From positions 1-64,000 of the forward strand of contig JADLFU010000005.1 in NCBI GenBank assembly GCA_020849655.1: 64,000 bases of DNA, read 5' to 3'. Source of the stretch: Polyangiaceae bacterium. GTDB lineage: Bacteria; Myxococcota_A; Polyangia; Polyangiales; Polyangiaceae. The position numbers were made by a program, and so were the translations under genes. Numbering within the stretch: the stretch's first letter is position 1; every line of letters begins with the position of its first letter. Positions 1 to 64,000 of this stretch are shown here, piece after piece. Under the pieces are notes generated by a model that was given only the letters and a program-made list of their open reading frames with translations, did no database searches and had not been told where the DNA came from.

Positions 1-135
1 CGCGACCAGCGGCGGCGCGAGCGGCGCGACCAGCGGCGGCGCGAGCGGCGCGACCAGCGGCGGCGCGAGCGGCGCGACCAGCGGCGGCGCGAGCGGCGCG
101 ACCAGCGGCGGCGCGAGCGGCGCGACCAGCGGCGG
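1..135 (+). repeat. Perfect 24-bp tandem repeat inside a coding region
   Basis: Five identical 24-bp units beginning CGCGACCAGCGGCGGCGCGA, plus 15 bp of a sixth, run without spacers from the window edge. Each unit adds ATSGGASG to the linker of the overlapping secreted protein. Full identity at the DNA level suggests recent slippage expansion. The array may continue upstream of the window. Confidence 0.95.
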
Positions 136-730
136 ATCGGCCGGCGCCAGCGCGGGCAACGGTGGCGCGGGCGGTGACACGAGCGGCGCCGGCGGCGCCA
201 GCGCGGGCAACGGCGGCGCGGGCGGCGACACGAGCGGCGCCGGCGGGACGGGCAACGGCGGATCGGGCCAGGCAGGCGCGGCGGGCAGCGGCGGCGGCGC
301 CAACCTCTGCTGCGCGGCCGACACGGAGTGCGACGCCCAGTCGCCCGGCACCGTGTGCGTGCTCGGGTACTGCAAGAAGCCGGCGCCGAGCGGCGAGTGC
401 TGGGACGACGGCGACTGCCCGAAGCCCGGCACCCACTGCGACGGCGAGATCGCGTGCGACTGCTCGCTCGACATCGTCTGTCCGCCGAAGGAGCGGCCCG
501 GCACGTGCGTCCAGGGAGGGGGCAACGGAGCCTGCTGCAAGAGCGACAACGACTGCGAGAAGGGGTTCGAGTGCGCCGGCCCGCTGGGCAAGAGCGTGTG
601 CCTCCCGACGCCCCCGAAGGGCGAGTGCTGGAGCAACGCGGACTGCGGCGGCGGGATCTGCGAGAAGGCCACGATCTGCCCGTGCGGCGCCAACTGCTTG
701 CTGCCGAACTCGCCTGGCAAGTGCCTCTGA
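2..730 (+). CDS. Gly-rich, Cys-rich secreted protein, C-terminal part (5' end outside window)
   Basis: The frame is open from the window edge, so the start and any signal peptide are not visible. The visible 242 residues begin with a low-complexity linker: five and a half copies of the octapeptide ATSGGASG, then two copies of a 17-residue Ala/Gly/Asn/Asp unit. A Cys-rich domain follows from about residue 102, with spaced Cys pairs such as CCAADTEC, CWDDGDC, CDCSLDIVC, CCKSDNDC and CWSNADC. The Cys modules resemble the small disulfide-rich repeats common in myxobacterial exported proteins, so a cell-surface location is inferred. The sequence ends at a normal TGA with no membrane anchor. No enzymatic motif is visible and the function is unknown. 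Confidence 0.7.
   Translation, partial: ATSGGASGATSGGASGATSGGASGATSGGASGATSGGASGATSGGSAGASAGNGGAGGDTSGAGGASAGNGGAGGDTSGAGGTGNGGSGQAGAAGSGGGANLCCAADTECDAQSPGTVCVLGYCKKPAPSGECWDDGDCPKPGTHCDGEIACDCSLDIVCPPKERPGTCVQGGGNGACCKSDNDCEKGFECAGPLGKSVCLPTPPKGECWSNADCGGGICEKATICPCGANCLLPNSPGKCL
146..247 (+). repeat. Two 51-bp direct repeats in the same linker
   Basis: Positions 146-196 and 197-247 are near-identical in-frame copies encoding ASAGNGGAGGDTSGAGG or a one-residue variant. They continue the low-complexity linker after the 24-bp array. Confidence 0.85.
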
Positions 731-778
731 TCGCGGGCTCGCGCGCGCTCGACATCGGCTTACGTAACACTCCTCACA

Positions 779-802
779 GCTCCCTCGGGTGTCCGAGGGA
801 GC
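779..802 (+). terminator. GC-rich hairpin after the secreted-protein gene
   Basis: A perfect 10-bp inverted repeat (GCTCCCTCGG / CCGAGGGAGC) with a 4-nt loop lies 49 bp after the stop codon and 116 bp before ddl. There is no T-run after it, so it could act as a Rho-assisted terminator or mRNA end rather than a classical intrinsic terminator. Confidence 0.5.
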
Positions 803-917
803 GTCGGGTGGGGTGTCGCGCCCGGACGCCCGCCAGGCGCGGGGACGAGCGGTCGAAAATTTGGCCCGCCTGCCCGCCGCCCTGTAGCGCCCTCCAGCAG
901 CACACATGGAGGCCAGG

Positions 918-1913
918 ATGCACAGCGCGCGAGTCGGTGTGGTGATGGGCGGATCGTCGGGCGAGCGGGACGTGAGCCTGCGATCGGGCGGCGCGGTGTT
1001 GAAGGCGCTGCGCGATCGCGGCGTCGACGCCCAGCCCATCGTGATCGACGACGTCGCCTCCGCGCAGGGGCGCGTCGAGCGCGCGCGCGTCGACGTCGCC
1101 TTCCTCGCGCTGCACGGGAGGTTCGGCGAGGACGGGTGCATCCAGGGCGCGCTCGAGCTCGCGGGCGTGCCGTACACCGGCTCGTCGGTGCTCGCGAGCG
1201 CGCTCGCGATGGACAAGGTGAAGGCGAAGGAGCTGTTCCGCCTCTACAACGTGCCCACGCCCCCGTACTACACGATCACGGAGGCCGGGCTCGCTGACCT
1301 CGAGGAGGTGCACGGCAGCTTCGGGTTCCCCGTGATGGTCAAGCCCCGCGCGGAGGGCTCGAGCCTGGGCCTCGCGCGCGCGTCGTCTCCCAGCGAGCTC
1401 GGCCGCGCCGTCGAGCAGGCGCTGGCGCACGACGACGTGGCGCTGATCGAGCGGTTCGTGACGGGGCGAGAGCTCACCGTGGGCCTCCTCGGCGGGCGGG
1501 TGCTCGGGTGCTGCGAGATCGCGCCGAAGAGCGGCGTGTACGACTACGCCTCCAAGTACACCGCGGGCGCGACCGAGTACTTCGTGCCGGCGCGCATCGG
1601 CGAGACGCGCCTGAAGAACGTGCTGCACCTGGCCGAGCGCGCCGCGCAGGCGCTCGGGTGCACCAGCGCCGTCCGCGTCGATCTGATCGTGACGGAGGGC
1701 GAGAACGAGTACGTCCTCGAGGTCAACACGCAGCCGGGGATGACCGAGACGAGCCTCTTGCCGCGCATCGCGGCGGCCGCCGGCTATGACTTCGGCGCGC
1801 TCTGCCTGGCCATCCTCTCGACCGCGACGCTGCACACGCGCGCGCGGCGTCGCGTGGAGGCGGCGGCGCCTGCGACCCCGGTCGCCCACTCGCGGCTGAG
1901 GGCCGCCGGCTGA
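918..1913 (+). CDS. ddl: D-alanine--D-alanine ligase
   Basis: ATP-grasp enzyme that joins two D-Ala for peptidoglycan precursors in the cytoplasm. The 331-residue product has the family signatures in order: GGSSGERDVS near the N-terminus, HGRFGEDG, GVPYTGSSVLASALAMDK, KPRAEGSSLG and the C-terminal EVNTQPGMTETS metal/ATP-binding loop. Length is normal for Ddl. I chose ATG 918 because GGAGG at 908-912 sits five bases upstream; an in-frame ATG at 906 overlaps that Shine-Dalgarno and is less likely. It is monocistronic here, with hairpins on both sides and no mur genes nearby, which is unusual because ddl often sits in the division/cell-wall cluster. A short Ala/Arg-rich C-terminal tail extends past the conserved domain. 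Confidence 0.95.
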   Translation: MHSARVGVVMGGSSGERDVSLRSGGAVLKALRDRGVDAQPIVIDDVASAQGRVERARVDVAFLALHGRFGEDGCIQGALELAGVPYTGSSVLASALAMDKVKAKELFRLYNVPTPPYYTITEAGLADLEEVHGSFGFPVMVKPRAEGSSLGLARASSPSELGRAVEQALAHDDVALIERFVTGRELTVGLLGGRVLGCCEIAPKSGVYDYASKYTAGATEYFVPARIGETRLKNVLHLAERAAQALGCTSAVRVDLIVTEGENEYVLEVNTQPGMTETSLLPRIAAAAGYDFGALCLAILSTATLHTRARRRVEAAAPATPVAHSRLRAAG

Positions 1914-1920
1914 GCATCGA

Positions 1921-1936
1921 CCTCGGGAGCCCGAGG
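1921..1936 (+). terminator. Short hairpin after ddl
   Basis: CCTCGGG/CCCGAGG, a perfect 7-bp stem with a minimal loop, begins eight bases after the ddl stop in the convergent gap with the kinase gene. No T-run follows. Confidence 0.4.
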
Positions 1937-2049
1937 AGCGATCGTCGGGATCCGGAGCGGAATTCGAGCTGAAACCGCGCGCAGGCGGGCCGTGCCACGT
2001 CGCGCACGTCCTCACCCAGGGCGGCCGAAGGACGCGAGGGATCCCGCGC

Positions 2050-5000
2050 TCACGACGAAGGGCCCCCGAGATCCATGCCGAGGAGCGCGCGCCCGCACCA
2101 CGTCGCGGACAGGTGCGGGCGCGACGCCGCGCGGGCGCGGGCGCGCTCGGCCTCCTCGGGCTCGCCGGCCGCGAGGAGCGCGCGCACGCGCACCCAGTCG
2201 GCGACGTGTTGCCAGCCGTCGCGGGTCCGCTGGGTGTCGTCGAGCGAGAGCTCGAGCGCGGCGTCATGCGCGCCGCGACTGGCGTGCACGAAGGCGAGCG
2301 CCCGCCGCGCCACCCGAGCGTCGCCCGGCAGCCGCGCCCGGTCGACCGCCTCCCTCGCGAGCGGGAGCGCGGCGGCGACGTCGCCCGACCGGCCCAGCGA
2401 GAGCGCCGTGACGGCGAGCGCGCGCGCCCTCGCCGCGTGCCCGGCCACCTCGAGCGCGGCAGAGAGCGCCGCCAGCCGCTCCCCACGTCGCCCGTCGAGC
2501 ACCTCGGCCTCCTGCTGCGACAGCTCGGCGAGCGACGCGACGAGGGTCGCGCCGCGGGCGCGCGCGGCGGTGATGAGCGCGCCCGCGAGGTCTCGGACAC
2601 GCTCGAGCTCCATCGACGCGTGCGCGTGCGCGAGCGTCATGATCCTGACACGCCACGCTAGCTCGGGCGGTGGGCGCTCTCCCTCGCGCTCGAGCGCCGC
2701 GAGCAGCGCGCCCGCCTCGGCCGTCTCCCCGCCGAGCAGCGCGACCGAGACGTGAGCGACCCTCCGAGAGGGACCGTCGGGCGCGGCCGCGAGGCAGCCA
2801 CGCGCGTCGTCGAGGCGCTCGGCCTCGGCGAGCAGGCAGGCGCGGAGCGGCCGTCGCGCGTCGTCACCGTCGAGGAGCGCGAGGGCCTCCTCGACGTGCC
2901 CCTCGGCGAACCGCGCCTCGGCGAGCACCGCGCGCGCGGGGGACGCCTGCGCGGGCGCCGCAGCGATGGCGACGCGCGCGAGCCGGACGGCGCCCCCGAG
3001 CTCACCGGAGACCAGGGCCGCCGTCGCGCCGACGAGCGCGAGGCGCGCCTCGACCGCCCCGCTCGCTCCCGCGGCGAGCCCCTCCGAGGCGAGCGTCACG
3101 GCGTCGGACGTCTGCCCCGAGGACCACGCGCCCTCGGCCGCCCGCGCGAACAGCGCCGCGGCCGCGCGGGGGTCGCCGCCGCCCGCCGCGTGCCGCGCGA
3201 CGACGCCGAGGTCCTCCTCGCCGATCGCCTCGAGCCAGCGCGCCGCGCGCAGGTGCCACGCCACGCGGGTCTCGTGATCGATGCTCGCGTAGATGGCGTC
3301 GCGCACGAGCGCGTGGCTGAACGCCCACTCCTCCTCTCCCGAGAACCTGTGCGCGTCGCTGGGCGAGACGATCTCGAACGCCGTCAGCGTCGCGAGCTCG
3401 TCGCTCGGGTCTTCGTCGAGCAGGGCCTGCACGCCCGCGGTCCACGCCGCGCGGCCGAACACCGAGAGCGCCCGCGCGACCTTGCGCGCCTGCGGAGCGA
3501 GCTGGTCGAGGCGCGCCTGGACGAGCGCGGAGACGGTGATGGGCAGCGCGTCCGCGCGCTCCGGCGACGCCCGCAAGAGCTCCTCGAGGAAGAGCGCGTT
3601 GCCGCCGGCGCGCTCGATCAGCGCCTCGCGCGACGCCTCGCCGAGCTGCGGCGCGACGAGCGACACGAGCCGCCCGGCGGCCCCCGCCGAGAGCGGACCG
3701 AGCTCGAGCCGCGTCGCGCCCCGCTCGGAGAACACCGCCCTCGTCGGCCCCTGATCGGCGCGCCCGAAGCCGAGCACGAGCAGCGGGAGCCTCCGCTCCG
3801 CGAGCGCCGCGTCGACGATCTCGATCGTCACGTCGTCCATCCAGTGCAGGTCCTCGAGCACGAGCACGAGCGGCGCGCGCGCGGCGCGATCGCGCAGGAG
3901 CGAGAGGGCGGCGCGGCGCCCGTCCGCGCCGAGGCGTGGCGCGTCGGAGACCGGTCGCGACAGCTCGACGAGCGCGCGGCACTCGGGCTCGTACAGCGAC
4001 GGCGCGAACGCCGCGACGCGCGCGCGCTGCGCCTCCTCCGCCTGCCCCTTCGACAGCCCCACCCGCTCCGCGATCGCCCTGCCGAGCGCGGGGGTGCCCG
4101 CGCCGCGCACGTCTGGATCGCCGCGGCACACCCACAGCTCGGGGCGCCGCTCCTCGAGCGCGAGCCTGCGCGTGACCTCCCAGCGGACGCGGCTCTTGCC
4201 GATCCCGGGCGGCCCCGAGACGACCGCCACGCGCGGCGCGCCGTCCTCGACCATCTCGCGGTACACGCCGATGAGGAGCCCGAGCTCCTTGTCTCGGCCG
4301 ACCGTCGGCGTCGCCTTGCCGAGCAGGCGCCGCACGCTGTCGGCGCGCTCGCCCTCGTAGAGCAGCGCGACGCCGCCCTCGCGCTCGCGCATCACGAAGT
4401 GGTCGGACAGGAGCGCGACGGCGGACGGCGCGACACGAACCCCGCCCGGCGGGGTCTGATCGAGCTCCGCCGCCGCGAGCTCCAGCGCCTCGCGCGACGC
4501 GCCTCCCACCGCGCGACCGACCGCGATCGCGGCGCGCGCCGTCGCCCCCTGCGCCACGAGCGCGAGCGCGGCACGCGCGGCGCGCACCGGATCCCCGCCG
4601 CTCGCGGATCCGTGCGCGCCGAAGACGAGGACCAGCTGGTGCCCCGGCAAGGCCTCGACGGCGTCCTCCGGGCCGAGGTGCGGCTGGGCCGCGCGCTCCG
4701 CCTCCGCGAGCGCCTCGGGGTCGCTGGCGCTCGCGACGACCGCCGTGACGACGCGGACCTCCTGGTCCCGCGCCATGATCGCGCCCGGCGTCGTGCGCGC
4801 CGGATCGTCACCCGCGGCGGCCTGAGGCACGCGCCGCACGGTCGACGACGATCCCTCCTTGCCCGGCGCCTCCGTGGGCACGACCCCGACCCTCGCGAGC
4901 GCGCGCGCGAGCTCTCCCGCGTCCGCGAACCTGTCGTCCGGCCGACGCGAGATCGCGCGCGAGATCACGGCGTCGAGCGCCTCGGGCACGTCGAGCCGCA

Positions 5001-5697
5001 CCGACGAGGCGCGGGGCGGATCGTCGCTCACCAGCTGCCCGAGGAGCGCGACCACGTGCTCGGTCGGGAAGATCACGCGCCCCGTGACCAGCCGGAACAG
5101 CACCGCGCCGAGCGAGTAGACGTCCGCGCGCGGCGTCACGCCCTCGCCCCTCACCTGCTCCGGCGCGAGGTAGTGGGGCGTGCCGATGATGGCCCCGCGC
5201 TCCGTCTCGAAGCCGTCGGGGTCGGCGGGCTTGACCACGCCGAAGTCGATGACCTTCACGCTGAGCGCCTTGCCCGCGACGAGCCAGAGGTTCGAGAGCT
5301 TAAGATCGCGGTGCACGACGCCGCGCGAGTGGACGGCCGCGAGCGCCGCCGCCGCGCGCCGCACGATCTCGACCGACGCCTTCATGCCGAGGGGCTCGCG
5401 CCGCGCGCGCGCCTGGAGATCCTCGCCCTCGAGCCACTCCATCGCCAGAAACGCGCGCCCGTCCGGCCACGTCCCGTGATCGACGTAGCCGACGACGCCG
5501 GGGTGACGCAGCGCCGCCAGCACCTCCGCCTCGCGACGAAACCGCGCGCGCGCGACGGCGTCGGGGCGCTGCCGCAGCATCTTGACGGCCACGGTGGCGC
5601 CCGACTGCTTGTCGCGCGCGCGGTAGATGTCGCCCATCGCGCCGCCCCCCACCCGGGCCTCGATCCGAAAGCGCGGCGTCGATCTCGGCAGCAGCAA
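2050..5697 (-). CDS. Ser/Thr kinase - degenerate cyclase-like - AAA ATPase - TPR fusion protein
   Basis: A 1215-residue cytoplasmic signalling protein. Residues ~9-270 are a Hanks-type kinase with a GGGAMGDIYRA P-loop, K39 in VAVKML, HRDLKLSN (129-136), DFG (151-153) and TPHYLAPEQ, so it looks catalytically complete. Residues ~312-455 resemble a class III adenylate-cyclase homology domain (LVLVFGAHG followed by GDPVRAARAALAL, then an AIAVGRAVGG-like stretch) but the metal-binding Asp and substrate residues are not recognisable. Residues ~465-700 are an AAA/STAND ATPase with Walker A GPPGIGKSR and Walker B LVLVLEDLHWMDD. The remainder is alpha-helical TPR-like repeats. The layout resembles kinase/cyclase fusions such as the TOMM-system family. 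The start is TTG 5697: no in-frame ATG lies upstream, and a -10 hexamer ends eight bases before it. Confidence 0.88.
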   Translation of the reverse strand: MLLPRSTPRFRIEARVGGGAMGDIYRARDKQSGATVAVKMLRQRPDAVARARFRREAEVLAALRHPGVVGYVDHGTWPDGRAFLAMEWLEGEDLQARARREPLGMKASVEIVRRAAAALAAVHSRGVVHRDLKLSNLWLVAGKALSVKVIDFGVVKPADPDGFETERGAIIGTPHYLAPEQVRGEGVTPRADVYSLGAVLFRLVTGRVIFPTEHVVALLGQLVSDDPPRASSVRLDVPEALDAVISRAISRRPDDRFADAGELARALARVGVVPTEAPGKEGSSSTVRRVPQAAAGDDPARTTPGAIMARDQEVRVVTAVVASASDPEALAEAERAAQPHLGPEDAVEALPGHQLVLVFGAHGSASGGDPVRAARAALALVAQGATARAAIAVGRAVGGASREALELAAAELDQTPPGGVRVAPSAVALLSDHFVMREREGGVALLYEGERADSVRRLLGKATPTVGRDKELGLLIGVYREMVEDGAPRVAVVSGPPGIGKSRVRWEVTRRLALEERRPELWVCRGDPDVRGAGTPALGRAIAERVGLSKGQAEEAQRARVAAFAPSLYEPECRALVELSRPVSDAPRLGADGRRAALSLLRDRAARAPLVLVLEDLHWMDDVTIEIVDAALAERRLPLLVLGFGRADQGPTRAVFSERGATRLELGPLSAGAAGRLVSLVAPQLGEASREALIERAGGNALFLEELLRASPERADALPITVSALVQARLDQLAPQARKVARALSVFGRAAWTAGVQALLDEDPSDELATLTAFEIVSPSDAHRFSGEEEWAFSHALVRDAIYASIDHETRVAWHLRAARWLEAIGEEDLGVVARHAAGGGDPRAAAALFARAAEGAWSSGQTSDAVTLASEGLAAGASGAVEARLALVGATAALVSGELGGAVRLARVAIAAAPAQASPARAVLAEARFAEGHVEEALALLDGDDARRPLRACLLAEAERLDDARGCLAAAPDGPSRRVAHVSVALLGGETAEAGALLAALEREGERPPPELAWRVRIMTLAHAHASMELERVRDLAGALITAARARGATLVASLAELSQQEAEVLDGRRGERLAALSAALEVAGHAARARALAVTALSLGRSGDVAAALPLAREAVDRARLPGDARVARRALAFVHASRGAHDAALELSLDDTQRTRDGWQHVADWVRVRALLAAGEPEEAERARARAASRPHLSATWCGRALLGMDLGGPSS

Positions 5698-5705
5698 GCC
5701 GCGCC

Positions 5706-5711
5706 ATCGTA
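5706..5711 (-). promoter_or_regulatory. -10 element TACGAT of the kinase fusion gene
   Basis: On the minus strand TACGAT is followed by eight bases and then TTG 5697. No Shine-Dalgarno is present, so this supports the unusual TTG start and a leaderless transcript. Confidence 0.5.
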
Positions 5712-5760
5712 GCCTGTCGCCGCGCGGAGGGCGCCGACAATGGCGCGGCGCGCGCGCGGG

Positions 5761-6735
5761 TCAGCGACGGGTCAGGTCGGCGACGGTGTCGGCGAGCGTC
5801 TCCTGCGCGTCACGCGTCGAGAACCCGAGCTCGCGCTCCGCCTTCTTCGCGTCGACGTACCAGTACAGCCTGCCCATCTCCGCGCTGACGAGGTCGACGG
5901 GTAGCTCGCCGCCGATGACGCCGACGAGGGCGCGCGCGGCGCGCACGAGCTCGCGGGACAGCACCGGGTGACGCGGCAGCGGCAGGCGCGGCGACGCGAC
6001 GCCCGAGAGCCGCTCGAGGCGCCCGAAGAAGTCGCGCACCGTGAGGTTGCACGCGTTCAACAGGTAGCGCTCGCCCGCCCGGCCGCGCGCCATCGCCGCC
6101 ACCGCGCCCGCCGCGGCGTCGCGCGCGTCGACGAAGGCGAGGCCGCCGGCCGGCACGGCGGGGATCGCGCGCGTGAGGAACCTGCCGACGTCCTCGGTCG
6201 ACGATCCGTTGACGTCGCCCGGACCGAGCAGCAGCGACGGGTTGACCGCGACAACCTCGAGCGCTCCGTCGCTCGCGCGGAGGGCCTCCTCCTCCGCCTG
6301 GAGCTTCGTGCGGTAGTAGGGGAACCTCGCGATGAGCCCGCGCGGCGTCGGGCTCGACTCGTCGCGCACCTCGGGCGACTCGGAGATCCCCACCGTCCCG
6401 CTGGTCGACGCGACGACGACCCGTCGCGCGCCCGCCGACCGCGCCGCGGCGAGCACGTTGCGCGTCCCTCGGACGTGCACCCCGTGGAGCAGCTCCGCGT
6501 CCGCGGGATCCCGCGACACCTTGCCCGCGAGGTGGAACACCCCGTCGGCCCCTCGCGACGCGGCGTCGAGGCTCGCCGGATCGAGCACGTCTCCCTGCGC
6601 GACGTGGGCGCCAGGGAGCTCGGGGCGCGAGCCGGGCCGCACGAGCGCGGTGACTTCGTGACCGTCCGCGAGGAGCGCGGCGACGACGTGACGACCGAGG
6701 AACCCGGCGGCGCCGGTGACGAGGTAGTGGCTCAT
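5761..6735 (-). CDS. NAD(P)-dependent extended SDR (HpnA/epimerase-like)
   Basis: A 324-residue extended short-chain dehydrogenase. The N-terminal Rossmann signature is TGAAGFLGRHV and the catalytic pair is YYRTK (YxxxK), preceded by the STS serine motif. The overall order (VFHLAGKVS, VVVASTSGTVG, NPSLLLGPGD) resembles HpnA/dihydroflavonol-reductase-type enzymes acting on sugars or prenyl/lipid alcohols. Its ATG overlaps the TGA of the upstream megasynthase by four bases (ATGA), so it is the translationally coupled last gene of the three-gene lipid operon. A role as reductase or epimerase on a lipid intermediate is inferred; the substrate cannot be read from sequence. Confidence 0.88.
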   Translation of the reverse strand: MSHYLVTGAAGFLGRHVVAALLADGHEVTALVRPGSRPELPGAHVAQGDVLDPASLDAASRGADGVFHLAGKVSRDPADAELLHGVHVRGTRNVLAAARSAGARRVVVASTSGTVGISESPEVRDESSPTPRGLIARFPYYRTKLQAEEEALRASDGALEVVAVNPSLLLGPGDVNGSSTEDVGRFLTRAIPAVPAGGLAFVDARDAAAGAVAAMARGRAGERYLLNACNLTVRDFFGRLERLSGVASPRLPLPRHPVLSRELVRAARALVGVIGGELPVDLVSAEMGRLYWYVDAKKAERELGFSTRDAQETLADTVADLTRR

Positions 6736-9700
6736 CCGAGCTGGAACGCCTTCTGGAAGGTGACGAGCAGGCCGACGTCGTTCGATTTCACGACCCCGGA
6801 GAGGAACTCGGGCGGGCCGGGCGTGTACCCCTCCCGCACGATCCGCGTGAACATCTCGGGCGTGGTCTTCAGCACGCAGTCGGCCACGCCGCCCGCGGGC
6901 TTGCCGACGACGACGTCGACCTTGTCGGGCGCGACGCGCACCGTCCACTTGGCCTCGTCCTCGGCGCCGAGCGTGAAATAGAAGCTCACCGGCGCGCCGA
7001 CCGCGCCGCGGACGAACCGCGACGGCAGCTCCCCCATCAGCTGCACGAGCGGGTGCACGCGCGGCGCGTCGTCGAGCTCGCCCGGATCCATCCGCGACAG
7101 ATCGAGCGCGCCGCCGTCGCGCAGGGCCTCGACCGCGCGCTGCGTGAGCCTCGCGGCCGCGCGCGCCGCCGCCGCCGGCTTGTACCCCGCGGTCATCCGC
7201 GACAGCTCGCGCGACGCCAGCACCGGCCCGATGCGCGCGGTCACGTCCCGCCGCGTCGGCACCAGCCGATCGCGCGGCATCGCCTCGTACGTCCCGCCGA
7301 CCCACACCGGCAGCACGTCGACGCCGTAGCGCAAGGCCAGGTGGCCGACGGCGCCCTTGAACTCCCTGATCTGGCCGTCGGGGCTGCGCGTCCCCTCCGG
7401 GAAGATGAGCACCGTCTTGCCCGCCTCGAGCAGCCGCCCGACGTCGCGCAGCGTCTCGCGCAGGCCGGCGTTGCGATCGAGCGGCGCGAGGTTTGTGAAG
7501 TTCTCCACGAGCGCCTTCACGACCGGATCCTTCTCGAAGAAGTAGTCGCGCGCCGCGAGCGCCACGAGGTCGGCGCCGTACGAGCCGAGCGCGTGCTTCA
7601 CGAGCCCCATGTCGAGGTGGCTCGCGTGGTTCGCGACGACGAGCACGTTACGATTGTGCGGGATGAACGCGCGCCCCGTCACGCGCGGGCGCAGCGCCGA
7701 CGCGTAGAACCCGCGCTGCAGCCACGCGATGGCGTCCTTCGCGCGCTCGCGCACCGGCTCGGGTAGGTCGGGCAAGGAGAGCGGCGCGCGCTCGGGCGGC
7801 GGAGCGAGGGTCGACGCGTCGGCGGCCTCGAGGGCGGCCTCGAGCTCGCCCACGGTCTCGGACGCCGCGAGCGCATCCGCGACGTGCACGCCGTCGAGCG
7901 CCGCCTCGAGCGCGGCCGAGAGCTCCATCAGCATCAGCGAGTCGAACCCGAGATCGGCCCGCAGCGTGGTCGCGCCGTGGATCTCCGACGGATCGCGCCG
8001 GGACAGCGACGCGACCGCGGCGCGCACGGCGGATTTCCGGTGCTGGCCCGGCGAGGAGGGCGGCGCGACGCTCGCGGCGGCGAGGCGCTCGGCGAGCTGC
8101 CTCACAAGGGGGCGCTTGACCTTGCGCGTCGCGGTGCGGGGCAGCTCCGCGTCGACGATCAGCGTGAGCGCCGGGCGCAGCGCCGGCGGCAGCTTCGCGA
8201 CCGCCTCGCGCAGCGACAGGGTCGCCTGGGAGCGGCGCGCGCGCGCGTCGTCCGGCTCGCCGTCGACGGGGCGCGACGGCACGGCGACCAGCGCCACCCG
8301 CTCGCCGCCGCGCGCGTCGGCGATGCCGACGATCGAGAGCTCGTGCACGTGCCGGGGCGCGCCGAGCATGGCCTCCAGATCGTCCGGGTCCACGTTCTCG
8401 CCGTTCGCCGAGACGATGACGTCCTTCGCGCGGCCGACGATGGTGAGCTTGCCCGCCCGGTCGAAGCGGCCGAGATCGCCGGTGCGCAGCCAGCCGTCCA
8501 GCATCACCGCGCGCGTCGCGTCCTCGTCGCCCTCGTACCCCACCATCACGTTCGGTCCGCGCGCGAGCACCTCCCCGACGCCGTCCTTGTCAGGCTCGTG
8601 CAGCTTGACGTCCACGCCGGGGATGGCCTTGCCGACGTGCCCGGGCTTCGCGCGCGGCGACGCCTGCGCGACCGTGAGCACGGGCGACGCCTCCGTCAGG
8701 CCGTAGCCCTCCGCGAGGTGCAGTCCGAGCCCCGCGAAGAGCTTCGCCGTGTCCTTCGGGAGCGCCGCGCCGCCCGAGATCAGCACCCGCAGCTCACCGC
8801 CGAGCGCGCCGTGCACCGCGCCGAAGAACACGCGCCCGAGATCGACGCCGACGTTCGCGCCGAGGAGGCGGTTCGCGCGGAGCAGCGCCTCGAACGCCGA
8901 CGCCGCGAGCGGGCCCTTCTGCTCGACCTCCGCGACGATGCGCCGCTCGAGCAGCTGCCAGAGCGCGGGCACGCCGACCATCGCCGTCACGCGCGCCTCG
9001 CGGAGCGCCGCGCCGAGGCGCTCGCCGTCGAGGTGATCGAGGTACACGACGCGCGCGCCGCGCGAGAACGGCAGCAACAGGCCGCACGTGAACTCGAACG
9101 CGTGGTGCAGCGGCAGCACGCTCAGCGTCCGGTCGCGCGACGAGAGCGGGAACAGCGGCCCGAGCGACCCGATGAGCGCGACGAAGTTGCCGTGCGTGAG
9201 CGTCACGCCCTTCGGCGTGCCCGTCGTGCCGCTCGTGTAGAGGATGGACGCGACGGTGTCCCCGGTCGGCGCGGGCACGGACGGCGCGACCGCGCCGGGC
9301 CACGCCTCGGTCGCCTCGTCGAGGTCCCACACCGGCGCCTCGAGCCCCGCGCCCTCGCCCTCCCGCAGCGCGCGGTCGAAGAGGGCGCCCTTCGCGCGGG
9401 AGGCGCGCGCGAGGTTCGAGAGGCGCGCGGCGTCGAGCGCGGGATCGACCGGCACCGCGATCGCGCCCGCACGGAGGATGCCGAAGTACGCGATCGGCCA
9501 CGCCGGGCCGTTCGCGCCGGCGAGCATCACGCGGTCGCCCGGGCGGACGCCGCGCTCGTGGAGCCGCGCGGCCGTCGCCGTCGCGCGCTCGTGCGCCTCC
9601 CTGTAGCTGACGCGCGTGAAGCCGTCGGGCCCCTGCTGCAGGAGCGCCGGCATCAGATCGTAGCGCTCCGCCACGTCGTCGAGCATCGCGAGCAGGTGGT

Positions 9701-11378
9701 CGTGCGCGCGGAGCGGCTTGGTAGGTTTGTTTACTTTCTCGTCGATCTCCGGCCACACCCACTTCTCGAGGGCGGGCAGCTGCACGTCGTGCATGTACCA
9801 GCGCCAGTCGAGGATCTCCGGGCGAAAGTTCAGCCGCTCGCGGTCGACGTCGGAGAGCCGCGCGCGCAGCCCGCGGATGTTCTCGGCCGAGAACACGTAC
9901 TCGGTCTCGGCCATGAAGGGGATGTACATCTCCCAGATCTCGCCGTTGCGGCGCGCGAGCGACGAGTAGCCGTCGAGCGCCTTCGCCGCCGCGCGCGCGA
10001 GGCCCGCCGCGGGCCCGAGGTTCGCGCCCCGGAGCGCGCCGGCCACGCCCTTCGCGAGGCTGGCGATCGCGGGCGCGCCGTGGCGATAGAATTGTTCGGT
10101 CGTCACCGGCACGGGCTCGATGTGCGCGAGCACCTGGTTCTTCAGCCAGTTGCCCTTCGCCGACGCGAGCTGGTGGCGCCGCTTGTACAGGCCCGTGAGC
10201 TCGATGAGCCGGTGCATCGGGTACGGCGCGACGTCGCTCGACGACAGGTGGAGCCCCTCCGGCGCGGTCCCTTCGAGCAGCGCGGCGAGCGACAGGATCA
10301 TCCCGCCCGCGACCATGTCGACGGGGATGACGTCGAGCGTGGTCCTCGCGCTCGTCGGCACCTGGATGTGCCCGTTCAGCGCGAGGTAGATGAGCGGGGC
10401 CATCGTGTTGATGCCCTCCGTCCAGCTGGGGAACGGGTACGCGACCGAGCTCTCGATCACGCTCGGACGCACGATGCAGAACGGCAGCGGGCGCTCGGCG
10501 TCGCGCCCGGCCTGCGCGAGGATCTGCTCGCCGATGCTCTTCGTGTACGTGTAGATGTTGGTGAAGCCCCAGTAGCGCGCGCGCTCCCCGCCCGCGTCGA
10601 TGAGCCGCTGCTCGAGGAACTTGCGCCGCACCTTCGCGAGCTCGTCCTCGAGCGCCGCGCCGCGCGTCGGCTCGCCCCGGCGCTCGAGCGTCGCCCGCGC
10701 CTCCGCGAGGAACGCGCTCTCGCGGAACGCGTCGCCCTGCCGGTGGCGCGCCTGGGCGACCAGATCGAGGCACTCGGCGATCTCGCGCGCGGGCTCCCAG
10801 TGCACCGCCTCGAGCTCGCCGTGCTTGGGGAACGGGTGATCGAGCGGGTTCCGCTCGTCGATCAGGCCATCGCGGTACCCGGCCACGTAGCAGGTGCTCG
10901 TGTGCAGGACGGGCACGTCGCCGAGCGCCCGCGCGAGCGACACGAGGTTCTGCACGCCGAAGGCGTTGGCGAGCAGCGCCTCGTCGAGCGGCGGGTTGAA
11001 ATCGACGACGCCCGCCACGTTGACGACCGCGTCGACCTGGCCGCGCAGCGCCGCGAGAGTGGCGTCCGACAGCCCGCAGTTGTGCTTCGAGACGTCGGCG
11101 TCGAGGCAGCGGACCTTCTCGCGCAGCAGCGCCTCGAACGCCGCGCCGGGGTGCGCCTCGCGCACGGGGTCGAACGTCGGCGACGGCGCGACGTCCGCCC
11201 AGAACCTCGCCTCGCTGTCGGCGCCCTTCTTCGACCGCACGACGAGGTGCACGCGCTCGATCTCCGGGTAGTGGCGGAGCAGCATCGAGAGCCACACCTT
11301 GCCGAGGAACCCGGTGCCGCCGACGACCACGATCCGCCGCCCGCGGAGCGCGGCGCCGACGTCGAGGGTCGCCGTCAC
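6732..11378 (-). CDS. ElbD-like lipid megasynthase: acyl reductase - AMP-ligase - ACP - acyltransferase - SCP2
   Basis: A 1548-residue multidomain enzyme. Order: (1) fatty-acyl-CoA/thioester reductase, ~10-590, Rossmann motif GGTGFLGK and YTYTK catalytic pair; (2) acyl-adenylating ligase, ~620-1130, with SILYTSGTTGTPKG, GYGLTEASP, GWLRTGDLG and a C-terminal Lys in PRTATRKVKR; (3) acyl carrier domain, ~1165-1240, with the phosphopantetheine Ser in LGFDSLML; (4) PlsC-type acyltransferase, ~1260-1440, with NHASHLD (HX4D) and FPEGTRS; (5) SCP2 sterol-carrier-like domain, last ~100 residues. This composition matches the ElbD type of myxobacterial ether-lipid enzyme: activate an acyl chain, reduce it to an alcohol and place it on glycerol phosphate. 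Start GTG 11378 overlaps the stop of the LarA-like gene (GTGA); an upstream ATG at 11618 would add 80 Arg-rich shadow residues. Confidence 0.9.
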   Translation of the reverse strand: MTATLDVGAALRGRRIVVVGGTGFLGKVWLSMLLRHYPEIERVHLVVRSKKGADSEARFWADVAPSPTFDPVREAHPGAAFEALLREKVRCLDADVSKHNCGLSDATLAALRGQVDAVVNVAGVVDFNPPLDEALLANAFGVQNLVSLARALGDVPVLHTSTCYVAGYRDGLIDERNPLDHPFPKHGELEAVHWEPAREIAECLDLVAQARHRQGDAFRESAFLAEARATLERRGEPTRGAALEDELAKVRRKFLEQRLIDAGGERARYWGFTNIYTYTKSIGEQILAQAGRDAERPLPFCIVRPSVIESSVAYPFPSWTEGINTMAPLIYLALNGHIQVPTSARTTLDVIPVDMVAGGMILSLAALLEGTAPEGLHLSSSDVAPYPMHRLIELTGLYKRRHQLASAKGNWLKNQVLAHIEPVPVTTEQFYRHGAPAIASLAKGVAGALRGANLGPAAGLARAAAKALDGYSSLARRNGEIWEMYIPFMAETEYVFSAENIRGLRARLSDVDRERLNFRPEILDWRWYMHDVQLPALEKWVWPEIDEKVNKPTKPLRAHDHLLAMLDDVAERYDLMPALLQQGPDGFTRVSYREAHERATATAARLHERGVRPGDRVMLAGANGPAWPIAYFGILRAGAIAVPVDPALDAARLSNLARASRAKGALFDRALREGEGAGLEAPVWDLDEATEAWPGAVAPSVPAPTGDTVASILYTSGTTGTPKGVTLTHGNFVALIGSLGPLFPLSSRDRTLSVLPLHHAFEFTCGLLLPFSRGARVVYLDHLDGERLGAALREARVTAMVGVPALWQLLERRIVAEVEQKGPLAASAFEALLRANRLLGANVGVDLGRVFFGAVHGALGGELRVLISGGAALPKDTAKLFAGLGLHLAEGYGLTEASPVLTVAQASPRAKPGHVGKAIPGVDVKLHEPDKDGVGEVLARGPNVMVGYEGDEDATRAVMLDGWLRTGDLGRFDRAGKLTIVGRAKDVIVSANGENVDPDDLEAMLGAPRHVHELSIVGIADARGGERVALVAVPSRPVDGEPDDARARRSQATLSLREAVAKLPPALRPALTLIVDAELPRTATRKVKRPLVRQLAERLAAASVAPPSSPGQHRKSAVRAAVASLSRRDPSEIHGATTLRADLGFDSLMLMELSAALEAALDGVHVADALAASETVGELEAALEAADASTLAPPPERAPLSLPDLPEPVRERAKDAIAWLQRGFYASALRPRVTGRAFIPHNRNVLVVANHASHLDMGLVKHALGSYGADLVALAARDYFFEKDPVVKALVENFTNLAPLDRNAGLRETLRDVGRLLEAGKTVLIFPEGTRSPDGQIREFKGAVGHLALRYGVDVLPVWVGGTYEAMPRDRLVPTRRDVTARIGPVLASRELSRMTAGYKPAAAARAAARLTQRAVEALRDGGALDLSRMDPGELDDAPRVHPLVQLMGELPSRFVRGAVGAPVSFYFTLGAEDEAKWTVRVAPDKVDVVVGKPAGGVADCVLKTTPEMFTRIVREGYTPGPPEFLSGVVKSNDVGLLVTFQKAFQLG

Positions 11379-12994
11379 GCGCCGCTCCCGGAGGCCAGCG
11401 TCCGGGGCGCCGGCACCGACACGTCCGCCATCACGATGGGCGGGCAGTGCAGGCACGTCACGTCGAGCGAGCGCGCGGACGTGCCCTTCGCCATCTGCAG
11501 CGCCTCGGTGACGTTCGGCGCCGTCTCGTACCCGAACAGCTTGGGCATGTACTCGTTGTCGGCGCCCACCACGATCACGCGCCCGAGGTGCTGGCGCCCC
11601 GCCTCGCCCCAGTACCACATGAAGAACGGGTGCGCGGGGTGGTACGCGTTGCCCTTGCGGTACAGCTCGAGGAACGTCGGGTTCTTCGCGAACTGTGCCT
11701 CGTAGCGCCTGTGGAGCTCCATCGCGTCACGCGTCTCGGGCAGCAGCCGGTGCACGAAGTCGATGTACGGCGCGTGCTGCGTCTGGTCGAACCTGTCACT
11801 CATCGGGTGCAGCACGATCATCGTGCCGCCCTTCTTCACGAGCGGCGCGCCGCGGTAGAGGTTGAACAGGTACCCCTCGGCCATCACCTGCACGAGCAGC
11901 GGGTTCAGGTAGGCGTTGACGTTGTACGGCGAGATGTACGGGATGCCGGCGACCAGCACGTCGGCCTGGCCCTCCACGGGCACCGCGTACTGCTCGAAGC
12001 ACTTCTTCAGCGTCTCCCGGTGCACCGCCTCCGTCTCGCCGGCGAACACGCCCGTCAGCTCGTACGGCGACGGCACGTTGCGGAACACGGCCTCGCGCGC
12101 GGCGTCGGGGGACTTGTCGAGCGTGAAGCGCAACAGTGACATCGCCGTCCGCTCGCTCGGTGACAGGTCGTCCTCGTTCTTCGCGAGGAACGACAGCGGC
12201 CGGTCGAACATCCGGTTGTTGATGGTCGTCTCGATGGTGAACACGTCGAGCGCCTTGTTCACCACCTTGCCCATGCGCTCGACGATGGTCGACAGCTCGC
12301 TCGCCGTCGGATCCATGTAGCTGTGACAGTTGCGCATGGTCTTCGGGTTGTGGTGCGCGCGCAGGCTCTCGTAGCCGCACAGGCCGACCGCGACCGACTT
12401 GGGACCGCCGTCCATCGGGACGAGGTTGAGGTTCACGTAGATGAGCAGATCGCTCTCGACGGCCTTCTTGTTGAGCACGACGCGCTCGCCGAGCTCGGTC
12501 TCGCCGACGAGGGCCATGCCCTTCGGATCCTCCGCGTCGTGGTTGTAGAGGCGCTTCGGGTAGTACGCGTCGAAGATGCGATCGCCGACCACGTGGCGGA
12601 TCTCCGGGCCCGTCATGCGCCGGTGCACCGAGGTCGCGATGATCAGCTCCACGTCGTCGACGCCGTGGTCGGACAGCGTGGAGAGGACGTGCGTCAGCAC
12701 GCGCTCGCGCACGTCGGGGCGGCGCATCGGCGGCAGCGGCAGCGAGATGTCGTCGATCGCGATGACGACCTTCATCCCCGGGCGCAGCTTCGCGTAGAGC
12801 GGCGGCGAATTCAGCGGGTGCGTCAGCGCGTAGCGGATGGCGGCGTCCGGGTCCTTCAGGCCGGCGATCGGCGGCTTCGGGTAGATGACGCGCGTGCCCG
12901 CGGGCAGATCGACCTCGACGAGCCTGTCGCCCGAGAACAGCACGCGCGGCGCGCTCTTCTTGTCCAGGGTGACGACACAGGGGTGGGTGCTCAT
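11375..12994 (-). CDS. Lactate racemase-like (LarA/DUF2088) protein
   Basis: A 539-residue LarA-family protein, longer than the ~425 residues of classical LarA. The N-terminal half carries the family signature HRRMTGPEIRHVVGDRIF followed by YYPKRLYNHDAEDP, which contains the His residues that in LarA contact the nickel-pincer cofactor. VIAIDDISLPLPPM matches the N-terminal fold. No larB, larC or larE gene, needed to make that cofactor, is in the window. It is the first gene of the lipid operon and is joined to the megasynthase by a GTGA overlap, so a role as epimerase or dehydrogenase on a glycerol- or hydroxyacid-type lipid precursor is more likely than lactate metabolism (inference). Start ATG 12994 has GAGG about ten bases upstream. 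Confidence 0.85.
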   Translation of the reverse strand: MSTHPCVVTLDKKSAPRVLFSGDRLVEVDLPAGTRVIYPKPPIAGLKDPDAAIRYALTHPLNSPPLYAKLRPGMKVVIAIDDISLPLPPMRRPDVRERVLTHVLSTLSDHGVDDVELIIATSVHRRMTGPEIRHVVGDRIFDAYYPKRLYNHDAEDPKGMALVGETELGERVVLNKKAVESDLLIYVNLNLVPMDGGPKSVAVGLCGYESLRAHHNPKTMRNCHSYMDPTASELSTIVERMGKVVNKALDVFTIETTINNRMFDRPLSFLAKNEDDLSPSERTAMSLLRFTLDKSPDAAREAVFRNVPSPYELTGVFAGETEAVHRETLKKCFEQYAVPVEGQADVLVAGIPYISPYNVNAYLNPLLVQVMAEGYLFNLYRGAPLVKKGGTMIVLHPMSDRFDQTQHAPYIDFVHRLLPETRDAMELHRRYEAQFAKNPTFLELYRKGNAYHPAHPFFMWYWGEAGRQHLGRVIVVGADNEYMPKLFGYETAPNVTEALQMAKGTSARSLDVTCLHCPPIVMADVSVPAPRTLASGSGA

Positions 12995-13100
12995 TCGAAG
13001 ACGCCTCGCGCGGGTGAGTGGGGGGCCGCTCGCATCGTCCGACGTCCGCACGACGGCAAGCGCCCAGTTCGGTCGCGTCGGCCGAGGCCAGGGCGCTCGA

Positions 13101-13116
13101 CTGACACGCGTGTCAG
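13101..13116. promoter_or_regulatory. Perfect 16-bp palindrome (operator candidate) between the lipid operon and purD
   Basis: CTGACACGCGTGTCAG is self-complementary over all 16 bases. It lies 107 bp upstream of the LarA-like gene and 76 bp upstream of purD, in the 197-bp divergent spacer. Shape and length fit a TetR-type operator. No regulator gene is adjacent, so the binding protein would be encoded elsewhere. Confidence 0.55.
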
Positions 13117-13191
13117 TAAACGACTCGCCCCGACGTCGCAAGCGGAAGCGAGCGTGTTGGCTCACGGGCCGCCGGCGTGTACAGGGCGGCG

Positions 13192-14478
13192 ATGACCGAG
13201 CGGCGGACGGTGTTGATCCTCGGCAGCGGCGCGCGCGAGCACGCGCTCGCGACGAAGCTGGCCGCGAGCGACCGGGTGGAGCACGTCTGGGTCGCGCCGG
13301 GCAACGGGGGCACCGCGCGCGAGCACGAGAACGTCCCGCTCGCGCGCGTCGACGATCCCGCTGAGGTCGTGCGGGTGGCGCGCGAGCTGTCGCCCGATCT
13401 CATCGTGGTCGGTCCCGAGGCGCCGCTCGCGGCCGGGTGCGCGGACGCGCTGCGCGACGCCGGGTTCCTCGTGTTCGGCCCGGGCCGAGACGGCGCGCGC
13501 CTCGAGGGCTCGAAGGCGTATTTCAAGGAGTTCGCCGCGCGCCACCGGCTGCCGACCGCCGCCTGCGCGACGTTCACCGACGCCGCCGCCGCGCACGCGC
13601 ACCTCGACGCCGTCGGGCGTCCGCTCGTCGTGAAGGCGGACGGCCTGTGCGCGGGCAAGGGCGTCGTCGTGCCGGCCACGCTCGCGGAGGCGCACGACGC
13701 CGTCGACGCGATGCTGACGCGCCGGGAGCTCGGCGCCGCGGGCGCGACGATCGTCCTCGAGGAGCCGCTGCGCGGGTACGAGCTCAGCGTGCACATCCTC
13801 ACCGACGGGCGCGGGTACCTCATCTTCCCGCCTGCGCAGGATCACAAGCGCATCTTCGACGGCGACCGCGGGCCCAACACGGGCGGGATGGGCGCGTACG
13901 CGCCGGCGCCCACGGGCGAGGGCCTGCTGCCGCGCATCGAGGCCGAGATCGTGCGCCCGACCATCCACGGGCTCTTCTCCGACGGCGTGCCGTTCCGCGG
14001 GGTGCTGTTCGCGGGCCTGATGATCACCGAGGCGGGCGATCCGATGCTGCTCGAGTACAACGTGCGCTTCGGCGATCCCGAGACGGAGGTGCTGATGGCG
14101 ATCGCCGACGAGGACGTGCTCGAGCTCTTCACCGACGTCGCGCGGGGCGAGCTCGCGCGGGCCGGCTGGGCGGCGACGTCCGGCTTCGCGGCGACCGTCG
14201 TCCTCGCGGCCGAGGGCTACCCCGGCAAGCCCAGTGTCGGCGACGAGATCGCGGGCGTCGACGCGGCGGGCGAGATCGAGGGGGTGTTCGTCCTGCACGC
14301 GGGGACGCGCCGCGAGGGCGATCGACTCGTCACGTCGGGCGGGCGCGTGCTCGCGGTGACCGCGACCGCCGACACCCTGCCGTGGGCCGTGTCGCGCGCG
14401 TACGAGGGCGTCGCGTGCGTGTCGTTCCGCGGGATGCAGCACCGCCGCGACATCGCCCGACGACCGCTCGAGGGCTGA
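13192..14478 (+). CDS. purD: Phosphoribosylamine--glycine ligase (GAR synthetase)
   Basis: Second committed step of de novo purine synthesis: ATP-dependent condensation of phosphoribosylamine with glycine. The 428-residue protein has LILGSGAREHAL at the N-terminus, GPEAPLAAG, the ATP-grasp core KADGLCAGKGVV, QDHKRIFDGDRGPNTGGMG and EYNVRFGDPETE, all diagnostic for PurD. Length is typical. I chose ATG 13192; an in-frame GTG at 13177 would add MYRAA and is not preceded by a ribosome site. Seven bases separate its stop from the next gene, so the two are probably cotranscribed. Confidence 0.96.
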   Translation: MTERRTVLILGSGAREHALATKLAASDRVEHVWVAPGNGGTAREHENVPLARVDDPAEVVRVARELSPDLIVVGPEAPLAAGCADALRDAGFLVFGPGRDGARLEGSKAYFKEFAARHRLPTAACATFTDAAAAHAHLDAVGRPLVVKADGLCAGKGVVVPATLAEAHDAVDAMLTRRELGAAGATIVLEEPLRGYELSVHILTDGRGYLIFPPAQDHKRIFDGDRGPNTGGMGAYAPAPTGEGLLPRIEAEIVRPTIHGLFSDGVPFRGVLFAGLMITEAGDPMLLEYNVRFGDPETEVLMAIADEDVLELFTDVARGELARAGWAATSGFAATVVLAAEGYPGKPSVGDEIAGVDAAGEIEGVFVLHAGTRREGDRLVTSGGRVLAVTATADTLPWAVSRAYEGVACVSFRGMQHRRDIARRPLEG

Positions 14479-14485
14479 GCCGACC

Positions 14486-15403
14486 ATGCACGAGCGCCTG
14501 CTGACGCGCTTCCGGCCGCCCGCGTCGACGCGGCCGAGGCTGCGCGGCGCGGCGACGGGCGTCAGGGTGCGGTGGCTCGGGACGGCGGGCCATGTGCTCG
14601 AGGGCGCGCGCACCACGTTGCTGATCGATCCGTTCGTGTCGCGCCCGTCGCCGCTCCGCGTGCTCCTCGCGCCGCTCGAGAGCGATCCTGCGGCGATCGC
14701 GCGCCACGTCCCCTCGCGCGTCGACGGCGTGCTCGTGGGGCACAGCCACTTCGACCACCTGCTCGACGCGCCGGCGATCGCCCTGCGCGCGGGCGCGAAG
14801 CTCGTCGGCTCGAGGACGACCTCCGCGTTCGGGAGGGCGGCGGGGCTCACGGAAGCCCAGCTCGTCGAGGTGCCGCCCGAGGGCGCGACGGCGGAGATCG
14901 GCGACGCGCGCGTGACGTTCGTGCCGAGCCTGCACGCGCGCCTCGCGCTCGGGCGGGTGCCGTTCGCGGGGGAGGTCGCCTCGCCCCCTCGCCTGCCCGC
15001 GCGCGCGCACCGGTACAGGATGGGGGGCGCGTTCGGCTTGTTGGTCGAGCTCGACGGCGTCCGCATCTACCACAACGGCAGCGCGGATCTGGTCGACGCC
15101 GAGGTGGCGGGGCTCCGCGCGGACGTCGCGCTCGTCGGGCTCGCCGGGAGGCGGGCGACCGCGAGGTACCTGCCTCGGCTGCTCGGCGCGCTCACGCCGT
15201 CGGTCGTCGTGCCGACGCACCACGACTCGTTCTTCGCGCCGCTCGAGGCGGGCGCCCGGCTGCTCCCGGGCGTCGACTTCGGCGGGTTCCTGTCGGACGT
15301 CGCCGAGCTCGCGCCCGGCGCGCGGGTGCTCGCGCCCGGCTACGACGACGTGATGGTGGTCGGCGCGGGCGCGGCGCGCGACGCCGCGCTGTGGGACCGA
15401 TGA
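14486..15403 (+). CDS. Metallo-beta-lactamase-fold hydrolase (UlaG-like)
   Basis: A 305-residue MBL-fold protein with the metal-binding motif GHSHFDHL near residue 90, a following conserved-type His (PSLHARL) and a late THHDSF segment that can supply another ligand. This family (UlaG-like, also NAPE-PLD-like) hydrolyses phosphate-ester, lactone or N-acyl substrates; the substrate here is unknown. No signal peptide is seen, so it is probably cytoplasmic. It sits between purD (7-bp gap) and a FecCD-type permease whose start overlaps its stop (ATGA). Coupling to a metallophore permease is odd and might mean it processes an imported ligand, but that is speculation. Confidence 0.8.
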   Translation: MHERLLTRFRPPASTRPRLRGAATGVRVRWLGTAGHVLEGARTTLLIDPFVSRPSPLRVLLAPLESDPAAIARHVPSRVDGVLVGHSHFDHLLDAPAIALRAGAKLVGSRTTSAFGRAAGLTEAQLVEVPPEGATAEIGDARVTFVPSLHARLALGRVPFAGEVASPPRLPARAHRYRMGGAFGLLVELDGVRIYHNGSADLVDAEVAGLRADVALVGLAGRRATARYLPRLLGALTPSVVVPTHHDSFFAPLEAGARLLPGVDFGGFLSDVAELAPGARVLAPGYDDVMVVGAGAARDAALWDR

Positions 15404-16413
15404 CGAGCGCGAGGCGGCTCGTCGCCTCGCTGCTCGGCGCGATCGGGCTGCTCGCGGTCGCCGTCGGCCTCGCGCTCTCGCTCGGCTCGGAGCCCGTCTC
15501 GTTCGCGCGCGCGCTCGAAGATCCCTCGAGCCTCGACCGCGCCCTCCTGCTCGACGCGCGGCTGCCGCGGGTGCTGCTCGCGGCGGTGGCGGGCGGCGGG
15601 CTCGCGGCCGTGGGCGCGGCGCTGCAGGGGCTCCTGCGCAACCCGCTCGCCGATCCGTACGTCCTCGGCGTGAGCGGCGGCGCCGCGCTCGGCGCGACGA
15701 TCGCGATCACGCTCGGGGTCTCCGCGACGACGTGGCTCGGGGCGCTCGCGCTGCCCGCGGCGGCGTGGCTCGCCGGCCTCGGGGCCTCCGCGCTCGTGTA
15801 CGCGCTCGCGCGGCGCGCCGGGAGCGCGAGGGGGGCGGCGAGCGGCGCCGACATCCTGCTCGCGGGCGTGATCGTGAACGGCCTCGCGTCGGCGGCCATC
15901 ACGCTGATGAAGGCGCTGGTGTCGGCCGCGAAGGCGCAGGAGCTGCTCGTCTGGCTGATGGGCTTCCTCGACGTCCCCGCGTGGAGCTCGCTCGGCGCGG
16001 TCGCGGCGTGCGTGGCCGCGGGCGTCGCGCTCCTCGCAGGAGACGCGGCCAGGCTGAACGCGCTCGCGCTCGGCGCCGAGCCGGCGGCCCACCTCGGCGT
16101 CGACGTCGTCGCGCTCGAGCGGCGGGTCTTCGTCGCCGCGTCGCTCGTCGTCGGCGCGATCGTCTGCGCGACGGGGCTGATCGGGTTCGTCGGCCTCGTC
16201 GTGCCGCACGCGCTGCGCCTCGTCGTCGGCGCCGATCACCGCAGGCTCGTGCCGCTCTCGGTCGTCACGGGCGCGGCCGCGCTCGTCGCGTGTGATCTCG
16301 CGAGCCGCCTCGTGTTCCGCGCGCTCGGCACGGAGCCGCCGGTCGGCGCGATCACGGCGCTCATCGGGGGCCCGGTGTTCCTCGCGCTCTTCGTGCGGCG
16401 CGAGCGCTCATGA
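15400..16413 (+). CDS. FecCD/BtuC-family ABC transporter permease (orphan)
   Basis: A 337-residue integral membrane protein with eight to ten hydrophobic helices. Family hallmarks are LPRVLLAAVAGGGLAAVGAALQ near residue 55, the LRNPLADPYVLGVSGGA coupling motif, and the C-terminal GFVGLVVPHALRLVVG and PPVGAITALIGGPVF. Such permeases import Fe3+-siderophores, haem or cobalamin together with a periplasmic binding protein and an ATPase. Neither partner lies beside it: upstream is the MBL-fold gene (ATGA overlap), downstream a convergent phosphoesterase overlapping by six bases. The partner ATPase must be encoded elsewhere. Substrate cannot be assigned. Confidence 0.88.
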   Translation: MTSARRLVASLLGAIGLLAVAVGLALSLGSEPVSFARALEDPSSLDRALLLDARLPRVLLAAVAGGGLAAVGAALQGLLRNPLADPYVLGVSGGAALGATIAITLGVSATTWLGALALPAAAWLAGLGASALVYALARRAGSARGAASGADILLAGVIVNGLASAAITLMKALVSAAKAQELLVWLMGFLDVPAWSSLGAVAACVAAGVALLAGDAARLNALALGAEPAAHLGVDVVALERRVFVAASLVVGAIVCATGLIGFVGLVVPHALRLVVGADHRRLVPLSVVTGAAALVACDLASRLVFRALGTEPPVGAITALIGGPVFLALFVRRERS

Positions 16414-17532
16414 CGCGACGAGCACGACGCGCGTGATCTCGGCCGGCGCGCCGAGCCGCACGGGCGGCCCGACGATCCCGAAGCCTCGGTTGACGTACAG
16501 CGACGACGCGCCTTCTCGGTACAGCCCGCGCGAGTACTTGAGCAGCAGCCCCGCCGGCGCGATCTGCCCGCCGTGCGTGTGCCCGGAGAGCTGCAGGTCG
16601 ACGCGCGGGCGCGCCTCGTCGAAGAATTTCGGGTTGTGCGCGAGCAGCACGCGCGCGGCGTCGGGCGGCGCGGCGCGGAGCGCGGCGGACAGATCCGGCC
16701 CGGGCCCCGGCGCGAAGCGCCTCCCCCACAGATCGTCGACCCCCGCGAGCACGAGCCCCTCGTCGACGAGCCTCGCGTCGTTCACGAGCACGTCGACGCC
16801 CGCGCGGCGCATCGCGTCCATCACGCGCGCCATCCCCGCGTAGTGATCGTGGTTGCCCGGGATCGCGACGACGCCCCGCCGCGCGGGCAGGCGTGACAGC
16901 CACCGCGCGGCGAGCGGCACGAACTCGGGATCGTGATCGACGAGATCGCCCGTCAGCACGACGAGATCGCCACGCGCCCCCCGCACGAGCTCCTCGAGCG
17001 CGCGCAGCTCCGCCTCGCCGGTGAACCCTCCGACGTGGACGTCCGACACCTGCACCAGCGTGAACCCGTCGAGCGCGCGCGGGAGCCGCGGCAGGCGCAC
17101 CGCGATCTCCTCGATGACGACCTCCCTGCGGGAGACGGCGCCGTACGCGAGCGCGCTCGAGGGCGCGACCGAGGACGCCGCGGCGAGGAGGAGGTCGCGC
17201 CGCGCGAGCTCGGTGACCGAGCGGGGAGACACGCCGTCGCGTGCTCTCGCGCGCCCCCACCGCCCGAGGACGAGGGCGCACGCGCACGCGACCAGCAGCA
17301 CGAGCTGCGGGACCATCGCCCACTGCGCGAGGGGCCGCAGCCACGGCGCAGAGAGGGGCGTCGCCAGCCAGCGCAGCCCCGGCGCGAGCGCGAGCGACGC
17401 CTGCGCCACGCCGAGCGCGACGCGATGCCGGCGGCACCACGCGGACGCGGCGAGCAGCGCGCGGAAGAGCCACACGTGCGCCGCGAGCGACAGCCCCACC
17501 ACCGCGGCGCCCGCGAGCGCGAAGATCGACAC
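16408..17532 (-). CDS. Membrane-anchored metallophosphoesterase (YaeI-like)
   Basis: A 374-residue protein with three or four N-terminal hydrophobic segments (residues 1-100) followed by a calcineurin-type phosphoesterase domain. Metal motifs in order: QVSDVHVGG, LTGDLVDHD, PGNHDHY, LLAHNPKF and LSGHTHGGQ, so both metal sites look intact. Related YaeI proteins have been linked to phospholipid/UDP-diacylglucosamine-type pyrophosphate hydrolysis; the substrate here is unknown. Start is GTG 17532. It is convergent with the permease gene and overlaps it by six bases. The next gene on the same strand starts 433 bp upstream and ends at 17568. Confidence 0.85.
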   Translation of the reverse strand: MSIFALAGAAVVGLSLAAHVWLFRALLAASAWCRRHRVALGVAQASLALAPGLRWLATPLSAPWLRPLAQWAMVPQLVLLVACACALVLGRWGRARARDGVSPRSVTELARRDLLLAAASSVAPSSALAYGAVSRREVVIEEIAVRLPRLPRALDGFTLVQVSDVHVGGFTGEAELRALEELVRGARGDLVVLTGDLVDHDPEFVPLAARWLSRLPARRGVVAIPGNHDHYAGMARVMDAMRRAGVDVLVNDARLVDEGLVLAGVDDLWGRRFAPGPGPDLSAALRAAPPDAARVLLAHNPKFFDEARPRVDLQLSGHTHGGQIAPAGLLLKYSRGLYREGASSLYVNRGFGIVGPPVRLGAPAEITRVVLVAS

Positions 17533-17567
17533 GCGAGCGAAGGCCTAGCACCGCCCCGCGAAGCGCG

Positions 17568-17966
17568 TCAGCGCGTCTTCTTGTCGATGCTGTCGAGCAG
17601 CGCGACGCCGCGGAAGACGACCGCGAGGATCTCGAAGTACATCCGACCGATCAGCAGGTAGAGCGCCGCGGCGAACGGGGTCACCACGACCTGGATGAGC
17701 GCCGCCATCACGCGCGAGCTGCTCGAGTAGGAGCTCGTGAGCGCGTCGATCGCGTTCCAGAGCCCTCCGCCGATGCCGACGAGCACGCCGAGCACGAGCA
17801 CCACGAGGAAGATCCCGTAGAGGATGCCGAGGAGCCTCGGCGTCACGTACGCCTCGAACTTGAAATCGAAGAGCGCCTTGCCGAAGGACTTCGCGGCCTC
17901 CTGCGGCGCCGCGGGCTGGGGGACGGGGGCCTGCGGCGCGGCCTGCTGCTGCCAGGGTTGTTGCAT
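17568..17966 (-). CDS. DUF4282 membrane protein
   Basis: A 132-residue protein with a Gln/Pro/Ala-rich N-terminus and two hydrophobic segments (YGIFLVVLVLGVLVGIGGGLW and the stretch around VVTPFAAALYLLIGRMYFEI). The pattern of an aromatic FDFKFEAY start, ITP-like segment, two membrane helices and an R-x-YFE end matches the DUF4282 family, whose function is unknown. ATG 17966 is preferred over ATG 17984 because a TAGCGT -10 hexamer lies exactly eight bases before it and would sit inside the longer version. It is divergent from a Ser/Thr kinase gene, sharing a 105-bp promoter region. Confidence 0.75.
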   Translation of the reverse strand: MQQPWQQQAAPQAPVPQPAAPQEAAKSFGKALFDFKFEAYVTPRLLGILYGIFLVVLVLGVLVGIGGGLWNAIDALTSSYSSSSRVMAALIQVVVTPFAAALYLLIGRMYFEILAVVFRGVALLDSIDKKTR

Positions 17967-17974
17967 GATCGGGC

Positions 17975-17980
17975 ACGCTA
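17975..17980 (-). promoter_or_regulatory. -10 element TAGCGT of the DUF4282 gene
   Basis: Eight bases separate TAGCGT from ATG 17966 on the minus strand. This decides the start codon and suggests a leaderless message. Confidence 0.5.
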
Positions 17981-18044
17981 TCATCGGCCGCTGCGCTGGC
18001 GCCAGTTCCGGCGCGTCCGCGCGGCGGCGGCGCGGCACCTGCGC

Positions 18045-18050
18045 TAGGCT
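18045..18050 (+). promoter_or_regulatory. -10 element TAGGCT upstream of the kinase gene at 18072
   Basis: TAGGCT lies 21 bases before ATG 18072, which would leave a leader of about 15 nt. It is divergent from the DUF4282 promoter. Confidence 0.4.
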
Positions 18051-18071
18051 CCGATCCTTCTCGCACGAGCC

Positions 18072-19178
18072 ATGAGCCAGCGCTTCCTTCGGTGCCCGCA
18101 CTGCGGCCTCCCGCACGCCGAGGCCGCCCTCGCCTGCCCCACCAGCGGCAGGCCGATCGAGCGCCCGAAGCCCACGACGGCGCCTCCCCCCGCGCGCGAG
18201 AGCGCCCGACCGCCCGCGCCGACGCCCGGCCCTGCGGCGCGCGCCGGCTCGACGCCCGCGCCGTCCGAGCCGCCGCCCGACGCGCGGCGCCTGATCGGGA
18301 CGGTGGTCGACGGCGTCTACTCCATCGGCGCGCTCATCGGGCGCGGCGGCATGGCGACCATCTACGAGGCGGAGCAGCTCGTGCTCGGCCGCAAGGTCGC
18401 GCTGAAGGTGCTCCCCGTGGAGCGGAGCGACGCGCCCGAGGCGCAGCGGAGGTTCCTCCGCGAGGCGCGCGCGGCCTCGGTGCTGAACCACCCGAACATC
18501 TGCCAGGTCTTCGACTTCGGCGCGCTGCCCGACGGGCGCCCGTACTTCACGATGGAGCGCCTGTACGGCGAGACGCTGGGAGAGCGCATCGAGCGGGAGG
18601 GCGCGCTGCCCTTCTTCGAGGTGATCGACATCGTCATCCAGGCGCTCGCCGGCCTCGGCGCCGCGCACAAGAAGGGCATCATCCACCGCGACGTGAAGCC
18701 CGAGAACGTGTTCCTCGTCGCGCGCGAGGGCAAGCCGGCGTTCGTCAAGCTGCTCGACTTCGGCGTGGCGAAGGCTCAGCCGGCCGACGATGCTCCGCCG
18801 AGCGACGACACGACCCAGATCACCCGCACCGGCGTCGTGATGGGCACGCCGTACTACATGGCCCCGGAGCAGGCGCTCGGGGATCGTCACTTCGATCCGC
18901 GCGTCGATCTCTGGTCGTGCGGCGTGCTCCTGTACGAGGCGGTCACCGGCAAGCGCCCGTTCGGCGCGACCACGCACCACGCGCTCCTGCAGGCCATCAT
19001 CTCCGACCGCCCCCACCGCGTGACCGAGCTGCGCCCCGGCGCGCCCGGCGAGCTCGAGCTCGTGATCGACAAGGCGCTCGAGAAGGACAGAGAGCGCCGC
19101 TACCAGACGGCGGTCGAGTTCATCGGCGATCTGCAGCGCGTGCGAGAGCGCCTCGTCCGGCGCGCGCAGCCGGTATGA
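18072..19178 (+). CDS. Ser/Thr protein kinase with N-terminal zinc-ribbon remnant
   Basis: A 368-residue Hanks-type kinase. The N-terminus CPHCGLPH (C8, C11) starts like a zinc ribbon, but the second half reads LACPTSGRP with only one Cys, so the ribbon is incomplete. A Pro/Ala-rich linker (30-75) leads to the kinase domain at ~85-355: GRGGMATIYEA, VALKVL, HRDVKPENVF, LDFGVAKA, GTPYYMAPEQ and the DLWSCGVLLYE segment. All catalytic residues are present. There is no transmembrane helix, so it is probably soluble. It has its own promoter and is followed by a 136-bp gap, so it is likely monocistronic. Confidence 0.92.
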   Translation: MSQRFLRCPHCGLPHAEAALACPTSGRPIERPKPTTAPPPARESARPPAPTPGPAARAGSTPAPSEPPPDARRLIGTVVDGVYSIGALIGRGGMATIYEAEQLVLGRKVALKVLPVERSDAPEAQRRFLREARAASVLNHPNICQVFDFGALPDGRPYFTMERLYGETLGERIEREGALPFFEVIDIVIQALAGLGAAHKKGIIHRDVKPENVFLVAREGKPAFVKLLDFGVAKAQPADDAPPSDDTTQITRTGVVMGTPYYMAPEQALGDRHFDPRVDLWSCGVLLYEAVTGKRPFGATTHHALLQAIISDRPHRVTELRPGAPGELELVIDKALEKDRERRYQTAVEFIGDLQRVRERLVRRAQPV

Positions 19179-19252
19179 CGCGCGTGTCTCGACGGCGGAG
19201 TCGCCGGGTCACGGGCGACGTGAGCGCGCGCCCCGCAGTCGGGCCGCCCGCC

Positions 19253-19267
19253 TGGCTTGGCCTTTGC
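19253..19267 (+). promoter_or_regulatory. Sigma54-type promoter TGGC-N7-TTGC
   Basis: CTGGCTTGGCCTTTGCT carries the -24 GG and -12 GC elements at the exact 10-bp spacing of sigma54 promoters. The predicted transcription start near 19279 leaves a 36-nt leader containing GAGGAG at 19299-19304 and ATG at 19315. It would place the Cys-array protein under an NtrC-type activator. Confidence 0.6.
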
Positions 19268-19314
19268 TACGACGGCCAGCTACCCTTCCGTACCACTCGA
19301 GGAGATTGATCACC

Positions 19315-20229
19315 ATGCGTTGGACCCAGCTCTTTTCCGTCGTTCCCGCCGCCGTCGCCTTCCTCACCGTCGCGTCCAGCGCGTCAGCCGCCGACTGCCC
19401 CGACAGGTCCGGCATCGCCGCGTGCGGCTGCATCGACGTCTCGGCCGAAGGCCAGTGCAAGGTCGAGGTCTCGGGCGGCTGCACGGCGAAGTGCACGCCG
19501 TTCTCGTTCGAGGCGACCTGCGAGGCGAAGTTCGACGCGTCGAAGTGCACCGGCCAGTGCACCGGCACCGCCGAGGCGAGCTGCACCGGCTCGTGCCAGA
19601 GCGACTGCGAGGCGAAGTGCAACGTGAAGCCCGCAGAGTTCGACTGCCAGGGCTCGTGCCAGGCGTCGTGCGAGGGCGACTGCGACGCGCAGTGCTCGGC
19701 GAAATCCTCGGACGGCCAGGCGCAGTCCGAGTGCAAGGCGAGCTGCAAGGGGAGCTGCACGAGCAGCTGCTCGGGCTCGTGCACCGGCCAGAAGCCCGAG
19801 GCCGACTGCAAGGCGAAGTGCGAGGGCTCGTGCAAGGGCAGCTGCACGGCGAAGGTCAACGTCGACTGCAACGTCGACTGCAGCAAGGCCGCGACCGCGC
19901 AGTGCTTCGCGAACGCGAAGGGCGGCTGCGAGGCGGCCTGCGCGCAGCCCGAGGGCGCGCTCTTCTGCGACGGCAAGTACACCGACTCCGGCAACAACTT
20001 CCAGGACTGCGCGGCCGCGCTGAACGCCTTCCTGAAGACCAAGGTCTCCGCGAGCGCGAGCGGCTCGGCAGGGTGTGAGTCGAACGGCACCTGCGAGGCC
20101 AAGGGCGAGGCGGGCGCGTCGTGCGGCACCATCGAGCCGCGCGGCCGCAAGGACGTCGTCGGCCTCGGCGCGATGGGCCTGCTGCTCGGCGTCGGCCTGC
20201 TCGCGTCGCGCCGCTCGAAGCGCGGCTGA
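19315..20229 (+). CDS. Exported Cys-array protein with C-terminal membrane/sorting tail
   Basis: A 304-residue protein with a Sec signal peptide (cleavage near SSASA-AD, ~residue 25), then about 37 cysteines. Much of residues 60-190 is built on a four-residue period, C-x-x-x-C, as in CQGSCQASCEGDCDAQC and CKASCKGSCTSSCSGSC. The C-terminus has a short hydrophobic helix (VVGLGAMGLLLGVGLLA) followed by SRRSKRG, a MYXO-CTERM-like arrangement used for surface anchoring or sorting. ATG 19315 has GAGGAG ten bases upstream. No enzyme motif is visible; a disulfide-rich or metal-binding surface structure is inferred. The sigma54-type promoter just upstream suggests regulated, perhaps developmental, expression. 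Confidence 0.85.
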   Translation: MRWTQLFSVVPAAVAFLTVASSASAADCPDRSGIAACGCIDVSAEGQCKVEVSGGCTAKCTPFSFEATCEAKFDASKCTGQCTGTAEASCTGSCQSDCEAKCNVKPAEFDCQGSCQASCEGDCDAQCSAKSSDGQAQSECKASCKGSCTSSCSGSCTGQKPEADCKAKCEGSCKGSCTAKVNVDCNVDCSKAATAQCFANAKGGCEAACAQPEGALFCDGKYTDSGNNFQDCAAALNAFLKTKVSASASGSAGCESNGTCEAKGEAGASCGTIEPRGRKDVVGLGAMGLLLGVGLLASRRSKRG

Positions 20230-20242
20230 ACGGTCGGCGTCA

Positions 20243-20266
20243 CCCGGGGTCCTCGCGGGCCCCGGG
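20243..20266 (+). terminator. Hairpin after the Cys-array gene
   Basis: CCCGGGG/CCCCGGG, a 7-bp perfect stem with a 10-nt loop, begins 14 bases after the stop codon. No T-run follows. Confidence 0.45.
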
Positions 20267-20267
20267 C

Positions 20268-20284
20268 GTCACGCGTGACGTCAC
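20268..20284. promoter_or_regulatory. Two overlapping palindromes upstream of the PDZ lipoprotein gene
   Basis: GTCACGCGTGAC (20268-20279) and GTGACGTCAC (20275-20284) are each fully self-complementary and share five bases. They lie about 31-47 bp upstream of the -10 element at 20315, a plausible operator position. The inner CACGCGTG is shared with the palindrome at 13101. Confidence 0.4.
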
Positions 20285-20314
20285 ACGAGACGCCACGTCG
20301 AGCGCCGATTTCGC

Positions 20315-20320
20315 TAAGCT
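20315..20320 (+). promoter_or_regulatory. -10 element TAAGCT of the PDZ lipoprotein gene
   Basis: TAAGCT is followed by 12 bases and ATG 20333, with no Shine-Dalgarno between. Confidence 0.45.
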
Positions 20321-20332
20321 CCGCGCCTCCCG

Positions 20333-21142
20333 ATGACCCACCGGCACGTCGCAGCCGCCGCCCTCGCCCTCGCCGCCTCGCTCGCTGTCGCGTGCGGCGC
20401 GGTCTACCCGGAGATCACGAGCCCGCTCCGGGCCCCGCCCGCGGGCGTGACGCTCGAGCCGCCGCCCCCGGAGAACCTCGTCTACCTCGGCTTCAAGGAG
20501 GGCCAGGCGCCCGAGCGCACGCGCGACGGGCGGCCGTGGCACGAGCTCGGCTCGAAGCTCCCCGATCCGTTCGCGATCCTCTACGTGAACGGCAAGGAGC
20601 TCATCAAGACCAACCCGCAGTCCTCGACGCTCAACCCGACGTGGCCTGACGCCGCGAAGGGCAACTACCGCATCGAGAAGACCGACAAGCTGCGCGTCGA
20701 GATGTGGCAGTCGGGCCTCGTCAACGCGCCGATGTGCGTGAAGGATCTCGGCACCCCGGACGCCGAGTGGCTCGCGGCGCGCCAGGTCAGCATCAACTGC
20801 CCGTCGGGCGCGCGCGTCGTCCTGCACTTCGCGCCGGCGGAGGGGCAGCTCGGGTACGGGTTCTACTTCGAGCTGCGCACGCAGGCCGTGTTCGTGTCGC
20901 GCGTGTACCAGGAGTCGCCCGCGGCGCGCGCGGGCGTCGCCGTCGGCGATCAGATCCTGATGATGGGCGACAAGCCCGTGAAGCTGATGAGCTCGGGCGA
21001 GATGCAGAGCTACGTCAACGCCGGCAAGGTCGAGGGGATCAAGCTGCAGCTGAAGAAGCGCGGCGGCGAGACGGTCGACGTCGAGCTGAAGGAGGGCGGC
21101 GTGTACCCGCTGTTCTCGGAGACCGCCACGGTCGCGAAGTGA
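20333..21142 (+). CDS. PDZ-domain lipoprotein
   Basis: A 269-residue protein with a type II signal peptide ending in the lipobox LAVAC, so it is lipid-anchored. Residues ~60-170 (ILYVNGKELIKTNPQSSTLN, TDKLRVEMW) look like a C2-type beta-sandwich of the kind that binds lipids or proteins. Residues ~185-255 are a PDZ domain: YGFYFELR, VYQESPAARAGVAVGDQIL and VKLMSSGEMQ, followed by LQLKKRGGETVDVEL. No protease catalytic residues are present, so it is probably a periplasmic scaffold or adaptor. The downstream methyltransferase start GTG overlaps its stop (GTGA), so the two are co-translated. Confidence 0.8.
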   Translation: MTHRHVAAAALALAASLAVACGAVYPEITSPLRAPPAGVTLEPPPPENLVYLGFKEGQAPERTRDGRPWHELGSKLPDPFAILYVNGKELIKTNPQSSTLNPTWPDAAKGNYRIEKTDKLRVEMWQSGLVNAPMCVKDLGTPDAEWLAARQVSINCPSGARVVLHFAPAEGQLGYGFYFELRTQAVFVSRVYQESPAARAGVAVGDQILMMGDKPVKLMSSGEMQSYVNAGKVEGIKLQLKKRGGETVDVELKEGGVYPLFSETATVAK

Positions 21143-22008
21143 GAGCGGGCCACGCGAGCCGCACCGCGCGCTGGGTCGCGGGCCTGCGCGCGGCGGCCGC
21201 CGGGCTGTCGGGCGCGCGCGCGGCCGCCCGCGACGACGTCGCGCTGTCGCTGTTGCCGCGGCGGGTCGCGGCGCTCGCGCGAAGGGTGCGCCGCGGCGGG
21301 ACGCCTGGCTACCTCGCGCTCGACGCGCTGACGCTGGGCCTCACCTCGGACGTCGTCTTGCGCACGCTGCGCCTCGACGACGTCGTGACGGCGGGCGTCG
21401 TGCGCGGCGTGAGGCAGATCGTGCTGCTCGGCGCCGGCTACGACGCCCGGGCGTACCGCATGGAGGGCGTGGAGCAGGCGACGTTCTTCGAGGTGGACTT
21501 CCCCGACACGCAGGCCGACAAGCGCGCGCGGCTCGCGGGGCACGCGGCTCGGGCGCGCGAGGTGCGCCACGTCGGCGTCGACTTCCTCACGCAGACGATC
21601 GACGCGGCGCTGCTCGACGCCGGCCTCGATCGCGGCGCTCCCTCGGTGTTCCTCTGGGAGGGCGTGACGATGTACCTGCCCCCCGACGCGCGGCGCGCGA
21701 CGATCGCGGCGGTCGCGAGGTGCGCGGCGCCGGGCAGCGATCTCGCGCTCACCTACTCGCGACGCGAGGACGTCTCGCGCCCGCTGCTCGGGTTCGCCCA
21801 CCTCGCGAGCCACGCGATCGGCGAGCCCCTCGACGGCTACGTCACGCGAGCGCAGCTGTGGCGCGAGCTCGACGGCGAAGGCTTCGAGGAGATCGAGGAC
21901 TCCCAGGGCCCCGACTGGGCGCGGCGCTACTGGCCCACGGCGCCGAGGCTGCTCGACCCGGTCTGGGAGCGCATCGCCATCGCCCGCGCGCGCTCGCCCC
22001 TCGGATGA
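21139..22008 (+). CDS. SAM-dependent methyltransferase, leucine carboxyl methyltransferase (LCM/PPM1) type
   Basis: A 289-residue class I methyltransferase. The SAM-binding motif is QIVLLGAGYDARAYR, followed by TFFEVDFPDTQADKR (acidic residue contacting the ribose) and FLWEGVTMYLP, a sequence order specific to the LCM-like family (TIGR00027 type). Such bacterial enzymes act in secondary metabolism or on unknown small molecules. Start GTG 21139 overlaps the TGA of the upstream PDZ lipoprotein gene; an N-terminal Ala/Arg-rich segment of ~50 residues precedes the conserved part. No biosynthetic cluster surrounds it, so the substrate is unknown. Confidence 0.85.
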   Translation: MRAGHASRTARWVAGLRAAAAGLSGARAAARDDVALSLLPRRVAALARRVRRGGTPGYLALDALTLGLTSDVVLRTLRLDDVVTAGVVRGVRQIVLLGAGYDARAYRMEGVEQATFFEVDFPDTQADKRARLAGHAARAREVRHVGVDFLTQTIDAALLDAGLDRGAPSVFLWEGVTMYLPPDARRATIAAVARCAAPGSDLALTYSRREDVSRPLLGFAHLASHAIGEPLDGYVTRAQLWRELDGEGFEEIEDSQGPDWARRYWPTAPRLLDPVWERIAIARARSPLG

Positions 22009-22095
22009 GAAACTCTTCATCCCGCGGCCCGCGCCGCGATTTCCCGCCCGCGAGCGCGCGTCGCCTGGTTGGCAGGCACGGGACGCCGTGCCAGC

Positions 22096-23910
22096 ATGAG
22101 CGGGTCAGAGGTGAGCCGACACGAGAGCACCGTGCCCATCGCGCTGTGGCTGTGCGCCGCGGCGGTGGTCCACTACGCCTCGTACCAGGGCGCCGGAGCC
22201 GCCGCGGAGGTGGGCATCGGGCGGCTCGATCTGCGCACCTTCGTCGCGACCGTCGCCGGCACGGTCGGCGGGGGACCAGGCGACGCCCTCGAGGTCACGT
22301 TCCAGCCCGTCGAGGCGCGCCCCTCCGAGCCCGAGCCGGAGCCCCCGAAGCCCGACGCCGATCCCTCGGCCGATCCCTCCGCGGCGCCGGATCCCTCGAT
22401 CAAGCCCGACGAGAAGCGCGAGCGCCAGAAGCCCAAGGCCCCCCAGAAGCAAGCCGAGAAGGAGCCGGAGCCGCCGAAGGCGCCCGAGCCCAAGAAGGAT
22501 CCGCCCAAGCTCACGCTCCCGCCCGTCGCGGCGACGCCTCCCCCTCCCCCGCCGCCCCCGGCCGATCAGAAGCGCGTCTCGGTCGAGCAGCACGTCGAGG
22601 ACAAGACCCAGAAGCCCAACCCCACCGCGGAGTTCCAGGGCGAGCACGCCAACCACGTGAAGGAGCAGACCCAGGCGCGCATCACCAACCTCGAGGTCAA
22701 CGATCCTGACACGCGCCCCGCCGCGGCGAAGCCGTCGAGCGCCGCCGGCAAGGAGCCCGGAGACAGCGACAAGCACAAGGTCGCCGACGCCTCCGACGCC
22801 GAGGGCACGAAGCGCGCGCCGGGCGAGGCGTCCTCGAAGGATCACGCCAGCCTCGCGACGACGCCAGGGAAGGCGGCGACCGCGGCGCAGCCGGCGGCGA
22901 AGGGCGCGCTCCCCACCGCCGACAAGGCGGGCGAGGACGGCAAGGCAGGCCCGAAGGTCGCGCGAGAGGCGCCGCGATCGGCGCCGCCCATCCCGGCCGC
23001 GGAGGCGAAGGCCCCGCCTCCCTCCCCCGACGGCGCGTCGAGCGACAAGGGCACGTACTCCGTCAGCCCGTTCGCGAAGGCCGAGGCGAAGCCCGCAGGC
23101 TCGGCCCAGGCCGCGACCGCCGGGCGCGCGGGCAGCGAGGTCAAGAGTGACAAGCTTTACACCATCCCGAAGTGGGGCGGCGGCGCCGGACCGGACGGTA
23201 CGAGGTTCAACCTGACGCCCGGCGGCGCGCTCGCCGCGATCGGCGAGGGCACCGTGAAGCGCGAGCGCGCGGCCGACGGCGAGCGCCGACGCTCCGCCCA
23301 CCGCGGCCCGTGGAAGCCCTCCGGCCTCGATCGCATCAAGCAGCAGATCGAGAACTACGTCGCCACCGTGAAGCTCGGCAACACGACCGCGCTGAACACC
23401 GCGGCCGTCCCCTTCGCGCGGTACCTCCACCACGTGCACAACCGCCTGCACCCGCTGTTCGCGGACGAGTTCCTCGACTCGCTCGACTCGCTCCCGACCG
23501 ATCACGCGCTCAACCAGCCGCACCTGCGCACGGTGCTCGAGGTCGCGCTCGACAAGGACGACGGGCGCATCATGAAGATGGGCATCACGCGCACGAGCGG
23601 CGTCACGGCCTTCGACATCGCGGCGCTCGACGCGATGGATCGCGCGGGGCCCTTCGGCAAGCCGCCCGAGGCCATCCTGTCGCCCGACGGGCGCGTGTAC
23701 CTGCACTGGGAGTTCCACCGCAAGCGCGAGGTCGCCTGCATGACGGCGAACGCGCGGCCGTACATCCTCGCGAGCCCGCCCGATCCGGGCGGCGCTCCGA
23801 AGCCGCTGCCGGGCCCGCGCGTGCCGGACGGTCCACACGAGAAGGGCGCCCCTCCGCCGTCGCGCGAGGGCAAGAAGGATGGCGGACGCTCCGACCACGC
23901 ACCCGGCTGA
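22096..23910 (+). CDS. TonB-like energy-transducer family protein with long Pro/Ala/Lys-rich spacer
   Basis: A 604-residue protein anchored by one N-terminal hydrophobic helix (VPIALWLCAAAVVHYASY). Residues ~65-400 are a disordered Pro/Lys/Glu/Ala-rich region, long enough to span the periplasm, including EPEPEPPKP and a run of prolines. The C-terminal ~140 residues (from LDRIKQQIENYV) contain a TonB-C-like fold: VLEVALDKDDGRIMKMGI, FDIAALDAMDRAGPFG and GRVYLHWEF. I see no ExbB/ExbD or TonB-dependent receptor nearby. Start ATG 22096; an in-frame upstream start at 22069 would add nine residues. Its 3' end overlaps the next gene by 32 bp. Confidence 0.8.
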   Translation: MSGSEVSRHESTVPIALWLCAAAVVHYASYQGAGAAAEVGIGRLDLRTFVATVAGTVGGGPGDALEVTFQPVEARPSEPEPEPPKPDADPSADPSAAPDPSIKPDEKRERQKPKAPQKQAEKEPEPPKAPEPKKDPPKLTLPPVAATPPPPPPPPADQKRVSVEQHVEDKTQKPNPTAEFQGEHANHVKEQTQARITNLEVNDPDTRPAAAKPSSAAGKEPGDSDKHKVADASDAEGTKRAPGEASSKDHASLATTPGKAATAAQPAAKGALPTADKAGEDGKAGPKVAREAPRSAPPIPAAEAKAPPPSPDGASSDKGTYSVSPFAKAEAKPAGSAQAATAGRAGSEVKSDKLYTIPKWGGGAGPDGTRFNLTPGGALAAIGEGTVKRERAADGERRRSAHRGPWKPSGLDRIKQQIENYVATVKLGNTTALNTAAVPFARYLHHVHNRLHPLFADEFLDSLDSLPTDHALNQPHLRTVLEVALDKDDGRIMKMGITRTSGVTAFDIAALDAMDRAGPFGKPPEAILSPDGRVYLHWEFHRKREVACMTANARPYILASPPDPGGAPKPLPGPRVPDGPHEKGAPPPSREGKKDGGRSDHAPG

Positions 23911-24925
23911 GCCGGACGATCGCCCGCGTGTGTCCTGGGTCGAGCCGTCGCTCGAGGCGCTGACGCTCGCGCGGGTGCGCCGGGTCGCGTGGCTCGCGGT
24001 CGCGGCGACGCTGCTCTCGCGCGCGCTCTTGCCCGCGCTGCGCGGCGCGGTCGTGGGCGACGCGTGGATCGCGCGGGCGGAGTGGGCGGCGGGCGCGCTC
24101 GCGCAGCTCTTGCTGCTCGCCTTGACGTACGTGATGGGCCTCGCGTGCCTCGCCACCGCGCGGACGCGTGGCGCCTCGCTGCTGTACCGTGCGTCCGCCA
24201 CGACCACGGCGGCGACGGTGACGCTGCTGGCGACGATGGCGGCGTTCGCGCCGTTGACGGGCGTCGTCGCCGTGGCCCTCGGCGTCGCGGCGGTGGCGAC
24301 AGGGATCCTCGGCGCCGCGCAGGCCGTGCAGGTGCCCGCGTCGCGCGCGCTCGGCCTCGTGCTCCTGCTCCTCTCGGTGTCGTCGGCCACGCGCCAGCTG
24401 GGCGCGCACTTCGCGGAGCAGGCGGCGCTGCGCGGGCTGCTGCGCGTGCTCGGCGCCGCGCGCTGGGTGGCGACGGCGGCCTTCGCGCTGCAGGCGCTCA
24501 CGGCGCTCTTCGCGCTCCTCTGGCTCGCGACGCGGGAGCGGCGCGCGGCGTCGCTGTGGACGTCGGTCGCGACGGCCGCCGCGCTCTTCGCGTCGTTCTT
24601 CGCGGTGCACGTCGACCGCCTCCAGGACAGCCCGGCGCGGCTCGTCGTCGCGCGGGCGACGCTCGCGCTCGCGCGCCCGCAGCTGGCGTTCGCGCCGGTC
24701 GGCATGGTCACGTTCGTCTCGTCGCTGACCACGCTGCTCGCGCTGGCGGCGCTCCTCGGCCGGGGCAGCCGCGCCGACGTGCTCGCCGCGCTCGCGCTCG
24801 CGCTCGTCGGCGGCGCGGACGCCGACCTGCCGCTCGCTGGCCTCGCCCTCGCGGTCGGGGCGCTCGCCGCGGGGCTCGTCGGCCCGGTCGCGCGCGACGG
24901 GGGGTCCGCAACATTTTCCACCTGA
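23879..24925 (+). CDS. Polytopic membrane protein of unknown function
   Basis: A 348-residue protein. After a charged N-terminal ~30 residues there are about eight or nine hydrophobic segments made mainly of Ala, Leu and Val (for example LAQLLLLALTYVMGLACLA and ALGLVLLLLSVSSA). No transporter or enzyme motif is recognisable. It overlaps the end of the TonB-like gene by 32 bp in another frame, so the two are translationally linked and may work together at the inner membrane. The start at ATG 23879 is the only reasonable one before the first membrane segment. Confidence 0.7.
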   Translation: MADAPTTHPAEPDDRPRVSWVEPSLEALTLARVRRVAWLAVAATLLSRALLPALRGAVVGDAWIARAEWAAGALAQLLLLALTYVMGLACLATARTRGASLLYRASATTTAATVTLLATMAAFAPLTGVVAVALGVAAVATGILGAAQAVQVPASRALGLVLLLLSVSSATRQLGAHFAEQAALRGLLRVLGAARWVATAAFALQALTALFALLWLATRERRAASLWTSVATAAALFASFFAVHVDRLQDSPARLVVARATLALARPQLAFAPVGMVTFVSSLTTLLALAALLGRGSRADVLAALALALVGGADADLPLAGLALAVGALAAGLVGPVARDGGSATFST

Positions 24926-24998
24926 GCCACGCCTTTGCGTGGAAGTCGCGCTGCGCTCGCTCGGCTGCTGGGGCTTCGCCGCCGGGCGTGTGTCTTGC

Positions 24999-25004
24999 TA
25001 GGGT
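24999..25004 (+). promoter_or_regulatory. -10 element TAGGGT of the kinase gene at 25019
   Basis: TAGGGT is followed by 14 bases and ATG 25019. A start at 24935 in the same frame would place this element inside the gene, so 25019 is preferred. Confidence 0.45.
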
Positions 25005-25018
25005 CACGGGGTTCGCAC

Positions 25019-26662
25019 ATGGAGAAGCCCAAGACGCCTCCCGCCGGCACGCTCGTCGGCCTCTCCGCGCCCACGGACGAGCCCGCCTCGCAGCCCTCGA
25101 TCCCGTCCGTGCCCTCCATCCCCATCGGAGACGTGCTCTCGGTCGCCGCGCCCTCCGTGCCGCCCCCGGCGTCGCAGCTCGCGACCGCGTACATCGGCGT
25201 CACGATCGACGGCCGGTACAAGATCGAGTCGATCCTCGGCGAGGGCGGGATGGGCGTCGTGTACGCCGGCCGTCACAAGGTCATCAACAAGCGCGTGGCC
25301 ATCAAGGTGCTCCGCGCGGACATGTCGCGCGACAGCGAGATGACCGAGCGCTTCCTCCAGGAGGCCCGCGCGGCCTCGAGCATCGGCCACCCGCACATCA
25401 TCGACGTCAGCGATTTCGGCGTGCTGCCGGACGGGTCGGCGTACTTCATCATGGAGTTCCTGGAGGGCCGCTCGCTCTCGGACCTGCTGAAGGCCGAACG
25501 CCCGCTCCCCACCGAGCGCCTCATCCGCATCGCGCGCCAGATGGCCGACGCGCTCGGCGCGGCGCACGCGCAGGGCATCGTCCACCGCGATCTGAAGCCC
25601 GACAACGTGTTCCTCGTGACGCGCGGCTCCGAGAAGGACTACGTCAAGATCCTCGATTTCGGCATCGCGAAGGTCGCCACGAGCAGCAACACGAAGCTCA
25701 CACGCGCGGGGACGGTGTTCGGCACGCCGCACTACATGTCGCCGGAGCAGGCGGCCGGCGCGCCGGTGGATCACCGCACCGATCTCTACGCGCTCGGGGT
25801 CATCCTCTACGAGCTCGCGGCGGGGCAGGTGCCGTTCGACGCGGACAACTACATGGGGATCCTCACCCAGCACATGTACAAGGCGCCGGTGCCCATCCGC
25901 GCGATCGTCCCGCCGATCGGCGCGGACGTCCCGCCGGGGCTCGAGGCCATCGTGCTGAAGCTGCTCTCGAAGAAGGTCGAGCAGCGCTACGAGTCGATGG
26001 CCGAGCTCGTCGAGGAGCTCGACACGTTCGAGAAGGGCGGGATGCCGCGCGCGGTGAGCGAGATGATCGCCCGCAGCGGCTCGTTCAACGTCCCGGCCGA
26101 CTACTTCGGCAACGCCTCGCGCATGGGCGACATGCTCCCCGGCTCGCCGAAGGCGCGGCGCGCGCAGTGGCCGCTCTACGCCGGGGTCGCGGGCGTCTGC
26201 GCTGCGATCGGCATCGTCGGCGCCATCTTCGCTTTGGGCTCGACCGGCAAGGCAGAGCAGCCTCCCGGGGCGCCGAGCGCGGCCGCCGCTCCCCCTCCGT
26301 CGGCGTCGTCCCAGCCGGCGGTCGAGGTGGCGCCCGTCGAGCCAGCGAAGCCCGCGGGCAAGCAGGTGCTCGTCATCGCGCAGCCGATCGACGCCGAGGT
26401 GTTCCAGGGCGACGCGCTGCTCGGCAAGGTGCCGGTCACCGTGAGCGTGCCCGAGGGAGGCCGGGTCTCGGTCGAGATCAAGCGCGCAGGCTTCGTCCCG
26501 CAGACCCTCGAGCTCGACGGCTCCAAGGCCCGCGAGGAAATCAAGCTCGTGAAGGAAGTACGGCAGGGAGGCGGCAAGGTCCCCGTCGGGGCGCCGCCCG
26601 CGGCCGGCCCGAAGCCCGGCGGCAAGCGCGTCGGCGACGTCATCGATCCCTGGGCGAAGTGA
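25019..26662 (+). CDS. Transmembrane Ser/Thr protein kinase with PEGA-like extracytoplasmic domain
   Basis: A 547-residue receptor-type kinase. Residues ~60-335 hold the kinase domain: GEGGMGVVYAG, VAIKVLRADM, HRDLKPDNVF, LDFGIAKV, GTPHYMSPEQ and DLYALGVILYE, with all catalytic residues. A juxtamembrane region (~340-385) leads to one transmembrane helix (LYAGVAGVCAAIGIVGAIFA). Outside the membrane is a Pro/Ala linker and a PEGA-type beta domain (VIAQPIDAEVFQGDALLGKVP, then VSVPEGGRVSVEIKRAGF), which is known to bind cell-surface polymers. The next gene starts within its stop codon (GTGA), making it a likely partner or substrate. Confidence 0.92.
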   Translation: MEKPKTPPAGTLVGLSAPTDEPASQPSIPSVPSIPIGDVLSVAAPSVPPPASQLATAYIGVTIDGRYKIESILGEGGMGVVYAGRHKVINKRVAIKVLRADMSRDSEMTERFLQEARAASSIGHPHIIDVSDFGVLPDGSAYFIMEFLEGRSLSDLLKAERPLPTERLIRIARQMADALGAAHAQGIVHRDLKPDNVFLVTRGSEKDYVKILDFGIAKVATSSNTKLTRAGTVFGTPHYMSPEQAAGAPVDHRTDLYALGVILYELAAGQVPFDADNYMGILTQHMYKAPVPIRAIVPPIGADVPPGLEAIVLKLLSKKVEQRYESMAELVEELDTFEKGGMPRAVSEMIARSGSFNVPADYFGNASRMGDMLPGSPKARRAQWPLYAGVAGVCAAIGIVGAIFALGSTGKAEQPPGAPSAAAAPPPSASSQPAVEVAPVEPAKPAGKQVLVIAQPIDAEVFQGDALLGKVPVTVSVPEGGRVSVEIKRAGFVPQTLELDGSKAREEIKLVKEVRQGGGKVPVGAPPAAGPKPGGKRVGDVIDPWAK

Positions 26663-27531
26663 TCCAGGCGTCGCTGAAGAGCGAGCAGCTCCGGGCCGCG
26701 CTCGACCGCTACCTCGCGTCGGGCGATCGGCTCGTGTTCTCCTTGCTGACCCGCCACGGAGGGCTGCCGGGGCCGAAGCCGAACCACGAGCTCGCCGCCG
26801 CGTTCGCGAGCGAGCTGCTCGGGCGAGGGCGCGCGGGCGACGGCGTGCTGCGCGAGCTGCTGGCCGGCGACGCCGACACCGTCCGGGCGACGCTGCCCGT
26901 GGTGTTCTTGCCCGTGGTCGGGGCCCACGCGCTCGCGGCGCGGCTCGCCGCGGGGTTCGACGCGAGGGCGAGCGCGGCGGCGCTGTCCGACCTCGCGAGC
27001 GACGTGCGCAAGGTCGTGCGCGACGGGGTGGTCGCCGCGCTCGTCGGCGTCGCCGGGCGCGTCGATCTCCTGGGTGTGCCCGAGCTGCGCGAGGGGTTCC
27101 TGGCGAAGTCCGTGCTGCTGGAGGCGCTCTCGACGCGATCGGTGTGCGACCGCGTCGCGCGCCCGGCCGAGCTCGTCGCGCTCCTCGACGCCGCGGCGAC
27201 CGAGATCGTCGACGCGCCGCGCTCGAGCGAGCGGTCGCAGGGCCGGCGCAGGCTGCTCGAGGCGATCGGCGAGACCGCGCCGGTGTTCTTTCGCTTTCCC
27301 GAGGCGCGCGCGTGGCTGATCGGGGCCGCGGGCACGCCGTCACCCGAGCTCCGCCTCGCGCTCGAGCGGGTCGTCTCGACGGTGCAGCGCCAGGGCGTCG
27401 CCTCGAGCGAGCTCGATCCCGTGCGCGCGGCGCTCGACGCGTCCGCGCCGACGCGCCGCGATCCGCTCAGCTACAAGGGCCCGACGCGCGGGCGAGGTCG
27501 CAAGCGCGATCGCCGCGCCGAGCGCAAGTAG
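26659..27531 (+). CDS. Helical-repeat protein coupled to the kinase
   Basis: A 290-residue protein predicted to be almost entirely alpha-helical, with repeated Leu/Ala-rich helices reminiscent of HEAT-type repeats (for example VRKVVRDGVVAALVGVAG and ELREGFLAKSVLLEAL). The C-terminus is very basic (GRGRKRDRRAERK), which could bind nucleic acid or acidic partners. There is no signal peptide. Start GTG 26659 overlaps the kinase TGA. I do not recognise a named family. Co-translation with the kinase suggests a substrate or adaptor (inference). Confidence 0.7.
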   Translation: MIQASLKSEQLRAALDRYLASGDRLVFSLLTRHGGLPGPKPNHELAAAFASELLGRGRAGDGVLRELLAGDADTVRATLPVVFLPVVGAHALAARLAAGFDARASAAALSDLASDVRKVVRDGVVAALVGVAGRVDLLGVPELREGFLAKSVLLEALSTRSVCDRVARPAELVALLDAAATEIVDAPRSSERSQGRRRLLEAIGETAPVFFRFPEARAWLIGAAGTPSPELRLALERVVSTVQRQGVASSELDPVRAALDASAPTRRDPLSYKGPTRGRGRKRDRRAERK

Positions 27532-27559
27532 CGGCGCGCGGCCCGCTGCGCCCGCCAGC

Positions 27560-28306
27560 TCACGGCGGCGGACCGCCGTCGACCGCCTCCTCTTCGGCGA
27601 TCGCGCGGGCGAGCGAGCGCTTCGCGACGCGCGACACGAGCGCGATCGCGACGACCGAGGCGAGCCCCATGAACACGAGCGCGCCGAGCGGCTTGTCCTG
27701 CTTGTCGGCCGCGAGATCGGTCGCGCTCTTCACGAGGGAGCCGACGTACACGTGCACCGCGTTCATCGGCAGCATGCCGACGCCCGTCGCGACGGCGTGC
27801 TGCCAGGGCTTGAGCGCCGTCGTGCCGAACACGAAGTGCAGGAGGTTCTGCGGCATCACCGGCGTCGCGCGGACGAGCAGCGTGATCTTGAGCCCGTCGC
27901 GCGCGACGAGCCGCTCGATCGCGCGCCCCGCCCGCGTCTCGGTGAACTCGGGCCGCGGCAGGACGCGGAAGATGCCCCTGCCCGCGAAGAACGCGCACGT
28001 CGACGCGAGCGTCACGCCGACCGCCGCGATCACGAGGCCGGCGGAGAGCCCGTAGACGTACCCGGCGATGCCGTTCATCAACCACGTGGGCATCGCGAGC
28101 AGCGCGGCGGCCGTCTGCGCGCAGTAGAACCACGGCACCCCGGCGAGCCCGCGCGCCCGCAGCTCCACCATCAGCTCGACGAGCAGGTCGCGGAAGCGCG
28201 GGCTCTTCAGCGCCGCGAGCGGCAACAGGACGACGACGGCGAGCAGCGCGACGCCGCGCGCGCGCTTGCCGAGAGACCGGAGGTCGGGCCGCAACGCGCG
28301 GAGCAT
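27560..28306 (-). CDS. TVP38/TMEM64 (VTT-domain) membrane protein
   Basis: A 248-residue inner-membrane protein of the VTT/DedA-like superfamily. The core includes LLAMPTWLMNGIAGYVYG, AAVGVTLASTCAFFAGR and the signature LLVRATPVMPQNLLHFVFG with the conserved Arg and Pro. About five hydrophobic segments are seen. Proteins of this group are thought to move lipids across membranes, but the activity here is not shown. Start ATG 28306 is chosen because upstream codons are Arg-rich shadow of the divergent phosphatase gene; GAGG lies about ten bases upstream. It is convergent with the helical-repeat gene and divergent from the phosphatase gene 21 bp away. Confidence 0.85.
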   Translation of the reverse strand: MLRALRPDLRSLGKRARGVALLAVVVLLPLAALKSPRFRDLLVELMVELRARGLAGVPWFYCAQTAAALLAMPTWLMNGIAGYVYGLSAGLVIAAVGVTLASTCAFFAGRGIFRVLPRPEFTETRAGRAIERLVARDGLKITLLVRATPVMPQNLLHFVFGTTALKPWQHAVATGVGMLPMNAVHVYVGSLVKSATDLAADKQDKPLGALVFMGLASVVAIALVSRVAKRSLARAIAEEEAVDGGPPP

Positions 28307-28313
28307 ACCGGAG

Positions 28314-28319
28314 TAGCCT
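28314..28319 (+). promoter_or_regulatory. -10 element TAGCCT of the phosphatase gene
   Basis: TAGCCT is followed by eight bases and ATG 28328. The whole divergent spacer is 21 bp, so the -35 region must lie inside the start of the TVP38 gene. Confidence 0.5.
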
Positions 28320-28327
28320 CGCCGGCG

Positions 28328-29026
28328 ATGAGCCTCCTCATCCTCGTTCGTCATGGGCAGGCGTCGTTCCTCTCGGACGACTACGACAGGCTGTCCGAGC
28401 GCGGCGAGGCGCAGGCGCGTCACGTCGGCGCGTGGCTCCGGCGCACGGGCGTCGTGCCCACGTCCGTGTTCGCGGGGCCTCGCCTGCGGCAGCGAGAGAC
28501 CGCGCGCCTCGCGCTCCTGGAGCTCGGCGCCTCGACCGCCGTCGCGCCGCTCGACGAGCTCGACGAGCACCACGCGGGCGCGCTGCTCTCGGAGCACCTC
28601 CCCGCGGTCGCGGCGGCGAGCCCGGACCTCGCCCGTCACGCGGCGGCCTTCGCGTCAGCCGGCGCCGAGCGCGCGCGGTACGCGGAGCTGATGCTGCGAG
28701 ACGCGATGGCGCTGTGGCGAGAAGGGCACCCCGCGACCGGCGGCGTCGAGTCCTTCTCGGCGTTTCGCGCGCGGGCGCGGCGCGCGCTCGAGCGGCTGAC
28801 CGCGAGCGACGCGCGGGGGCAGACGGTGCTCGCGTTCACGTCGGGCGGCACGATCGGCGCCATCGTCGGAGCGGTGCTCGAGGTCGCCGACCAGCACGCG
28901 CTCGAGCTCGGGTTCGCGTCCGAGAACGCGAGCTGCACCGAGATCGCGTTCAGCGGCGCGCGCCGCTCGCTCCGCAGGCTCGGCGTCTCACCGGAGCTCC
29001 CCGCGGCCCTGCGCACGATGCGCTGA
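28328..29026 (+). CDS. Histidine phosphatase family protein
   Basis: A 232-residue member of the phosphoglycerate-mutase-like histidine phosphatase superfamily. LILVRHGQA at residues 4-12 contains the phospho-accepting His. LSERGEAQARHVGAWL and a second conserved region FTSGGTIGAIVGAVL, with Ser/Gly in place of the usual SHG His, follow. In classical members the second catalytic His sits in a VSHG motif near the C-terminus. Here that position reads TSGGT, as in some broad-specificity or inactive members, so activity is uncertain. The substrate is unknown. No operon partner: the next gene starts 42 bp downstream. Confidence 0.82.
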   Translation: MSLLILVRHGQASFLSDDYDRLSERGEAQARHVGAWLRRTGVVPTSVFAGPRLRQRETARLALLELGASTAVAPLDELDEHHAGALLSEHLPAVAAASPDLARHAAAFASAGAERARYAELMLRDAMALWREGHPATGGVESFSAFRARARRALERLTASDARGQTVLAFTSGGTIGAIVGAVLEVADQHALELGFASENASCTEIAFSGARRSLRRLGVSPELPAALRTMR

Positions 29027-29068
29027 TCGCGCTGTCGACCCGCGCGCGCCCGGTCCATGCTCGCCGGC

Positions 29069-29824
29069 ATGAGCGACACGCACACGAGGCCGGGCCTCCC
29101 CGAGATCGACACGACCGAGCGCGGCGGCAAGCGCGACGGGATCGAGCAGCGGAGCGATCGCCGCCTGTTCTTCCAGGTGCTCGTGCTCGACGCCCCGGAC
29201 TGCGACGGCGACGCCCTGGCCGCGCTGCTCGCCGCGCGCCTCGCCGAGCGGCGCATCCCGAGCGTCGTGTACGCGGACGCCGCGAGCCCGTCCGGCTTCG
29301 GCCTCGCGACCTGGAGCGAGGATCCAGCCGACTTCGTCACGAAGGTCCGCCCCCTCTTCTCGCGCAGCGTGGGCGGGGCGCTCGCGTCGGCGCGCGTCCG
29401 CGACGGGTGGCAGATGCTCGGCCGCACGTACTCGCAGGGGCACGAGCCCGAGCTCGAGTTCGCGCTGCTCGAGCGCCCCGTGCGCAACCTGCTGAACCCG
29501 GCCTTGCCGTGGCACGTGTGGTACCCGCTCCGCCGCACCGGGCCGTTCTCGCGCCTCGAGCCGCACGATCAGAGCGTCATCCTGCGCGAGCACGCGTCGC
29601 TCGGCATGGCGTACGGGCAGGCCGGCCTCGCGCACGACATCCGCCTCGCGTGTCACGGCATCGACGCGGGCGACAACGAGTTCGTGATCGGCCTCGTGGG
29701 CCCCGCGCTGCACCCGCTCTCGCACCTCGTGCAGGCGATGCGCAAGACGCGCCAGACGGCCGAGTTCGTCGCGAAGATGGGCCCGTTCTTCGTGGGCCAC
29801 GTCACGGCGCGCGTGCCCGGCTGA
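29069..29824 (+). CDS. Chlorite dismutase-family (HemQ-like) protein
   Basis: A 251-residue protein of the Cld/Dyp-type ferredoxin-like fold. The C-terminal half carries the family core: WYPLRRTGPFSRLEPHDQS, then VILREHASLGMAYGQAGL with the His expected to bind haem, and NEFVIGLVGPALHPLSHLVQ, then FFVGHVTA. The family includes chlorite dismutases and coproheme decarboxylase (HemQ/ChdC). The catalytic Arg/Tyr that distinguish these cannot be assigned confidently, so I leave it at family level. ATG 29069 is preferred; ATG 29057 would add four residues. It is followed 19 bp later by ppk1, which has its own -10 element. Confidence 0.8.
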   Translation: MSDTHTRPGLPEIDTTERGGKRDGIEQRSDRRLFFQVLVLDAPDCDGDALAALLAARLAERRIPSVVYADAASPSGFGLATWSEDPADFVTKVRPLFSRSVGGALASARVRDGWQMLGRTYSQGHEPELEFALLERPVRNLLNPALPWHVWYPLRRTGPFSRLEPHDQSVILREHASLGMAYGQAGLAHDIRLACHGIDAGDNEFVIGLVGPALHPLSHLVQAMRKTRQTAEFVAKMGPFFVGHVTARVPG

Positions 29825-29827
29825 TGC

Positions 29828-29833
29828 TACCGT
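29828..29833 (+). promoter_or_regulatory. -10 element TACCGT of ppk1
   Basis: TACCGT is followed by ten bases and ATG 29844. It starts four bases after the stop of the preceding gene, so ppk1 can be transcribed independently. Confidence 0.45.
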
Positions 29834-29843
29834 GGGCGCCTCC

Positions 29844-32084
29844 ATGCAAGCCCTGACACCCGAGGCGCCCGTCGTCGCCGAGGTCGAGCGCGCGACGGAG
29901 GAGGCGCCCGCCCTCGACTCACCCGCGCTCTACATCAACCGAGAGCAGTCCTGGCTCGAGTTCAACGCGCGCGTGCTCGCCGAGGCGGAGGGCAAGGGGG
30001 TGCCGCTGTACGAGCGGCTCAAATTCCTCGGGATCGTCGCGACGAACCTCGATGAGTTCTTCATGGTGCGCGTCGCGGGGCTGAAGCAGCAGCTCGTCGG
30101 CGACATCGCGGAGCTGCCGCCCGACGGCCGCACACCGTCCGAGCAGCTCGCGCTGATCCGCGCGCGCGCGCACGAGCTGACGGACGAGGCGTACAGGGTG
30201 TGGAGCGACCTCGTGCGCCCGTCGCTCGCGAAGGAGGGCGTCGTCATCGTGCACCCGGAGGAGCTGGCGCCGGAGGAGCAGGAGCTGATCGACAAGCGGT
30301 TCCGGTCCGACGTGTTCCCGGTGCTCACGCCGATCACGATCGACCCGAACCACCCCTTCCCCCACCTGCGCAACAAATCCATCAACCTCGGGATCCAGTT
30401 CTCGCGCGAGCAGGAGGGCGTCGACGTCGGGTTCGGGGTCGTGCAGGTGCCCAACGTGCTGAACCGCCTGATGCCCGTGAGGGTGGCGGGCGCGCGCGCG
30501 GCGTTCGTGCTGCTGGAGGACGTGATCGCGAGGCACGTGCGCGACCTGTTCCCCGCGTACCGCCTGAAGGGCACGTACGCGTTCCGCGTCACCCGCAACT
30601 GGGACATCGAGGTCGACGAGGAGGAGGCCGAGGATCTCGTCCAGACGATCCAGCAGGAGCTCCGTCGGCGCGATCGCGGCGCGGCGGTGCGCGTCGAGAT
30701 CGCGGGCTCCATCGGGGCCGGCTCGCTGAAGCGCCTGTGCCGCGCGCTGAAGGTCGACGACACCGACGACATCTACCGGGTGCCCGGCCCGCTGCACCTC
30801 GCGGACATCGGCGCCGCCGTCGCGCGCGACGATCGCCGGGATCTCCGCGACGATCCGGTGACGCCGCAGATCGCCCGCGCGTTCCGCGACGCGGACGATC
30901 CCCTGGCGGTGCTCCGCGAGCGCGACGTGCTCTTGCACCACCCGTACGAGAGCTTCGACACGGTCGTCGAGCTCGTCTCGCGCGCGGCCGACGACCCGAA
31001 CGTCCTCGCGATCAAGCAGACCCTGTACCGCGCCGGCGGCGACTCGCCGATCGTCAAGGCGCTCGCCCGCGCCGCCGAGAACGGCAAGGAGGTCACGGCC
31101 ATCGTGGAGCTGCAGGCGCGGTTCGACGAGGAGTCGAACATCCGCTGGGCGACCGCGCTCGAGAACTCCGGCGTGCACGTCGTCTACGGCCTGGCGGGGC
31201 TGAAGACCCACGCGAAGGCGATGCTCATCGTGCGCCGCGAGAAGGAGAAGCTGCGGAGGTACGTGCACCTCTCGACCGGCAACTACAACCCGGTGACGGC
31301 GCGGTTCTACACCGATCTGTCGCTGCTCACGGCGCGCGAGGAGATCGTCGACGACGTCTCGGCGCTGTTCAACCTGCTGACGAGCTACAGCGCGCCGCCC
31401 AAGTGGAGCGCGCTCGTCGCCGCGCCGCTCGGCCTGCACGAGGCCGTGCTCAGCCTCATCCACCGCGAGGCGGAGCACGCGCGCGCCGGGCGTCCCGCGC
31501 GGATCGTCGCGAAGATGAACTCGCTCGTCGATCACGACGTCATCGTCGCGCTCTACGCGGCCGCGCAGGCGGGCGTCGAGATCACGCTGCTCGTCCGCGG
31601 CATCTGCTGCCTGCGCCCCGGCGTGCCCGGCGTCTCGGAGCGCATCACCGTGCGCGCCGTCGTCGACCGGTTCCTCGAGCACGCGCGCGCGTTCTCGTTC
31701 GCGAACGGCGGCAACGAGGAGGTGTTCCTCTCGAGCGCCGACTGGATGCCCCGCAACTTTCACAAGCGCGTCGAGGTGCTCGTGCCCATCGCCGATCCCC
31801 AGCTGCGCGCGCGCGTCAGCGGCGAGATCCTCGCGACCCAGGCCGCGGACAACGTCAAGGCGTGGCAGCTCGGACAGGACGGCCGCTACGCGCGCGTGGA
31901 TCCGGGCGACCCCGCGGTGCGGAGCCAGGCGCGCTTCGTCGAGCTCGCCCGCGAGCGCGCGAAGGAGGCCGACGTCACGCCGCGCGGCCCTCGCCGGTGG
32001 CTGCCCCAGGAGCCGCTCGGCCCGGTCGACCGGCCGCGCAAGAAGAAGAAGAAGCTCGAGACGCCGCCCGTGTCGGGGCGGTGA
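29844..32084 (+). CDS. ppk1: Polyphosphate kinase 1
   Basis: Reversible synthesis of inorganic polyphosphate from ATP. The 746-residue protein shows the four-domain PPK1 layout: an N-terminal helical domain (YINREQSWLEFNARVLAEA), the head domain (FFMVRVAGLKQQ), and two PLD-like catalytic domains. The phospho-accepting His lies in GLKTHAKAMLIVRRE, and RYVHLSTGNYNP and LLVRGICCLRPG are conserved. SSADWMPRNFHKRVEVL gives the second catalytic His. The C-terminus ends in a Lys-rich tail (RKKKKKLE) outside the family consensus. I chose ATG 29844 over an in-frame GTG 29832, which lies inside the -10 element. In myxobacteria polyphosphate supports stress survival and development (general knowledge). 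Confidence 0.96.
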   Translation: MQALTPEAPVVAEVERATEEAPALDSPALYINREQSWLEFNARVLAEAEGKGVPLYERLKFLGIVATNLDEFFMVRVAGLKQQLVGDIAELPPDGRTPSEQLALIRARAHELTDEAYRVWSDLVRPSLAKEGVVIVHPEELAPEEQELIDKRFRSDVFPVLTPITIDPNHPFPHLRNKSINLGIQFSREQEGVDVGFGVVQVPNVLNRLMPVRVAGARAAFVLLEDVIARHVRDLFPAYRLKGTYAFRVTRNWDIEVDEEEAEDLVQTIQQELRRRDRGAAVRVEIAGSIGAGSLKRLCRALKVDDTDDIYRVPGPLHLADIGAAVARDDRRDLRDDPVTPQIARAFRDADDPLAVLRERDVLLHHPYESFDTVVELVSRAADDPNVLAIKQTLYRAGGDSPIVKALARAAENGKEVTAIVELQARFDEESNIRWATALENSGVHVVYGLAGLKTHAKAMLIVRREKEKLRRYVHLSTGNYNPVTARFYTDLSLLTAREEIVDDVSALFNLLTSYSAPPKWSALVAAPLGLHEAVLSLIHREAEHARAGRPARIVAKMNSLVDHDVIVALYAAAQAGVEITLLVRGICCLRPGVPGVSERITVRAVVDRFLEHARAFSFANGGNEEVFLSSADWMPRNFHKRVEVLVPIADPQLRARVSGEILATQAADNVKAWQLGQDGRYARVDPGDPAVRSQARFVELARERAKEADVTPRGPRRWLPQEPLGPVDRPRKKKKKLETPPVSGR

Positions 32085-32101
32085 TCGTTCCTGACCAGGC
32101 G

Positions 32102-32138
32102 AGCGTCCGCGAGCCCGCTCACCCACGCTCCGGACGCT
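32102..32138. terminator. Possible bidirectional hairpin between ppk1 and the M15-like gene
   Basis: AGCGTCCG and CGGACGCT form an 8-bp stem around a 21-nt loop in the 61-bp convergent gap. The loop is long and no T-run follows, so support is weak. Confidence 0.25.
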
Positions 32139-32145
32139 GCCTGCG

Positions 32146-32757
32146 CTACCTCCCGCGCCACCTTCGGTCCGGCCCGACGTCGACGTGGATGAACCTGTCC
32201 TGCGCCTTGTCGTACTGGCCGATGCCGCCCTTCCACCCGAGCGCCTCGACCTCCTTTCGCATCTCCTTCGGGGTCATCCCCTCGACGCGAAAGTCGAGGG
32301 CGTGCCCGAGCGAGTGCTGGCTGTGGGAGGCCACCCGGCGCTCCTTCTTCCGGAGCTGCTCGTTGAGCTTCGGGCTGCGGTAGCCGCTCACGAGCTCGAT
32401 GCGGACGAAGCCGCGCTTCTTCGCGAGCGCGCGCAGGACGTCGAGCAGCCTGGGCGCGATCGGGACGGCCTCGCCGGTGATGCGATCGCCCACGAGCGCC
32501 GACATCCGCTCGGGCGTCGGCGTGGCAGGGCCGAGCAGCTCGCTCTCGCCCGTGTGGATGTTCACGAGGCGCGCCTGCGCGTCGGGGGGAGGCGGCGCCG
32601 CCACGGGAGGCGCGGGGGCTGGGGCGGCAGAGGCGCTCGCCGACGCAGGCGGCGCGACAGCGGGCGCGGGGCGATCGATCGCCGGGTACGAGGGCACGAG
32701 GATCGCCGCGAGCGCCCCCAGGCTGGCGAGCGCTCGCGAGACAGGTCCCGTCGTCAC
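32146..32757 (-). CDS. Exported M15/DUF882-like peptidase
   Basis: A 203-residue protein with an N-terminal hydrophobic signal (ALASLGALAAILVP), an Ala/Pro linker, then a D-Ala-D-Ala-carboxypeptidase-like domain: VSGYRSPKLNEQLRK, ASHSQHSLGHALDFRV and FIHVDVGP. These contain the His, Asp and His zinc ligands of the M15/DUF882 group, which cut or bind peptidoglycan peptides in the periplasm. Start GTG 32757 lies 11 bp after the ftsH stop, so it is the last gene of a tilS-ftsH-M15 run. The longer frame upstream is Arg-rich shadow of ftsH. Confidence 0.8.
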   Translation of the reverse strand: MTTGPVSRALASLGALAAILVPSYPAIDRPAPAVAPPASASASAAPAPAPPVAAPPPPDAQARLVNIHTGESELLGPATPTPERMSALVGDRITGEAVPIAPRLLDVLRALAKKRGFVRIELVSGYRSPKLNEQLRKKERRVASHSQHSLGHALDFRVEGMTPKEMRKEVEALGWKGGIGQYDKAQDRFIHVDVGPDRRWRGR

Positions 32758-32768
32758 GGGCCCGGAGA

Positions 32769-34706
<1,938 letters not shown>

Positions 34707-34786
34707 GGCGAGGGGACCAGCGGTTCGAGGTGCACGAGCGGGGACGGCGCTGCGGGGCGGAGCTTGCCACCCCGGCGCGACGACGT

Positions 34787-35632
34787 CTAATCCTGAGCGT
34801 CGTCTTCGGCGCCAGCACAGGTCGTAACCACGAATCCGCGCTCGTCCAACGCCACCCAGCGATCTCCGTCGGGCGTCCGTACGAGCACCGCGCGCCCCGC
34901 GCGGTCGACCATGCGGCGGTGCTTGCGGCCGAGCCCCCGAGGCCACGCGGCGTCGGGCAGGCGCGCGAGATCGTCGGCCAGATCGTTCAGGTGCTCGACC
35001 ACCCTGGGCGAGAGCTCCCGCAGCAGCGGCAGCACGCGCGCGCGCACCGCCGCCCTCGCGAACCGCGGGTGGAGGTTGCTCGGATCGACGGCGGAGGGCA
35101 CGCGGTGGCGCGCGAGGTGCGCCTCGACGTCGCGGCGGGTCGCGAGGCAGAGCGGACGGATCCATGGCCCGTCGCGCGGCGGCAAACACGCGAGGCCGCG
35201 AGGACCGGAGCCCGACAGGAGGCGCAGGAGCAGCGTCTCCGCGCGATCGTCTGCGTGGTGGGCGGTCGCGATCGAGCGCGCGCGCGCCGAGGAGGCCGCT
35301 GCCAACCGGGCCCCTCGCCGCGCGTCGCGCGCCCGCGCGTGGAGGTTCGGCCCTGGGCGGACGTCGACCCGCGCCACCTCCAGCTTCACGCCGTGGAGCG
35401 CGCAGCGCGTGCCCACCAGCGCGAGCTCGTCCGAGACGTCGCGCAGGCCGTGGTCGACCGCGCACGCGGCCAGCGAGAACCCCACCCGGCGCCGGAGGAG
35501 GGCGAGCGCGTCGAGCATCGCCATCGAGTCGAGCCCGCCGGAGACGGCCGCGAGCACGACGTCGCCGGGCGAGACCAGCGCGTGCCGATCGATCGCCCGC
35601 CGGACGAGCGTCGTGAGGCTCGGCGCCGTCAC
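34787..35632 (-). CDS. tilS: tRNA(Ile)-lysidine synthase
   Basis: Modifies the wobble cytidine of tRNA-Ile(CAU) to lysidine so that AUA is read as Ile. The 281-residue protein is short compared with the ~430 residues of E. coli TilS and lacks much of the C-terminal domain, as in other short forms. The PP-loop ATP-pyrophosphatase motif is AAVSGGLDSMAMLDAL near residue 25. CAVDHGLRDVSDELA and TAHHADDRAETLLLRLLSGSG are the family-specific second and third motifs. Start GTG 35632 overlaps the stop of the upstream protease gene (GTGA), coupling an essential tRNA enzyme to a secreted protease gene, which is unusual. Confidence 0.92.
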   Translation of the reverse strand: MTAPSLTTLVRRAIDRHALVSPGDVVLAAVSGGLDSMAMLDALALLRRRVGFSLAACAVDHGLRDVSDELALVGTRCALHGVKLEVARVDVRPGPNLHARARDARRGARLAAASSARARSIATAHHADDRAETLLLRLLSGSGPRGLACLPPRDGPWIRPLCLATRRDVEAHLARHRVPSAVDPSNLHPRFARAAVRARVLPLLRELSPRVVEHLNDLADDLARLPDAAWPRGLGRKHRRMVDRAGRAVLVRTPDGDRWVALDERGFVVTTCAGAEDDAQD

Positions 35633-37479
35633 CGGGCGCGACGCCGTCGCGCGAGCGTCGCCAGGCCGAGCAGCGCGAGCGGGGCGAACGACCCCGCGCC
35701 CGGCGGCGTCGCGCCGACCGCGCAGCCGCCGCTGCTCGAGCTGTCGTCGGCGCCGCTGACGGCCGGGCCGCCCGCCGGATCCCCCCCGCCTGCGCCCGCG
35801 GTCGACGAGGTGGACCCGGCCGCGCTCGCGCCGCCGACGGCCGTCGCGCCCCCCGCGCTCGTCGTGCCGCCCGCGCTCGCGCCCGCGCTGCCCGCGCTCG
35901 TCGCGCCGCCGGCGCTCGATCCGCCGGCGCTTGAGCCTCCGGCGCCCGAGCCGCCCGCGCCCGAGCCGCCGCTCCCTCCCGCGCCGCCGCCGCACGCGGT
36001 CGCGCAGCTGCCGTTCACGCAGGTGCGCGCGGCCTTGACGAGGGGGTTCGACGCGCAGCTCGCGGCGGGCGTCGAGGTCGTCACGCACGAGGTGCAGGTC
36101 GCGTCGGCCGCGCACGCCGCCAGCTCCGAGCAGCACTTCTCCTCGTAGCAGGTGTTGCAGGTGGCGTCGTCCGACCCGAACCCGCACTTCGAGCCGCCGC
36201 ACTCCGTGAGACAGCCGGTCGAGATGCACTGCTGCTCGGCCTGGTAGAGCGCGTTCGTCGCGCAGCTCGCGGGCTTGTTCGCCGAGGTCGCGCAGGCGGC
36301 GCAGTCCTTGTCGGCGGCGCACGCGGCCATCTGCGAGCAGCACTTCGTCTCGAAGCAGGTCTGGCAGGTCGGATCCTGCGCGGTGAACCCGCACGACGGC
36401 TTCTTGCAGAGCGCGTCGGCCGCGCACTCGGTCACGCAGCCCGTCGCGCACACACAGTCAAAAATCTTCACATAGACGTCGACGCCCGCCGCGTGGTCCG
36501 ACTGGCACTTCGTCTGGCACGCGTCGTCGCCGTCGGCGCACTTGTTCGCGCAGTCGACGAACGCGGCGCAGTCGGTGTCCGCGAGGCACGCGTCGACCTG
36601 CCCGGAGCACGCGCCGCCCGCGACGGTCGCCGAGGTGCGGCACTCGTCGCACGTGAGCGCGCCCGTCGTGCCGTCGATGAAGGGCTTGATGAAGGAGTCG
36701 TAGACCTTCGAGACGCGGCCGCTGCCGCCGAAATTGCCGCACGACTGCCCGCCGAACGACGTGACAGCGCCGACCCGCCGCGACGAGCCGCTGCCCGTCA
36801 GCCCCGGGCCGCCGCTGTCGCCCTGGCAGGTGCCGCTGACGTTCTGCGCGGGGTCGAAGATGACGAGGGTGCCGCTCGCCTGGAGGGAGCTCACCGTCAG
36901 CTGCGCGTGGTTGCGCACCGAGTTGTTGGGGTTCGAGTCGGTCTTGCCGTAGTAGCCGATGACGTCGAGCTTCGATCCGACCGCGATGGTGTCCTCGGCC
37001 GGGGTCAGCGGCGGGATGACCGGCGGCGCCGCGCCGTTGAACGAGAAGCGCATCATCGCGAAGTCGTACGGCGCGCTCGTGACCGCCTTGTAGGCCGGGT
37101 GCACCTTGACCTCGAGCACGGGGTAGCCCGTCGTCGCCTTCGAGTAGTCGGTGCCGGGGAGCACGAACAGCTGGCTGGGATCGAGCGGCGTCGTGGTCGG
37201 CTCGTCGTTCGCGTCATGGGTGACCGCGCAGTGCGCCGCGGTGAGGAAGTAGCCGACGTTGCCCTTGACCGCGACGACGGTGCCCGTGCACGCGGCGCCC
37301 GTCGAGTTGCCGAGATCGATCTGCAGCGCCATCACGGCCGGCGACGAGGTCTCGGCGCTGCCCTTGTAGATCGCGTCGGACTGCGCGCCGAGCGCGGCGC
37401 CGTCGGGCGGGCTCGAGCCGCCGCAGGCGAGCGCGAGGACGGGGAGCAGGGCGAGGGCGGCGACGGATCGGATGCGCAT
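35629..37479 (-). CDS. Trypsin-like serine protease lipoprotein with Cys modules and MYXO-CTERM-like tail
   Basis: A 616-residue exported protein. A signal peptide ends in lipobox LALAC. Residues ~45-265 form a chymotrypsin-fold protease with catalytic His in LTAAHC, Asp in YDFAMMRF and Ser in CQGDSGGP. Residues ~275-480 are Cys-rich, including two copies of a ~60-residue module (CGFTAQDPTCQTCFETKCC... and CGFGSDDATCNTCYEEKCC...). A Gly/Ser/Ala linker (~480-580) leads to a MYXO-CTERM-like end: GGCAVG, the hydrophobic stretch FAPLALLGLATLA and RRRRAR. Start ATG 37479 has TGGAG about eight bases upstream; an in-frame start at 37518 lies before the Shine-Dalgarno. It carries both a lipobox and a C-terminal sorting tail, so its anchoring is unclear. 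Confidence 0.88.
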   Translation of the reverse strand: MRIRSVAALALLPVLALACGGSSPPDGAALGAQSDAIYKGSAETSSPAVMALQIDLGNSTGAACTGTVVAVKGNVGYFLTAAHCAVTHDANDEPTTTPLDPSQLFVLPGTDYSKATTGYPVLEVKVHPAYKAVTSAPYDFAMMRFSFNGAAPPVIPPLTPAEDTIAVGSKLDVIGYYGKTDSNPNNSVRNHAQLTVSSLQASGTLVIFDPAQNVSGTCQGDSGGPGLTGSGSSRRVGAVTSFGGQSCGNFGGSGRVSKVYDSFIKPFIDGTTGALTCDECRTSATVAGGACSGQVDACLADTDCAAFVDCANKCADGDDACQTKCQSDHAAGVDVYVKIFDCVCATGCVTECAADALCKKPSCGFTAQDPTCQTCFETKCCSQMAACAADKDCAACATSANKPASCATNALYQAEQQCISTGCLTECGGSKCGFGSDDATCNTCYEEKCCSELAACAADATCTSCVTTSTPAASCASNPLVKAARTCVNGSCATACGGGAGGSGGSGAGGSGAGGSSAGGSSAGGATSAGSAGASAGGTTSAGGATAVGGASAAGSTSSTAGAGGGDPAGGPAVSGADDSSSSGGCAVGATPPGAGSFAPLALLGLATLARRRRAR

Positions 37480-37585
37480 GAAGACTCCAGGGTCGAGGGG
37501 GAGGCCGGACGCTAGCACGATCGCGGAGCACGCCCGCGCGGCGCATCGGCTTGCGTGGCGAGCGCAGCGCGGCTACCGGCGGCGC

Positions 37586-38257
37586 GTGGCTGCCTGCTAC
37601 TTCGACGTCGACGGCACGCTCGTCTCGACGAACCTCGTGCACCCGACGCTGTTCTATCTGCTGAACCAGCAGTCGCCGCTCGCGTCGATCGGCAAGGTCG
37701 CGCGCGGGATCTTCCAGGCGCCGTCGCTCGCGATCTCGGAGCTGCTCGACCGGCGCACCTTCAACGAGCGGCTGTACGCGCTGTTCGAGGGCACGTCGGA
37801 GGACCGCCTCGTGTGCCTCGCCGACGAGGCGTTCGACAGCGTGCTCCGCCCGAACCTCTACCCCGGCGCGCGCGATCTCGTGCGCGTCTGCCGCGAGGAC
37901 GGGCACGACGTCGTCCTCGTCTCGGGCGCGCTCGATTTCCTGATGCAGCGGCTCGCCGACCACCTCGGCGCGACGCACGTGATCGCCAACCGCCTCGAGG
38001 TCCACGCGAACCGCGCGACGGGCAAGCTCATGCGCCCGGTCGTCGCGGGGCCCGAGAAGGCGCGGCTCATCCGCGACCACGCGCGCGCGCACGGCCACGA
38101 TCTCGACGCGTGCTTCGCGTACTCGGACAGCTACTCCGACGTGCCGATGCTGTCGGTCGTCGGGCACCCGTGCGCGGTCAACCCGGACGGCGCGCTCGGC
38201 CGCCTCGCGCGAGCGTACGACTGGCCCGTCATCCGCCTCGATCGCGCGCCAGACTGA
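37586..38257 (+). CDS. HAD-superfamily (subfamily IB) phosphatase
   Basis: A 223-residue haloacid-dehalogenase-type hydrolase. Motif I is YFDVDGTLV with nucleophile D7 and D9, motif II is VLVSGAL, and motif IV is FAYSDSYSDVPML with metal-binding acidic residues. The long helical insertion after motif I (HPTLFYLLNQQ to FNERLYALFEG) is typical of SerB/CicA-like IB members, which dephosphorylate phosphoserine, lysophosphatidic acid or similar monoesters. Start GTG 37586 places motif I at the N-terminus as usual; the frame upstream to 37472 codes a basic stretch without family similarity. Divergent from the protease gene. Confidence 0.85.
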   Translation: MAACYFDVDGTLVSTNLVHPTLFYLLNQQSPLASIGKVARGIFQAPSLAISELLDRRTFNERLYALFEGTSEDRLVCLADEAFDSVLRPNLYPGARDLVRVCREDGHDVVLVSGALDFLMQRLADHLGATHVIANRLEVHANRATGKLMRPVVAGPEKARLIRDHARAHGHDLDACFAYSDSYSDVPMLSVVGHPCAVNPDGALGRLARAYDWPVIRLDRAPD

Positions 38258-38261
38258 GGCT

Positions 38262-38291
38262 TTGCGCTGGCGCGCGGCGACCGAGTAAGCT
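38262..38291 (+). promoter_or_regulatory. Promoter TTGCGC-N18-TAAGCT of the secreted-protein gene
   Basis: A -35-like TTGCGC at 38262-38267 and -10 TAAGCT at 38286-38291 are spaced 18 bp. GTG 38299 follows seven bases after the -10, so the message should start at the start codon. Confidence 0.55.
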
Positions 38292-38298
38292 CCGCGGC

Positions 38299-39627
38299 GT
38301 GCGCGCCACCCTCCGCCTCCTGGCCCCCTGCGGCCTGCTCGCGCTCACCAGCGCCGCCGCGCCGTCGTGCAGCGTCTACGACGCCTCGCTGAAGGAGCCC
38401 TTCCCCCGCGAGAGCGGCGCCGCGGGCGCCGCCGGCGCGACCGGTGACGGCTGGGGCAAGGGCTGGTGGTCGAAGCAGGGTGACAACAAGTGCTTCTCGG
38501 CGGGCGTGCCCACGGGCAAGGACCGCCCCGCCCCCTCCGCCAAGCCGGACCGCCCGCCGTTCTTCGTCGCCATCACGAAGCTCCGCCTCGGCTCGCAGAA
38601 CGTCGACGGCTCCGACAACGGCGACGCGTGGAAGGACATCGGCTTCGATCTCGACGGCTATTGCACGAGCTCGCCGACCTGCGGGATCGACTTCGACAAC
38701 GCCGGCTGCGATCAGGGGACCATCCCCGCGCGCATCGACGGCAACGACTGCCGCGACAACAACTTCGGGAGGTTCGAGGTGTTCGTCGCCCAGACGCCCG
38801 AGGTCGGCGCGAAGTACCGGCTGAACGACACGCAGTTCAACTGCGGGCTGTGCGCCGGGTACTACAACTTCCTCATCCGCGTCACCGGCTACAACGGCGA
38901 GCCGGACGACGACGAGCTGCGGCTCGACGTGTACCCGTCGATCGGGACGGAGACGACGACCGGCATCGACTGCTCGACGGCGACGACGCCGAGCACCCTC
39001 TGCTGGCTCTCGAACGATCCCTTCGTGCTCGACGAGAGCGGGTTCGGCGCGCCGGCGGCGGACGGCGGGCTGCCCGACGCGAAGGTGTTCGACGCGCACG
39101 CGTACGTCCGCAACGGGTACGTCGTCGCGAACCTGCCGGACGACTCGTCCTTCTGGTTCCCGACGGAGCCGTCGGACGGCGTCAACACCTTCCCGATCAA
39201 GATCCAGAAGGCCGTCATCACCGGGCGCATCGAGAAGGGCCAGGACGGCACGGTCGTCGTGAAGGACGGCCTGATCGCGGGCCGCGTGCGGAAGGACGAC
39301 GTGATCGGCGGGTTCCGCGCGCTCGGCCTCTGCGAGAACGAGGGCCAGCTCTACAAGACGATGGTGAACTACGTCTCGTCGAACCTCGACGTGCTCGCGG
39401 ACGGCACCAACTCGCCGATGGCGCCGTGCGACGCGCTGTCGGTCGGCGTGGGGTTCGAGGCGAAGGAGGCCACGCGCTCCGAGACGACAGGCCACGCGAC
39501 CCCGCTCACGGAGTGCGTGAACGCGTTCGCCGGCGCGGGTGGGGCCGGCGGGAGCGCGGGCGGAGCGGGCGCGAGCGGGGCCGGGGCCGGCGGGGCCTCG
39601 GCGGGCAGCGCGGGCGCCGGCGGCTGA
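38299..39627 (+). CDS. Secreted or lipid-anchored protein of unknown function, Gly-rich tail
   Basis: A 442-residue protein beginning with a hydrophobic leader (LRLLAPCGLLALTSAAAPSC) whose APSC end could serve as a lipobox. The mature part has no recognised domain. It contains several Cys pairs (CTSSPTCGIDFDNAGC, CGLCAGYYNF), many Asp-rich loops (DNGDAWKDIGFDLDGYC) and mixed beta-like stretches. The last ~35 residues are Gly/Ala/Ser repeats (GAGGAGGSAGGAG), like the linkers of other exported proteins in this window, but no C-terminal anchor follows. The GTG start is set by a promoter ending seven bases upstream. It sits in tail-to-tail contact with the AGPS-like gene. Confidence 0.7.
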   Translation: MRATLRLLAPCGLLALTSAAAPSCSVYDASLKEPFPRESGAAGAAGATGDGWGKGWWSKQGDNKCFSAGVPTGKDRPAPSAKPDRPPFFVAITKLRLGSQNVDGSDNGDAWKDIGFDLDGYCTSSPTCGIDFDNAGCDQGTIPARIDGNDCRDNNFGRFEVFVAQTPEVGAKYRLNDTQFNCGLCAGYYNFLIRVTGYNGEPDDDELRLDVYPSIGTETTTGIDCSTATTPSTLCWLSNDPFVLDESGFGAPAADGGLPDAKVFDAHAYVRNGYVVANLPDDSSFWFPTEPSDGVNTFPIKIQKAVITGRIEKGQDGTVVVKDGLIAGRVRKDDVIGGFRALGLCENEGQLYKTMVNYVSSNLDVLADGTNSPMAPCDALSVGVGFEAKEATRSETTGHATPLTECVNAFAGAGGAGGSAGGAGASGAGAGGASAGSAGAGG

Positions 39628-39633
39628 CGGCGA

Positions 39634-41229
39634 TCAGGGATCAATCAGCACGCCGGGGTTCAGCACGCCCGCGGGATCGAGCGCGAGCTTCGCCCCCCGG
39701 AGCGCGAGCGCGAAGGCGTCGGGGCGCTCGCGATCGTACCAGGGCCTGTGCGTGCGCCCGACCGCGTGGTGGTGCGTGATCGTGCCGCCCGCGCGCGAGA
39801 TGGCGTCCGACGCGGCGCGCTTGACCGCCGTCCACGCCTCGATCTGTCGGCCGGGCGCGGGCGGCGCGATCCAGGTGTAGTAGGGCGCGGGGCCGTCGGG
39901 GTACACGTGCGTGAAGCGGCAGGTGATGCGCCCGCCGCCGAGCTCGCGCCGCATCGCCTCCGTCACGGCGGCGCGCACCTCGGCGTCGAGCGACGGCAGG
40001 GCCGCCCAGGTGCACGCGGTCTCGAACGTGTCGACGACGAAGCCCATCGTGACGAGCGCCGACTGCAGGTACGGCCCGTCGAAGAACGCCTGCCGCCAGC
40101 GCTCGGCCGCCGCGTCGCCGCCGCGCGCGCCGTCGTCCTTCACCGTGACGCCGCGCGGGCACGCGCCCCCCTCGGCGACGGCGAGCGCGACCGCGCGCTC
40201 GAGCTCGTGCGTGACCGGGTGGTCGGCCGACTCGAACCCGAGCAGCAAGAGCGCCGAGCCGTCGTCGGCGACGAAGTTGAGGCGCGCCTCCTCCTCGTCG
40301 AGCACGCGGCAGTTGGCGGGGAAGAGGCGCGCCTGCGCGACGGCGCGCGCCCCCGCGCACGCGCCGGTGAACGCCCGGAAATGCACCACCGCCGACGCCC
40401 GGAACCGCGGGCGCGGCACGACGCGCATCCACGCCTCGGTGATGACGCCAAGGGCGCCCTCCGAGCCGAGCACGAGGCGCTCCGGGCTCGGCCCTGCCCC
40501 CGACGCGGGCAGCCTCCGCGTCGCGAGCACGCCGCGCGGCGTGACCATGCGGACCGCCTCCACGAGGTCGTCGACGTGGGTCATCAGCGTGGCGTAGTGG
40601 CCGCCCGCGCGCGTCGCGATCCAGCCGCCGAGCGTCGAGAACTCGAAGCTCTGCGGGTAGTGCCGCAAGGTCAGCCCGTGCGCGGAGAGCTGCTGCTCGA
40701 GATCGGGGCCGAGCGCGCCCGCCTGGATGCGCGCCGCGCGCGACACCTGATCGACCTCGAGCACCAGGCGGAGGCGCGCGAGATCGAGCGTCGCCTTGGG
40801 CCTGTCGCGCGGCGCCTCCACGCCCCCGACCACGCTCGTGCCGCCGCCGTACGGGACGACCGCGACGCCCTCGCGCTCCGCCCACGCGAGCGACGCGACC
40901 ACGTCGTCCTCGTCCTCCGGGGTGAGCACGAGATCGGGCGCGGGAGAGAAATCGCCGGAGAACGCGCGCACGAGATCCGGGTACGCGCGCCCGTACGTGC
41001 GGCGCGCGCGGGCCTCGCGATCGTCGGTCGCGAAGCGCGACAGCTCGGCGGGGATCGCGAGGCGCGGCGGCGGGACCACCGCGCTCTCTGGCGTCGGCGG
41101 CGCGCCCGGCGCGGGCGCAGGGACGCCGAGCAGCCCCGCGAGCTGGGCGCCGAGCGCCGCGCGCGCCGCCTCGTCCGGCAGCTTGTCGTCCCATCCCCAG
41201 CCCCAGAGCGAGCGCGCGCGCGACGTCAT
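39634..41229 (-). CDS. FAD-linked alkylglycerone-phosphate synthase-like enzyme (AGPS)
   Basis: A 531-residue flavoprotein of the VAO/PCMH family. The N-terminal LWGWGWDDKLP is typical of alkyl-DHAP synthases. The FAD-binding domain has PYGGGTSVVGGVE (~127-138), HYPQSFEFSTLGGWIATRAGGH and LGSEGALGVITEAW. The C-terminal GGTITHHHAVGRTHRPWY (~480-497) holds the HHH motif that in AGPS forms the active site for swapping an acyl for an alkyl chain on DHAP. Together these point to ether-bond formation in plasmalogen-type lipids rather than to a D-lactate or glycolate oxidase, though that related group is the main alternative. It follows the membrane-protein gene by 34 bp but has its own promoter. 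Start ATG 41229. Confidence 0.88.
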   Translation of the reverse strand: MTSRARSLWGWGWDDKLPDEAARAALGAQLAGLLGVPAPAPGAPPTPESAVVPPPRLAIPAELSRFATDDREARARRTYGRAYPDLVRAFSGDFSPAPDLVLTPEDEDDVVASLAWAEREGVAVVPYGGGTSVVGGVEAPRDRPKATLDLARLRLVLEVDQVSRAARIQAGALGPDLEQQLSAHGLTLRHYPQSFEFSTLGGWIATRAGGHYATLMTHVDDLVEAVRMVTPRGVLATRRLPASGAGPSPERLVLGSEGALGVITEAWMRVVPRPRFRASAVVHFRAFTGACAGARAVAQARLFPANCRVLDEEEARLNFVADDGSALLLLGFESADHPVTHELERAVALAVAEGGACPRGVTVKDDGARGGDAAAERWRQAFFDGPYLQSALVTMGFVVDTFETACTWAALPSLDAEVRAAVTEAMRRELGGGRITCRFTHVYPDGPAPYYTWIAPPAPGRQIEAWTAVKRAASDAISRAGGTITHHHAVGRTHRPWYDRERPDAFALALRGAKLALDPAGVLNPGVLIDP

Positions 41230-41237
41230 CGCCGCCC

Positions 41238-41267
41238 AGCCTAACGGACGTCGCGGGCGCGCGTCAG
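41238..41267 (-). promoter_or_regulatory. Promoter CTGACG-N18-TAGGCT of the AGPS-like gene
   Basis: On the minus strand CTGACG (41262-41267) and TAGGCT (41238-41243) are 18 bp apart. ATG 41229 follows the -10 by eight bases. The -35 overlaps the stop of the upstream membrane-protein gene. Confidence 0.5.
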
Positions 41268-41713
41268 AACGGCGAGACCGCCGCGACCCAGGACCCGAGC
41301 GCAGACACCACGAGGGTGAAGATCGCCGACGCGACGAAGCACGCGTGCGCGCCGCGCGCGAGCGGCAGCCTGATCTCCGCGCGCTCGGCCCGGATCGACG
41401 CCAGGTGCAGCGCCAGCCCCGCCCACGCGAGCGCGACGGCGCCGAGCCCGAGGTGCTCCTTTCGCTCGAACATCCACCCGAGGTGCGCGGCCCGCACGAA
41501 CAGGGCCTGCTTCAGCGACGCGCGGTACGCGGGGTAGATGGCGAGCGCGGAGAGCGCCGGGAGCGTGATCAGCGCCGTCGCGGCGACGGCGACCTTCGAG
41601 AGCCTGCGCACGGGTCGACGGAGCAGCCACGCCGGGTGCGCGAGCGCGGCCGCCGCGAGCCAGCCGACGTGCCCGTGCGCGTGCGCGACGGCGCGCGTCA
41701 CGACGTCGATCAC
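41264..41713 (-). CDS. Small membrane protein with His-bearing helices, radical SAM cluster
   Basis: A 149-residue protein with four predicted membrane helices. His residues are placed unusually: AHAHGHVGW at the N-terminus, LAHPAW after the first helix, AAHLGWMFERKEHLGLG in the middle and GAHACF before the last helix. Such spacing could bind haem or metal, but no known cytochrome signature is complete. Start GTG 41713 overlaps the stop of the 100-residue gene (GTGA). It is the last gene of the coupled run from 44254. Family not recognised. Confidence 0.65.
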   Translation of the reverse strand: MIDVVTRAVAHAHGHVGWLAAAALAHPAWLLRRPVRRLSKVAVAATALITLPALSALAIYPAYRASLKQALFVRAAHLGWMFERKEHLGLGAVALAWAGLALHLASIRAERAEIRLPLARGAHACFVASAIFTLVVSALGSWVAAVSPF

Positions 41714-42012
41714 GGCACCACCACCGCCTGCAGCGCGAGGCACGCCGCGGCCACCGCGACGAGCCGTGTTAGATTGGTCAGGATCCACTGGGGGCGCGCG
41801 GAGCGCTCGAAGTACACGGGCGCGAGACAGACCGCGAGGCACGCGACCACGCCCGCGCGCCAGTAGAGCGCGACCCGGCCGGACGCGACGATCGCGGCGG
41901 GGTTCGGATCGCCATAGACGAGGTGCTCGGCGACCCTCGCGACCGGGTAGGCGGCGACGAAGGTGAGCGCCGTCAGCGCCGCCGTGACGAGCGCGCGAGA
42001 CGGCCTATCCAC
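41710..42012 (-). CDS. Small three-helix membrane protein, radical SAM cluster
   Basis: A 100-residue protein with three hydrophobic segments (ALVTAALTALTFVAAYPVA, WRAGVVACLAVCLAPVYF, RLVAVAAACLALQAVVVP) joined by short loops. No catalytic motif is visible. Its ATG at 42012 lies inside the 3' end of the radical SAM gene (8-bp overlap) and its stop overlaps the GTG of the next gene, so it is translationally coupled on both sides. I do not recognise a family. Confidence 0.65.
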   Translation of the reverse strand: MDRPSRALVTAALTALTFVAAYPVARVAEHLVYGDPNPAAIVASGRVALYWRAGVVACLAVCLAPVYFERSARPQWILTNLTRLVAVAAACLALQAVVVP

Positions 42013-43111
42013 GCGCCCTCCAGGCGACCACGCGCGGGCACTCCGGATCGGGATCGCCCCCGTCGCCCAGGTGCTCGGCGACCACGCGACAGCCGCCGCG
42101 ACAGACCGCGAGCAGCGCGCAGTCGTCGCACGGGCGCGGGGGACGAGACGCGTGACCGGCCCACCGCGCGGCGACGGGCCCGGGCTCCTCGCCGCGGTAG
42201 AAGCTGCACGGACCGCGCCGCCCGAGGACGTCCACCGAGGCGAGCCACCGACCGGCCTCGCACCCGAGCACGCCCGCGGCCTCCAGCGTGGCGGCGTCGA
42301 AGCGTCCGCACAAGAAAGGCACCATCGAGCAGTCGATGCGCACGCGCAGCCCCGACGCGCGGACGAGGCGCTCGAGGAGCGCGGGGATCTCGGCGACCTG
42401 CGCCTGCGTGAGCCGCGCGTCGAGGTACACCGCGCCGACGCCGCGCCCCGCTGGCTTGAACCGCAGGAGCTGCACCTCGGCCGCGCCGAGCTCGCGCGCG
42501 CGCCCGACCGTGCCCTCGACCGCGCCGAACGTGCGACGGGTGAGCACGAGGTTGACGCCGAAGGGCACGCCCGCCGCGTGGAGCGCGTTCATCGCGCGCG
42601 CGGCGAGCGCGGCGCCGTCGAAGCCCCTCACCGCGCGGTACGCATCGCCGTCTCCGTCGAAGCTGACGTTGACCTGCGCGAAGTCGGTGAGCGTCCGCGC
42701 GCGCGCGGCGGTGAGCCCGACGCCGCTGGTCGTCATCACCGGCGCGAGCCCCCTCTCTCGCGCGGCTCGCGCGAGCGCGGGGAGATCGTCGCGAGAGAGC
42801 GGCTCTCCCCCGCCGAGGGCGACGACGAACACGCCCTCCCTCGCGAGCGCGTCGAACCGCGCGACGAGCTCGTCGAACGATGGCGCGACGCCGTCGGGCG
42901 TCGCGTCCTGGTAGCAGCCGGTGCACGCCACGGGGCAGCGCGCGGTGACGGCGACGTGCGCCTCGAGCGGGCGCGGCGGCGGCGCCTCGGCGCCCCACGC
43001 GGCGGCGCCGTCCACGCCCAGGCGCGACGCGAGCGCGCGATCGACGGCGACGAGCGCGGGGGGATCGTCGACGCGCACCCACGCGCCGAACGCCTCAGCC
43101 CTCGCCCGCAT
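42005..43111 (-). CDS. Radical SAM/SPASM-domain enzyme (putative peptide or protein maturase)
   Basis: A 368-residue radical SAM protein. The [4Fe-4S] motif CPVACTGC (C59, C63, C66) is followed by VVALGGGEPL, the SAM-binding GGE motif, and a TIM-barrel core (VNVSFDGDGDAYRAVRGF). The C-terminus has a SPASM-type array of cysteines: FLCGRF, LGCEAG, GPCSFY, RPCDDCALLAVCRGGC and PECP, enough for auxiliary clusters. SPASM enzymes commonly modify ribosomal peptides or proteins (PqqE, MftC, anSME). The ORF immediately upstream is a 68-residue membrane peptide whose 3' end overlaps this gene by 17 bp, a natural candidate substrate. The N-terminal ~50 residues have no recognisable PqqD-like recognition motif. 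Confidence 0.88.
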   Translation of the reverse strand: MRARAEAFGAWVRVDDPPALVAVDRALASRLGVDGAAAWGAEAPPPRPLEAHVAVTARCPVACTGCYQDATPDGVAPSFDELVARFDALAREGVFVVALGGGEPLSRDDLPALARAARERGLAPVMTTSGVGLTAARARTLTDFAQVNVSFDGDGDAYRAVRGFDGAALAARAMNALHAAGVPFGVNLVLTRRTFGAVEGTVGRARELGAAEVQLLRFKPAGRGVGAVYLDARLTQAQVAEIPALLERLVRASGLRVRIDCSMVPFLCGRFDAATLEAAGVLGCEAGRWLASVDVLGRRGPCSFYRGEEPGPVAARWAGHASRPPRPCDDCALLAVCRGGCRVVAEHLGDGGDPDPECPRVVAWRARG

Positions 43112-43301
43112 CGCGCGGCTCCTCGGGGGCTGGCGCTGGCTCGGGAGCGGACAGGGCAGCCACCGCGACCGCGACCGAAGACGCGACGACGCCCGCGACG
43201 AAGAGCATGTCGACCACGCTGCCGACCGACGAGCAGTTGGCGCCGGGCAGCGGCCGCACGGCGAGCACTCCGTCCGGGAGGGGGGCGCGAGGCGTGGTCA
43301 C
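43095..43301 (-). CDS. 68-residue single-helix membrane peptide, candidate radical SAM substrate
   Basis: Small ORF between the exported helical protein and the radical SAM gene. It starts at GTG 43301, which overlaps the preceding stop (GTGA), and its 3' end overlaps the radical SAM start by 17 bp. The sequence has a Pro-rich N-terminus, a single Cys in PGANCSSVGSVVDM, one hydrophobic helix (LFVAGVVASSVAVAVAALSA) and a Pro/Glu-rich C-terminus. The Cys-Ser-Ser/Gly-Ser patch directly before the helix is the only obvious site for modification. Double translational coupling and codon use consistent with neighbours make it a real gene in my view. Its role as precursor is inference. Confidence 0.6.
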   Translation of the reverse strand: MTTPRAPLPDGVLAVRPLPGANCSSVGSVVDMLFVAGVVASSVAVAVAALSAPEPAPAPEEPRDAGEG

Positions 43302-44254
43302 AGGCCGAAGTCTCCTAGCAGGTCTGCCTCGGCGCTCGCGAGCGACAGGTACGCGAGGGCGAGCACCGCGCCGACGCCTAGCGTGAGCAGCCCGACACGC
43401 GGCGCGCCGGCGGCCCGCGCGGCGGACACCGCGCGCTCGACGAGCAGCCCGCCCGCGGCGAGCAGCAAGAACGGCCGCGGAGACAGCGCCGTATCGTACA
43501 GGTGGAGCACCAGCGCCGAGGAGGCCGCCACGAGCAGGAAGGTCAGCGCCCGCAGGCCTGGTCGCGCGGCCGAGCGGCCGGCGCGCGCGAGCCCCCACGC
43601 GCCCGCGACGCCGGTCACCGCGAGCACCGCGAGCGCGAGGTGCCGCAGGCGCGCGCGCCGATCGTCCCGATCGAAGCGCGCGGCGATCACCGGCGACAGC
43701 GCCCTGTGCGCGCGAGCGAGCGCGGCCGCCCCGGCGTGATCCCCGAGCGCCTGCTTCGACGCGACCGCGACCGAGAGCGCCGCGGCCCGTAGCACCACCG
43801 GCGCCCGCTCGTCCGAGAGCAGCTTCATCGCGGGTGGGAGGCCCTCGCCCGGGAGCCCGGCGCGCGGCGTGAGCCCCTCGGCCGTCAGGAGCCACGTCTC
43901 CTGCCGCACGAGCCCCGGTGGGAACGTCTCCGACAGCCGCAAGAGCGCGCGCAGCTCTCCGGGATCGGACGCGCGCGCGGGGTCGCGGCGCACGCGCAGC
44001 AACGCCGCGAGCGGCGCGTAGTCGCCCTCCCCTCGCGCCTCGAGATCGTCGAGCCGGGCGCGCGCGCGGAGCGCGAAGGACGCAGACGGGCGCGCGCGCA
44101 AGGCCGCGCGGTAGCCGTCGACCGCGCGCGACAGCTCGAGCCGCGCCTCGGCGTCGACCGCCGCCGCGAACTCGTCGTCGGCCGCGTCCGCGCGCGCCGC
44201 TGACGCGAGCGACGACGCGAAGGCGAGGATCAGCAGGGCGCGCGCGACGCGCAT
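43298..44254 (-). CDS. Exported helical-repeat protein with C-terminal membrane helices, first gene of radical SAM cluster
   Basis: A 318-residue protein. A Sec signal peptide (ALLILAFASSLASAARA) is followed by ~180 residues of Ala/Leu/Arg-rich helices that look TPR-like (FAAAVDAEARLELSRAVDGY). Four membrane helices then form the C-terminal third (for example ALTFLLVAASSALVLHLY and LLTLGVGAVLALAYLSLA). The layout, a periplasmic TPR-like part anchored by several helices, resembles BatE-type proteins without a clear family match. ATG 44254 is set by a -10 element seven bases upstream. It is the promoter-proximal gene of the coupled cluster. Confidence 0.72.
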   Translation of the reverse strand: MRVARALLILAFASSLASAARADAADDEFAAAVDAEARLELSRAVDGYRAALRARPSASFALRARARLDDLEARGEGDYAPLAALLRVRRDPARASDPGELRALLRLSETFPPGLVRQETWLLTAEGLTPRAGLPGEGLPPAMKLLSDERAPVVLRAAALSVAVASKQALGDHAGAAALARAHRALSPVIAARFDRDDRRARLRHLALAVLAVTGVAGAWGLARAGRSAARPGLRALTFLLVAASSALVLHLYDTALSPRPFLLLAAGGLLVERAVSAARAAGAPRVGLLTLGVGAVLALAYLSLASAEADLLGDFGL

Positions 44255-44261
44255 GCGCCTC

Positions 44262-44267
44262 ACCCTA
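44262..44267 (-). promoter_or_regulatory. -10 element TAGGGT of the radical SAM cluster
   Basis: TAGGGT is followed by seven bases and ATG 44254. It is the only promoter-like element seen for the five coupled genes down to 41264. Confidence 0.5.
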
Positions 44268-44332
44268 GCCGATGCGTCAGCCGGCCACGCGGGCACATCC
44301 GCCGGGGGCGCGTGGTAAGACGGGCGTCCGCC

Positions 44333-46106
44333 GTGCGACCTCGCCTCTCGCCGCTGCTCGCGCTCGCGCTGCCCGCAGGGATCGCGTCCTGCCAGGGGTG
44401 CGATCATAAAAAACCTTACGTCCCCTACACGATCGATCCCATCGCCTCCGCGCCGAGCGCCTCGGCGCAGGCGAGCCCGACGTCGAGCGTCGTCGTCGCG
44501 CCGGTCGCGAGCGGGCCGGGGCGGGCGCCGGGCGTGGCGGCTCCCCCGGGCGCGACCACGTGGAGCCTCGGCGGCCTCGTGCTCGCGGCGCCCCCCGGGC
44601 GCGTGTTCGTGGCGGGCGTCCCGTTCGACGGTGCGGCGCCGCAGGCGCTCGTGTTCGCGGCCGACGGCGCGGCGAGCGCAGGAGATCTGCTGCTCTACCG
44701 CGGCACGGGCGCCGAGCCGCTGCACGTCGGCAAGCTCCCGGACTGGTTCCCCGGCGGCGCGGGCTGCCAGCACCAGGCGCAGCTGTCGCGGATCGGGCGC
44801 GCGACGGCGTTCGTGGAGGTGGTCGCGCTCTGCAAGGCCGACGAGCCCCGACGTCCCCACCGCTGGGCGGCCGCGGTGTCCGTGGGCGAGCGGCCGCGGG
44901 TCGGCTTCGAGCTGCGGGCAGCGCAGATCCCCGACGGCGCGCGGCTCTCCATCGAGCCGGAGGCGAGCGATCGCGACGGCGACGGCGCGGACGATCTTGC
45001 GATCACGCTCGCACTCGACGGCATGCCGCTGCCGCTCGCACCGGGTGGAGGAGGGCGCGCGTCGATGACGCTGAAGCTCCTCGGGCGCGACGGCGCGTGG
45101 ACGCAGGAGCCCTCCGAGCCCGGCGCGTCGCTCGCCGCGCTCGCGCGCTGGGTCGCCGCGCAGGCGTCGAAGCGGGACAAGGCGGAGGACTCGCTCGCGC
45201 AGGCGACCCGGCTGCGCGTGCTGTCGGCGTGGGCGTGCGCGGAGGCGGGCGCGCCGCTCGTCACCACAGGCGACGGAGCGCCGCTCTCGTGCGGCGATCT
45301 CGGCGCGACGCTCGAAGACCTCCGCCTCGCCGAGACGCGCGCGCTCGCGGCCCTCGGGCGCGTGAGCGAGGCCGCGGCGGCGGCCGGCAGCATCCGCCGC
45401 GCGCGCGTCAAGTCGAAGCGAGCGTCCGAGGCAGACGCCGCCGTGCACGCGGCGGCCCCGCTCCGGCAGGTCAAGGCGCGGCCGCTGAAGGCGACGCCCG
45501 TGCCCTCCGAGGTAGCGCTCGCGCTCGCGTTCGAGCCGTCTGGCAAGCTGCTCGTCTCCACCGCGGGCGGCGTGGTGCGCGTGGATCCGTCGACCCTCGA
45601 GGAGAGCCCCGCGGCCGACGTCAGCGCGTGGAACCCCCGCGCCGAGCTCGCGGGCGCGCTGCGCGTGGCGGGCGGCGCAGACCCATGCAAGACGGAGCGC
45701 CTGCGCCTGCACGTGCGCGGCGAGGCGGGCGCGCTGCGCGAGCTCCTGTTGCCGCGGCTCGGGAGCAGCGCGCCGCTCTGCCCGCGCGAGCCGGGCGAGC
45801 GGGCAGCGCTCCTCGACCGCGACGCCGACGGGGCGACCGCGCTCCTGTTCGGCGAGCCTGCGCGCGTGTCCGCCGACGGCGAGCGCCTCGAGATGGTCGG
45901 CTGGCCGACGAGCCCCTCGAAGCCCGGCGCGACCCGCTCACCCGACGGTCACTGGACGGCGATCTCGCTCGACGACCGCGTGCTCGTGCGCGGCGACGGG
46001 CGCTGGGAGACGTGGCGCCCCTCGCCGTTCTTCACGCTGAACGCGTGCGTCGCCGCCGACGGCGCGAGGGCCGTCGCGTGCGCGCTCGACAAGGGCGCGG
46101 TGCTGC

Positions 46107-46117
<11 letters not shown>
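44333..46117 (+). CDS. Large lipoprotein of unknown function
   Basis: A 594-residue protein with a leader LSPLLALALPAGIASC ending in a lipobox-like IASC, so it is probably lipid-anchored. The first ~60 mature residues are low-complexity Ser/Ala/Pro. The remainder has beta-propeller-like repeats (LVLAAPPGRVFVAGVPFDGAA; LALAFEPSGKLLVSTAGGVV; WTAISLDDRVLVRGDGRW), an Asp-rich segment EASDRDGDGADD and a helical stretch around 250-360. I do not recognise a family. GTG 44333 is preferred over GTG 44312 because it starts the leader directly. It is divergent from the radical SAM cluster (78-bp spacer) and overlaps the convergent P-type ATPase gene by 11 bp. Confidence 0.68.
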
Positions 46118-48866
<2,749 letters not shown>

Positions 48867-48877
48867 CGAGGCCGCGG

Positions 48878-48883
48878 AGCATA
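48878..48883 (-). promoter_or_regulatory. -10 element TATGCT of the P-type ATPase gene
   Basis: TATGCT is followed by 11 bases and ATG 48866. It rules out the much longer upstream start. Confidence 0.45.
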
Positions 48884-49168
48884 CCACCGCGCACCGGAGA
48901 CGCCGGCTCGGCGGGACCGCGACACGGATGCCAGGGGTCCGGCCGTGGGCTGGTCGCCCAAGTGCTGTGAATTTCAGCACGGCACGCGGCGTGCCTGTGC
49001 TCGTGCGTTCGCTTGCTTGGCCTCGCTTCAACCGACGAGCCGTCGGCTTTCTTTCCTCGCTTAGTCGCTTTTTTCGCTCCGGATTCGTTCCCTTCCGCTT
49101 CGCCGAGCCTGACCACATGAGACGGTGCCCGCTCCCCGGCGGCGCCGTCTCGGTGGTTTGTGTGGCGG
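48884..49168 (+). other. Structured, lower-GC intergenic region (possible small RNA)
   Basis: This stretch lies between divergent genes and has no convincing ORF. It contains GTGCTG (48962-48967) and CAGCAC (48975-48980), which can pair. The same CAGCAC can instead pair downstream in a longer hairpin (48976-49001, AGCACGGCACGC with GCGTGCC-T-GTGCT). A hairpin CCGAC/GTCGG (49032-49046) followed by a T-rich tract comes next. The 49000-49110 part is pyrimidine-rich with repeated CGCTT words, unlike its surroundings. Two mutually exclusive hairpins before a terminator-like element suggest a short plus-strand RNA, but no promoter for it is obvious. Confidence 0.35.
49032..49060 (+). terminator. 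Hairpin plus T-rich tract in a divergent intergenic region
   Basis: CCGAC-GAGCC-GTCGG followed by CTTTCTTTCC is the most conventional intrinsic terminator shape in the window. No plus-strand gene precedes it, so it would end an unannotated transcript. Confidence 0.4.
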
Positions 49169-49197
49169 TTGTGGTGATCGGGGCGCGCTGGTAGCGT
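49169..49197 (+). promoter_or_regulatory. Promoter TTGTGG-N17-TAGCGT of the kinase gene at 49208
   Basis: A -35-like TTGTGG (49169-49174) and TAGCGT (49192-49197) are spaced 17 bp, and ATG 49208 follows ten bases later. It is the best -35/-10 pair seen in the window. Confidence 0.6.
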
Positions 49198-49207
49198 CGG
49201 CCTCCGC

Positions 49208-50257
49208 ATGCGCGCCCCGGACCCGTACATCGGACGCGAGATCGCCCAGGGCAAGTACCAGATCGTCCAGAAGATCGGGTCGGGCGGCATGGGGGCGGTC
49301 TACAAGGCCACGCAGCCGAACATCGGGCGCATGGTCGCGGTCAAGATCCTCCACGCGAAGCTCGTCTCGCGGAAGGATCTGGTCGAGCGCTTCTCGCGCG
49401 AGGCGAAGGCGCTCGCGCACCTCTCGCACCCCAACACGGTGCGGGTGTTCGACGACGGCATGCTCGAGGACGGCTCGCTCTACATCGTGATGGAGCACCT
49501 CGAGGGCAAGAACCTCAACCAGACCATCCGCCAGAAGGGCCCGATGCCGGCGGAGCGCGCGCTGCCGATGATGGTGCAGGTCTGCGGCGCGCTCGAGGAG
49601 GCGCACCGCGCGGGGATCGTGCACCGCGATCTGAAGCCCGAGAACATCTTCCTCTGCAACCAGGGCGGGATCGTCGATTTCCCGAAGGTGCTCGACTTCG
49701 GCCTGGCGAAGGTGACCGACAAGGAGATGCGCCCGGGCGCCGTGGCGCTCACGCAGGAGGGCATGATCTTCGGGACGCCCGAGTTCATGTCGCCCGAGCA
49801 GGCGCAGGGCAAGCTGCTCGACGCGCGCAGCGATCTCTACTCGCTGGCGATGATCCTCTACGAGGCGCTGACGGGGAAGCTCCCGTTCGACGCGGCGCGC
49901 CCGATGGAGTTCATCCAGCACCAGGTGATGACCCCGCCGCTGCACCTCGACGCGCGGGTGCCGGGGCGCACGTTCGCGCCCGGCCTCGGCGACGTCATCG
50001 CGAGGGCGATCGCGAAGGATCCCGACGATCGCTACCAGTCAGCGGCGGAGTTCGCCGCCGCGCTCGCCGAGCACGCCGCGGGCGGGACCCCGGCGCCGCC
50101 GCCCTCGCGGCCGATCCCGTCCACGCCGACGGTCGCGCCGCCCTCAGCGCCTCCTCGGCCCGTCGTCCCGCTCGGCACCATCATCGGCGTCGCGGTCGCG
50201 TGCCTCGTCGTGGGCGCCGCGGTCGCGGTCGGCGTGATGCTCGCGTTGAAGGGCTGA
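49208..50257 (+). CDS. Tail-anchored Ser/Thr protein kinase
   Basis: A 349-residue kinase. Residues ~17-280: GSGGMGAVYKA, VAVKILHAKL, HRDLKPENIF, LDFGLAKV, GTPEFMSPEQ and DLYSLAMILYE, all catalytic residues present. A Pro-rich linker (~290-320) leads to a single C-terminal helix (GTIIGVAVACLVVGAAVAVGV) ending three residues later, so the kinase domain is cytoplasmic and there is no sensor domain outside. It is convergent with a TPR protein gene: the two stop codons abut as TGATCA at 50255-50260. Confidence 0.92.
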   Translation: MRAPDPYIGREIAQGKYQIVQKIGSGGMGAVYKATQPNIGRMVAVKILHAKLVSRKDLVERFSREAKALAHLSHPNTVRVFDDGMLEDGSLYIVMEHLEGKNLNQTIRQKGPMPAERALPMMVQVCGALEEAHRAGIVHRDLKPENIFLCNQGGIVDFPKVLDFGLAKVTDKEMRPGAVALTQEGMIFGTPEFMSPEQAQGKLLDARSDLYSLAMILYEALTGKLPFDAARPMEFIQHQVMTPPLHLDARVPGRTFAPGLGDVIARAIAKDPDDRYQSAAEFAAALAEHAAGGTPAPPPSRPIPSTPTVAPPSAPPRPVVPLGTIIGVAVACLVVGAAVAVGVMLALKG

Positions 50258-51781
50258 TCAGGCCTCGTCGGGACCGGGCGGAGGGGGCGGCGCGGCCGAG
50301 GGCGGCGCGCGCCTGCCGCCCAGCGCGAGCGCCGCGCAGACGACGAGCGCGGCGACGCCGACCGCCGCGGCCCCCACGTACCGAGCGCGCGAGGTCGGAA
50401 GCGCGGCCGGGTTGGACTCGAGCCGCGAGAGCGTCGCCTTGGCGCGGGCGTTGTCGGGATCGAGCGACACGGCGCGCTGGAGGATGGCGAGATCGACGAC
50501 CCCCGACTCCGCGAGCGCCTCGCCCTCGAGCGTGAGCGCGAGGCTCTCCATGGGCTTCGCGAGCGGCCCCGCGGCGTCGAGGCGCGAGGCCTTGCGGGCG
50601 AGCACGACGGCGCGCGCGCGGTCCTTGTCGGCGAGGTCGCGGGCGAGCCCCGCGTACGCGGGCACCATCTCGCCGCGCCGATCGAACCCGGGGAACCGCG
50701 CGAGCACGGCGTCGAACGATCGCGTCGCCACGTCGAGGTGCTTGTCCTTCAGCGCGGCCATGCCCTCGTCGAACGTCGAGACGATCTCCTCGAGGCGCGC
50801 GCGATCCTGCGCCTCGAACAGCTCGTGCGCGAGCTTGTCCCACGTCGACCCCGGAGGCGGGCGCTTGCCGATGGTCGCCTCGTACGCCTCGCGCAGCTGC
50901 CACAGCGCCGCGTCGCCGAAGCTGGAGACGGCCTCGCGCGCGGCGTCGCGGATGACCACGCGGTCGGAGCCGGTGAAGCTGACGATCATGCGCAGCGCCT
51001 CGACCTCCTTCGCGCGGCCGTACGCGCGGATGACGTCGGCGACGACGTCCGGATCGGCGATCTGCACGGCCTCGCCGGGGATGGCGCGGCCGAGGGCGTC
51101 GAGCGCGCGCGCGGCCCAGCGCCGCACCTTCTCGACGTCGTGCTTGCGGGCCTCGGTGAGCGCCGGCACCGCCTTGTCGCCGAGCCGCGCGACGAGCTGC
51201 TGCGCGTCGATGCGGAAGAGATCCCCGAAGTAGAAGTAGACGTTCACGATCTCGCGCGCGGCGGGCGTCGTGCCGAGATCGACGAGCGCGCGCCCGATGG
51301 CGAGCACCGCGACCGTGTCCTTGAAGGCCTGGTCGCTCGGGCGCGGCTTCGCCATCACGAGCGTGAGCCAGTCGTTCTGGTGGGCGGCGGCCTGGCGCTC
51401 CTTCTCGCGCTCGGCCTTGTCCTTCTTCTCGTGCTTCTTGTGCTTGTCGTCCTTCACGCGGCCCTTGCGGGCCTCCTCGATGATCGCCGCCGCCTGCTCG
51501 CGCGCGAGCGACTTGCGCAGCTCCGCGAGCCGCCGCGCCATCGCAGGCAGGAGCGCCGCGCCGCCCTCGCGCAGCCGCGCCTGGCCGGCGTCGACCTTGC
51601 CGCCCACGATCTCCGCGAGGGCCTTGTCGAGCTCGGTCGTCTGCGCGGCCTCGGGCGCGGGCAGCGCGGTGGACGCGAGGCGCGGCAGGCCCGCGCGAGG
51701 CGCCGCGGCCGGCGCCGTCACGAGAGAGAGCGTCCCGAGAGAGAGCGCGGACGCGACGAGGAGCACGCGGACCTGGCGCAC
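50258..51781 (-). CDS. Exported TPR/helical-repeat protein with C-terminal membrane helix
   Basis: A 507-residue protein. A signal peptide (VRVLLVASALSLGTLSLVTAPAAA) is followed by a helical region with a highly charged coiled-coil-like segment (KDDKHKKHEKKDKAEREKER, ~residues 125-145), HEAT-like repeats (ARKHDVEKVRRWAARALDAL) and TPR-like repeats toward the C-terminus (LQRAVSLDPDNARAKATL). One membrane helix (YVGAAAVGVAALVVCAALALG) and a Pro-rich tail end it. No family is recognised. GTG 51781 places the signal peptide at the N-terminus; the 35 extra residues of the longer frame are Arg-rich. Confidence 0.7.
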   Translation of the reverse strand: MRQVRVLLVASALSLGTLSLVTAPAAAPRAGLPRLASTALPAPEAAQTTELDKALAEIVGGKVDAGQARLREGGAALLPAMARRLAELRKSLAREQAAAIIEEARKGRVKDDKHKKHEKKDKAEREKERQAAAHQNDWLTLVMAKPRPSDQAFKDTVAVLAIGRALVDLGTTPAAREIVNVYFYFGDLFRIDAQQLVARLGDKAVPALTEARKHDVEKVRRWAARALDALGRAIPGEAVQIADPDVVADVIRAYGRAKEVEALRMIVSFTGSDRVVIRDAAREAVSSFGDAALWQLREAYEATIGKRPPPGSTWDKLAHELFEAQDRARLEEIVSTFDEGMAALKDKHLDVATRSFDAVLARFPGFDRRGEMVPAYAGLARDLADKDRARAVVLARKASRLDAAGPLAKPMESLALTLEGEALAESGVVDLAILQRAVSLDPDNARAKATLSRLESNPAALPTSRARYVGAAAVGVAALVVCAALALGGRRAPPSAAPPPPPGPDEA

Positions 51782-51900
51782 CGCGCGCGGTGTAGCAGAT
51801 GCGCGCCGACGCGCGCGCCGCAGAAATCCGACGCGACACGCGCCCGAAACGATCGCGAAAAGAACGCTTGGCACGGTGCGTCGCAAGGAGACTCAGACTC

Positions 51901-53305
51901 ATGCCCGAGATCAATTCAGGCGACACCGCGTGGTTGCTCGTGTCGACGGCCCTCGTGATGTTGATGACGCCCGGCCTCGCGCTCTTCTACGGCGGCATGG
52001 TGCAGGGGAAGAACGTGCTCTCGACGTTCATGCACAGCTTCTTCGCGCTCGGCCTCGTGACCCTGCAGTGGGTGGTCATCGGCTACTCGCTGTCGTTCGG
52101 CAAGACGCACGGCGGCTTCATCGGCGGCGTCGACTTCGCCTTCCTCAACGGGGTCGGCGTCGACGGCAACGGCAAGACGGTGCCTCACCTCTTGTTCATG
52201 ATGTACCAGGGGATGTTCGCGATCATCACGCCGGCCCTGATCTCGGGCGCGTTCGCCGAGCGGATGAAGTTCTCCGCGTACGCGCTCTTCACGCTGCTGT
52301 GGGCGACCCTGGTCTACAACCCCATCGCGCACTGGGTCTGGGGCGACGGCGGGTGGCTCGCGAAGCTCGGCGCCCTCGATTTCGCGGGCGGCACGGTCGT
52401 GCACGCGTCGAGCGGCGTCTCGGCGCGGGTGGTCGCGATCGTGCTCGGCAAGCGCGCGGGCTACCCCGCCGTCCGTCACCCCCCGCACAACCTGACGATG
52501 ACGGTGCTCGGCGCGGGCATCCTGTGGTTCGGGTGGTTCGGGTTCAACGCGGGCTCCGCGCTGAAGGCCGACGGCACCGCGACGTACGCGTTCGTCAACA
52601 CGCAGGTCGCGGCGGCGGCGGGCGCGGTCGTGTGGGCGCTCATCGAGCTCAAGCTGCACGGCAAGGCGACGATGCTCGGCGTCGCGTCGGGCCTCGTGGC
52701 GGGGCTCGTGTGCATCACGCCGGGCGCCGGGTTCGTCGCGCCGATGGGCGCGATGGCGATCGGCGCGCTCGCGGCCGGGTGCTGCTTCGCGGGCGTGATG
52801 CTGAAGGGCAAGCTCGGCTACGACGACTCGCTCGACGCGTTCGGCGTCCACGGCGTCGGCGGCATCGCGGGCGCCATCATGACGGGCGTGTTCGCGACGA
52901 AGGCGCTGACCCCCGACCACGCGGGCGGCCTCTTCTCGGGCAACGCGAAGCTGGTGGGCATCCAGGCGATCGGCGTGCTGGTCTCGGCCGCGTACGCGGC
53001 CATCGTCACGCTCGTCATCCTGAAGGTCGTCGGCGCCGTCGTCGGGCTGCGCGTCGAGAAGAACGACGAGCTCGAGGGGCTCGACGCCACCCTGCACGGC
53101 GAGAGCGGGTACGTCCTCGGCTCGAACAACGCGCACGCCGCGCGCGCGGACGAGGAGGGCGACCTGCCCGAGCCCGCGCGGGTCGCCGGCCCGGCCGCGA
53201 CCACGTTACCCGGCTCCACGCGAGCGCGCCCCAGCGGCCGCGATCCCGGGGGATCGCGGCCGCCCGCGTCTGTGCCCCGGGTGGCGCGCCCGGCCCGCGA
53301 TCTGA
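51901..53305 (+). CDS. amt: Ammonium transporter (Amt family), 3' end unresolved
   Basis: Integral membrane ammonium channel/transporter. From ATG 51901 (AAGGAG at 51885-51890) the frame shows the Amt core: SGDTAWLLVSTALVMLMTPGLALFYGG, MMYQGMFAIITPALISGAFAER, WVWGDGGWLAKLGALDFAGG, FGWFGFNAGSAL and FGVHGVGGIAGAIMTGVF with the pore His, and the conserved C-terminal ELEGLDATLHGESGY near residue 400. No glnK/PII gene is adjacent. The frame then has no stop of its own: it stays open to 54711, 1.4 kb inside the next gene. I end the feature at the nearest stop in another frame. A small indel near 53190-53230 (real or an assembly error) is the simplest explanation, since a strong hairpin at 53234 marks the expected gene end. 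Confidence 0.82.
53234..53263 (+). terminator. Strong GC hairpin after amt
   Basis: GCGGCCGCGATCCC and GGGATCGCGGCCGC are perfectly complementary over 14 bp with a minimal GG loop, the most stable hairpin seen here. It lacks a T-run. It sits just where the amt coding sequence should have ended. Confidence 0.55.
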
Positions 53306-53307
53306 GG

Positions 53308-53313
53308 TACCCT
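53308..53313 (+). promoter_or_regulatory. -10 element TACCCT of the Omp85-type gene
   Basis: TACCCT is followed by seven bases and GTG 53321, giving independent transcription downstream of the amt hairpin. Confidence 0.5.
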
Positions 53314-53320
53314 GCGCCGC

Positions 53321-55138
53321 GTGAGAGGCGGCCGGATCGCAGCGGTGCTCGCGCTGTGCCTGCCGGCGTCCACGGCGCGCGCGGACAAGCGCCCCCGCGC
53401 CCCGAAGTCGACGACCCACGACTACTCGAAGTACGAGACCCAGGCGATCAAGGGCGCGCTGTCGTCCGTGGGGCGCGAGGCCGATCCGGCCCCGGAGGGG
53501 AAGATCATCGAGGGCGTCGACATCGTGCGGCTCCAGTCGATCGAGCCCCGCGATCCGGCGCCCGAGGCGCTCAACCTCTTCCACGTCCTGTCGCAGGAGA
53601 AGGTGATCGCGCGGGAGCTGCTGCTGCGGGTCGGGGATCCGTACCGGAAGATCATCGCCGACGAGACGGCCCGGAACCTCCGCCTGCGCTCGCAGCTGTC
53701 GCTCGTGGTCGTGATGCCCGTGCGCGGCAGCGCACACGACCGCGTGCGGGTGCTCGTCATCACGAAGGACGTCTGGAGCCTGCGCGTCTCCTGGGACATC
53801 CAGTACACGAAGGACGGGGTGCGTCGCCTCGTCCTGTCGCCGAGCGAGACGAACGTCGCCGGGCTGCACCACACCGCCCGCGCGCGCTACGTGTGGCAGC
53901 CGGAGACCAACACGTTCGGCGCGCGGTACACGGTGCCGCGCCTCCTCGGCTCACGCGTGCAGATCATCGCCGACGCGAGCACGATCTTCGAGCGCGCGAC
54001 CGGCCAGCCCGAGGGCACCGTGCTCGAGCTGGTCGTGCAGAAGCCGCTCTGGTCGACGCAGACGCCGTGGGCGTGGGCGGCGCTCGGCGCGTACACGAAC
54101 GAGGTCTTCCGCAGCTACCGCAACGCGGCGCTCGACACGTTCGAGGGCATCCCGTTCCGCTACCGTCGCGTGCGCTCGGCGGGCGTGCTCAGCGCGACGC
54201 GCTCGTTCGGGTGGGAGCTGAAGCACGACGTCACCTTCGGCGTCGAGGGCTCGCGGCGCGCGGCGCACCCGGGAGATCTCTCGGAGTACGCGCCGGAGTC
54301 GGTGAAGCGGTTCGTCAACACGAAGATCCCGCGCGACGACGCGCGCCTCTATCCGTTCGTCGAGGTGCGCGCCTACACGACCGATTTCCTCCGCACGATC
54401 GACCTCGAGACGCTGAGCCTGCAGGAGGATCTCCGGCTCGGCCACGACGTCTCCGCGAAGGCGTACCCGGTGAGCGAGTCGCTCGGCTCGTCCCGGACGT
54501 ACCTCGGGCTCGAGGGGCGCGCGCAGATGACCGTCGCGCTCGGCGACGGCTACGTGCGGGGCAACGTCACTTCGAAGACGGAGCACGCCGAGGGCAGCGT
54601 CCCGAACGGCCTCGTCGGCACCTCGCTGCGCGTGATGACGCCGCGCCTCGGGCTCGGGCGGATCGTGTTCGACACGGTGGCGATGAACCGCTACCGCAAC
54701 TCGCTGCGTGACACGTCGTTCCTCGGCGGAGACAGCGGCCTGCGCGGGTACCCGGCCAACGCCTTCTCGGGCGCGAACCTCGTCCGGATGAACCTCGAGC
54801 TGCGCACGCGGCCCGCGCACGTCTACACGGTGCAGGTGGGCGGGGTGCTCTTCTTCGACGCGGGCGGGGCGTTCGACAGGTTCGAGGCGCCCGACGGCTC
54901 CTGTGTCGCGTCAGGCCGGGAGGGCAGCCAGCTCGTGTGCCGCAAGATCAACCAGGCGGCGGGGGGCGGGCTGCGCATCCTGTTCCCTCAGCTCGACCGC
55001 GCGGTGTTTCGCATCGATCTAGGCGTGCCGCTCGAGCCCTATGGCAGGCCGGGCGGCGTCGCGCCCTTCCAGCTCTTCGTCGCGTTCGGCCAGGCCTTCC
55101 CGGTGCAGACCGTCGCGCCGTCGCAGCCCGTCCCGTGA
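53321..55138 (+). CDS. Omp85/BamA-TamA-type outer-membrane barrel protein
   Basis: A 605-residue protein with a signal peptide (RIAAVLALCLPASTARA). Residues ~60-170 contain POTRA-like elements (VDIVRLQSI, LLRVGDPYRKIIADETARNLR, DRVRVLVITKDVWSLR). The rest is rich in alternating beta strands and ends with the barrel motif FLGGDSGLRGYPANAF, the Omp85 signature loop (VRGF/LRGY), and AVFRIDLGVPL followed by a final strand. One or two POTRA repeats make it shorter than BamA, closer to TamA/patatin-linked forms. It probably inserts or exports proteins at the outer membrane. Start GTG 53321. Confidence 0.82.
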   Translation: MRGGRIAAVLALCLPASTARADKRPRAPKSTTHDYSKYETQAIKGALSSVGREADPAPEGKIIEGVDIVRLQSIEPRDPAPEALNLFHVLSQEKVIARELLLRVGDPYRKIIADETARNLRLRSQLSLVVVMPVRGSAHDRVRVLVITKDVWSLRVSWDIQYTKDGVRRLVLSPSETNVAGLHHTARARYVWQPETNTFGARYTVPRLLGSRVQIIADASTIFERATGQPEGTVLELVVQKPLWSTQTPWAWAALGAYTNEVFRSYRNAALDTFEGIPFRYRRVRSAGVLSATRSFGWELKHDVTFGVEGSRRAAHPGDLSEYAPESVKRFVNTKIPRDDARLYPFVEVRAYTTDFLRTIDLETLSLQEDLRLGHDVSAKAYPVSESLGSSRTYLGLEGRAQMTVALGDGYVRGNVTSKTEHAEGSVPNGLVGTSLRVMTPRLGLGRIVFDTVAMNRYRNSLRDTSFLGGDSGLRGYPANAFSGANLVRMNLELRTRPAHVYTVQVGGVLFFDAGGAFDRFEAPDGSCVASGREGSQLVCRKINQAAGGGLRILFPQLDRAVFRIDLGVPLEPYGRPGGVAPFQLFVAFGQAFPVQTVAPSQPVP

Positions 55139-55182
55139 CCGGCGCCCTTGCGCGCGCGAGGGCGATCGGGGACAACGCGAGG

Positions 55183-56169
55183 GTGAAGCTTCGAGGCGCG
55201 TGGTGGTGGCTCGTGTCCGGCGGCGCGGGCGTGGCGTGCGGCGCGCTCGTGGCGTGCGGCTCGGCGGCGGGCGGCAGCGGCGTGGATCCGGGCGACGGCG
55301 CAGCTGGCAGCGGCGGCGGCGACCCGGGCGCGGGGGGCAGCGCGACCGCGGGCGCGGCGGGGCAGCCGGGCGCCGGAGGGTTCGGCGCGATCGGCGGCGC
55401 CGCGGGCTCGCCGCCGGTCAACGGATGCGCGGACGTGCAGAAGACGGCCGAGGTCTACGCGCACAGCCCTGACACGCTGTACAAGCTCGATCCTGGCACG
55501 AAGGCGACGACGACCGTCGCGAAGTTCTCCGGCTGCAAGGACCAGGTGATCGATCTCGCCGTCGACAAGGCGGGGCGAGTGTTCGTGACGACCTTCACGT
55601 CGCTCGAGCGCGTCGATCCGGTGACGGCGAAGTGCACGACCCTGAAGACCGGCCTCACCGGGACGTTCCCCAACTCGCTCTCGTTCGTCCCGGCGGGCAC
55701 CATCAGCCCCAGCGACGAGACGCTGGTCGGCTACCAGGCCGCGCTCGACGGCGACGCGTACGTGCGCGTCGACACCACGACCGGCGCCGTCTCGCCGGTG
55801 CCGGGCGGCGGCGGCCTGCCCGCGGGTTACCAGTCGAGCGGCGACATCGTCTCCGTGATCGGCGGCGGCACCTACCTCACGATCAAGGGCGGCGGGGGCG
55901 CGTACGGCACCTGCGCCGACTGCCTCGTGGAGGTCGATCCGAAGACTGGCAACGTCCTGAAGAAGGTCGCGACGCTGAAGTTCGGCTCCGTGTTCGGGCT
56001 CGCGTTCTGGGCCGGGATCACCTACGGCTTCACCAGCTCCGGGCAGCTCTTCAGCGTCGATCTGAAGACAGTGACAGCGACGGAGATCTCCATCCCTCAG
56101 AAGCCCTCGGGCCTGAAGTTCTGGGGCGCCGGCTCGACGACGTGCGCGCCCCCGGTGGAGCCGGAGTGA
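55183..56169 (+). CDS. Lipoprotein with beta-propeller-like domain
   Basis: A 328-residue protein. Leader WWWLVSGGAGVACGALVACGS ends in lipobox LVAC. A Gly/Ala-rich linker (~28-75) precedes repeats with the look of a YVTN/NHL-type propeller: DTLYKLDPGTKATTTVAKF, QVIDLAVDKAGRVFVTTF, DAYVRVDTTTGAVSPV and LVEVDPKTGNVLKKVATL. Four Cys residues probably form disulfides. A binding or structural surface role is inferred. GTG 55183 gives a clean leader; GTG 55135, overlapping the upstream stop, is the alternative and would add 16 residues. The next gene overlaps its stop. Confidence 0.7.
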   Translation: MKLRGAWWWLVSGGAGVACGALVACGSAAGGSGVDPGDGAAGSGGGDPGAGGSATAGAAGQPGAGGFGAIGGAAGSPPVNGCADVQKTAEVYAHSPDTLYKLDPGTKATTTVAKFSGCKDQVIDLAVDKAGRVFVTTFTSLERVDPVTAKCTTLKTGLTGTFPNSLSFVPAGTISPSDETLVGYQAALDGDAYVRVDTTTGAVSPVPGGGGLPAGYQSSGDIVSVIGGGTYLTIKGGGGAYGTCADCLVEVDPKTGNVLKKVATLKFGSVFGLAFWAGITYGFTSSGQLFSVDLKTVTATEISIPQKPSGLKFWGAGSTTCAPPVEPE

Positions 56170-56540
56170 TCGCGCGGTCCTGGCTCGTCGCGCTGGCGCT
56201 CGGGCTCGCGTCCGCCGGCGCCGCCCCCGACGCCTCCGCGAAGCCACCAGCGAAGGCCACCGCGAAGGCGAAGCCCAGGCCGAAGCCCAAGGGGCGCGAC
56301 CCGGAGCGGCTGCGCAAGGAGATCGAGGGGCGCGTCAGCCGCAAGCGCGACCAGCTCGAGCACGCGATCGCCCAGAAGAAGCTCCCGCCCGCGAAGGCGA
56401 GCGCGCTCCGGGCCGAGTTCAATCAGTCAGTGGCGCAAGCGCGGCAGAAGCTCGCCGGCGCCCTCGCCGACGGCAAGCTCACCGACGACGAGGTGCGCGC
56501 CGTTCGAGCCGCCGCGCAGCGCATCGGCCGCAGGGGCTGA
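56166..56540 (+). CDS. Small exported helical protein
   Basis: A 124-residue protein with a signal peptide (WLVALALGLASAGAAPDASA), a Lys/Pro/Ala-rich basic segment (KPPAKATAKAKPRPKPKGR) and a helical C-terminal domain of ~75 residues containing two repeated-looking helices (LRKEIEGRVSRKRDQLEHAI and LRAEFNQSVAQARQKLAGAL). Start GTG 56166 overlaps the stop of the preceding lipoprotein gene (GTGA), so the pair is coupled. The basic stretch could contact nucleic acid, lipopolysaccharide or peptidoglycan. Family not recognised. Confidence 0.68.
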   Translation: MIARSWLVALALGLASAGAAPDASAKPPAKATAKAKPRPKPKGRDPERLRKEIEGRVSRKRDQLEHAIAQKKLPPAKASALRAEFNQSVAQARQKLAGALADGKLTDDEVRAVRAAAQRIGRRG

Positions 56541-56628
56541 CGAGGCGTCGAGGTCACGAGGCCGGCTCCCCCGCGAGTCGTCTCCCTGTCTCGAACCGCG
56601 GTCTGAACCTCACATTTGGCGTCTACAC

Positions 56629-56950
56629 TTGCAACCTATCCGGGGCGTGTCCCGTAGACGCTCCGTGGTCATCCCGGCCCAGGCGGTCAACGTGTACAAC
56701 GACGGCTTCGAGCTGGTGATGCGGGAGGCGGAGGACGACACGCTGGCGGCGCTGCAGATGGCGCTCCTCGAGGCGAACGACCCCGCCTCCCCCGCCGCTC
56801 GCGCCGAGCTGGACGCGCTCTGCAACGCGAGCGACGGCGAGCGCGACGCCTTCACGCGCGGCTACACCTTCACCCACGTGCACGACCACGCGTATTTCAA
56901 CCAGTGTCCTGACCGGGCGCTCCCCCTCCCCCCGCGCTCTTCTGCAAGCC
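56629..56950 (+). pseudogene. Possible gene remnant (~80 coding-like residues, no own stop)
   Basis: In one frame, codons from about 56668 read like genuine coding sequence (VNVYNDGFELVMREAEDDTL, ALCNASDGERDAFTRGYTFT, HVHDHAYFNQC) with third-position GC bias. Possible starts are TTG 56629, GTG 56647 or GTG 56668. The frame has no stop before it runs into the next locus and continues to 57429 as out-of-frame shadow. I read it as a truncated gene, or as a gene with an undetected indel. The preceding 88 bp (56541-56628) hold nothing I can name. Confidence 0.35.
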
Positions 56951-57449
56951 ATGAGCACCGTGACGACCACGAGTACACGCGTGACCCTCGTCGCCGCGGC
57001 GCTCGTCGTAGCGTGCGGAGGGCAGATCGAGCATGGCGTCGACACCACGGGGCCCGGTTCGGCCGGGAGCGCTCAGGGCGCGAGCGGGCGCGGTGGCGCC
57101 GGTGGGCAGGGCCAGCGCACCTGGGGGCGCCGCAGGATCCGTCGCGGGCGCACCAGGCTCGGACGCTGCGGGGGCGGGCGGATCCGGGCCCATCTGCGAG
57201 GCGTTCACCGTATCGATCTGCAACGGACCCTGCCCTTACAAGTGCCCTGGCACGTGCCTCGACAGCTACGTCTGGCCAGAGGTCAGGCCGGGCCTCGGCT
57301 TCTGCGCGTACGGCCCAGCGTGGACCGAGAAGGGAGCCTACTGCCCACTGTGCGACACGTCGCGCTCGTCACCGCGGCGCTCGTCGCCGCGTGCGGCAGG
57401 CAGACGCGCGCCCCCAAGAGAGCAGCTAGGCAGCGCCAGGCCAGGCTAG
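56951..57449 (+). pseudogene. Frameshifted lipoprotein gene
   Basis: ATG 56951 opens a lipoprotein leader (TRVTLVAAALVVACGGQ, lipobox VVAC) and a Gly-rich linker up to about 57110. There the reading frame must change: the linker and a Cys-rich domain continue in another frame (AGAPGSDAAGAGGSGPICEA, then SICNGPCPYKCPGTCLDSYV, GFCAYGPAWTEKGAYCPLC) to a TAG at 57447-57449. The join lies near 57108-57120. Either the gene is broken or one base is missing or extra in the assembly. Rejoined, it would be a ~165-residue lipoprotein with a Cys-rich C-terminal domain like others in this window. Confidence 0.6.
57365..57403 (+). repeat. Second copy of a lipoprotein-leader sequence
   Basis: Positions 57365-57403 match 56987-57025 at 34 of 39 bases. 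Both code the end of a lipoprotein signal (LVAAALVVACGGQ and LVTAALVAACGRQ), but the second copy is followed only by a few codons before the convergent gene. It looks like the stump of a duplicated paralogue. Confidence 0.5.
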
Positions 57450-57451
57450 GA

Positions 57452-58906
57452 CTAGGGTTTCAGCAGGAAGATGAACGCCCCGAGGCACATCTCGTCGAGG
57501 GTCGTCTCGCCGAGCTTCACGTCCTGCGGCGAGGTGAGGTGCAGGTCCGACAGCGCGCGGCGCACGAAGGGGTTGTCCATCGTGTTGTCGTACGTGCAGC
57601 GCATCCGCAGCGTGTCGCCCGTGCGGATGACGGGCAGCTCCTCGAAGGGGGCGTCGTAGCGGTACCCGCGCTGCCAGTTGAAGTCCCACGCCGGCGTCTG
57701 CACCAGGCACTCGGTCGCGGGCCGGTCGGCCTCCGGCTCGGGCTCCGCGCGCTCGAGGGAGATCTTCATGTCGCGGCCGACCCAGTGCATGTGCGTCCCG
57801 ACGGAGGACAGCCGCAGATCGACGAACGTCGGGAGGATGTCCGGCGTGAACGTGAAGGTCATCTCCTCGACGTGCCCCCGCGCGCCGGCGGGGATCGAGA
57901 ACGCCGGCTCGCCCGGATCGTCCGCGCCCGGCAGAAGCTTCACGAGACCCTTCGCCGAGTCCGCGTTGCCGATCAGCGCGACGATCGCCTGCCACTCCGG
58001 CTGCCCCGCGAGGCGGTTGAGCTGCAGCGAGGTCTGGTCCGACTCGCTCGCGTCGCTCCGCGGGTGGTAGTGCACCTGCGACACGATGAGCGAGCCCTTC
58101 TTCACCTTGACGGCGGCCTTGTCGCCGTAGTCCATCGCGCGCGCGCCGGGCGCCCACGCGGCGAGCAGGTTGGTGTCCTCGAGGTCGGGGCCGCCGAAGC
58201 ACGGGTAGCTGTCGCCGACCTTGCCGCCCACGCGGTCGAGGCTCTCGCGCTTCTCGTCCACGTAGACGACCACGTGGTGCGTGACCACGGAGTTCTGAGG
58301 GACGACGTCGACGCCGCTGATCCAGGCGTCCTCCTCGAAGCCGGGATCGAGCACGAAGCAGCGGAACTCGTCCTTGCCCGACGCCTTGACCTCGTAGGGC
58401 TTCGGCGGCGCGAGCGTCTGCGTGATCCTGGAGAGCCCGGTCGTCGACCGGAGCGAGATCGGCGCCGGCGCCTGGCTCGCGTCGCCCTCGGGCGCGCCGG
58501 CGTCGAGCCACCGCCGCAGCATCGAGATCTCCGCGTCGGTCAGCGTGACGTCGTCCATGTACGGCAGGCGCGGCGCGCACTCGTCGGTCTTGCGGGCGCC
58601 GAACGGCGGCATCGAGCGCGCCGAGGTCTGCGCGACCACCGAGCTCGCGTAGCGCCGCGCGGACTCGTACCCGACCAGCGAGAACGGCCCGAGGCCCGCC
58701 GCGGTGTCGTCGCCCTCGCCCGCGGCGTGGTGGCAGGACTGGCAGCGCCGCTGCATGAGCGGCTCGACGTCGGCGTGGAAGGTCGGCGGCGGCGGCGCGG
58801 GAGGCGCCTCGTCCCCCCCGCCGGAGCACGCGCCGAGCGCGACAGTGAACAATCCACACACCACCCCGAACACCACGCGCGCGTGCATGGCGAATCTCGG
58901 CGCCAT
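57452..58906 (-). CDS. Copper type II monooxygenase-like lipoprotein with a c-type haem site
   Basis: A 484-residue exported protein with leader VVFGVVCGLFTVALGAC (lipobox LGAC). Residues ~40-140 carry one c-type haem motif, CQSCHH, with a possible Met ligand in SARSMPPFG and a following domain resembling cytochromes of the paired-haem type. Residues ~190-480 resemble the copper type II ascorbate-dependent monooxygenase fold (PHM/DBH-like), with candidate copper ligands in VVTHHVVVYV, SQVHYHP and GTHMHWVG. A periplasmic hydroxylation or electron-transfer role is inferred. Start ATG 58906 or, equally possible, ATG 58888. Confidence 0.8.
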   Translation of the reverse strand: MAPRFAMHARVVFGVVCGLFTVALGACSGGGDEAPPAPPPPTFHADVEPLMQRRCQSCHHAAGEGDDTAAGLGPFSLVGYESARRYASSVVAQTSARSMPPFGARKTDECAPRLPYMDDVTLTDAEISMLRRWLDAGAPEGDASQAPAPISLRSTTGLSRITQTLAPPKPYEVKASGKDEFRCFVLDPGFEEDAWISGVDVVPQNSVVTHHVVVYVDEKRESLDRVGGKVGDSYPCFGGPDLEDTNLLAAWAPGARAMDYGDKAAVKVKKGSLIVSQVHYHPRSDASESDQTSLQLNRLAGQPEWQAIVALIGNADSAKGLVKLLPGADDPGEPAFSIPAGARGHVEEMTFTFTPDILPTFVDLRLSSVGTHMHWVGRDMKISLERAEPEPEADRPATECLVQTPAWDFNWQRGYRYDAPFEELPVIRTGDTLRMRCTYDNTMDNPFVRRALSDLHLTSPQDVKLGETTLDEMCLGAFIFLLKP

Positions 58907-58940
58907 TTCTTGCGCGAGATCAAGAACATTCGGCGAGAGG

Positions 58941-59846
58941 CTACGCCGACAGGCTCGCGAGCACGGCGGCGCGGACTGCCACGCCGGCCTCCACCTGCTC
59001 CAGGATCACGCTGCGCGGGCCGTCGGCGACGCGGTAGCCGATCTCGACGCCGCGGTTCATCGGGCCGGGGTGCATCACGACGGCGTCGGGGCGCGCGAGC
59101 GCGAGCCTCCGCTCGTCGAGGCCGAACGTCCGCGCGTACTCGCCGGGCGACGGCACGCCCGCGCCGACGAGGCGCTCCTTCTGGATGCGGAGCATCATCA
59201 CGACGTCGGCGCCGTCGAGCGCGGGCTCGATGCGCTCGAACACCTCGCAGTCGAACGCGGCGCCCATCGACGGCGGCAGGAGGGTGCGCGGGGCGGCGAG
59301 GCGCACCGTCGCGCCGAGCTTGCGCAGCAAGAGCGCGTTCGAGCGCGCGACGCGGCTGTGCGCGATGTCCCCGCAGATCGCGACGACGAGCCCCTCGATC
59401 CGCCCCTTGTGAGCGCGCATCGTCAGCGCGTCGAGCAGCGCCTGGGTCGGGTGCTGGTGCTGGCCGTCGCCCGCGTTCACCACGCTCGCGCGCACGGGGT
59501 CGGCCACGAAGCGCGTCGCGCCGCTCGCCGCGTGGCGGATGACGAACGCGAACGGCCGCATGGCGTCGAGGTTGCGGACGGTGTCGAGCAGCGTCTCGCC
59601 CTTCACGACGCTGCTCGTCTGCGGCGAGACGTTGACGACCTCGGCGCCGAGGCGCTTCTCGGCGATCTCGAAGGAGGTGCGCGTGCGGGTCGAGGCCTCG
59701 TAGAAGAGGTTGACGACGACGCGCCCGGAGAGGTCTGCGCCGAGCGCGGCCCCGCCCGAGAGCGCCGCGAGGTACCCGGACGCGCGGTCGAGCAGCGCCT
59801 CGATCTGCGCGCGCGACAGGTCTTCGATGCCGAGGAGGTGACGCAT
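58941..59846 (-). CDS. pyrB: Aspartate carbamoyltransferase catalytic subunit
   Basis: Commits carbamoyl phosphate and aspartate to pyrimidine synthesis. The 301-residue protein has all catalytic signatures: [13 protein letters not shown] (carbamoyl-phosphate site), [47 protein letters not shown] and [13 protein letters not shown]. Length is typical of the catalytic chain. No pyrI or pyrC follows. The ATG at 59846 has a TAGCGC hexamer nine bases upstream, a weak -10. The dapE-like gene directly upstream on the same strand ends close to this start. Confidence 0.95.
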
Positions 59847-59858
59847 CGAGGCGCGGCG

Positions 59859-60945
59859 CTACCAACCGGACGCGCGGGCGTAAAGCGCCGCGGGTGAGCC
59901 AGCGCCGGAGGATCTCGAGCCCGTCGTCGAGCAGCGGCAGGCTCGTCCACTCGTTGCGCTGGTGCGCCTGCGCGTTGACCCCGGGGCCCCAGTTGACGGC
60001 GGGCACGCCGAGCGCCGCGAAGCGCGCGACGTCCGTCCACGCCTGCTTCGGCTCGACGACCGTGACCCCGGCGGCCCGCAGCCGCGCGACCTCCGGGTGC
60101 GACGAGAACGTGGGCGCGGACGGGCTGAGATCGAGGAAGCTCACGCGCGCGCGCCCCGCGACCAGCGCCTCGACCTCCGCCTGCGCGGCGAGGAGCGACG
60201 TGTCGGGCGTGAAGCGGTGGTTGAGGTTCAGCTCGAACGTGTCCGGCACGATGTTGCGCCCGCGGCCGCCGGAGGCCATCGTGGCCGAGGTGACCTTCCG
60301 GTAGACGAGGTCGCCGTCCCGGTACTCGACGGGCGCGCGCGCGGCGAGATCGGCGAGCAGGCCGGCCGCCGCGTGGATCGCGTTGTCGCCCTGCCACGGC
60401 CGCGACGAGTGCGCCGTCCGCCCCTCGAACGTGACCGTCGCGTGGATCGAGCCGTTGCAGCCGAGCTGCAGGTGGTTGTCCGACGGCTCGAGGCAGACGA
60501 CGAACTCCTGCGACCGGAGCTCGGGATCGGCGGCGAGCAGCGGGCCGAGCTCGTTCTCCGCGTACGGCCCCTCCTCGCGCGCGTAGAAGACGAGCGAGAG
60601 ATCCGCGCGGAGCGACGACGGCGGCGTCGACTCGACGAGCTCGAGCATCACCGCGAGGCCGGACTTCATGTCGGCCGCGCCCGCGCCGTAGAGCCTGTCG
60701 CCGTCGATGCGCGCGGGCCCGTCGTGCGGTGTGCGCACGACGTCGAGGTGCCCCGCGAGCGTGATGCGAGGCCCGCCGGTGCCGCGCGTGATCGGCGCGA
60801 CGAAGCTGTCGCCGACCCTGCGGATCGCGCCCGCGAGCGGCCGCGTCGACAGGCGCGCCTCGACCGCGTCACAGAGCGCGCGCTCCTCGCCGATGGGCGA
60901 CGGGATCCCGCAGAGCCACAGCAACGTCTCGTGCACGCGCGACAT
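59859..60945 (-). CDS. dapE: Succinyl-diaminopimelate desuccinylase-like M20 peptidase, 3' end unresolved
   Basis: Zinc-dependent M20 hydrolase matching the actinobacterial-type DapE group, which frees LL-diaminopimelate for lysine and peptidoglycan synthesis. Residues from ATG 60945: LWLCGIPSPIGEE, metal ligand His in LAGHLDVV, bridging Asp in YGAGAADMKSG, catalytic Glu in FYAREEGPY, VPDTFELNLNHRFTP and the late His in NAQAHQRNEW. The domain appears complete to DDGLEILRRWL, but that frame has no stop and stays open through pyrB to 58540. In another frame a TAG lies at 59859-59861, 13 bp before the pyrB start, so I end the feature there. A one-base indel near 59880-59900 would explain it. Confidence 0.8.
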
Positions 60946-60994
60946 GGGCTGCCGCGCGAACCACGAGCGACGCGCCGCCGCAACCTCGCGCGTG

Positions 60995-61000
60995 TAGGCT
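60995..61000 (+). promoter_or_regulatory. -10 element TAGGCT of the small gene at 61010
   Basis: TAGGCT is followed by nine bases and ATG 61010, the first gene of the subtilase pair. Confidence 0.5.
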
Positions 61001-61009
61001 CGCGCGGCG

Positions 61010-61204
61010 ATGTGCATCAAGCCGGAGGCGCTGCTCTCGGGGCTGGTCGGCCGCGTCGAGCGCGACGCCTACCTCGTCACGCGCGACGACGTCGACGCGC
61101 TGCTCGGCGCGGGGCTCACGGAGGAGACGATCCGGGCGCACCTCGCGCGCCTCGCGCCGACCGCGGCGGCACGGCACGCGCTCCGCTTGCTCGACGCGCG
61201 ATGA
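61010..61204 (+). CDS. 64-residue protein coupled to the subtilase
   Basis: A small, apparently cytoplasmic, helical protein with no signal peptide. VTRDDVDALLGAGLTEETIR has the helix-turn-helix-like spacing of small DNA-binding or adaptor domains, but no family is recognised. Its own promoter and an ATGA overlap with the protease start show it is a real, co-translated gene. It could regulate or chaperone the protease, or be unrelated. Confidence 0.6.
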   Translation: MCIKPEALLSGLVGRVERDAYLVTRDDVDALLGAGLTEETIRAHLARLAPTAAARHALRLLDAR

Positions 61205-63792
61205 GGGCCGCGCTCGCGCTCTCGCTCGCGATCTCGACGGCGAGCCCCACCGCACTCGGCCAGATCGACGCGCGCGTGCGCGACGCGTACGAGGAGCTGG
61301 CGACGACGGGCCGGACGCCGCCGTGGTTCCGGCGCGCGCGCGAGGTGGAGGCGACGAGGGAGCTGCCGCTGCTGCTGCGCCTCTCGAGACCCCTGACGAC
61401 CGTCGAGCAAGCGGGGCTGCGCGCGCGGGGCGGGCGCCTCGAGCCCGCACGGCTGACGGGCGGGACGCCGGCGACGCTGGGCCGCGACGCGTTCGAGTGG
61501 CTCCTCGGCACGGGCGCGATCTCGCGCGCGTCGGTCGATCTCGCGCCGCCTGTCATCGCTCGGCCGCTGGTCGCCGCGGCGAGGGAGAGCGGCGTCACCG
61601 GCGCGAGGCGGGCGTTCCGCGCAGCCACCGGCGCGGAGCTCTCGGGCGAGGGGCTCGTCATCGGCGATCTCGACACGACGGCGGACGTGTTTCATCCGGC
61701 TTTTTTCCGGCCGATGCCGCCGACAGCGTGGGTCGACGTCGACGAAGACGGCGCGCTGACACCTGGCCGCGACGGCTACGATCTCGACGGCGACGGCGCG
61801 ATCTCACCGCGCGAGATCCTGCAGCTCCTGCCGAGCGAGGCGCGCGGCCTGTTCTCGTCGCAGATCCTCGACGGCACCGGCGATCCGAGGTTCGACCCCG
61901 AGTGGGACTACCTCTACCTCGACGAGAACGGCGACGGCCGTCGCAACGTCGGCGCCGAGGTCGAGGGCGCCGAGCTGCGACCGGGCATGGGCGAGGCCAC
62001 GTTCGTCGCGGACGACGTCGACGGCGACGGCGTCATCCGCCAGCCCGAGCGGCTCTGGCGCCTCGGCGAGTCGAAGTTCCGCGCCGTCTCGCACAGGGGG
62101 CGCGTCTACCGTCGCGGGCAGGATCTCTCGAGCTTCTCGCCGGTCGTCACCGCCGCCGACGACGCGGCGCACGCGACCGCGGTGCTCGGCACGATCGCGG
62201 GCGGGCAAGCGGGCGCGTCGCGGTTCCTCGGCCTCGCACACGGCGCCGATCTCGTGCTCGTCACGACCCAGTGGGACACGATCTCGCTCGCGAAGAAGCT
62301 CGACTGGCTCGTGTCGGAGGGCGCGAGCGTCGTCGTCACCGAGCTCGGCACGTGGGGCTACGAGGTGTCGGACGGCTCGTCGGAGCTCGAGGCCGCGATC
62401 GACGCCGCGGTCACGAAGGGCACGCTCGTCGTCAGCCCGGCGGGCAACCTCGGCGAGTCTGCCAAGCACGCGTTCGCCGAGATCCCCGCCGACGCCGACT
62501 ACGTCAACCAGGCGATCGATCTCGGCTCGAACGCCGGCTCGGTCTGGGCGAGCGTGACGTGGGTCGAGGGCGATCAGCCGCTCCTCGCGCGCGCGGAGAT
62601 CGCCGGGCAAGAGATCGATCTCGGCGGCGGCCTCGCGAAGAAGATCGACGCGGGCGGCGTGATCAAGGCGCTCCACGGCGTGACGCCGAAGGGCTCGGGA
62701 TACCTGCTGGTGTCGCTGACGCGCGGGGCGGCCCCGGCGCTGCCACCGAGCGTCACGCTCCGCCTCCGCGCCGCGGGGTCGACGCCGCTCCACGCGTCGC
62801 TGTTCATCCTCGACGACGTGTCGTCGTGGGGCGGCGGCTGGACGTGGAGCGCGTCGACGGCGGACGGCACGATCTGCCCGCCGGCGCTCGCGTCGAAGAC
62901 CCTCTCCGTCGGCGCGGTGTCGCTGCACGTAGGGCCCGGATTTTACCCGGACGGCAGCGGGGCGCTCACGCTCCGCGGCTTCTCCGGTCGCGGCCCCGAT
63001 CTCTTCGGCGAGCCCGCCGTCGAGCTCGTCGCGCCCGACAACGCGATCGCGGCGTATCCTGGCGCGTACGAGCCGGGCACGACGAAGGCGTCGCGCGCGG
63101 AGGCCCCGCTCGCCGAGTTCGGCGGGACGTCCGGCGCGGGCCCCGAGGTCGCCGCCACAGCCGCGCTGATGTTCCAGGCTCACCCCGGCGAGGGCGCGGC
63201 GCAGATTCGCGCGCGCCTGCTCGCCGCTGCGGCGCTCGATCCGCAGCTCGCCGCGCTCCCGGAGGCGGCGCGCGGCGCGGGGAGGCTGCGCATCGATCTG
63301 CCAGGGGCGACGGCGTCGCCTCCCACGGTCAGGCTCTCCGCGCCGCCGTCGGCGCGCGCAGGCGACGCGGTGACGGTCTCTGCCGTCGTCACCGGCGCGA
63401 GCTCGACCGCGCGCGCGCGGTGGGACGTCGGCGCGCTGGGCGCGCTCGGCCCCGAGACGGAGGAACTCTCGCGCACGCTCGTGCAGCCCGACGGCCCGCT
63501 CGACGTGCTCGTCGAGATCGTCGACCGAGAGGGAGGCGTCGCGCGCGCGTCGACGCGCGTCACGCTCGCTCGCGCGCCGTTGCCTGCCCCGCCCTCCCTG
63601 GCCGCAGAGCCCGCTCCGTCCGAGATCGTCGCCGGCGGCGGCGAGTGCGGCGTGGGCCGCGCGCGAACCAGCGCGACCGCCGGGCTCCTGGTCGCCGCGC
63701 TCGCGATCGCCGCCCGCGCGCGCCGGCGACGGTTACCAGTCGAGCACGAGGGCGACGTCCCGCGGCGGACGTGGCGGAGGCGGCGTCGGTAG
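61201..63792 (+). CDS. Subtilisin-like serine protease with MYXO-CTERM-like tail
   Basis: An 863-residue exported S8 protease with signal peptide ALALSLAISTASPTALG. The catalytic triad is D158 (VIGDLDTT), H324 (AHATAVLGTIAGG) and S644 (GGTSGAGPEVAATAALM), with oxyanion N416 (SPAGNLG). The ~165-residue gap between Asp and His is filled by calcium-binding-like loops (DVDEDGAL, DLDGDGAISPREI, DENGDGRR, DDVDGDGV), far longer than in subtilisin. A C-terminal beta domain (~680-800) precedes GGGECGVG, the hydrophobic helix AGLLVAALAIAA and RARRRR, a MYXO-CTERM-like signal. About 18 further basic residues follow, in the 60-bp overlap with the convergent gene. Its ATG overlaps the stop of the 64-residue gene. 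Confidence 0.9.
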   Translation: MRAALALSLAISTASPTALGQIDARVRDAYEELATTGRTPPWFRRAREVEATRELPLLLRLSRPLTTVEQAGLRARGGRLEPARLTGGTPATLGRDAFEWLLGTGAISRASVDLAPPVIARPLVAAARESGVTGARRAFRAATGAELSGEGLVIGDLDTTADVFHPAFFRPMPPTAWVDVDEDGALTPGRDGYDLDGDGAISPREILQLLPSEARGLFSSQILDGTGDPRFDPEWDYLYLDENGDGRRNVGAEVEGAELRPGMGEATFVADDVDGDGVIRQPERLWRLGESKFRAVSHRGRVYRRGQDLSSFSPVVTAADDAAHATAVLGTIAGGQAGASRFLGLAHGADLVLVTTQWDTISLAKKLDWLVSEGASVVVTELGTWGYEVSDGSSELEAAIDAAVTKGTLVVSPAGNLGESAKHAFAEIPADADYVNQAIDLGSNAGSVWASVTWVEGDQPLLARAEIAGQEIDLGGGLAKKIDAGGVIKALHGVTPKGSGYLLVSLTRGAAPALPPSVTLRLRAAGSTPLHASLFILDDVSSWGGGWTWSASTADGTICPPALASKTLSVGAVSLHVGPGFYPDGSGALTLRGFSGRGPDLFGEPAVELVAPDNAIAAYPGAYEPGTTKASRAEAPLAEFGGTSGAGPEVAATAALMFQAHPGEGAAQIRARLLAAAALDPQLAALPEAARGAGRLRIDLPGATASPPTVRLSAPPSARAGDAVTVSAVVTGASSTARARWDVGALGALGPETEELSRTLVQPDGPLDVLVEIVDREGGVARASTRVTLARAPLPAPPSLAAEPAPSEIVAGGGECGVGRARTSATAGLLVAALAIAARARRRRLPVEHEGDVPRRTWRRRRR

Positions 63793-64000
63793 CGACTCGC
63801 CCGTCATCCGCGCCGAGATGCACGCCGAGAGGTGCGGCGGGACCTCCGGCCCCGTCGGCTCGACCCTCGCCGCGGCGATCTTCGTGTTCTCGTCGAGCGT
63901 CAGCGTCACGAGGACCGACGCGCCCTGCCCCGGCGAGCCGCACGCGACGCCCGCGTGGTGCGCGAGCGTCGAGAGCACACGCCCGAAGGCGTGGCGCGCG
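63733..64000 (-). CDS. Partial protein, C-terminal part (5' end outside window)
   Basis: The last 89 residues of a protein that begins beyond the window edge; the frame is open to 64000. Visible sequence includes HAFGRVLSTLAHHAGVACG, VLVTLTLDENTKIAAARVEP and a Pro-rich end (LPTPPPPRPPRD). The pattern of a TLDENTKI strand pair and a conserved-type Cys (SACISARM) resembles the C-terminal segment of TonB/AgmX-type or kinase-associated myxobacterial proteins, but I cannot name it. Its 3' end overlaps the subtilase gene by 60 bp on the opposite strand. Confidence 0.55.
   Translation of the reverse strand, partial: ARHAFGRVLSTLAHHAGVACGSPGQGASVLVTLTLDENTKIAAARVEPTGPEVPPHLSACISARMTGESLPTPPPPRPPRDVALVLDW

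Follow-up and report, generated by a model that had tools for sequence, protein, structure and literature searches.

A five-gene cassette in a Polyangiaceae genome encodes a radical SAM/SPASM enzyme, C, and a small membrane peptide, B, which probably form a dedicated peptide-maturase pair: C would mature B, and the product would be held in the membrane and work with the other cassette proteins, A, E and D. The B-C pair spans myxobacteria, planctomycetes and further bacteria; it is not covered by any described family, in keeping with the suggestion of a new system in the initial annotation of this DNA. The pair seems to be a so far undescribed system for peptide maturation in the cell envelope.

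Organization of the cassette

The window analyzed is the whole stretch of 64,000 nucleotides at the start of contig JADLFU010000005.1. The cassette consists of five overlapping minus-strand genes, A to E, running from 44254 to 41264. These genes, their principal features and a divergent neighbor are listed here.

44333..46117, plus strand: lipoprotein-like gene of family f5, divergent; this head-to-head arrangement with A recurs at many loci of the Polyangiaceae type; no Pfam match
43298..44254, minus strand: A, exported protein of 318 aa; signal peptide, helical/TPR-like central part and, at the C-terminus, four membrane segments; a homologue adjoins B/C in most loci
43095..43301, minus strand: B, membrane peptide of 68 aa with one helix; would be the substrate and partner of C
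43254..43271, minus strand: B residues 11-16, GVLAVR; conserved, strand-forming in the fusion model; proposed recognition part
43218..43244, minus strand: B residues 20-28, GANCSSVGS; nearly invariant motif and presumed site of modification
43152..43208, minus strand: B residues 32-50; hydrophobic helix
42005..43111, minus strand: C, radical SAM/SPASM enzyme, 368 aa
42968..43111, minus strand: N-terminal small domain of C (R-x-E-x-F-G-[AG]...); RRE-like by fold only
42914..42937, minus strand: CX3CX2C radical SAM cluster motif of C (C59, C63, C66)
42038..42262, minus strand: SPASM seven-Cys region of C (C284 to C358)
41710..42012, minus strand: D, 100 aa, three membrane segments
41264..41713, minus strand: E, 149-aa four-helix membrane protein; conserved His and an F-[ED]-x-K-E-H stretch; accompanies C family-wide

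The translations bear out most of what the initial annotation had read from this region: five head-to-tail genes with overlapping ends (A/B, B/C, C/D and D/E share 4, 17, 8 and 4 bases), an exported A with a signal peptide and four C-terminal hydrophobic segments, a 68-residue B with one hydrophobic segment (mean hydropathy 2.4), a three-helix D with three such segments, and a four-helix E, in which three segments are clear, the first helix is His-rich and the model has four helices. The -10 element that it had placed at 44262 was not recovered, as a sigma-70-type scan, which is weak for such genomes, gave no promoter-like site between 40900 and 44700. Comparison with a sister genome gave dN/dS values of 0.38, 0.22, 0.24, 0.56 and 0.45 for A to E, respectively, so all five genes are under purifying selection. 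The f5 lipoprotein-like gene is a possible accessory of the cassette.

Co-occurrence and fusion of B and C

Of 184 genomes of the order, 61 have both B and C, 1 has only B and 5 have only C (Fisher P 1.5e-41); the 61 include genomes in which the two genes are unlinked. B is thus present in 61 of the 66 C-bearing genomes, as expected of the cognate precursor of a RiPP system. The initial annotation had asked whether the small ORF, its Cys patch and the gene order persist in relatives. The ORF, its motif and its link to the radical SAM gene are conserved, and the order A-B-C-D-E recurs in many genera; Polyangium species are among the hits. The initial annotation had also held that a radical SAM gene lacking the small ORF would count against a system of this kind. 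C without an adjoining B does occur at several loci (L043, L049, L050, L064 and L085), but B is then encoded elsewhere in the same genome. It is extremely improbable that unrelated membrane genes have merely gathered around a generic radical SAM gene. The sporadic distribution of C (66 of 184 genomes) and the variable outer neighbors of the cassette would suit such a chance grouping, but it is already contradicted by the co-occurrence and the conserved order, and purifying selection and conservation across phyla also speak against it.

Several lineages encode B and C as a single fusion protein, so it is too simple to regard B as a free precursor. A full-text search of the open-access literature for fused precursor/radical SAM systems returned nothing relevant. 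Fused borosins are self-modifying precursor-enzymes that carry both functions in one chain, and in this respect they resemble the B-C fusions; however, they belong to another enzyme superfamily, and here the peptide is N-terminal and its motif is separated from the enzyme by a membrane helix.

An alternative is that B serves C as a membrane anchor or as a regulatory subunit rather than as its substrate, the motif of B being a docking or activation element, while C acts on another target at the membrane, such as a lipid, a small molecule, A or E. In the fusions C is tethered by the B helix, the B motif is invariant rather than diversified, and strict co-occurrence fits a subunit as well as a substrate. 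We nevertheless regard this alternative as rather unlikely. B is encoded far from C at L077, L078 and L093, and some loci have two B genes for one C, both of which would be odd for a stoichiometric anchor; moreover, conservation in B peaks in the leader and motif and not in the helix, and C most resembles peptide maturases.

The conserved segments of peptide B

B has no Pfam or NCBIfam family. Across its alignment a leader, V-L-x-V-[R/K]-x-G, is conserved, followed by the motif [A/P]-N-[C/S]-S-[S/A]-x-G ahead of the helix; both are more strongly conserved than the helix itself. In 102 distinct B sequences the motif is nearly invariant (N in 101, Cys or Ser in 102, S in 102 and G in 99), and it is identical in the window and the sister genome. 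At three loci (L194, L201 and L208) a single C is accompanied by two B genes with the same leader and motif and differing helices, as predicted for a shared substrate segment. Full-text open-access literature searches with the motif strings NPNSSS and GANCSS found nothing relevant.

The initial annotation had pointed to a Cys patch before the helix. The patch is conserved as a motif but not universally as Cys: 67 of the 102 sequences have Cys at this position and the other 35 have Ser, and the Ser form makes up one entire clade, extending to Planctomycetota, Elusimicrobia and Chitinispirillaceae MAGs. Cys-only chemistry is therefore not general. On the tree of C the Cys/Ser exchange is a single change, and repeated independent exchange was accordingly rejected.

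Enzyme C and its predicted fold

C is a SPASM-type radical SAM protein, as first annotated. The PF04055 Radical_SAM domain is present (E 3.7e-16), as it is in 73 of 73 relatives, and C59, C63 and C66 are invariant in the alignment. The seven-Cys SPASM motif has been defined as CX9-15GX4C-CX2CX5CX3C-C (PMC6231123); the window protein has the complete pattern, CX12GX4C-CX2CX5CX3C-C, and its cysteines are invariant or nearly so among relatives. PqqE (6c8v) gave a full-length profile match (E 1.3e-35). MftC (TIGR03962) and PqqE (TIGR02109) are among the nearest sequence profiles, but at 94.3 and 72.7 bits C falls far under their curated cut-offs of 265 and 381, and no MftA/PqqA-like peptide or partner set of the mycofactocin and PQQ systems was seen here. 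We rejected a name for C taken from the nearest NCBIfam models (MftC, PqqE, GeoRSP, NirJ and others), as every equivalog score listed for C lies under the cut-off.

An AlphaFold model was built on a natural B-C fusion, with the alignment limited to fusions and C rows because free B rows were misplaced in a joint alignment. The model shows C to be built like the peptide maturases SuiB and SkfB, with a small RRE-like domain. The best matches, both at Z 28, were SuiB with bound precursor peptide (Z 28.4, 371 residues, rmsd 3.3, aligned from residue 1) and SkfB (Z 28.2, 322 residues, rmsd 3.2, aligned from residue 12), at only 15-21% sequence identity. Since the alignments begin near the N-termini of SuiB and SkfB, they cover the recognition-element domains too; that of SkfB comprises residues 12-105 (PMC6231123). 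The absence of a PqqD-like domain, claimed in the initial annotation, holds for sequence profiles, as no PqqD model matches C or its N-terminal small domain, but the predicted fold points to a possible domain of the recognition-element kind. A profile of the N-terminal domain likewise found no matches among PDB sequences. The modeled domain has three strands and one helix, whereas an RRE is a three-stranded sheet with three helices; the single helix and the missing PqqD match count against the proposed maturase pair.

In CteB the leader binds the recognition-element domain as an extra strand (PMC6231123). Residues 3-8 (LLRVRR) of the modeled fusion, equivalent to B residues 11-16, form a beta-strand (pLDDT block mean 83). 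Two features of the fusions weigh against our preferred reading. The motif, residues 14-19 of the model, has pLDDT below 50, and in the L074 fusion the linker between helix and C is just a few residues long, so that a membrane-spanning helix would place the motif across the membrane from the enzyme.

The systems of SuiB/SuiA (streptide) and SkfB/SkfA (sporulation killing factor) share with the cassette a radical SAM barrel, a SPASM/Twitch C-terminus and an adjacent small peptide gene, and their N-terminal recognition domain has a putative counterpart in the RRE-like domain of the C model. They differ in that here the peptide carries a membrane helix and a motif that does not vary, the cassette has no protease or exporter, and fusions of the peptide to its enzyme exist in several lineages.

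Within a maturase pair two chemistries may be weighed. C might link the motif Cys/Ser to a neighboring residue by a thioether or ether, as in sactipeptides or ranthipeptides, and so fix a loop at the start of the B helix. The closest folds are the crosslinking maturases SuiB, SkfB and CteB, and an acidic residue is common at motif position +9 (D in 43 and E in 8 of 102 sequences). However, the Ser clade has no Cys as sulfur donor, a conserved donor being found only in the window clade, and many sequences have Thr, Gly, Asn, Ser or Pro at position +9; we consider such a crosslink unlikely. Even less probable is oxidation of the formylglycine type, by which the motif Cys or Ser would become an aldehyde serving as a catalytic or attachment group. 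Anaerobic sulfatase-maturating enzymes accept Cys or Ser substrates, the only two residues found at this position of the motif, and the predicted C fold aligns with the SPASM fold of anSMEcpe with peptide (Z 25.3, 309 residues, rmsd 3.0). On the other hand, B has N-[C/S]-S-[S/A]-x-G and lacks the sulfatase signature C/S-x-P-x-R, SuiB and SkfB align better than anSME, and the single Cys/Ser exchange on the tree of C may reflect simple descent.

Proposed partner proteins and neighboring genes

Homologues of A and E were found in 66 and 67 of 160 scanned loci, respectively. D is limited to part of the family, which counts against our preferred reading. A, D and E have no Pfam or NCBIfam family. 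A Foldseek search with E returned only generic four-helix bundles (best E 0.35), and a heme or quinone function of its His residues is therefore no more than a guess. No protease or transporter was recognized among A-E or the recurrent neighbors, in agreement with the initial annotation; nothing for leader removal or export was found, and the lack of a protease, exporter or diversifying core, unlike most RiPPs, counts against the maturase reading. A purple-acid-phosphatase-like enzyme is a frequent neighbor; Pst/PhoU genes do not adjoin the cassettes. Links to glycerol-3-phosphate (glpA-glpB, at three loci) and to an alkyl-DHAP-synthase-like gene (window and sister genome only) were rejected as too narrow.

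A proposed model for B maturation

We propose that the B leader would add a beta-strand to the RRE-like domain of C and be held there, placing the downstream N-[C/S]-S-[S/A]-x-G motif, the presumed site of modification, under SAM radical chemistry; where B and C are a single polypeptide, this would occur in cis. Matured B would not be released by a protease or exporter but would stay tethered at the cytoplasmic membrane by its own helix, acting in a putative complex with A, through its exported TPR-like domain and four helices, with E, with its four helices and conserved His, and, in Polyangiales, with D. The complex would presumably function in the envelope, often paired with an exported phosphoesterase. 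A more specific version, which we offer tentatively and think somewhat doubtful, is that B is a ribosomal, membrane-held peptide cofactor: C would equip N-[C/S]-S-S with a crosslink or a reactive group, acting in cis where the two are fused, and matured B would be integral to a so far undescribed enzyme of the envelope that includes A and E and occurs in several phyla.

If the proposed maturation is correct, this would be a widespread radical SAM peptide system whose product, instead of being exported to act as an antibiotic or a signal, is kept as membrane machinery, and in whose history peptide and enzyme have been joined in one chain more than once. What the enzyme does can be tested directly, given the invariant motif, a peptide of 68 aa that stands alone and fusions that occur naturally as single chains.

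Organization of the five-gene cassette

In the window, translation bears out the initial annotation's description of five overlapping genes running head to tail, with successive overlaps (A/B, B/C, C/D, D/E) of 4, 17, 8 and 4 bases:

44254-43298, minus strand: A, exported protein, signal peptide, four hydrophobic segments at the C-terminal end
43301-43095, minus strand: B, 68-residue membrane peptide, one strong helix (mean hydropathy 2.4)
43111-42005, minus strand: C, 368-residue enzyme, radical SAM motif and complete seven-Cys SPASM pattern
42012-41710, minus strand: D, membrane protein, three hydrophobic segments
41713-41264, minus strand: E, membrane protein, three clear hydrophobic segments and a His-rich first helix

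A -10 element proposed upstream of these genes found no support in a sigma-70-type scan, which is a weak test in such a genome. The sister genome carries the identical gene set in identical order; dN/dS between the two is lowest for B (0.22) and highest for D (0.56), and B keeps its motif unaltered. A divergent lipoprotein-like gene (44333-46117, plus strand; family f5), for which there was no Pfam match, lies head to head with A both here and in about 14 other Polyangiaceae-type loci, which makes it a possible accessory gene. An FAD-linked oxidase gene, alkyl-DHAP synthase-like, lies 3' to E (39634-41229, minus strand) in the window and sister genome only.

Distribution of B and C

Among 184 genomes of the Polyangiales, relatives of C above a strict limit were found in 66 and B in 62; the two co-occurred in 61 genomes, B was alone in 1, C was alone in 5, and 117 had neither (Fisher P 1.5e-41). 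Two of the C-only genomes give C matches that are weak and more distant; in the remaining three, judged by coordinates, the C match is partial or C lies near a contig start. Gene order, which the initial annotation had proposed to check, is conserved: A-B-C-D-E is the usual arrangement, and in rearranged loci C is nearby but on the opposite strand. The small ORF is not always beside C: it is missing from four Polyangium-type loci (L049, L050, L064 and L085), in which C is accompanied by an E-like gene and one further membrane gene. In each of these genomes, however, a B gene is present elsewhere. In three loci (L077, L078 and L093) an unlinked B adjoins a large protein of about 1250 residues. 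By eye this neighbor is transglutaminase-like, and the same loci have a pair of small genes that look like those for a Ras-like GTPase and its roadblock partner.

When the C profile was run against 84,980 species genomes, 80 loci were recovered, some of them in metagenome-assembled genomes named Planctomycetota, Phycisphaerae, Elusimicrobia, Chitinispirillaceae, Geobacteraceae and Kofleriaceae, labels of a kind that is sometimes wrong. In most of these loci B adjoins C, with a leader G-[R/K]-[V/I]-L-x-V-K-x-G and a motif N-P-N-S-S-S-x-G; the surroundings of the Geobacteraceae C, itself close to a contig end, yielded no B.

Counted over 102 distinct B sequences, the motif begins with N in 101; the next residue is C in 67 and S in 35, the third is S in all 102, the fourth is S in 96 and A in 6, and the G is present in 99. 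It should be noted that the search pattern itself demanded C or S, but an alignment of all 139 B matches made without this requirement gave the same picture. The initial annotation had named a non-conserved Cys patch as refuting evidence, and this applies in part: the patch is kept, but Ser replaces its Cys in one clade, an exchange for which one change suffices on the tree of C. Chemistry confined to Cys is unlikely across the whole B-C family.

Neighboring genes

We scanned 160 loci, some of them duplicates of one record, for partners. Homologs of A were found in 66 and of E in 67; TlpA-like proteins occurred in 4 and a DUF2950-like protein in 9. A purple-acid-phosphatase-like metallophosphoesterase, often with a porin alongside, was present in 30, ranging over Sandaracinaceae-type myxobacteria, fused forms, and planctomycete, Chitinispirillaceae and Geobacteraceae loci. 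It occurred at 15 of the 80 genome-scan loci, against a background of about 59 in 135 Mb from 17 cassette-bearing genomes; we estimate a chance expectation of about 0.005 per 11-kb locus, a comparison in which the queries differed and the loci share ancestry. In L232 (4282-7105) a porin and a purple-acid-phosphatase-like gene lie away from the cassette, near genes named by eye as pstA, pstB and phoU. This context hints, at most, at phosphate or phosphoester use. At L046, L052 and L056, glpA-glpB-like glycerol-3-phosphate dehydrogenase genes are directly 5' to A-B-C.

Fusions, duplicated B genes and predicted structures

B and C form a single open frame in 17 loci (15 distinct), a state requiring three changes on the tree. 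Two further fusions occur in Polyangiales (L074 and L079); in L074 the B helix is joined almost directly to the N-terminal domain of C. One B-C fusion (L177) is in a record titled as a Klebsiella pneumoniae metagenome-assembled genome, probably a mislabelled assembly. Three loci (L194, L201 and L208) have two B genes for one C; the two resemble each other in leader and motif but not in the helix. L083 also has two B genes per C. TlpA-like genes lie between the two B genes in all four loci, in L083 together with a CcdA-like gene, a hint of periplasmic thiol chemistry.

The structure of the natural L184 fusion was predicted from an alignment with 72 relatives (mean pLDDT 90.4, pTM 0.91). In the model the conserved leader (residues 3-8) is a beta-strand and residues 28-48 are the B helix; the motif between them (14-19) has low definition. 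N-terminal to the barrel is a small three-stranded domain with a single helix (68-99). In fold comparison (Foldseek, VIA-align 2) the fusion groups with peptide maturases, first precursor-bound SuiB (Z 28.4, rmsd 3.3 over 371 residues) and SkfB (Z 28.2, rmsd 3.2 over 322 residues), followed by CteB, anSME, ChlB and PqqE. Since the alignment begins at residue 1 of SuiB and residue 12 of SkfB, it includes their recognition domains (12-105 in SkfB, PMC6231123); in CteB the leader is an additional strand on the sheet of this domain (PMC6231123). Sequence profiles detected no PqqD-like domain, in line with the initial annotation, and we therefore call the small domain RRE-like rather than an RRE. 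The E model is a four-helix bundle (pLDDT 93) for which the fold search gave no telling relative; its best conserved features are His13, Gly56, Phe82, Lys85, Gly140 and the stretch F-[E/D]-x-K-E-H.

B as a putative substrate of C

The conservation pattern, the paired B genes for one C, the unlinked B genes and the maturase fold lead us to infer that B is probably the substrate of C. That B instead anchors C seems rather unlikely, but it would account for the fusions and for topology, as a spanning B helix with cytoplasmic C at its end would place the motif outside. The charges flanking the helix in Cys-type B (+1.4 on the N side, -1.5 on the C side) suggest that the motif is inside. If B were modified prior to membrane insertion, both topology cues would fit.

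With B as substrate, its leader would be bound as a strand on the small domain of C, and the N-[C/S]-S-S-x-G motif would be where C carries out its radical chemistry; formylglycine, an ether or thioether crosslink, or another change are all candidates. Matured B would remain in the membrane and work with A, E and D. A, B, D and E have no family in Pfam or NCBIfam, C scores below all its listed NCBIfam equivalog cut-offs, and no description of the B-C pair was found by motif or topic in the open-access literature. For these reasons we file B-C as a SPASM maturase-peptide pair whose peptide would stay in the membrane.
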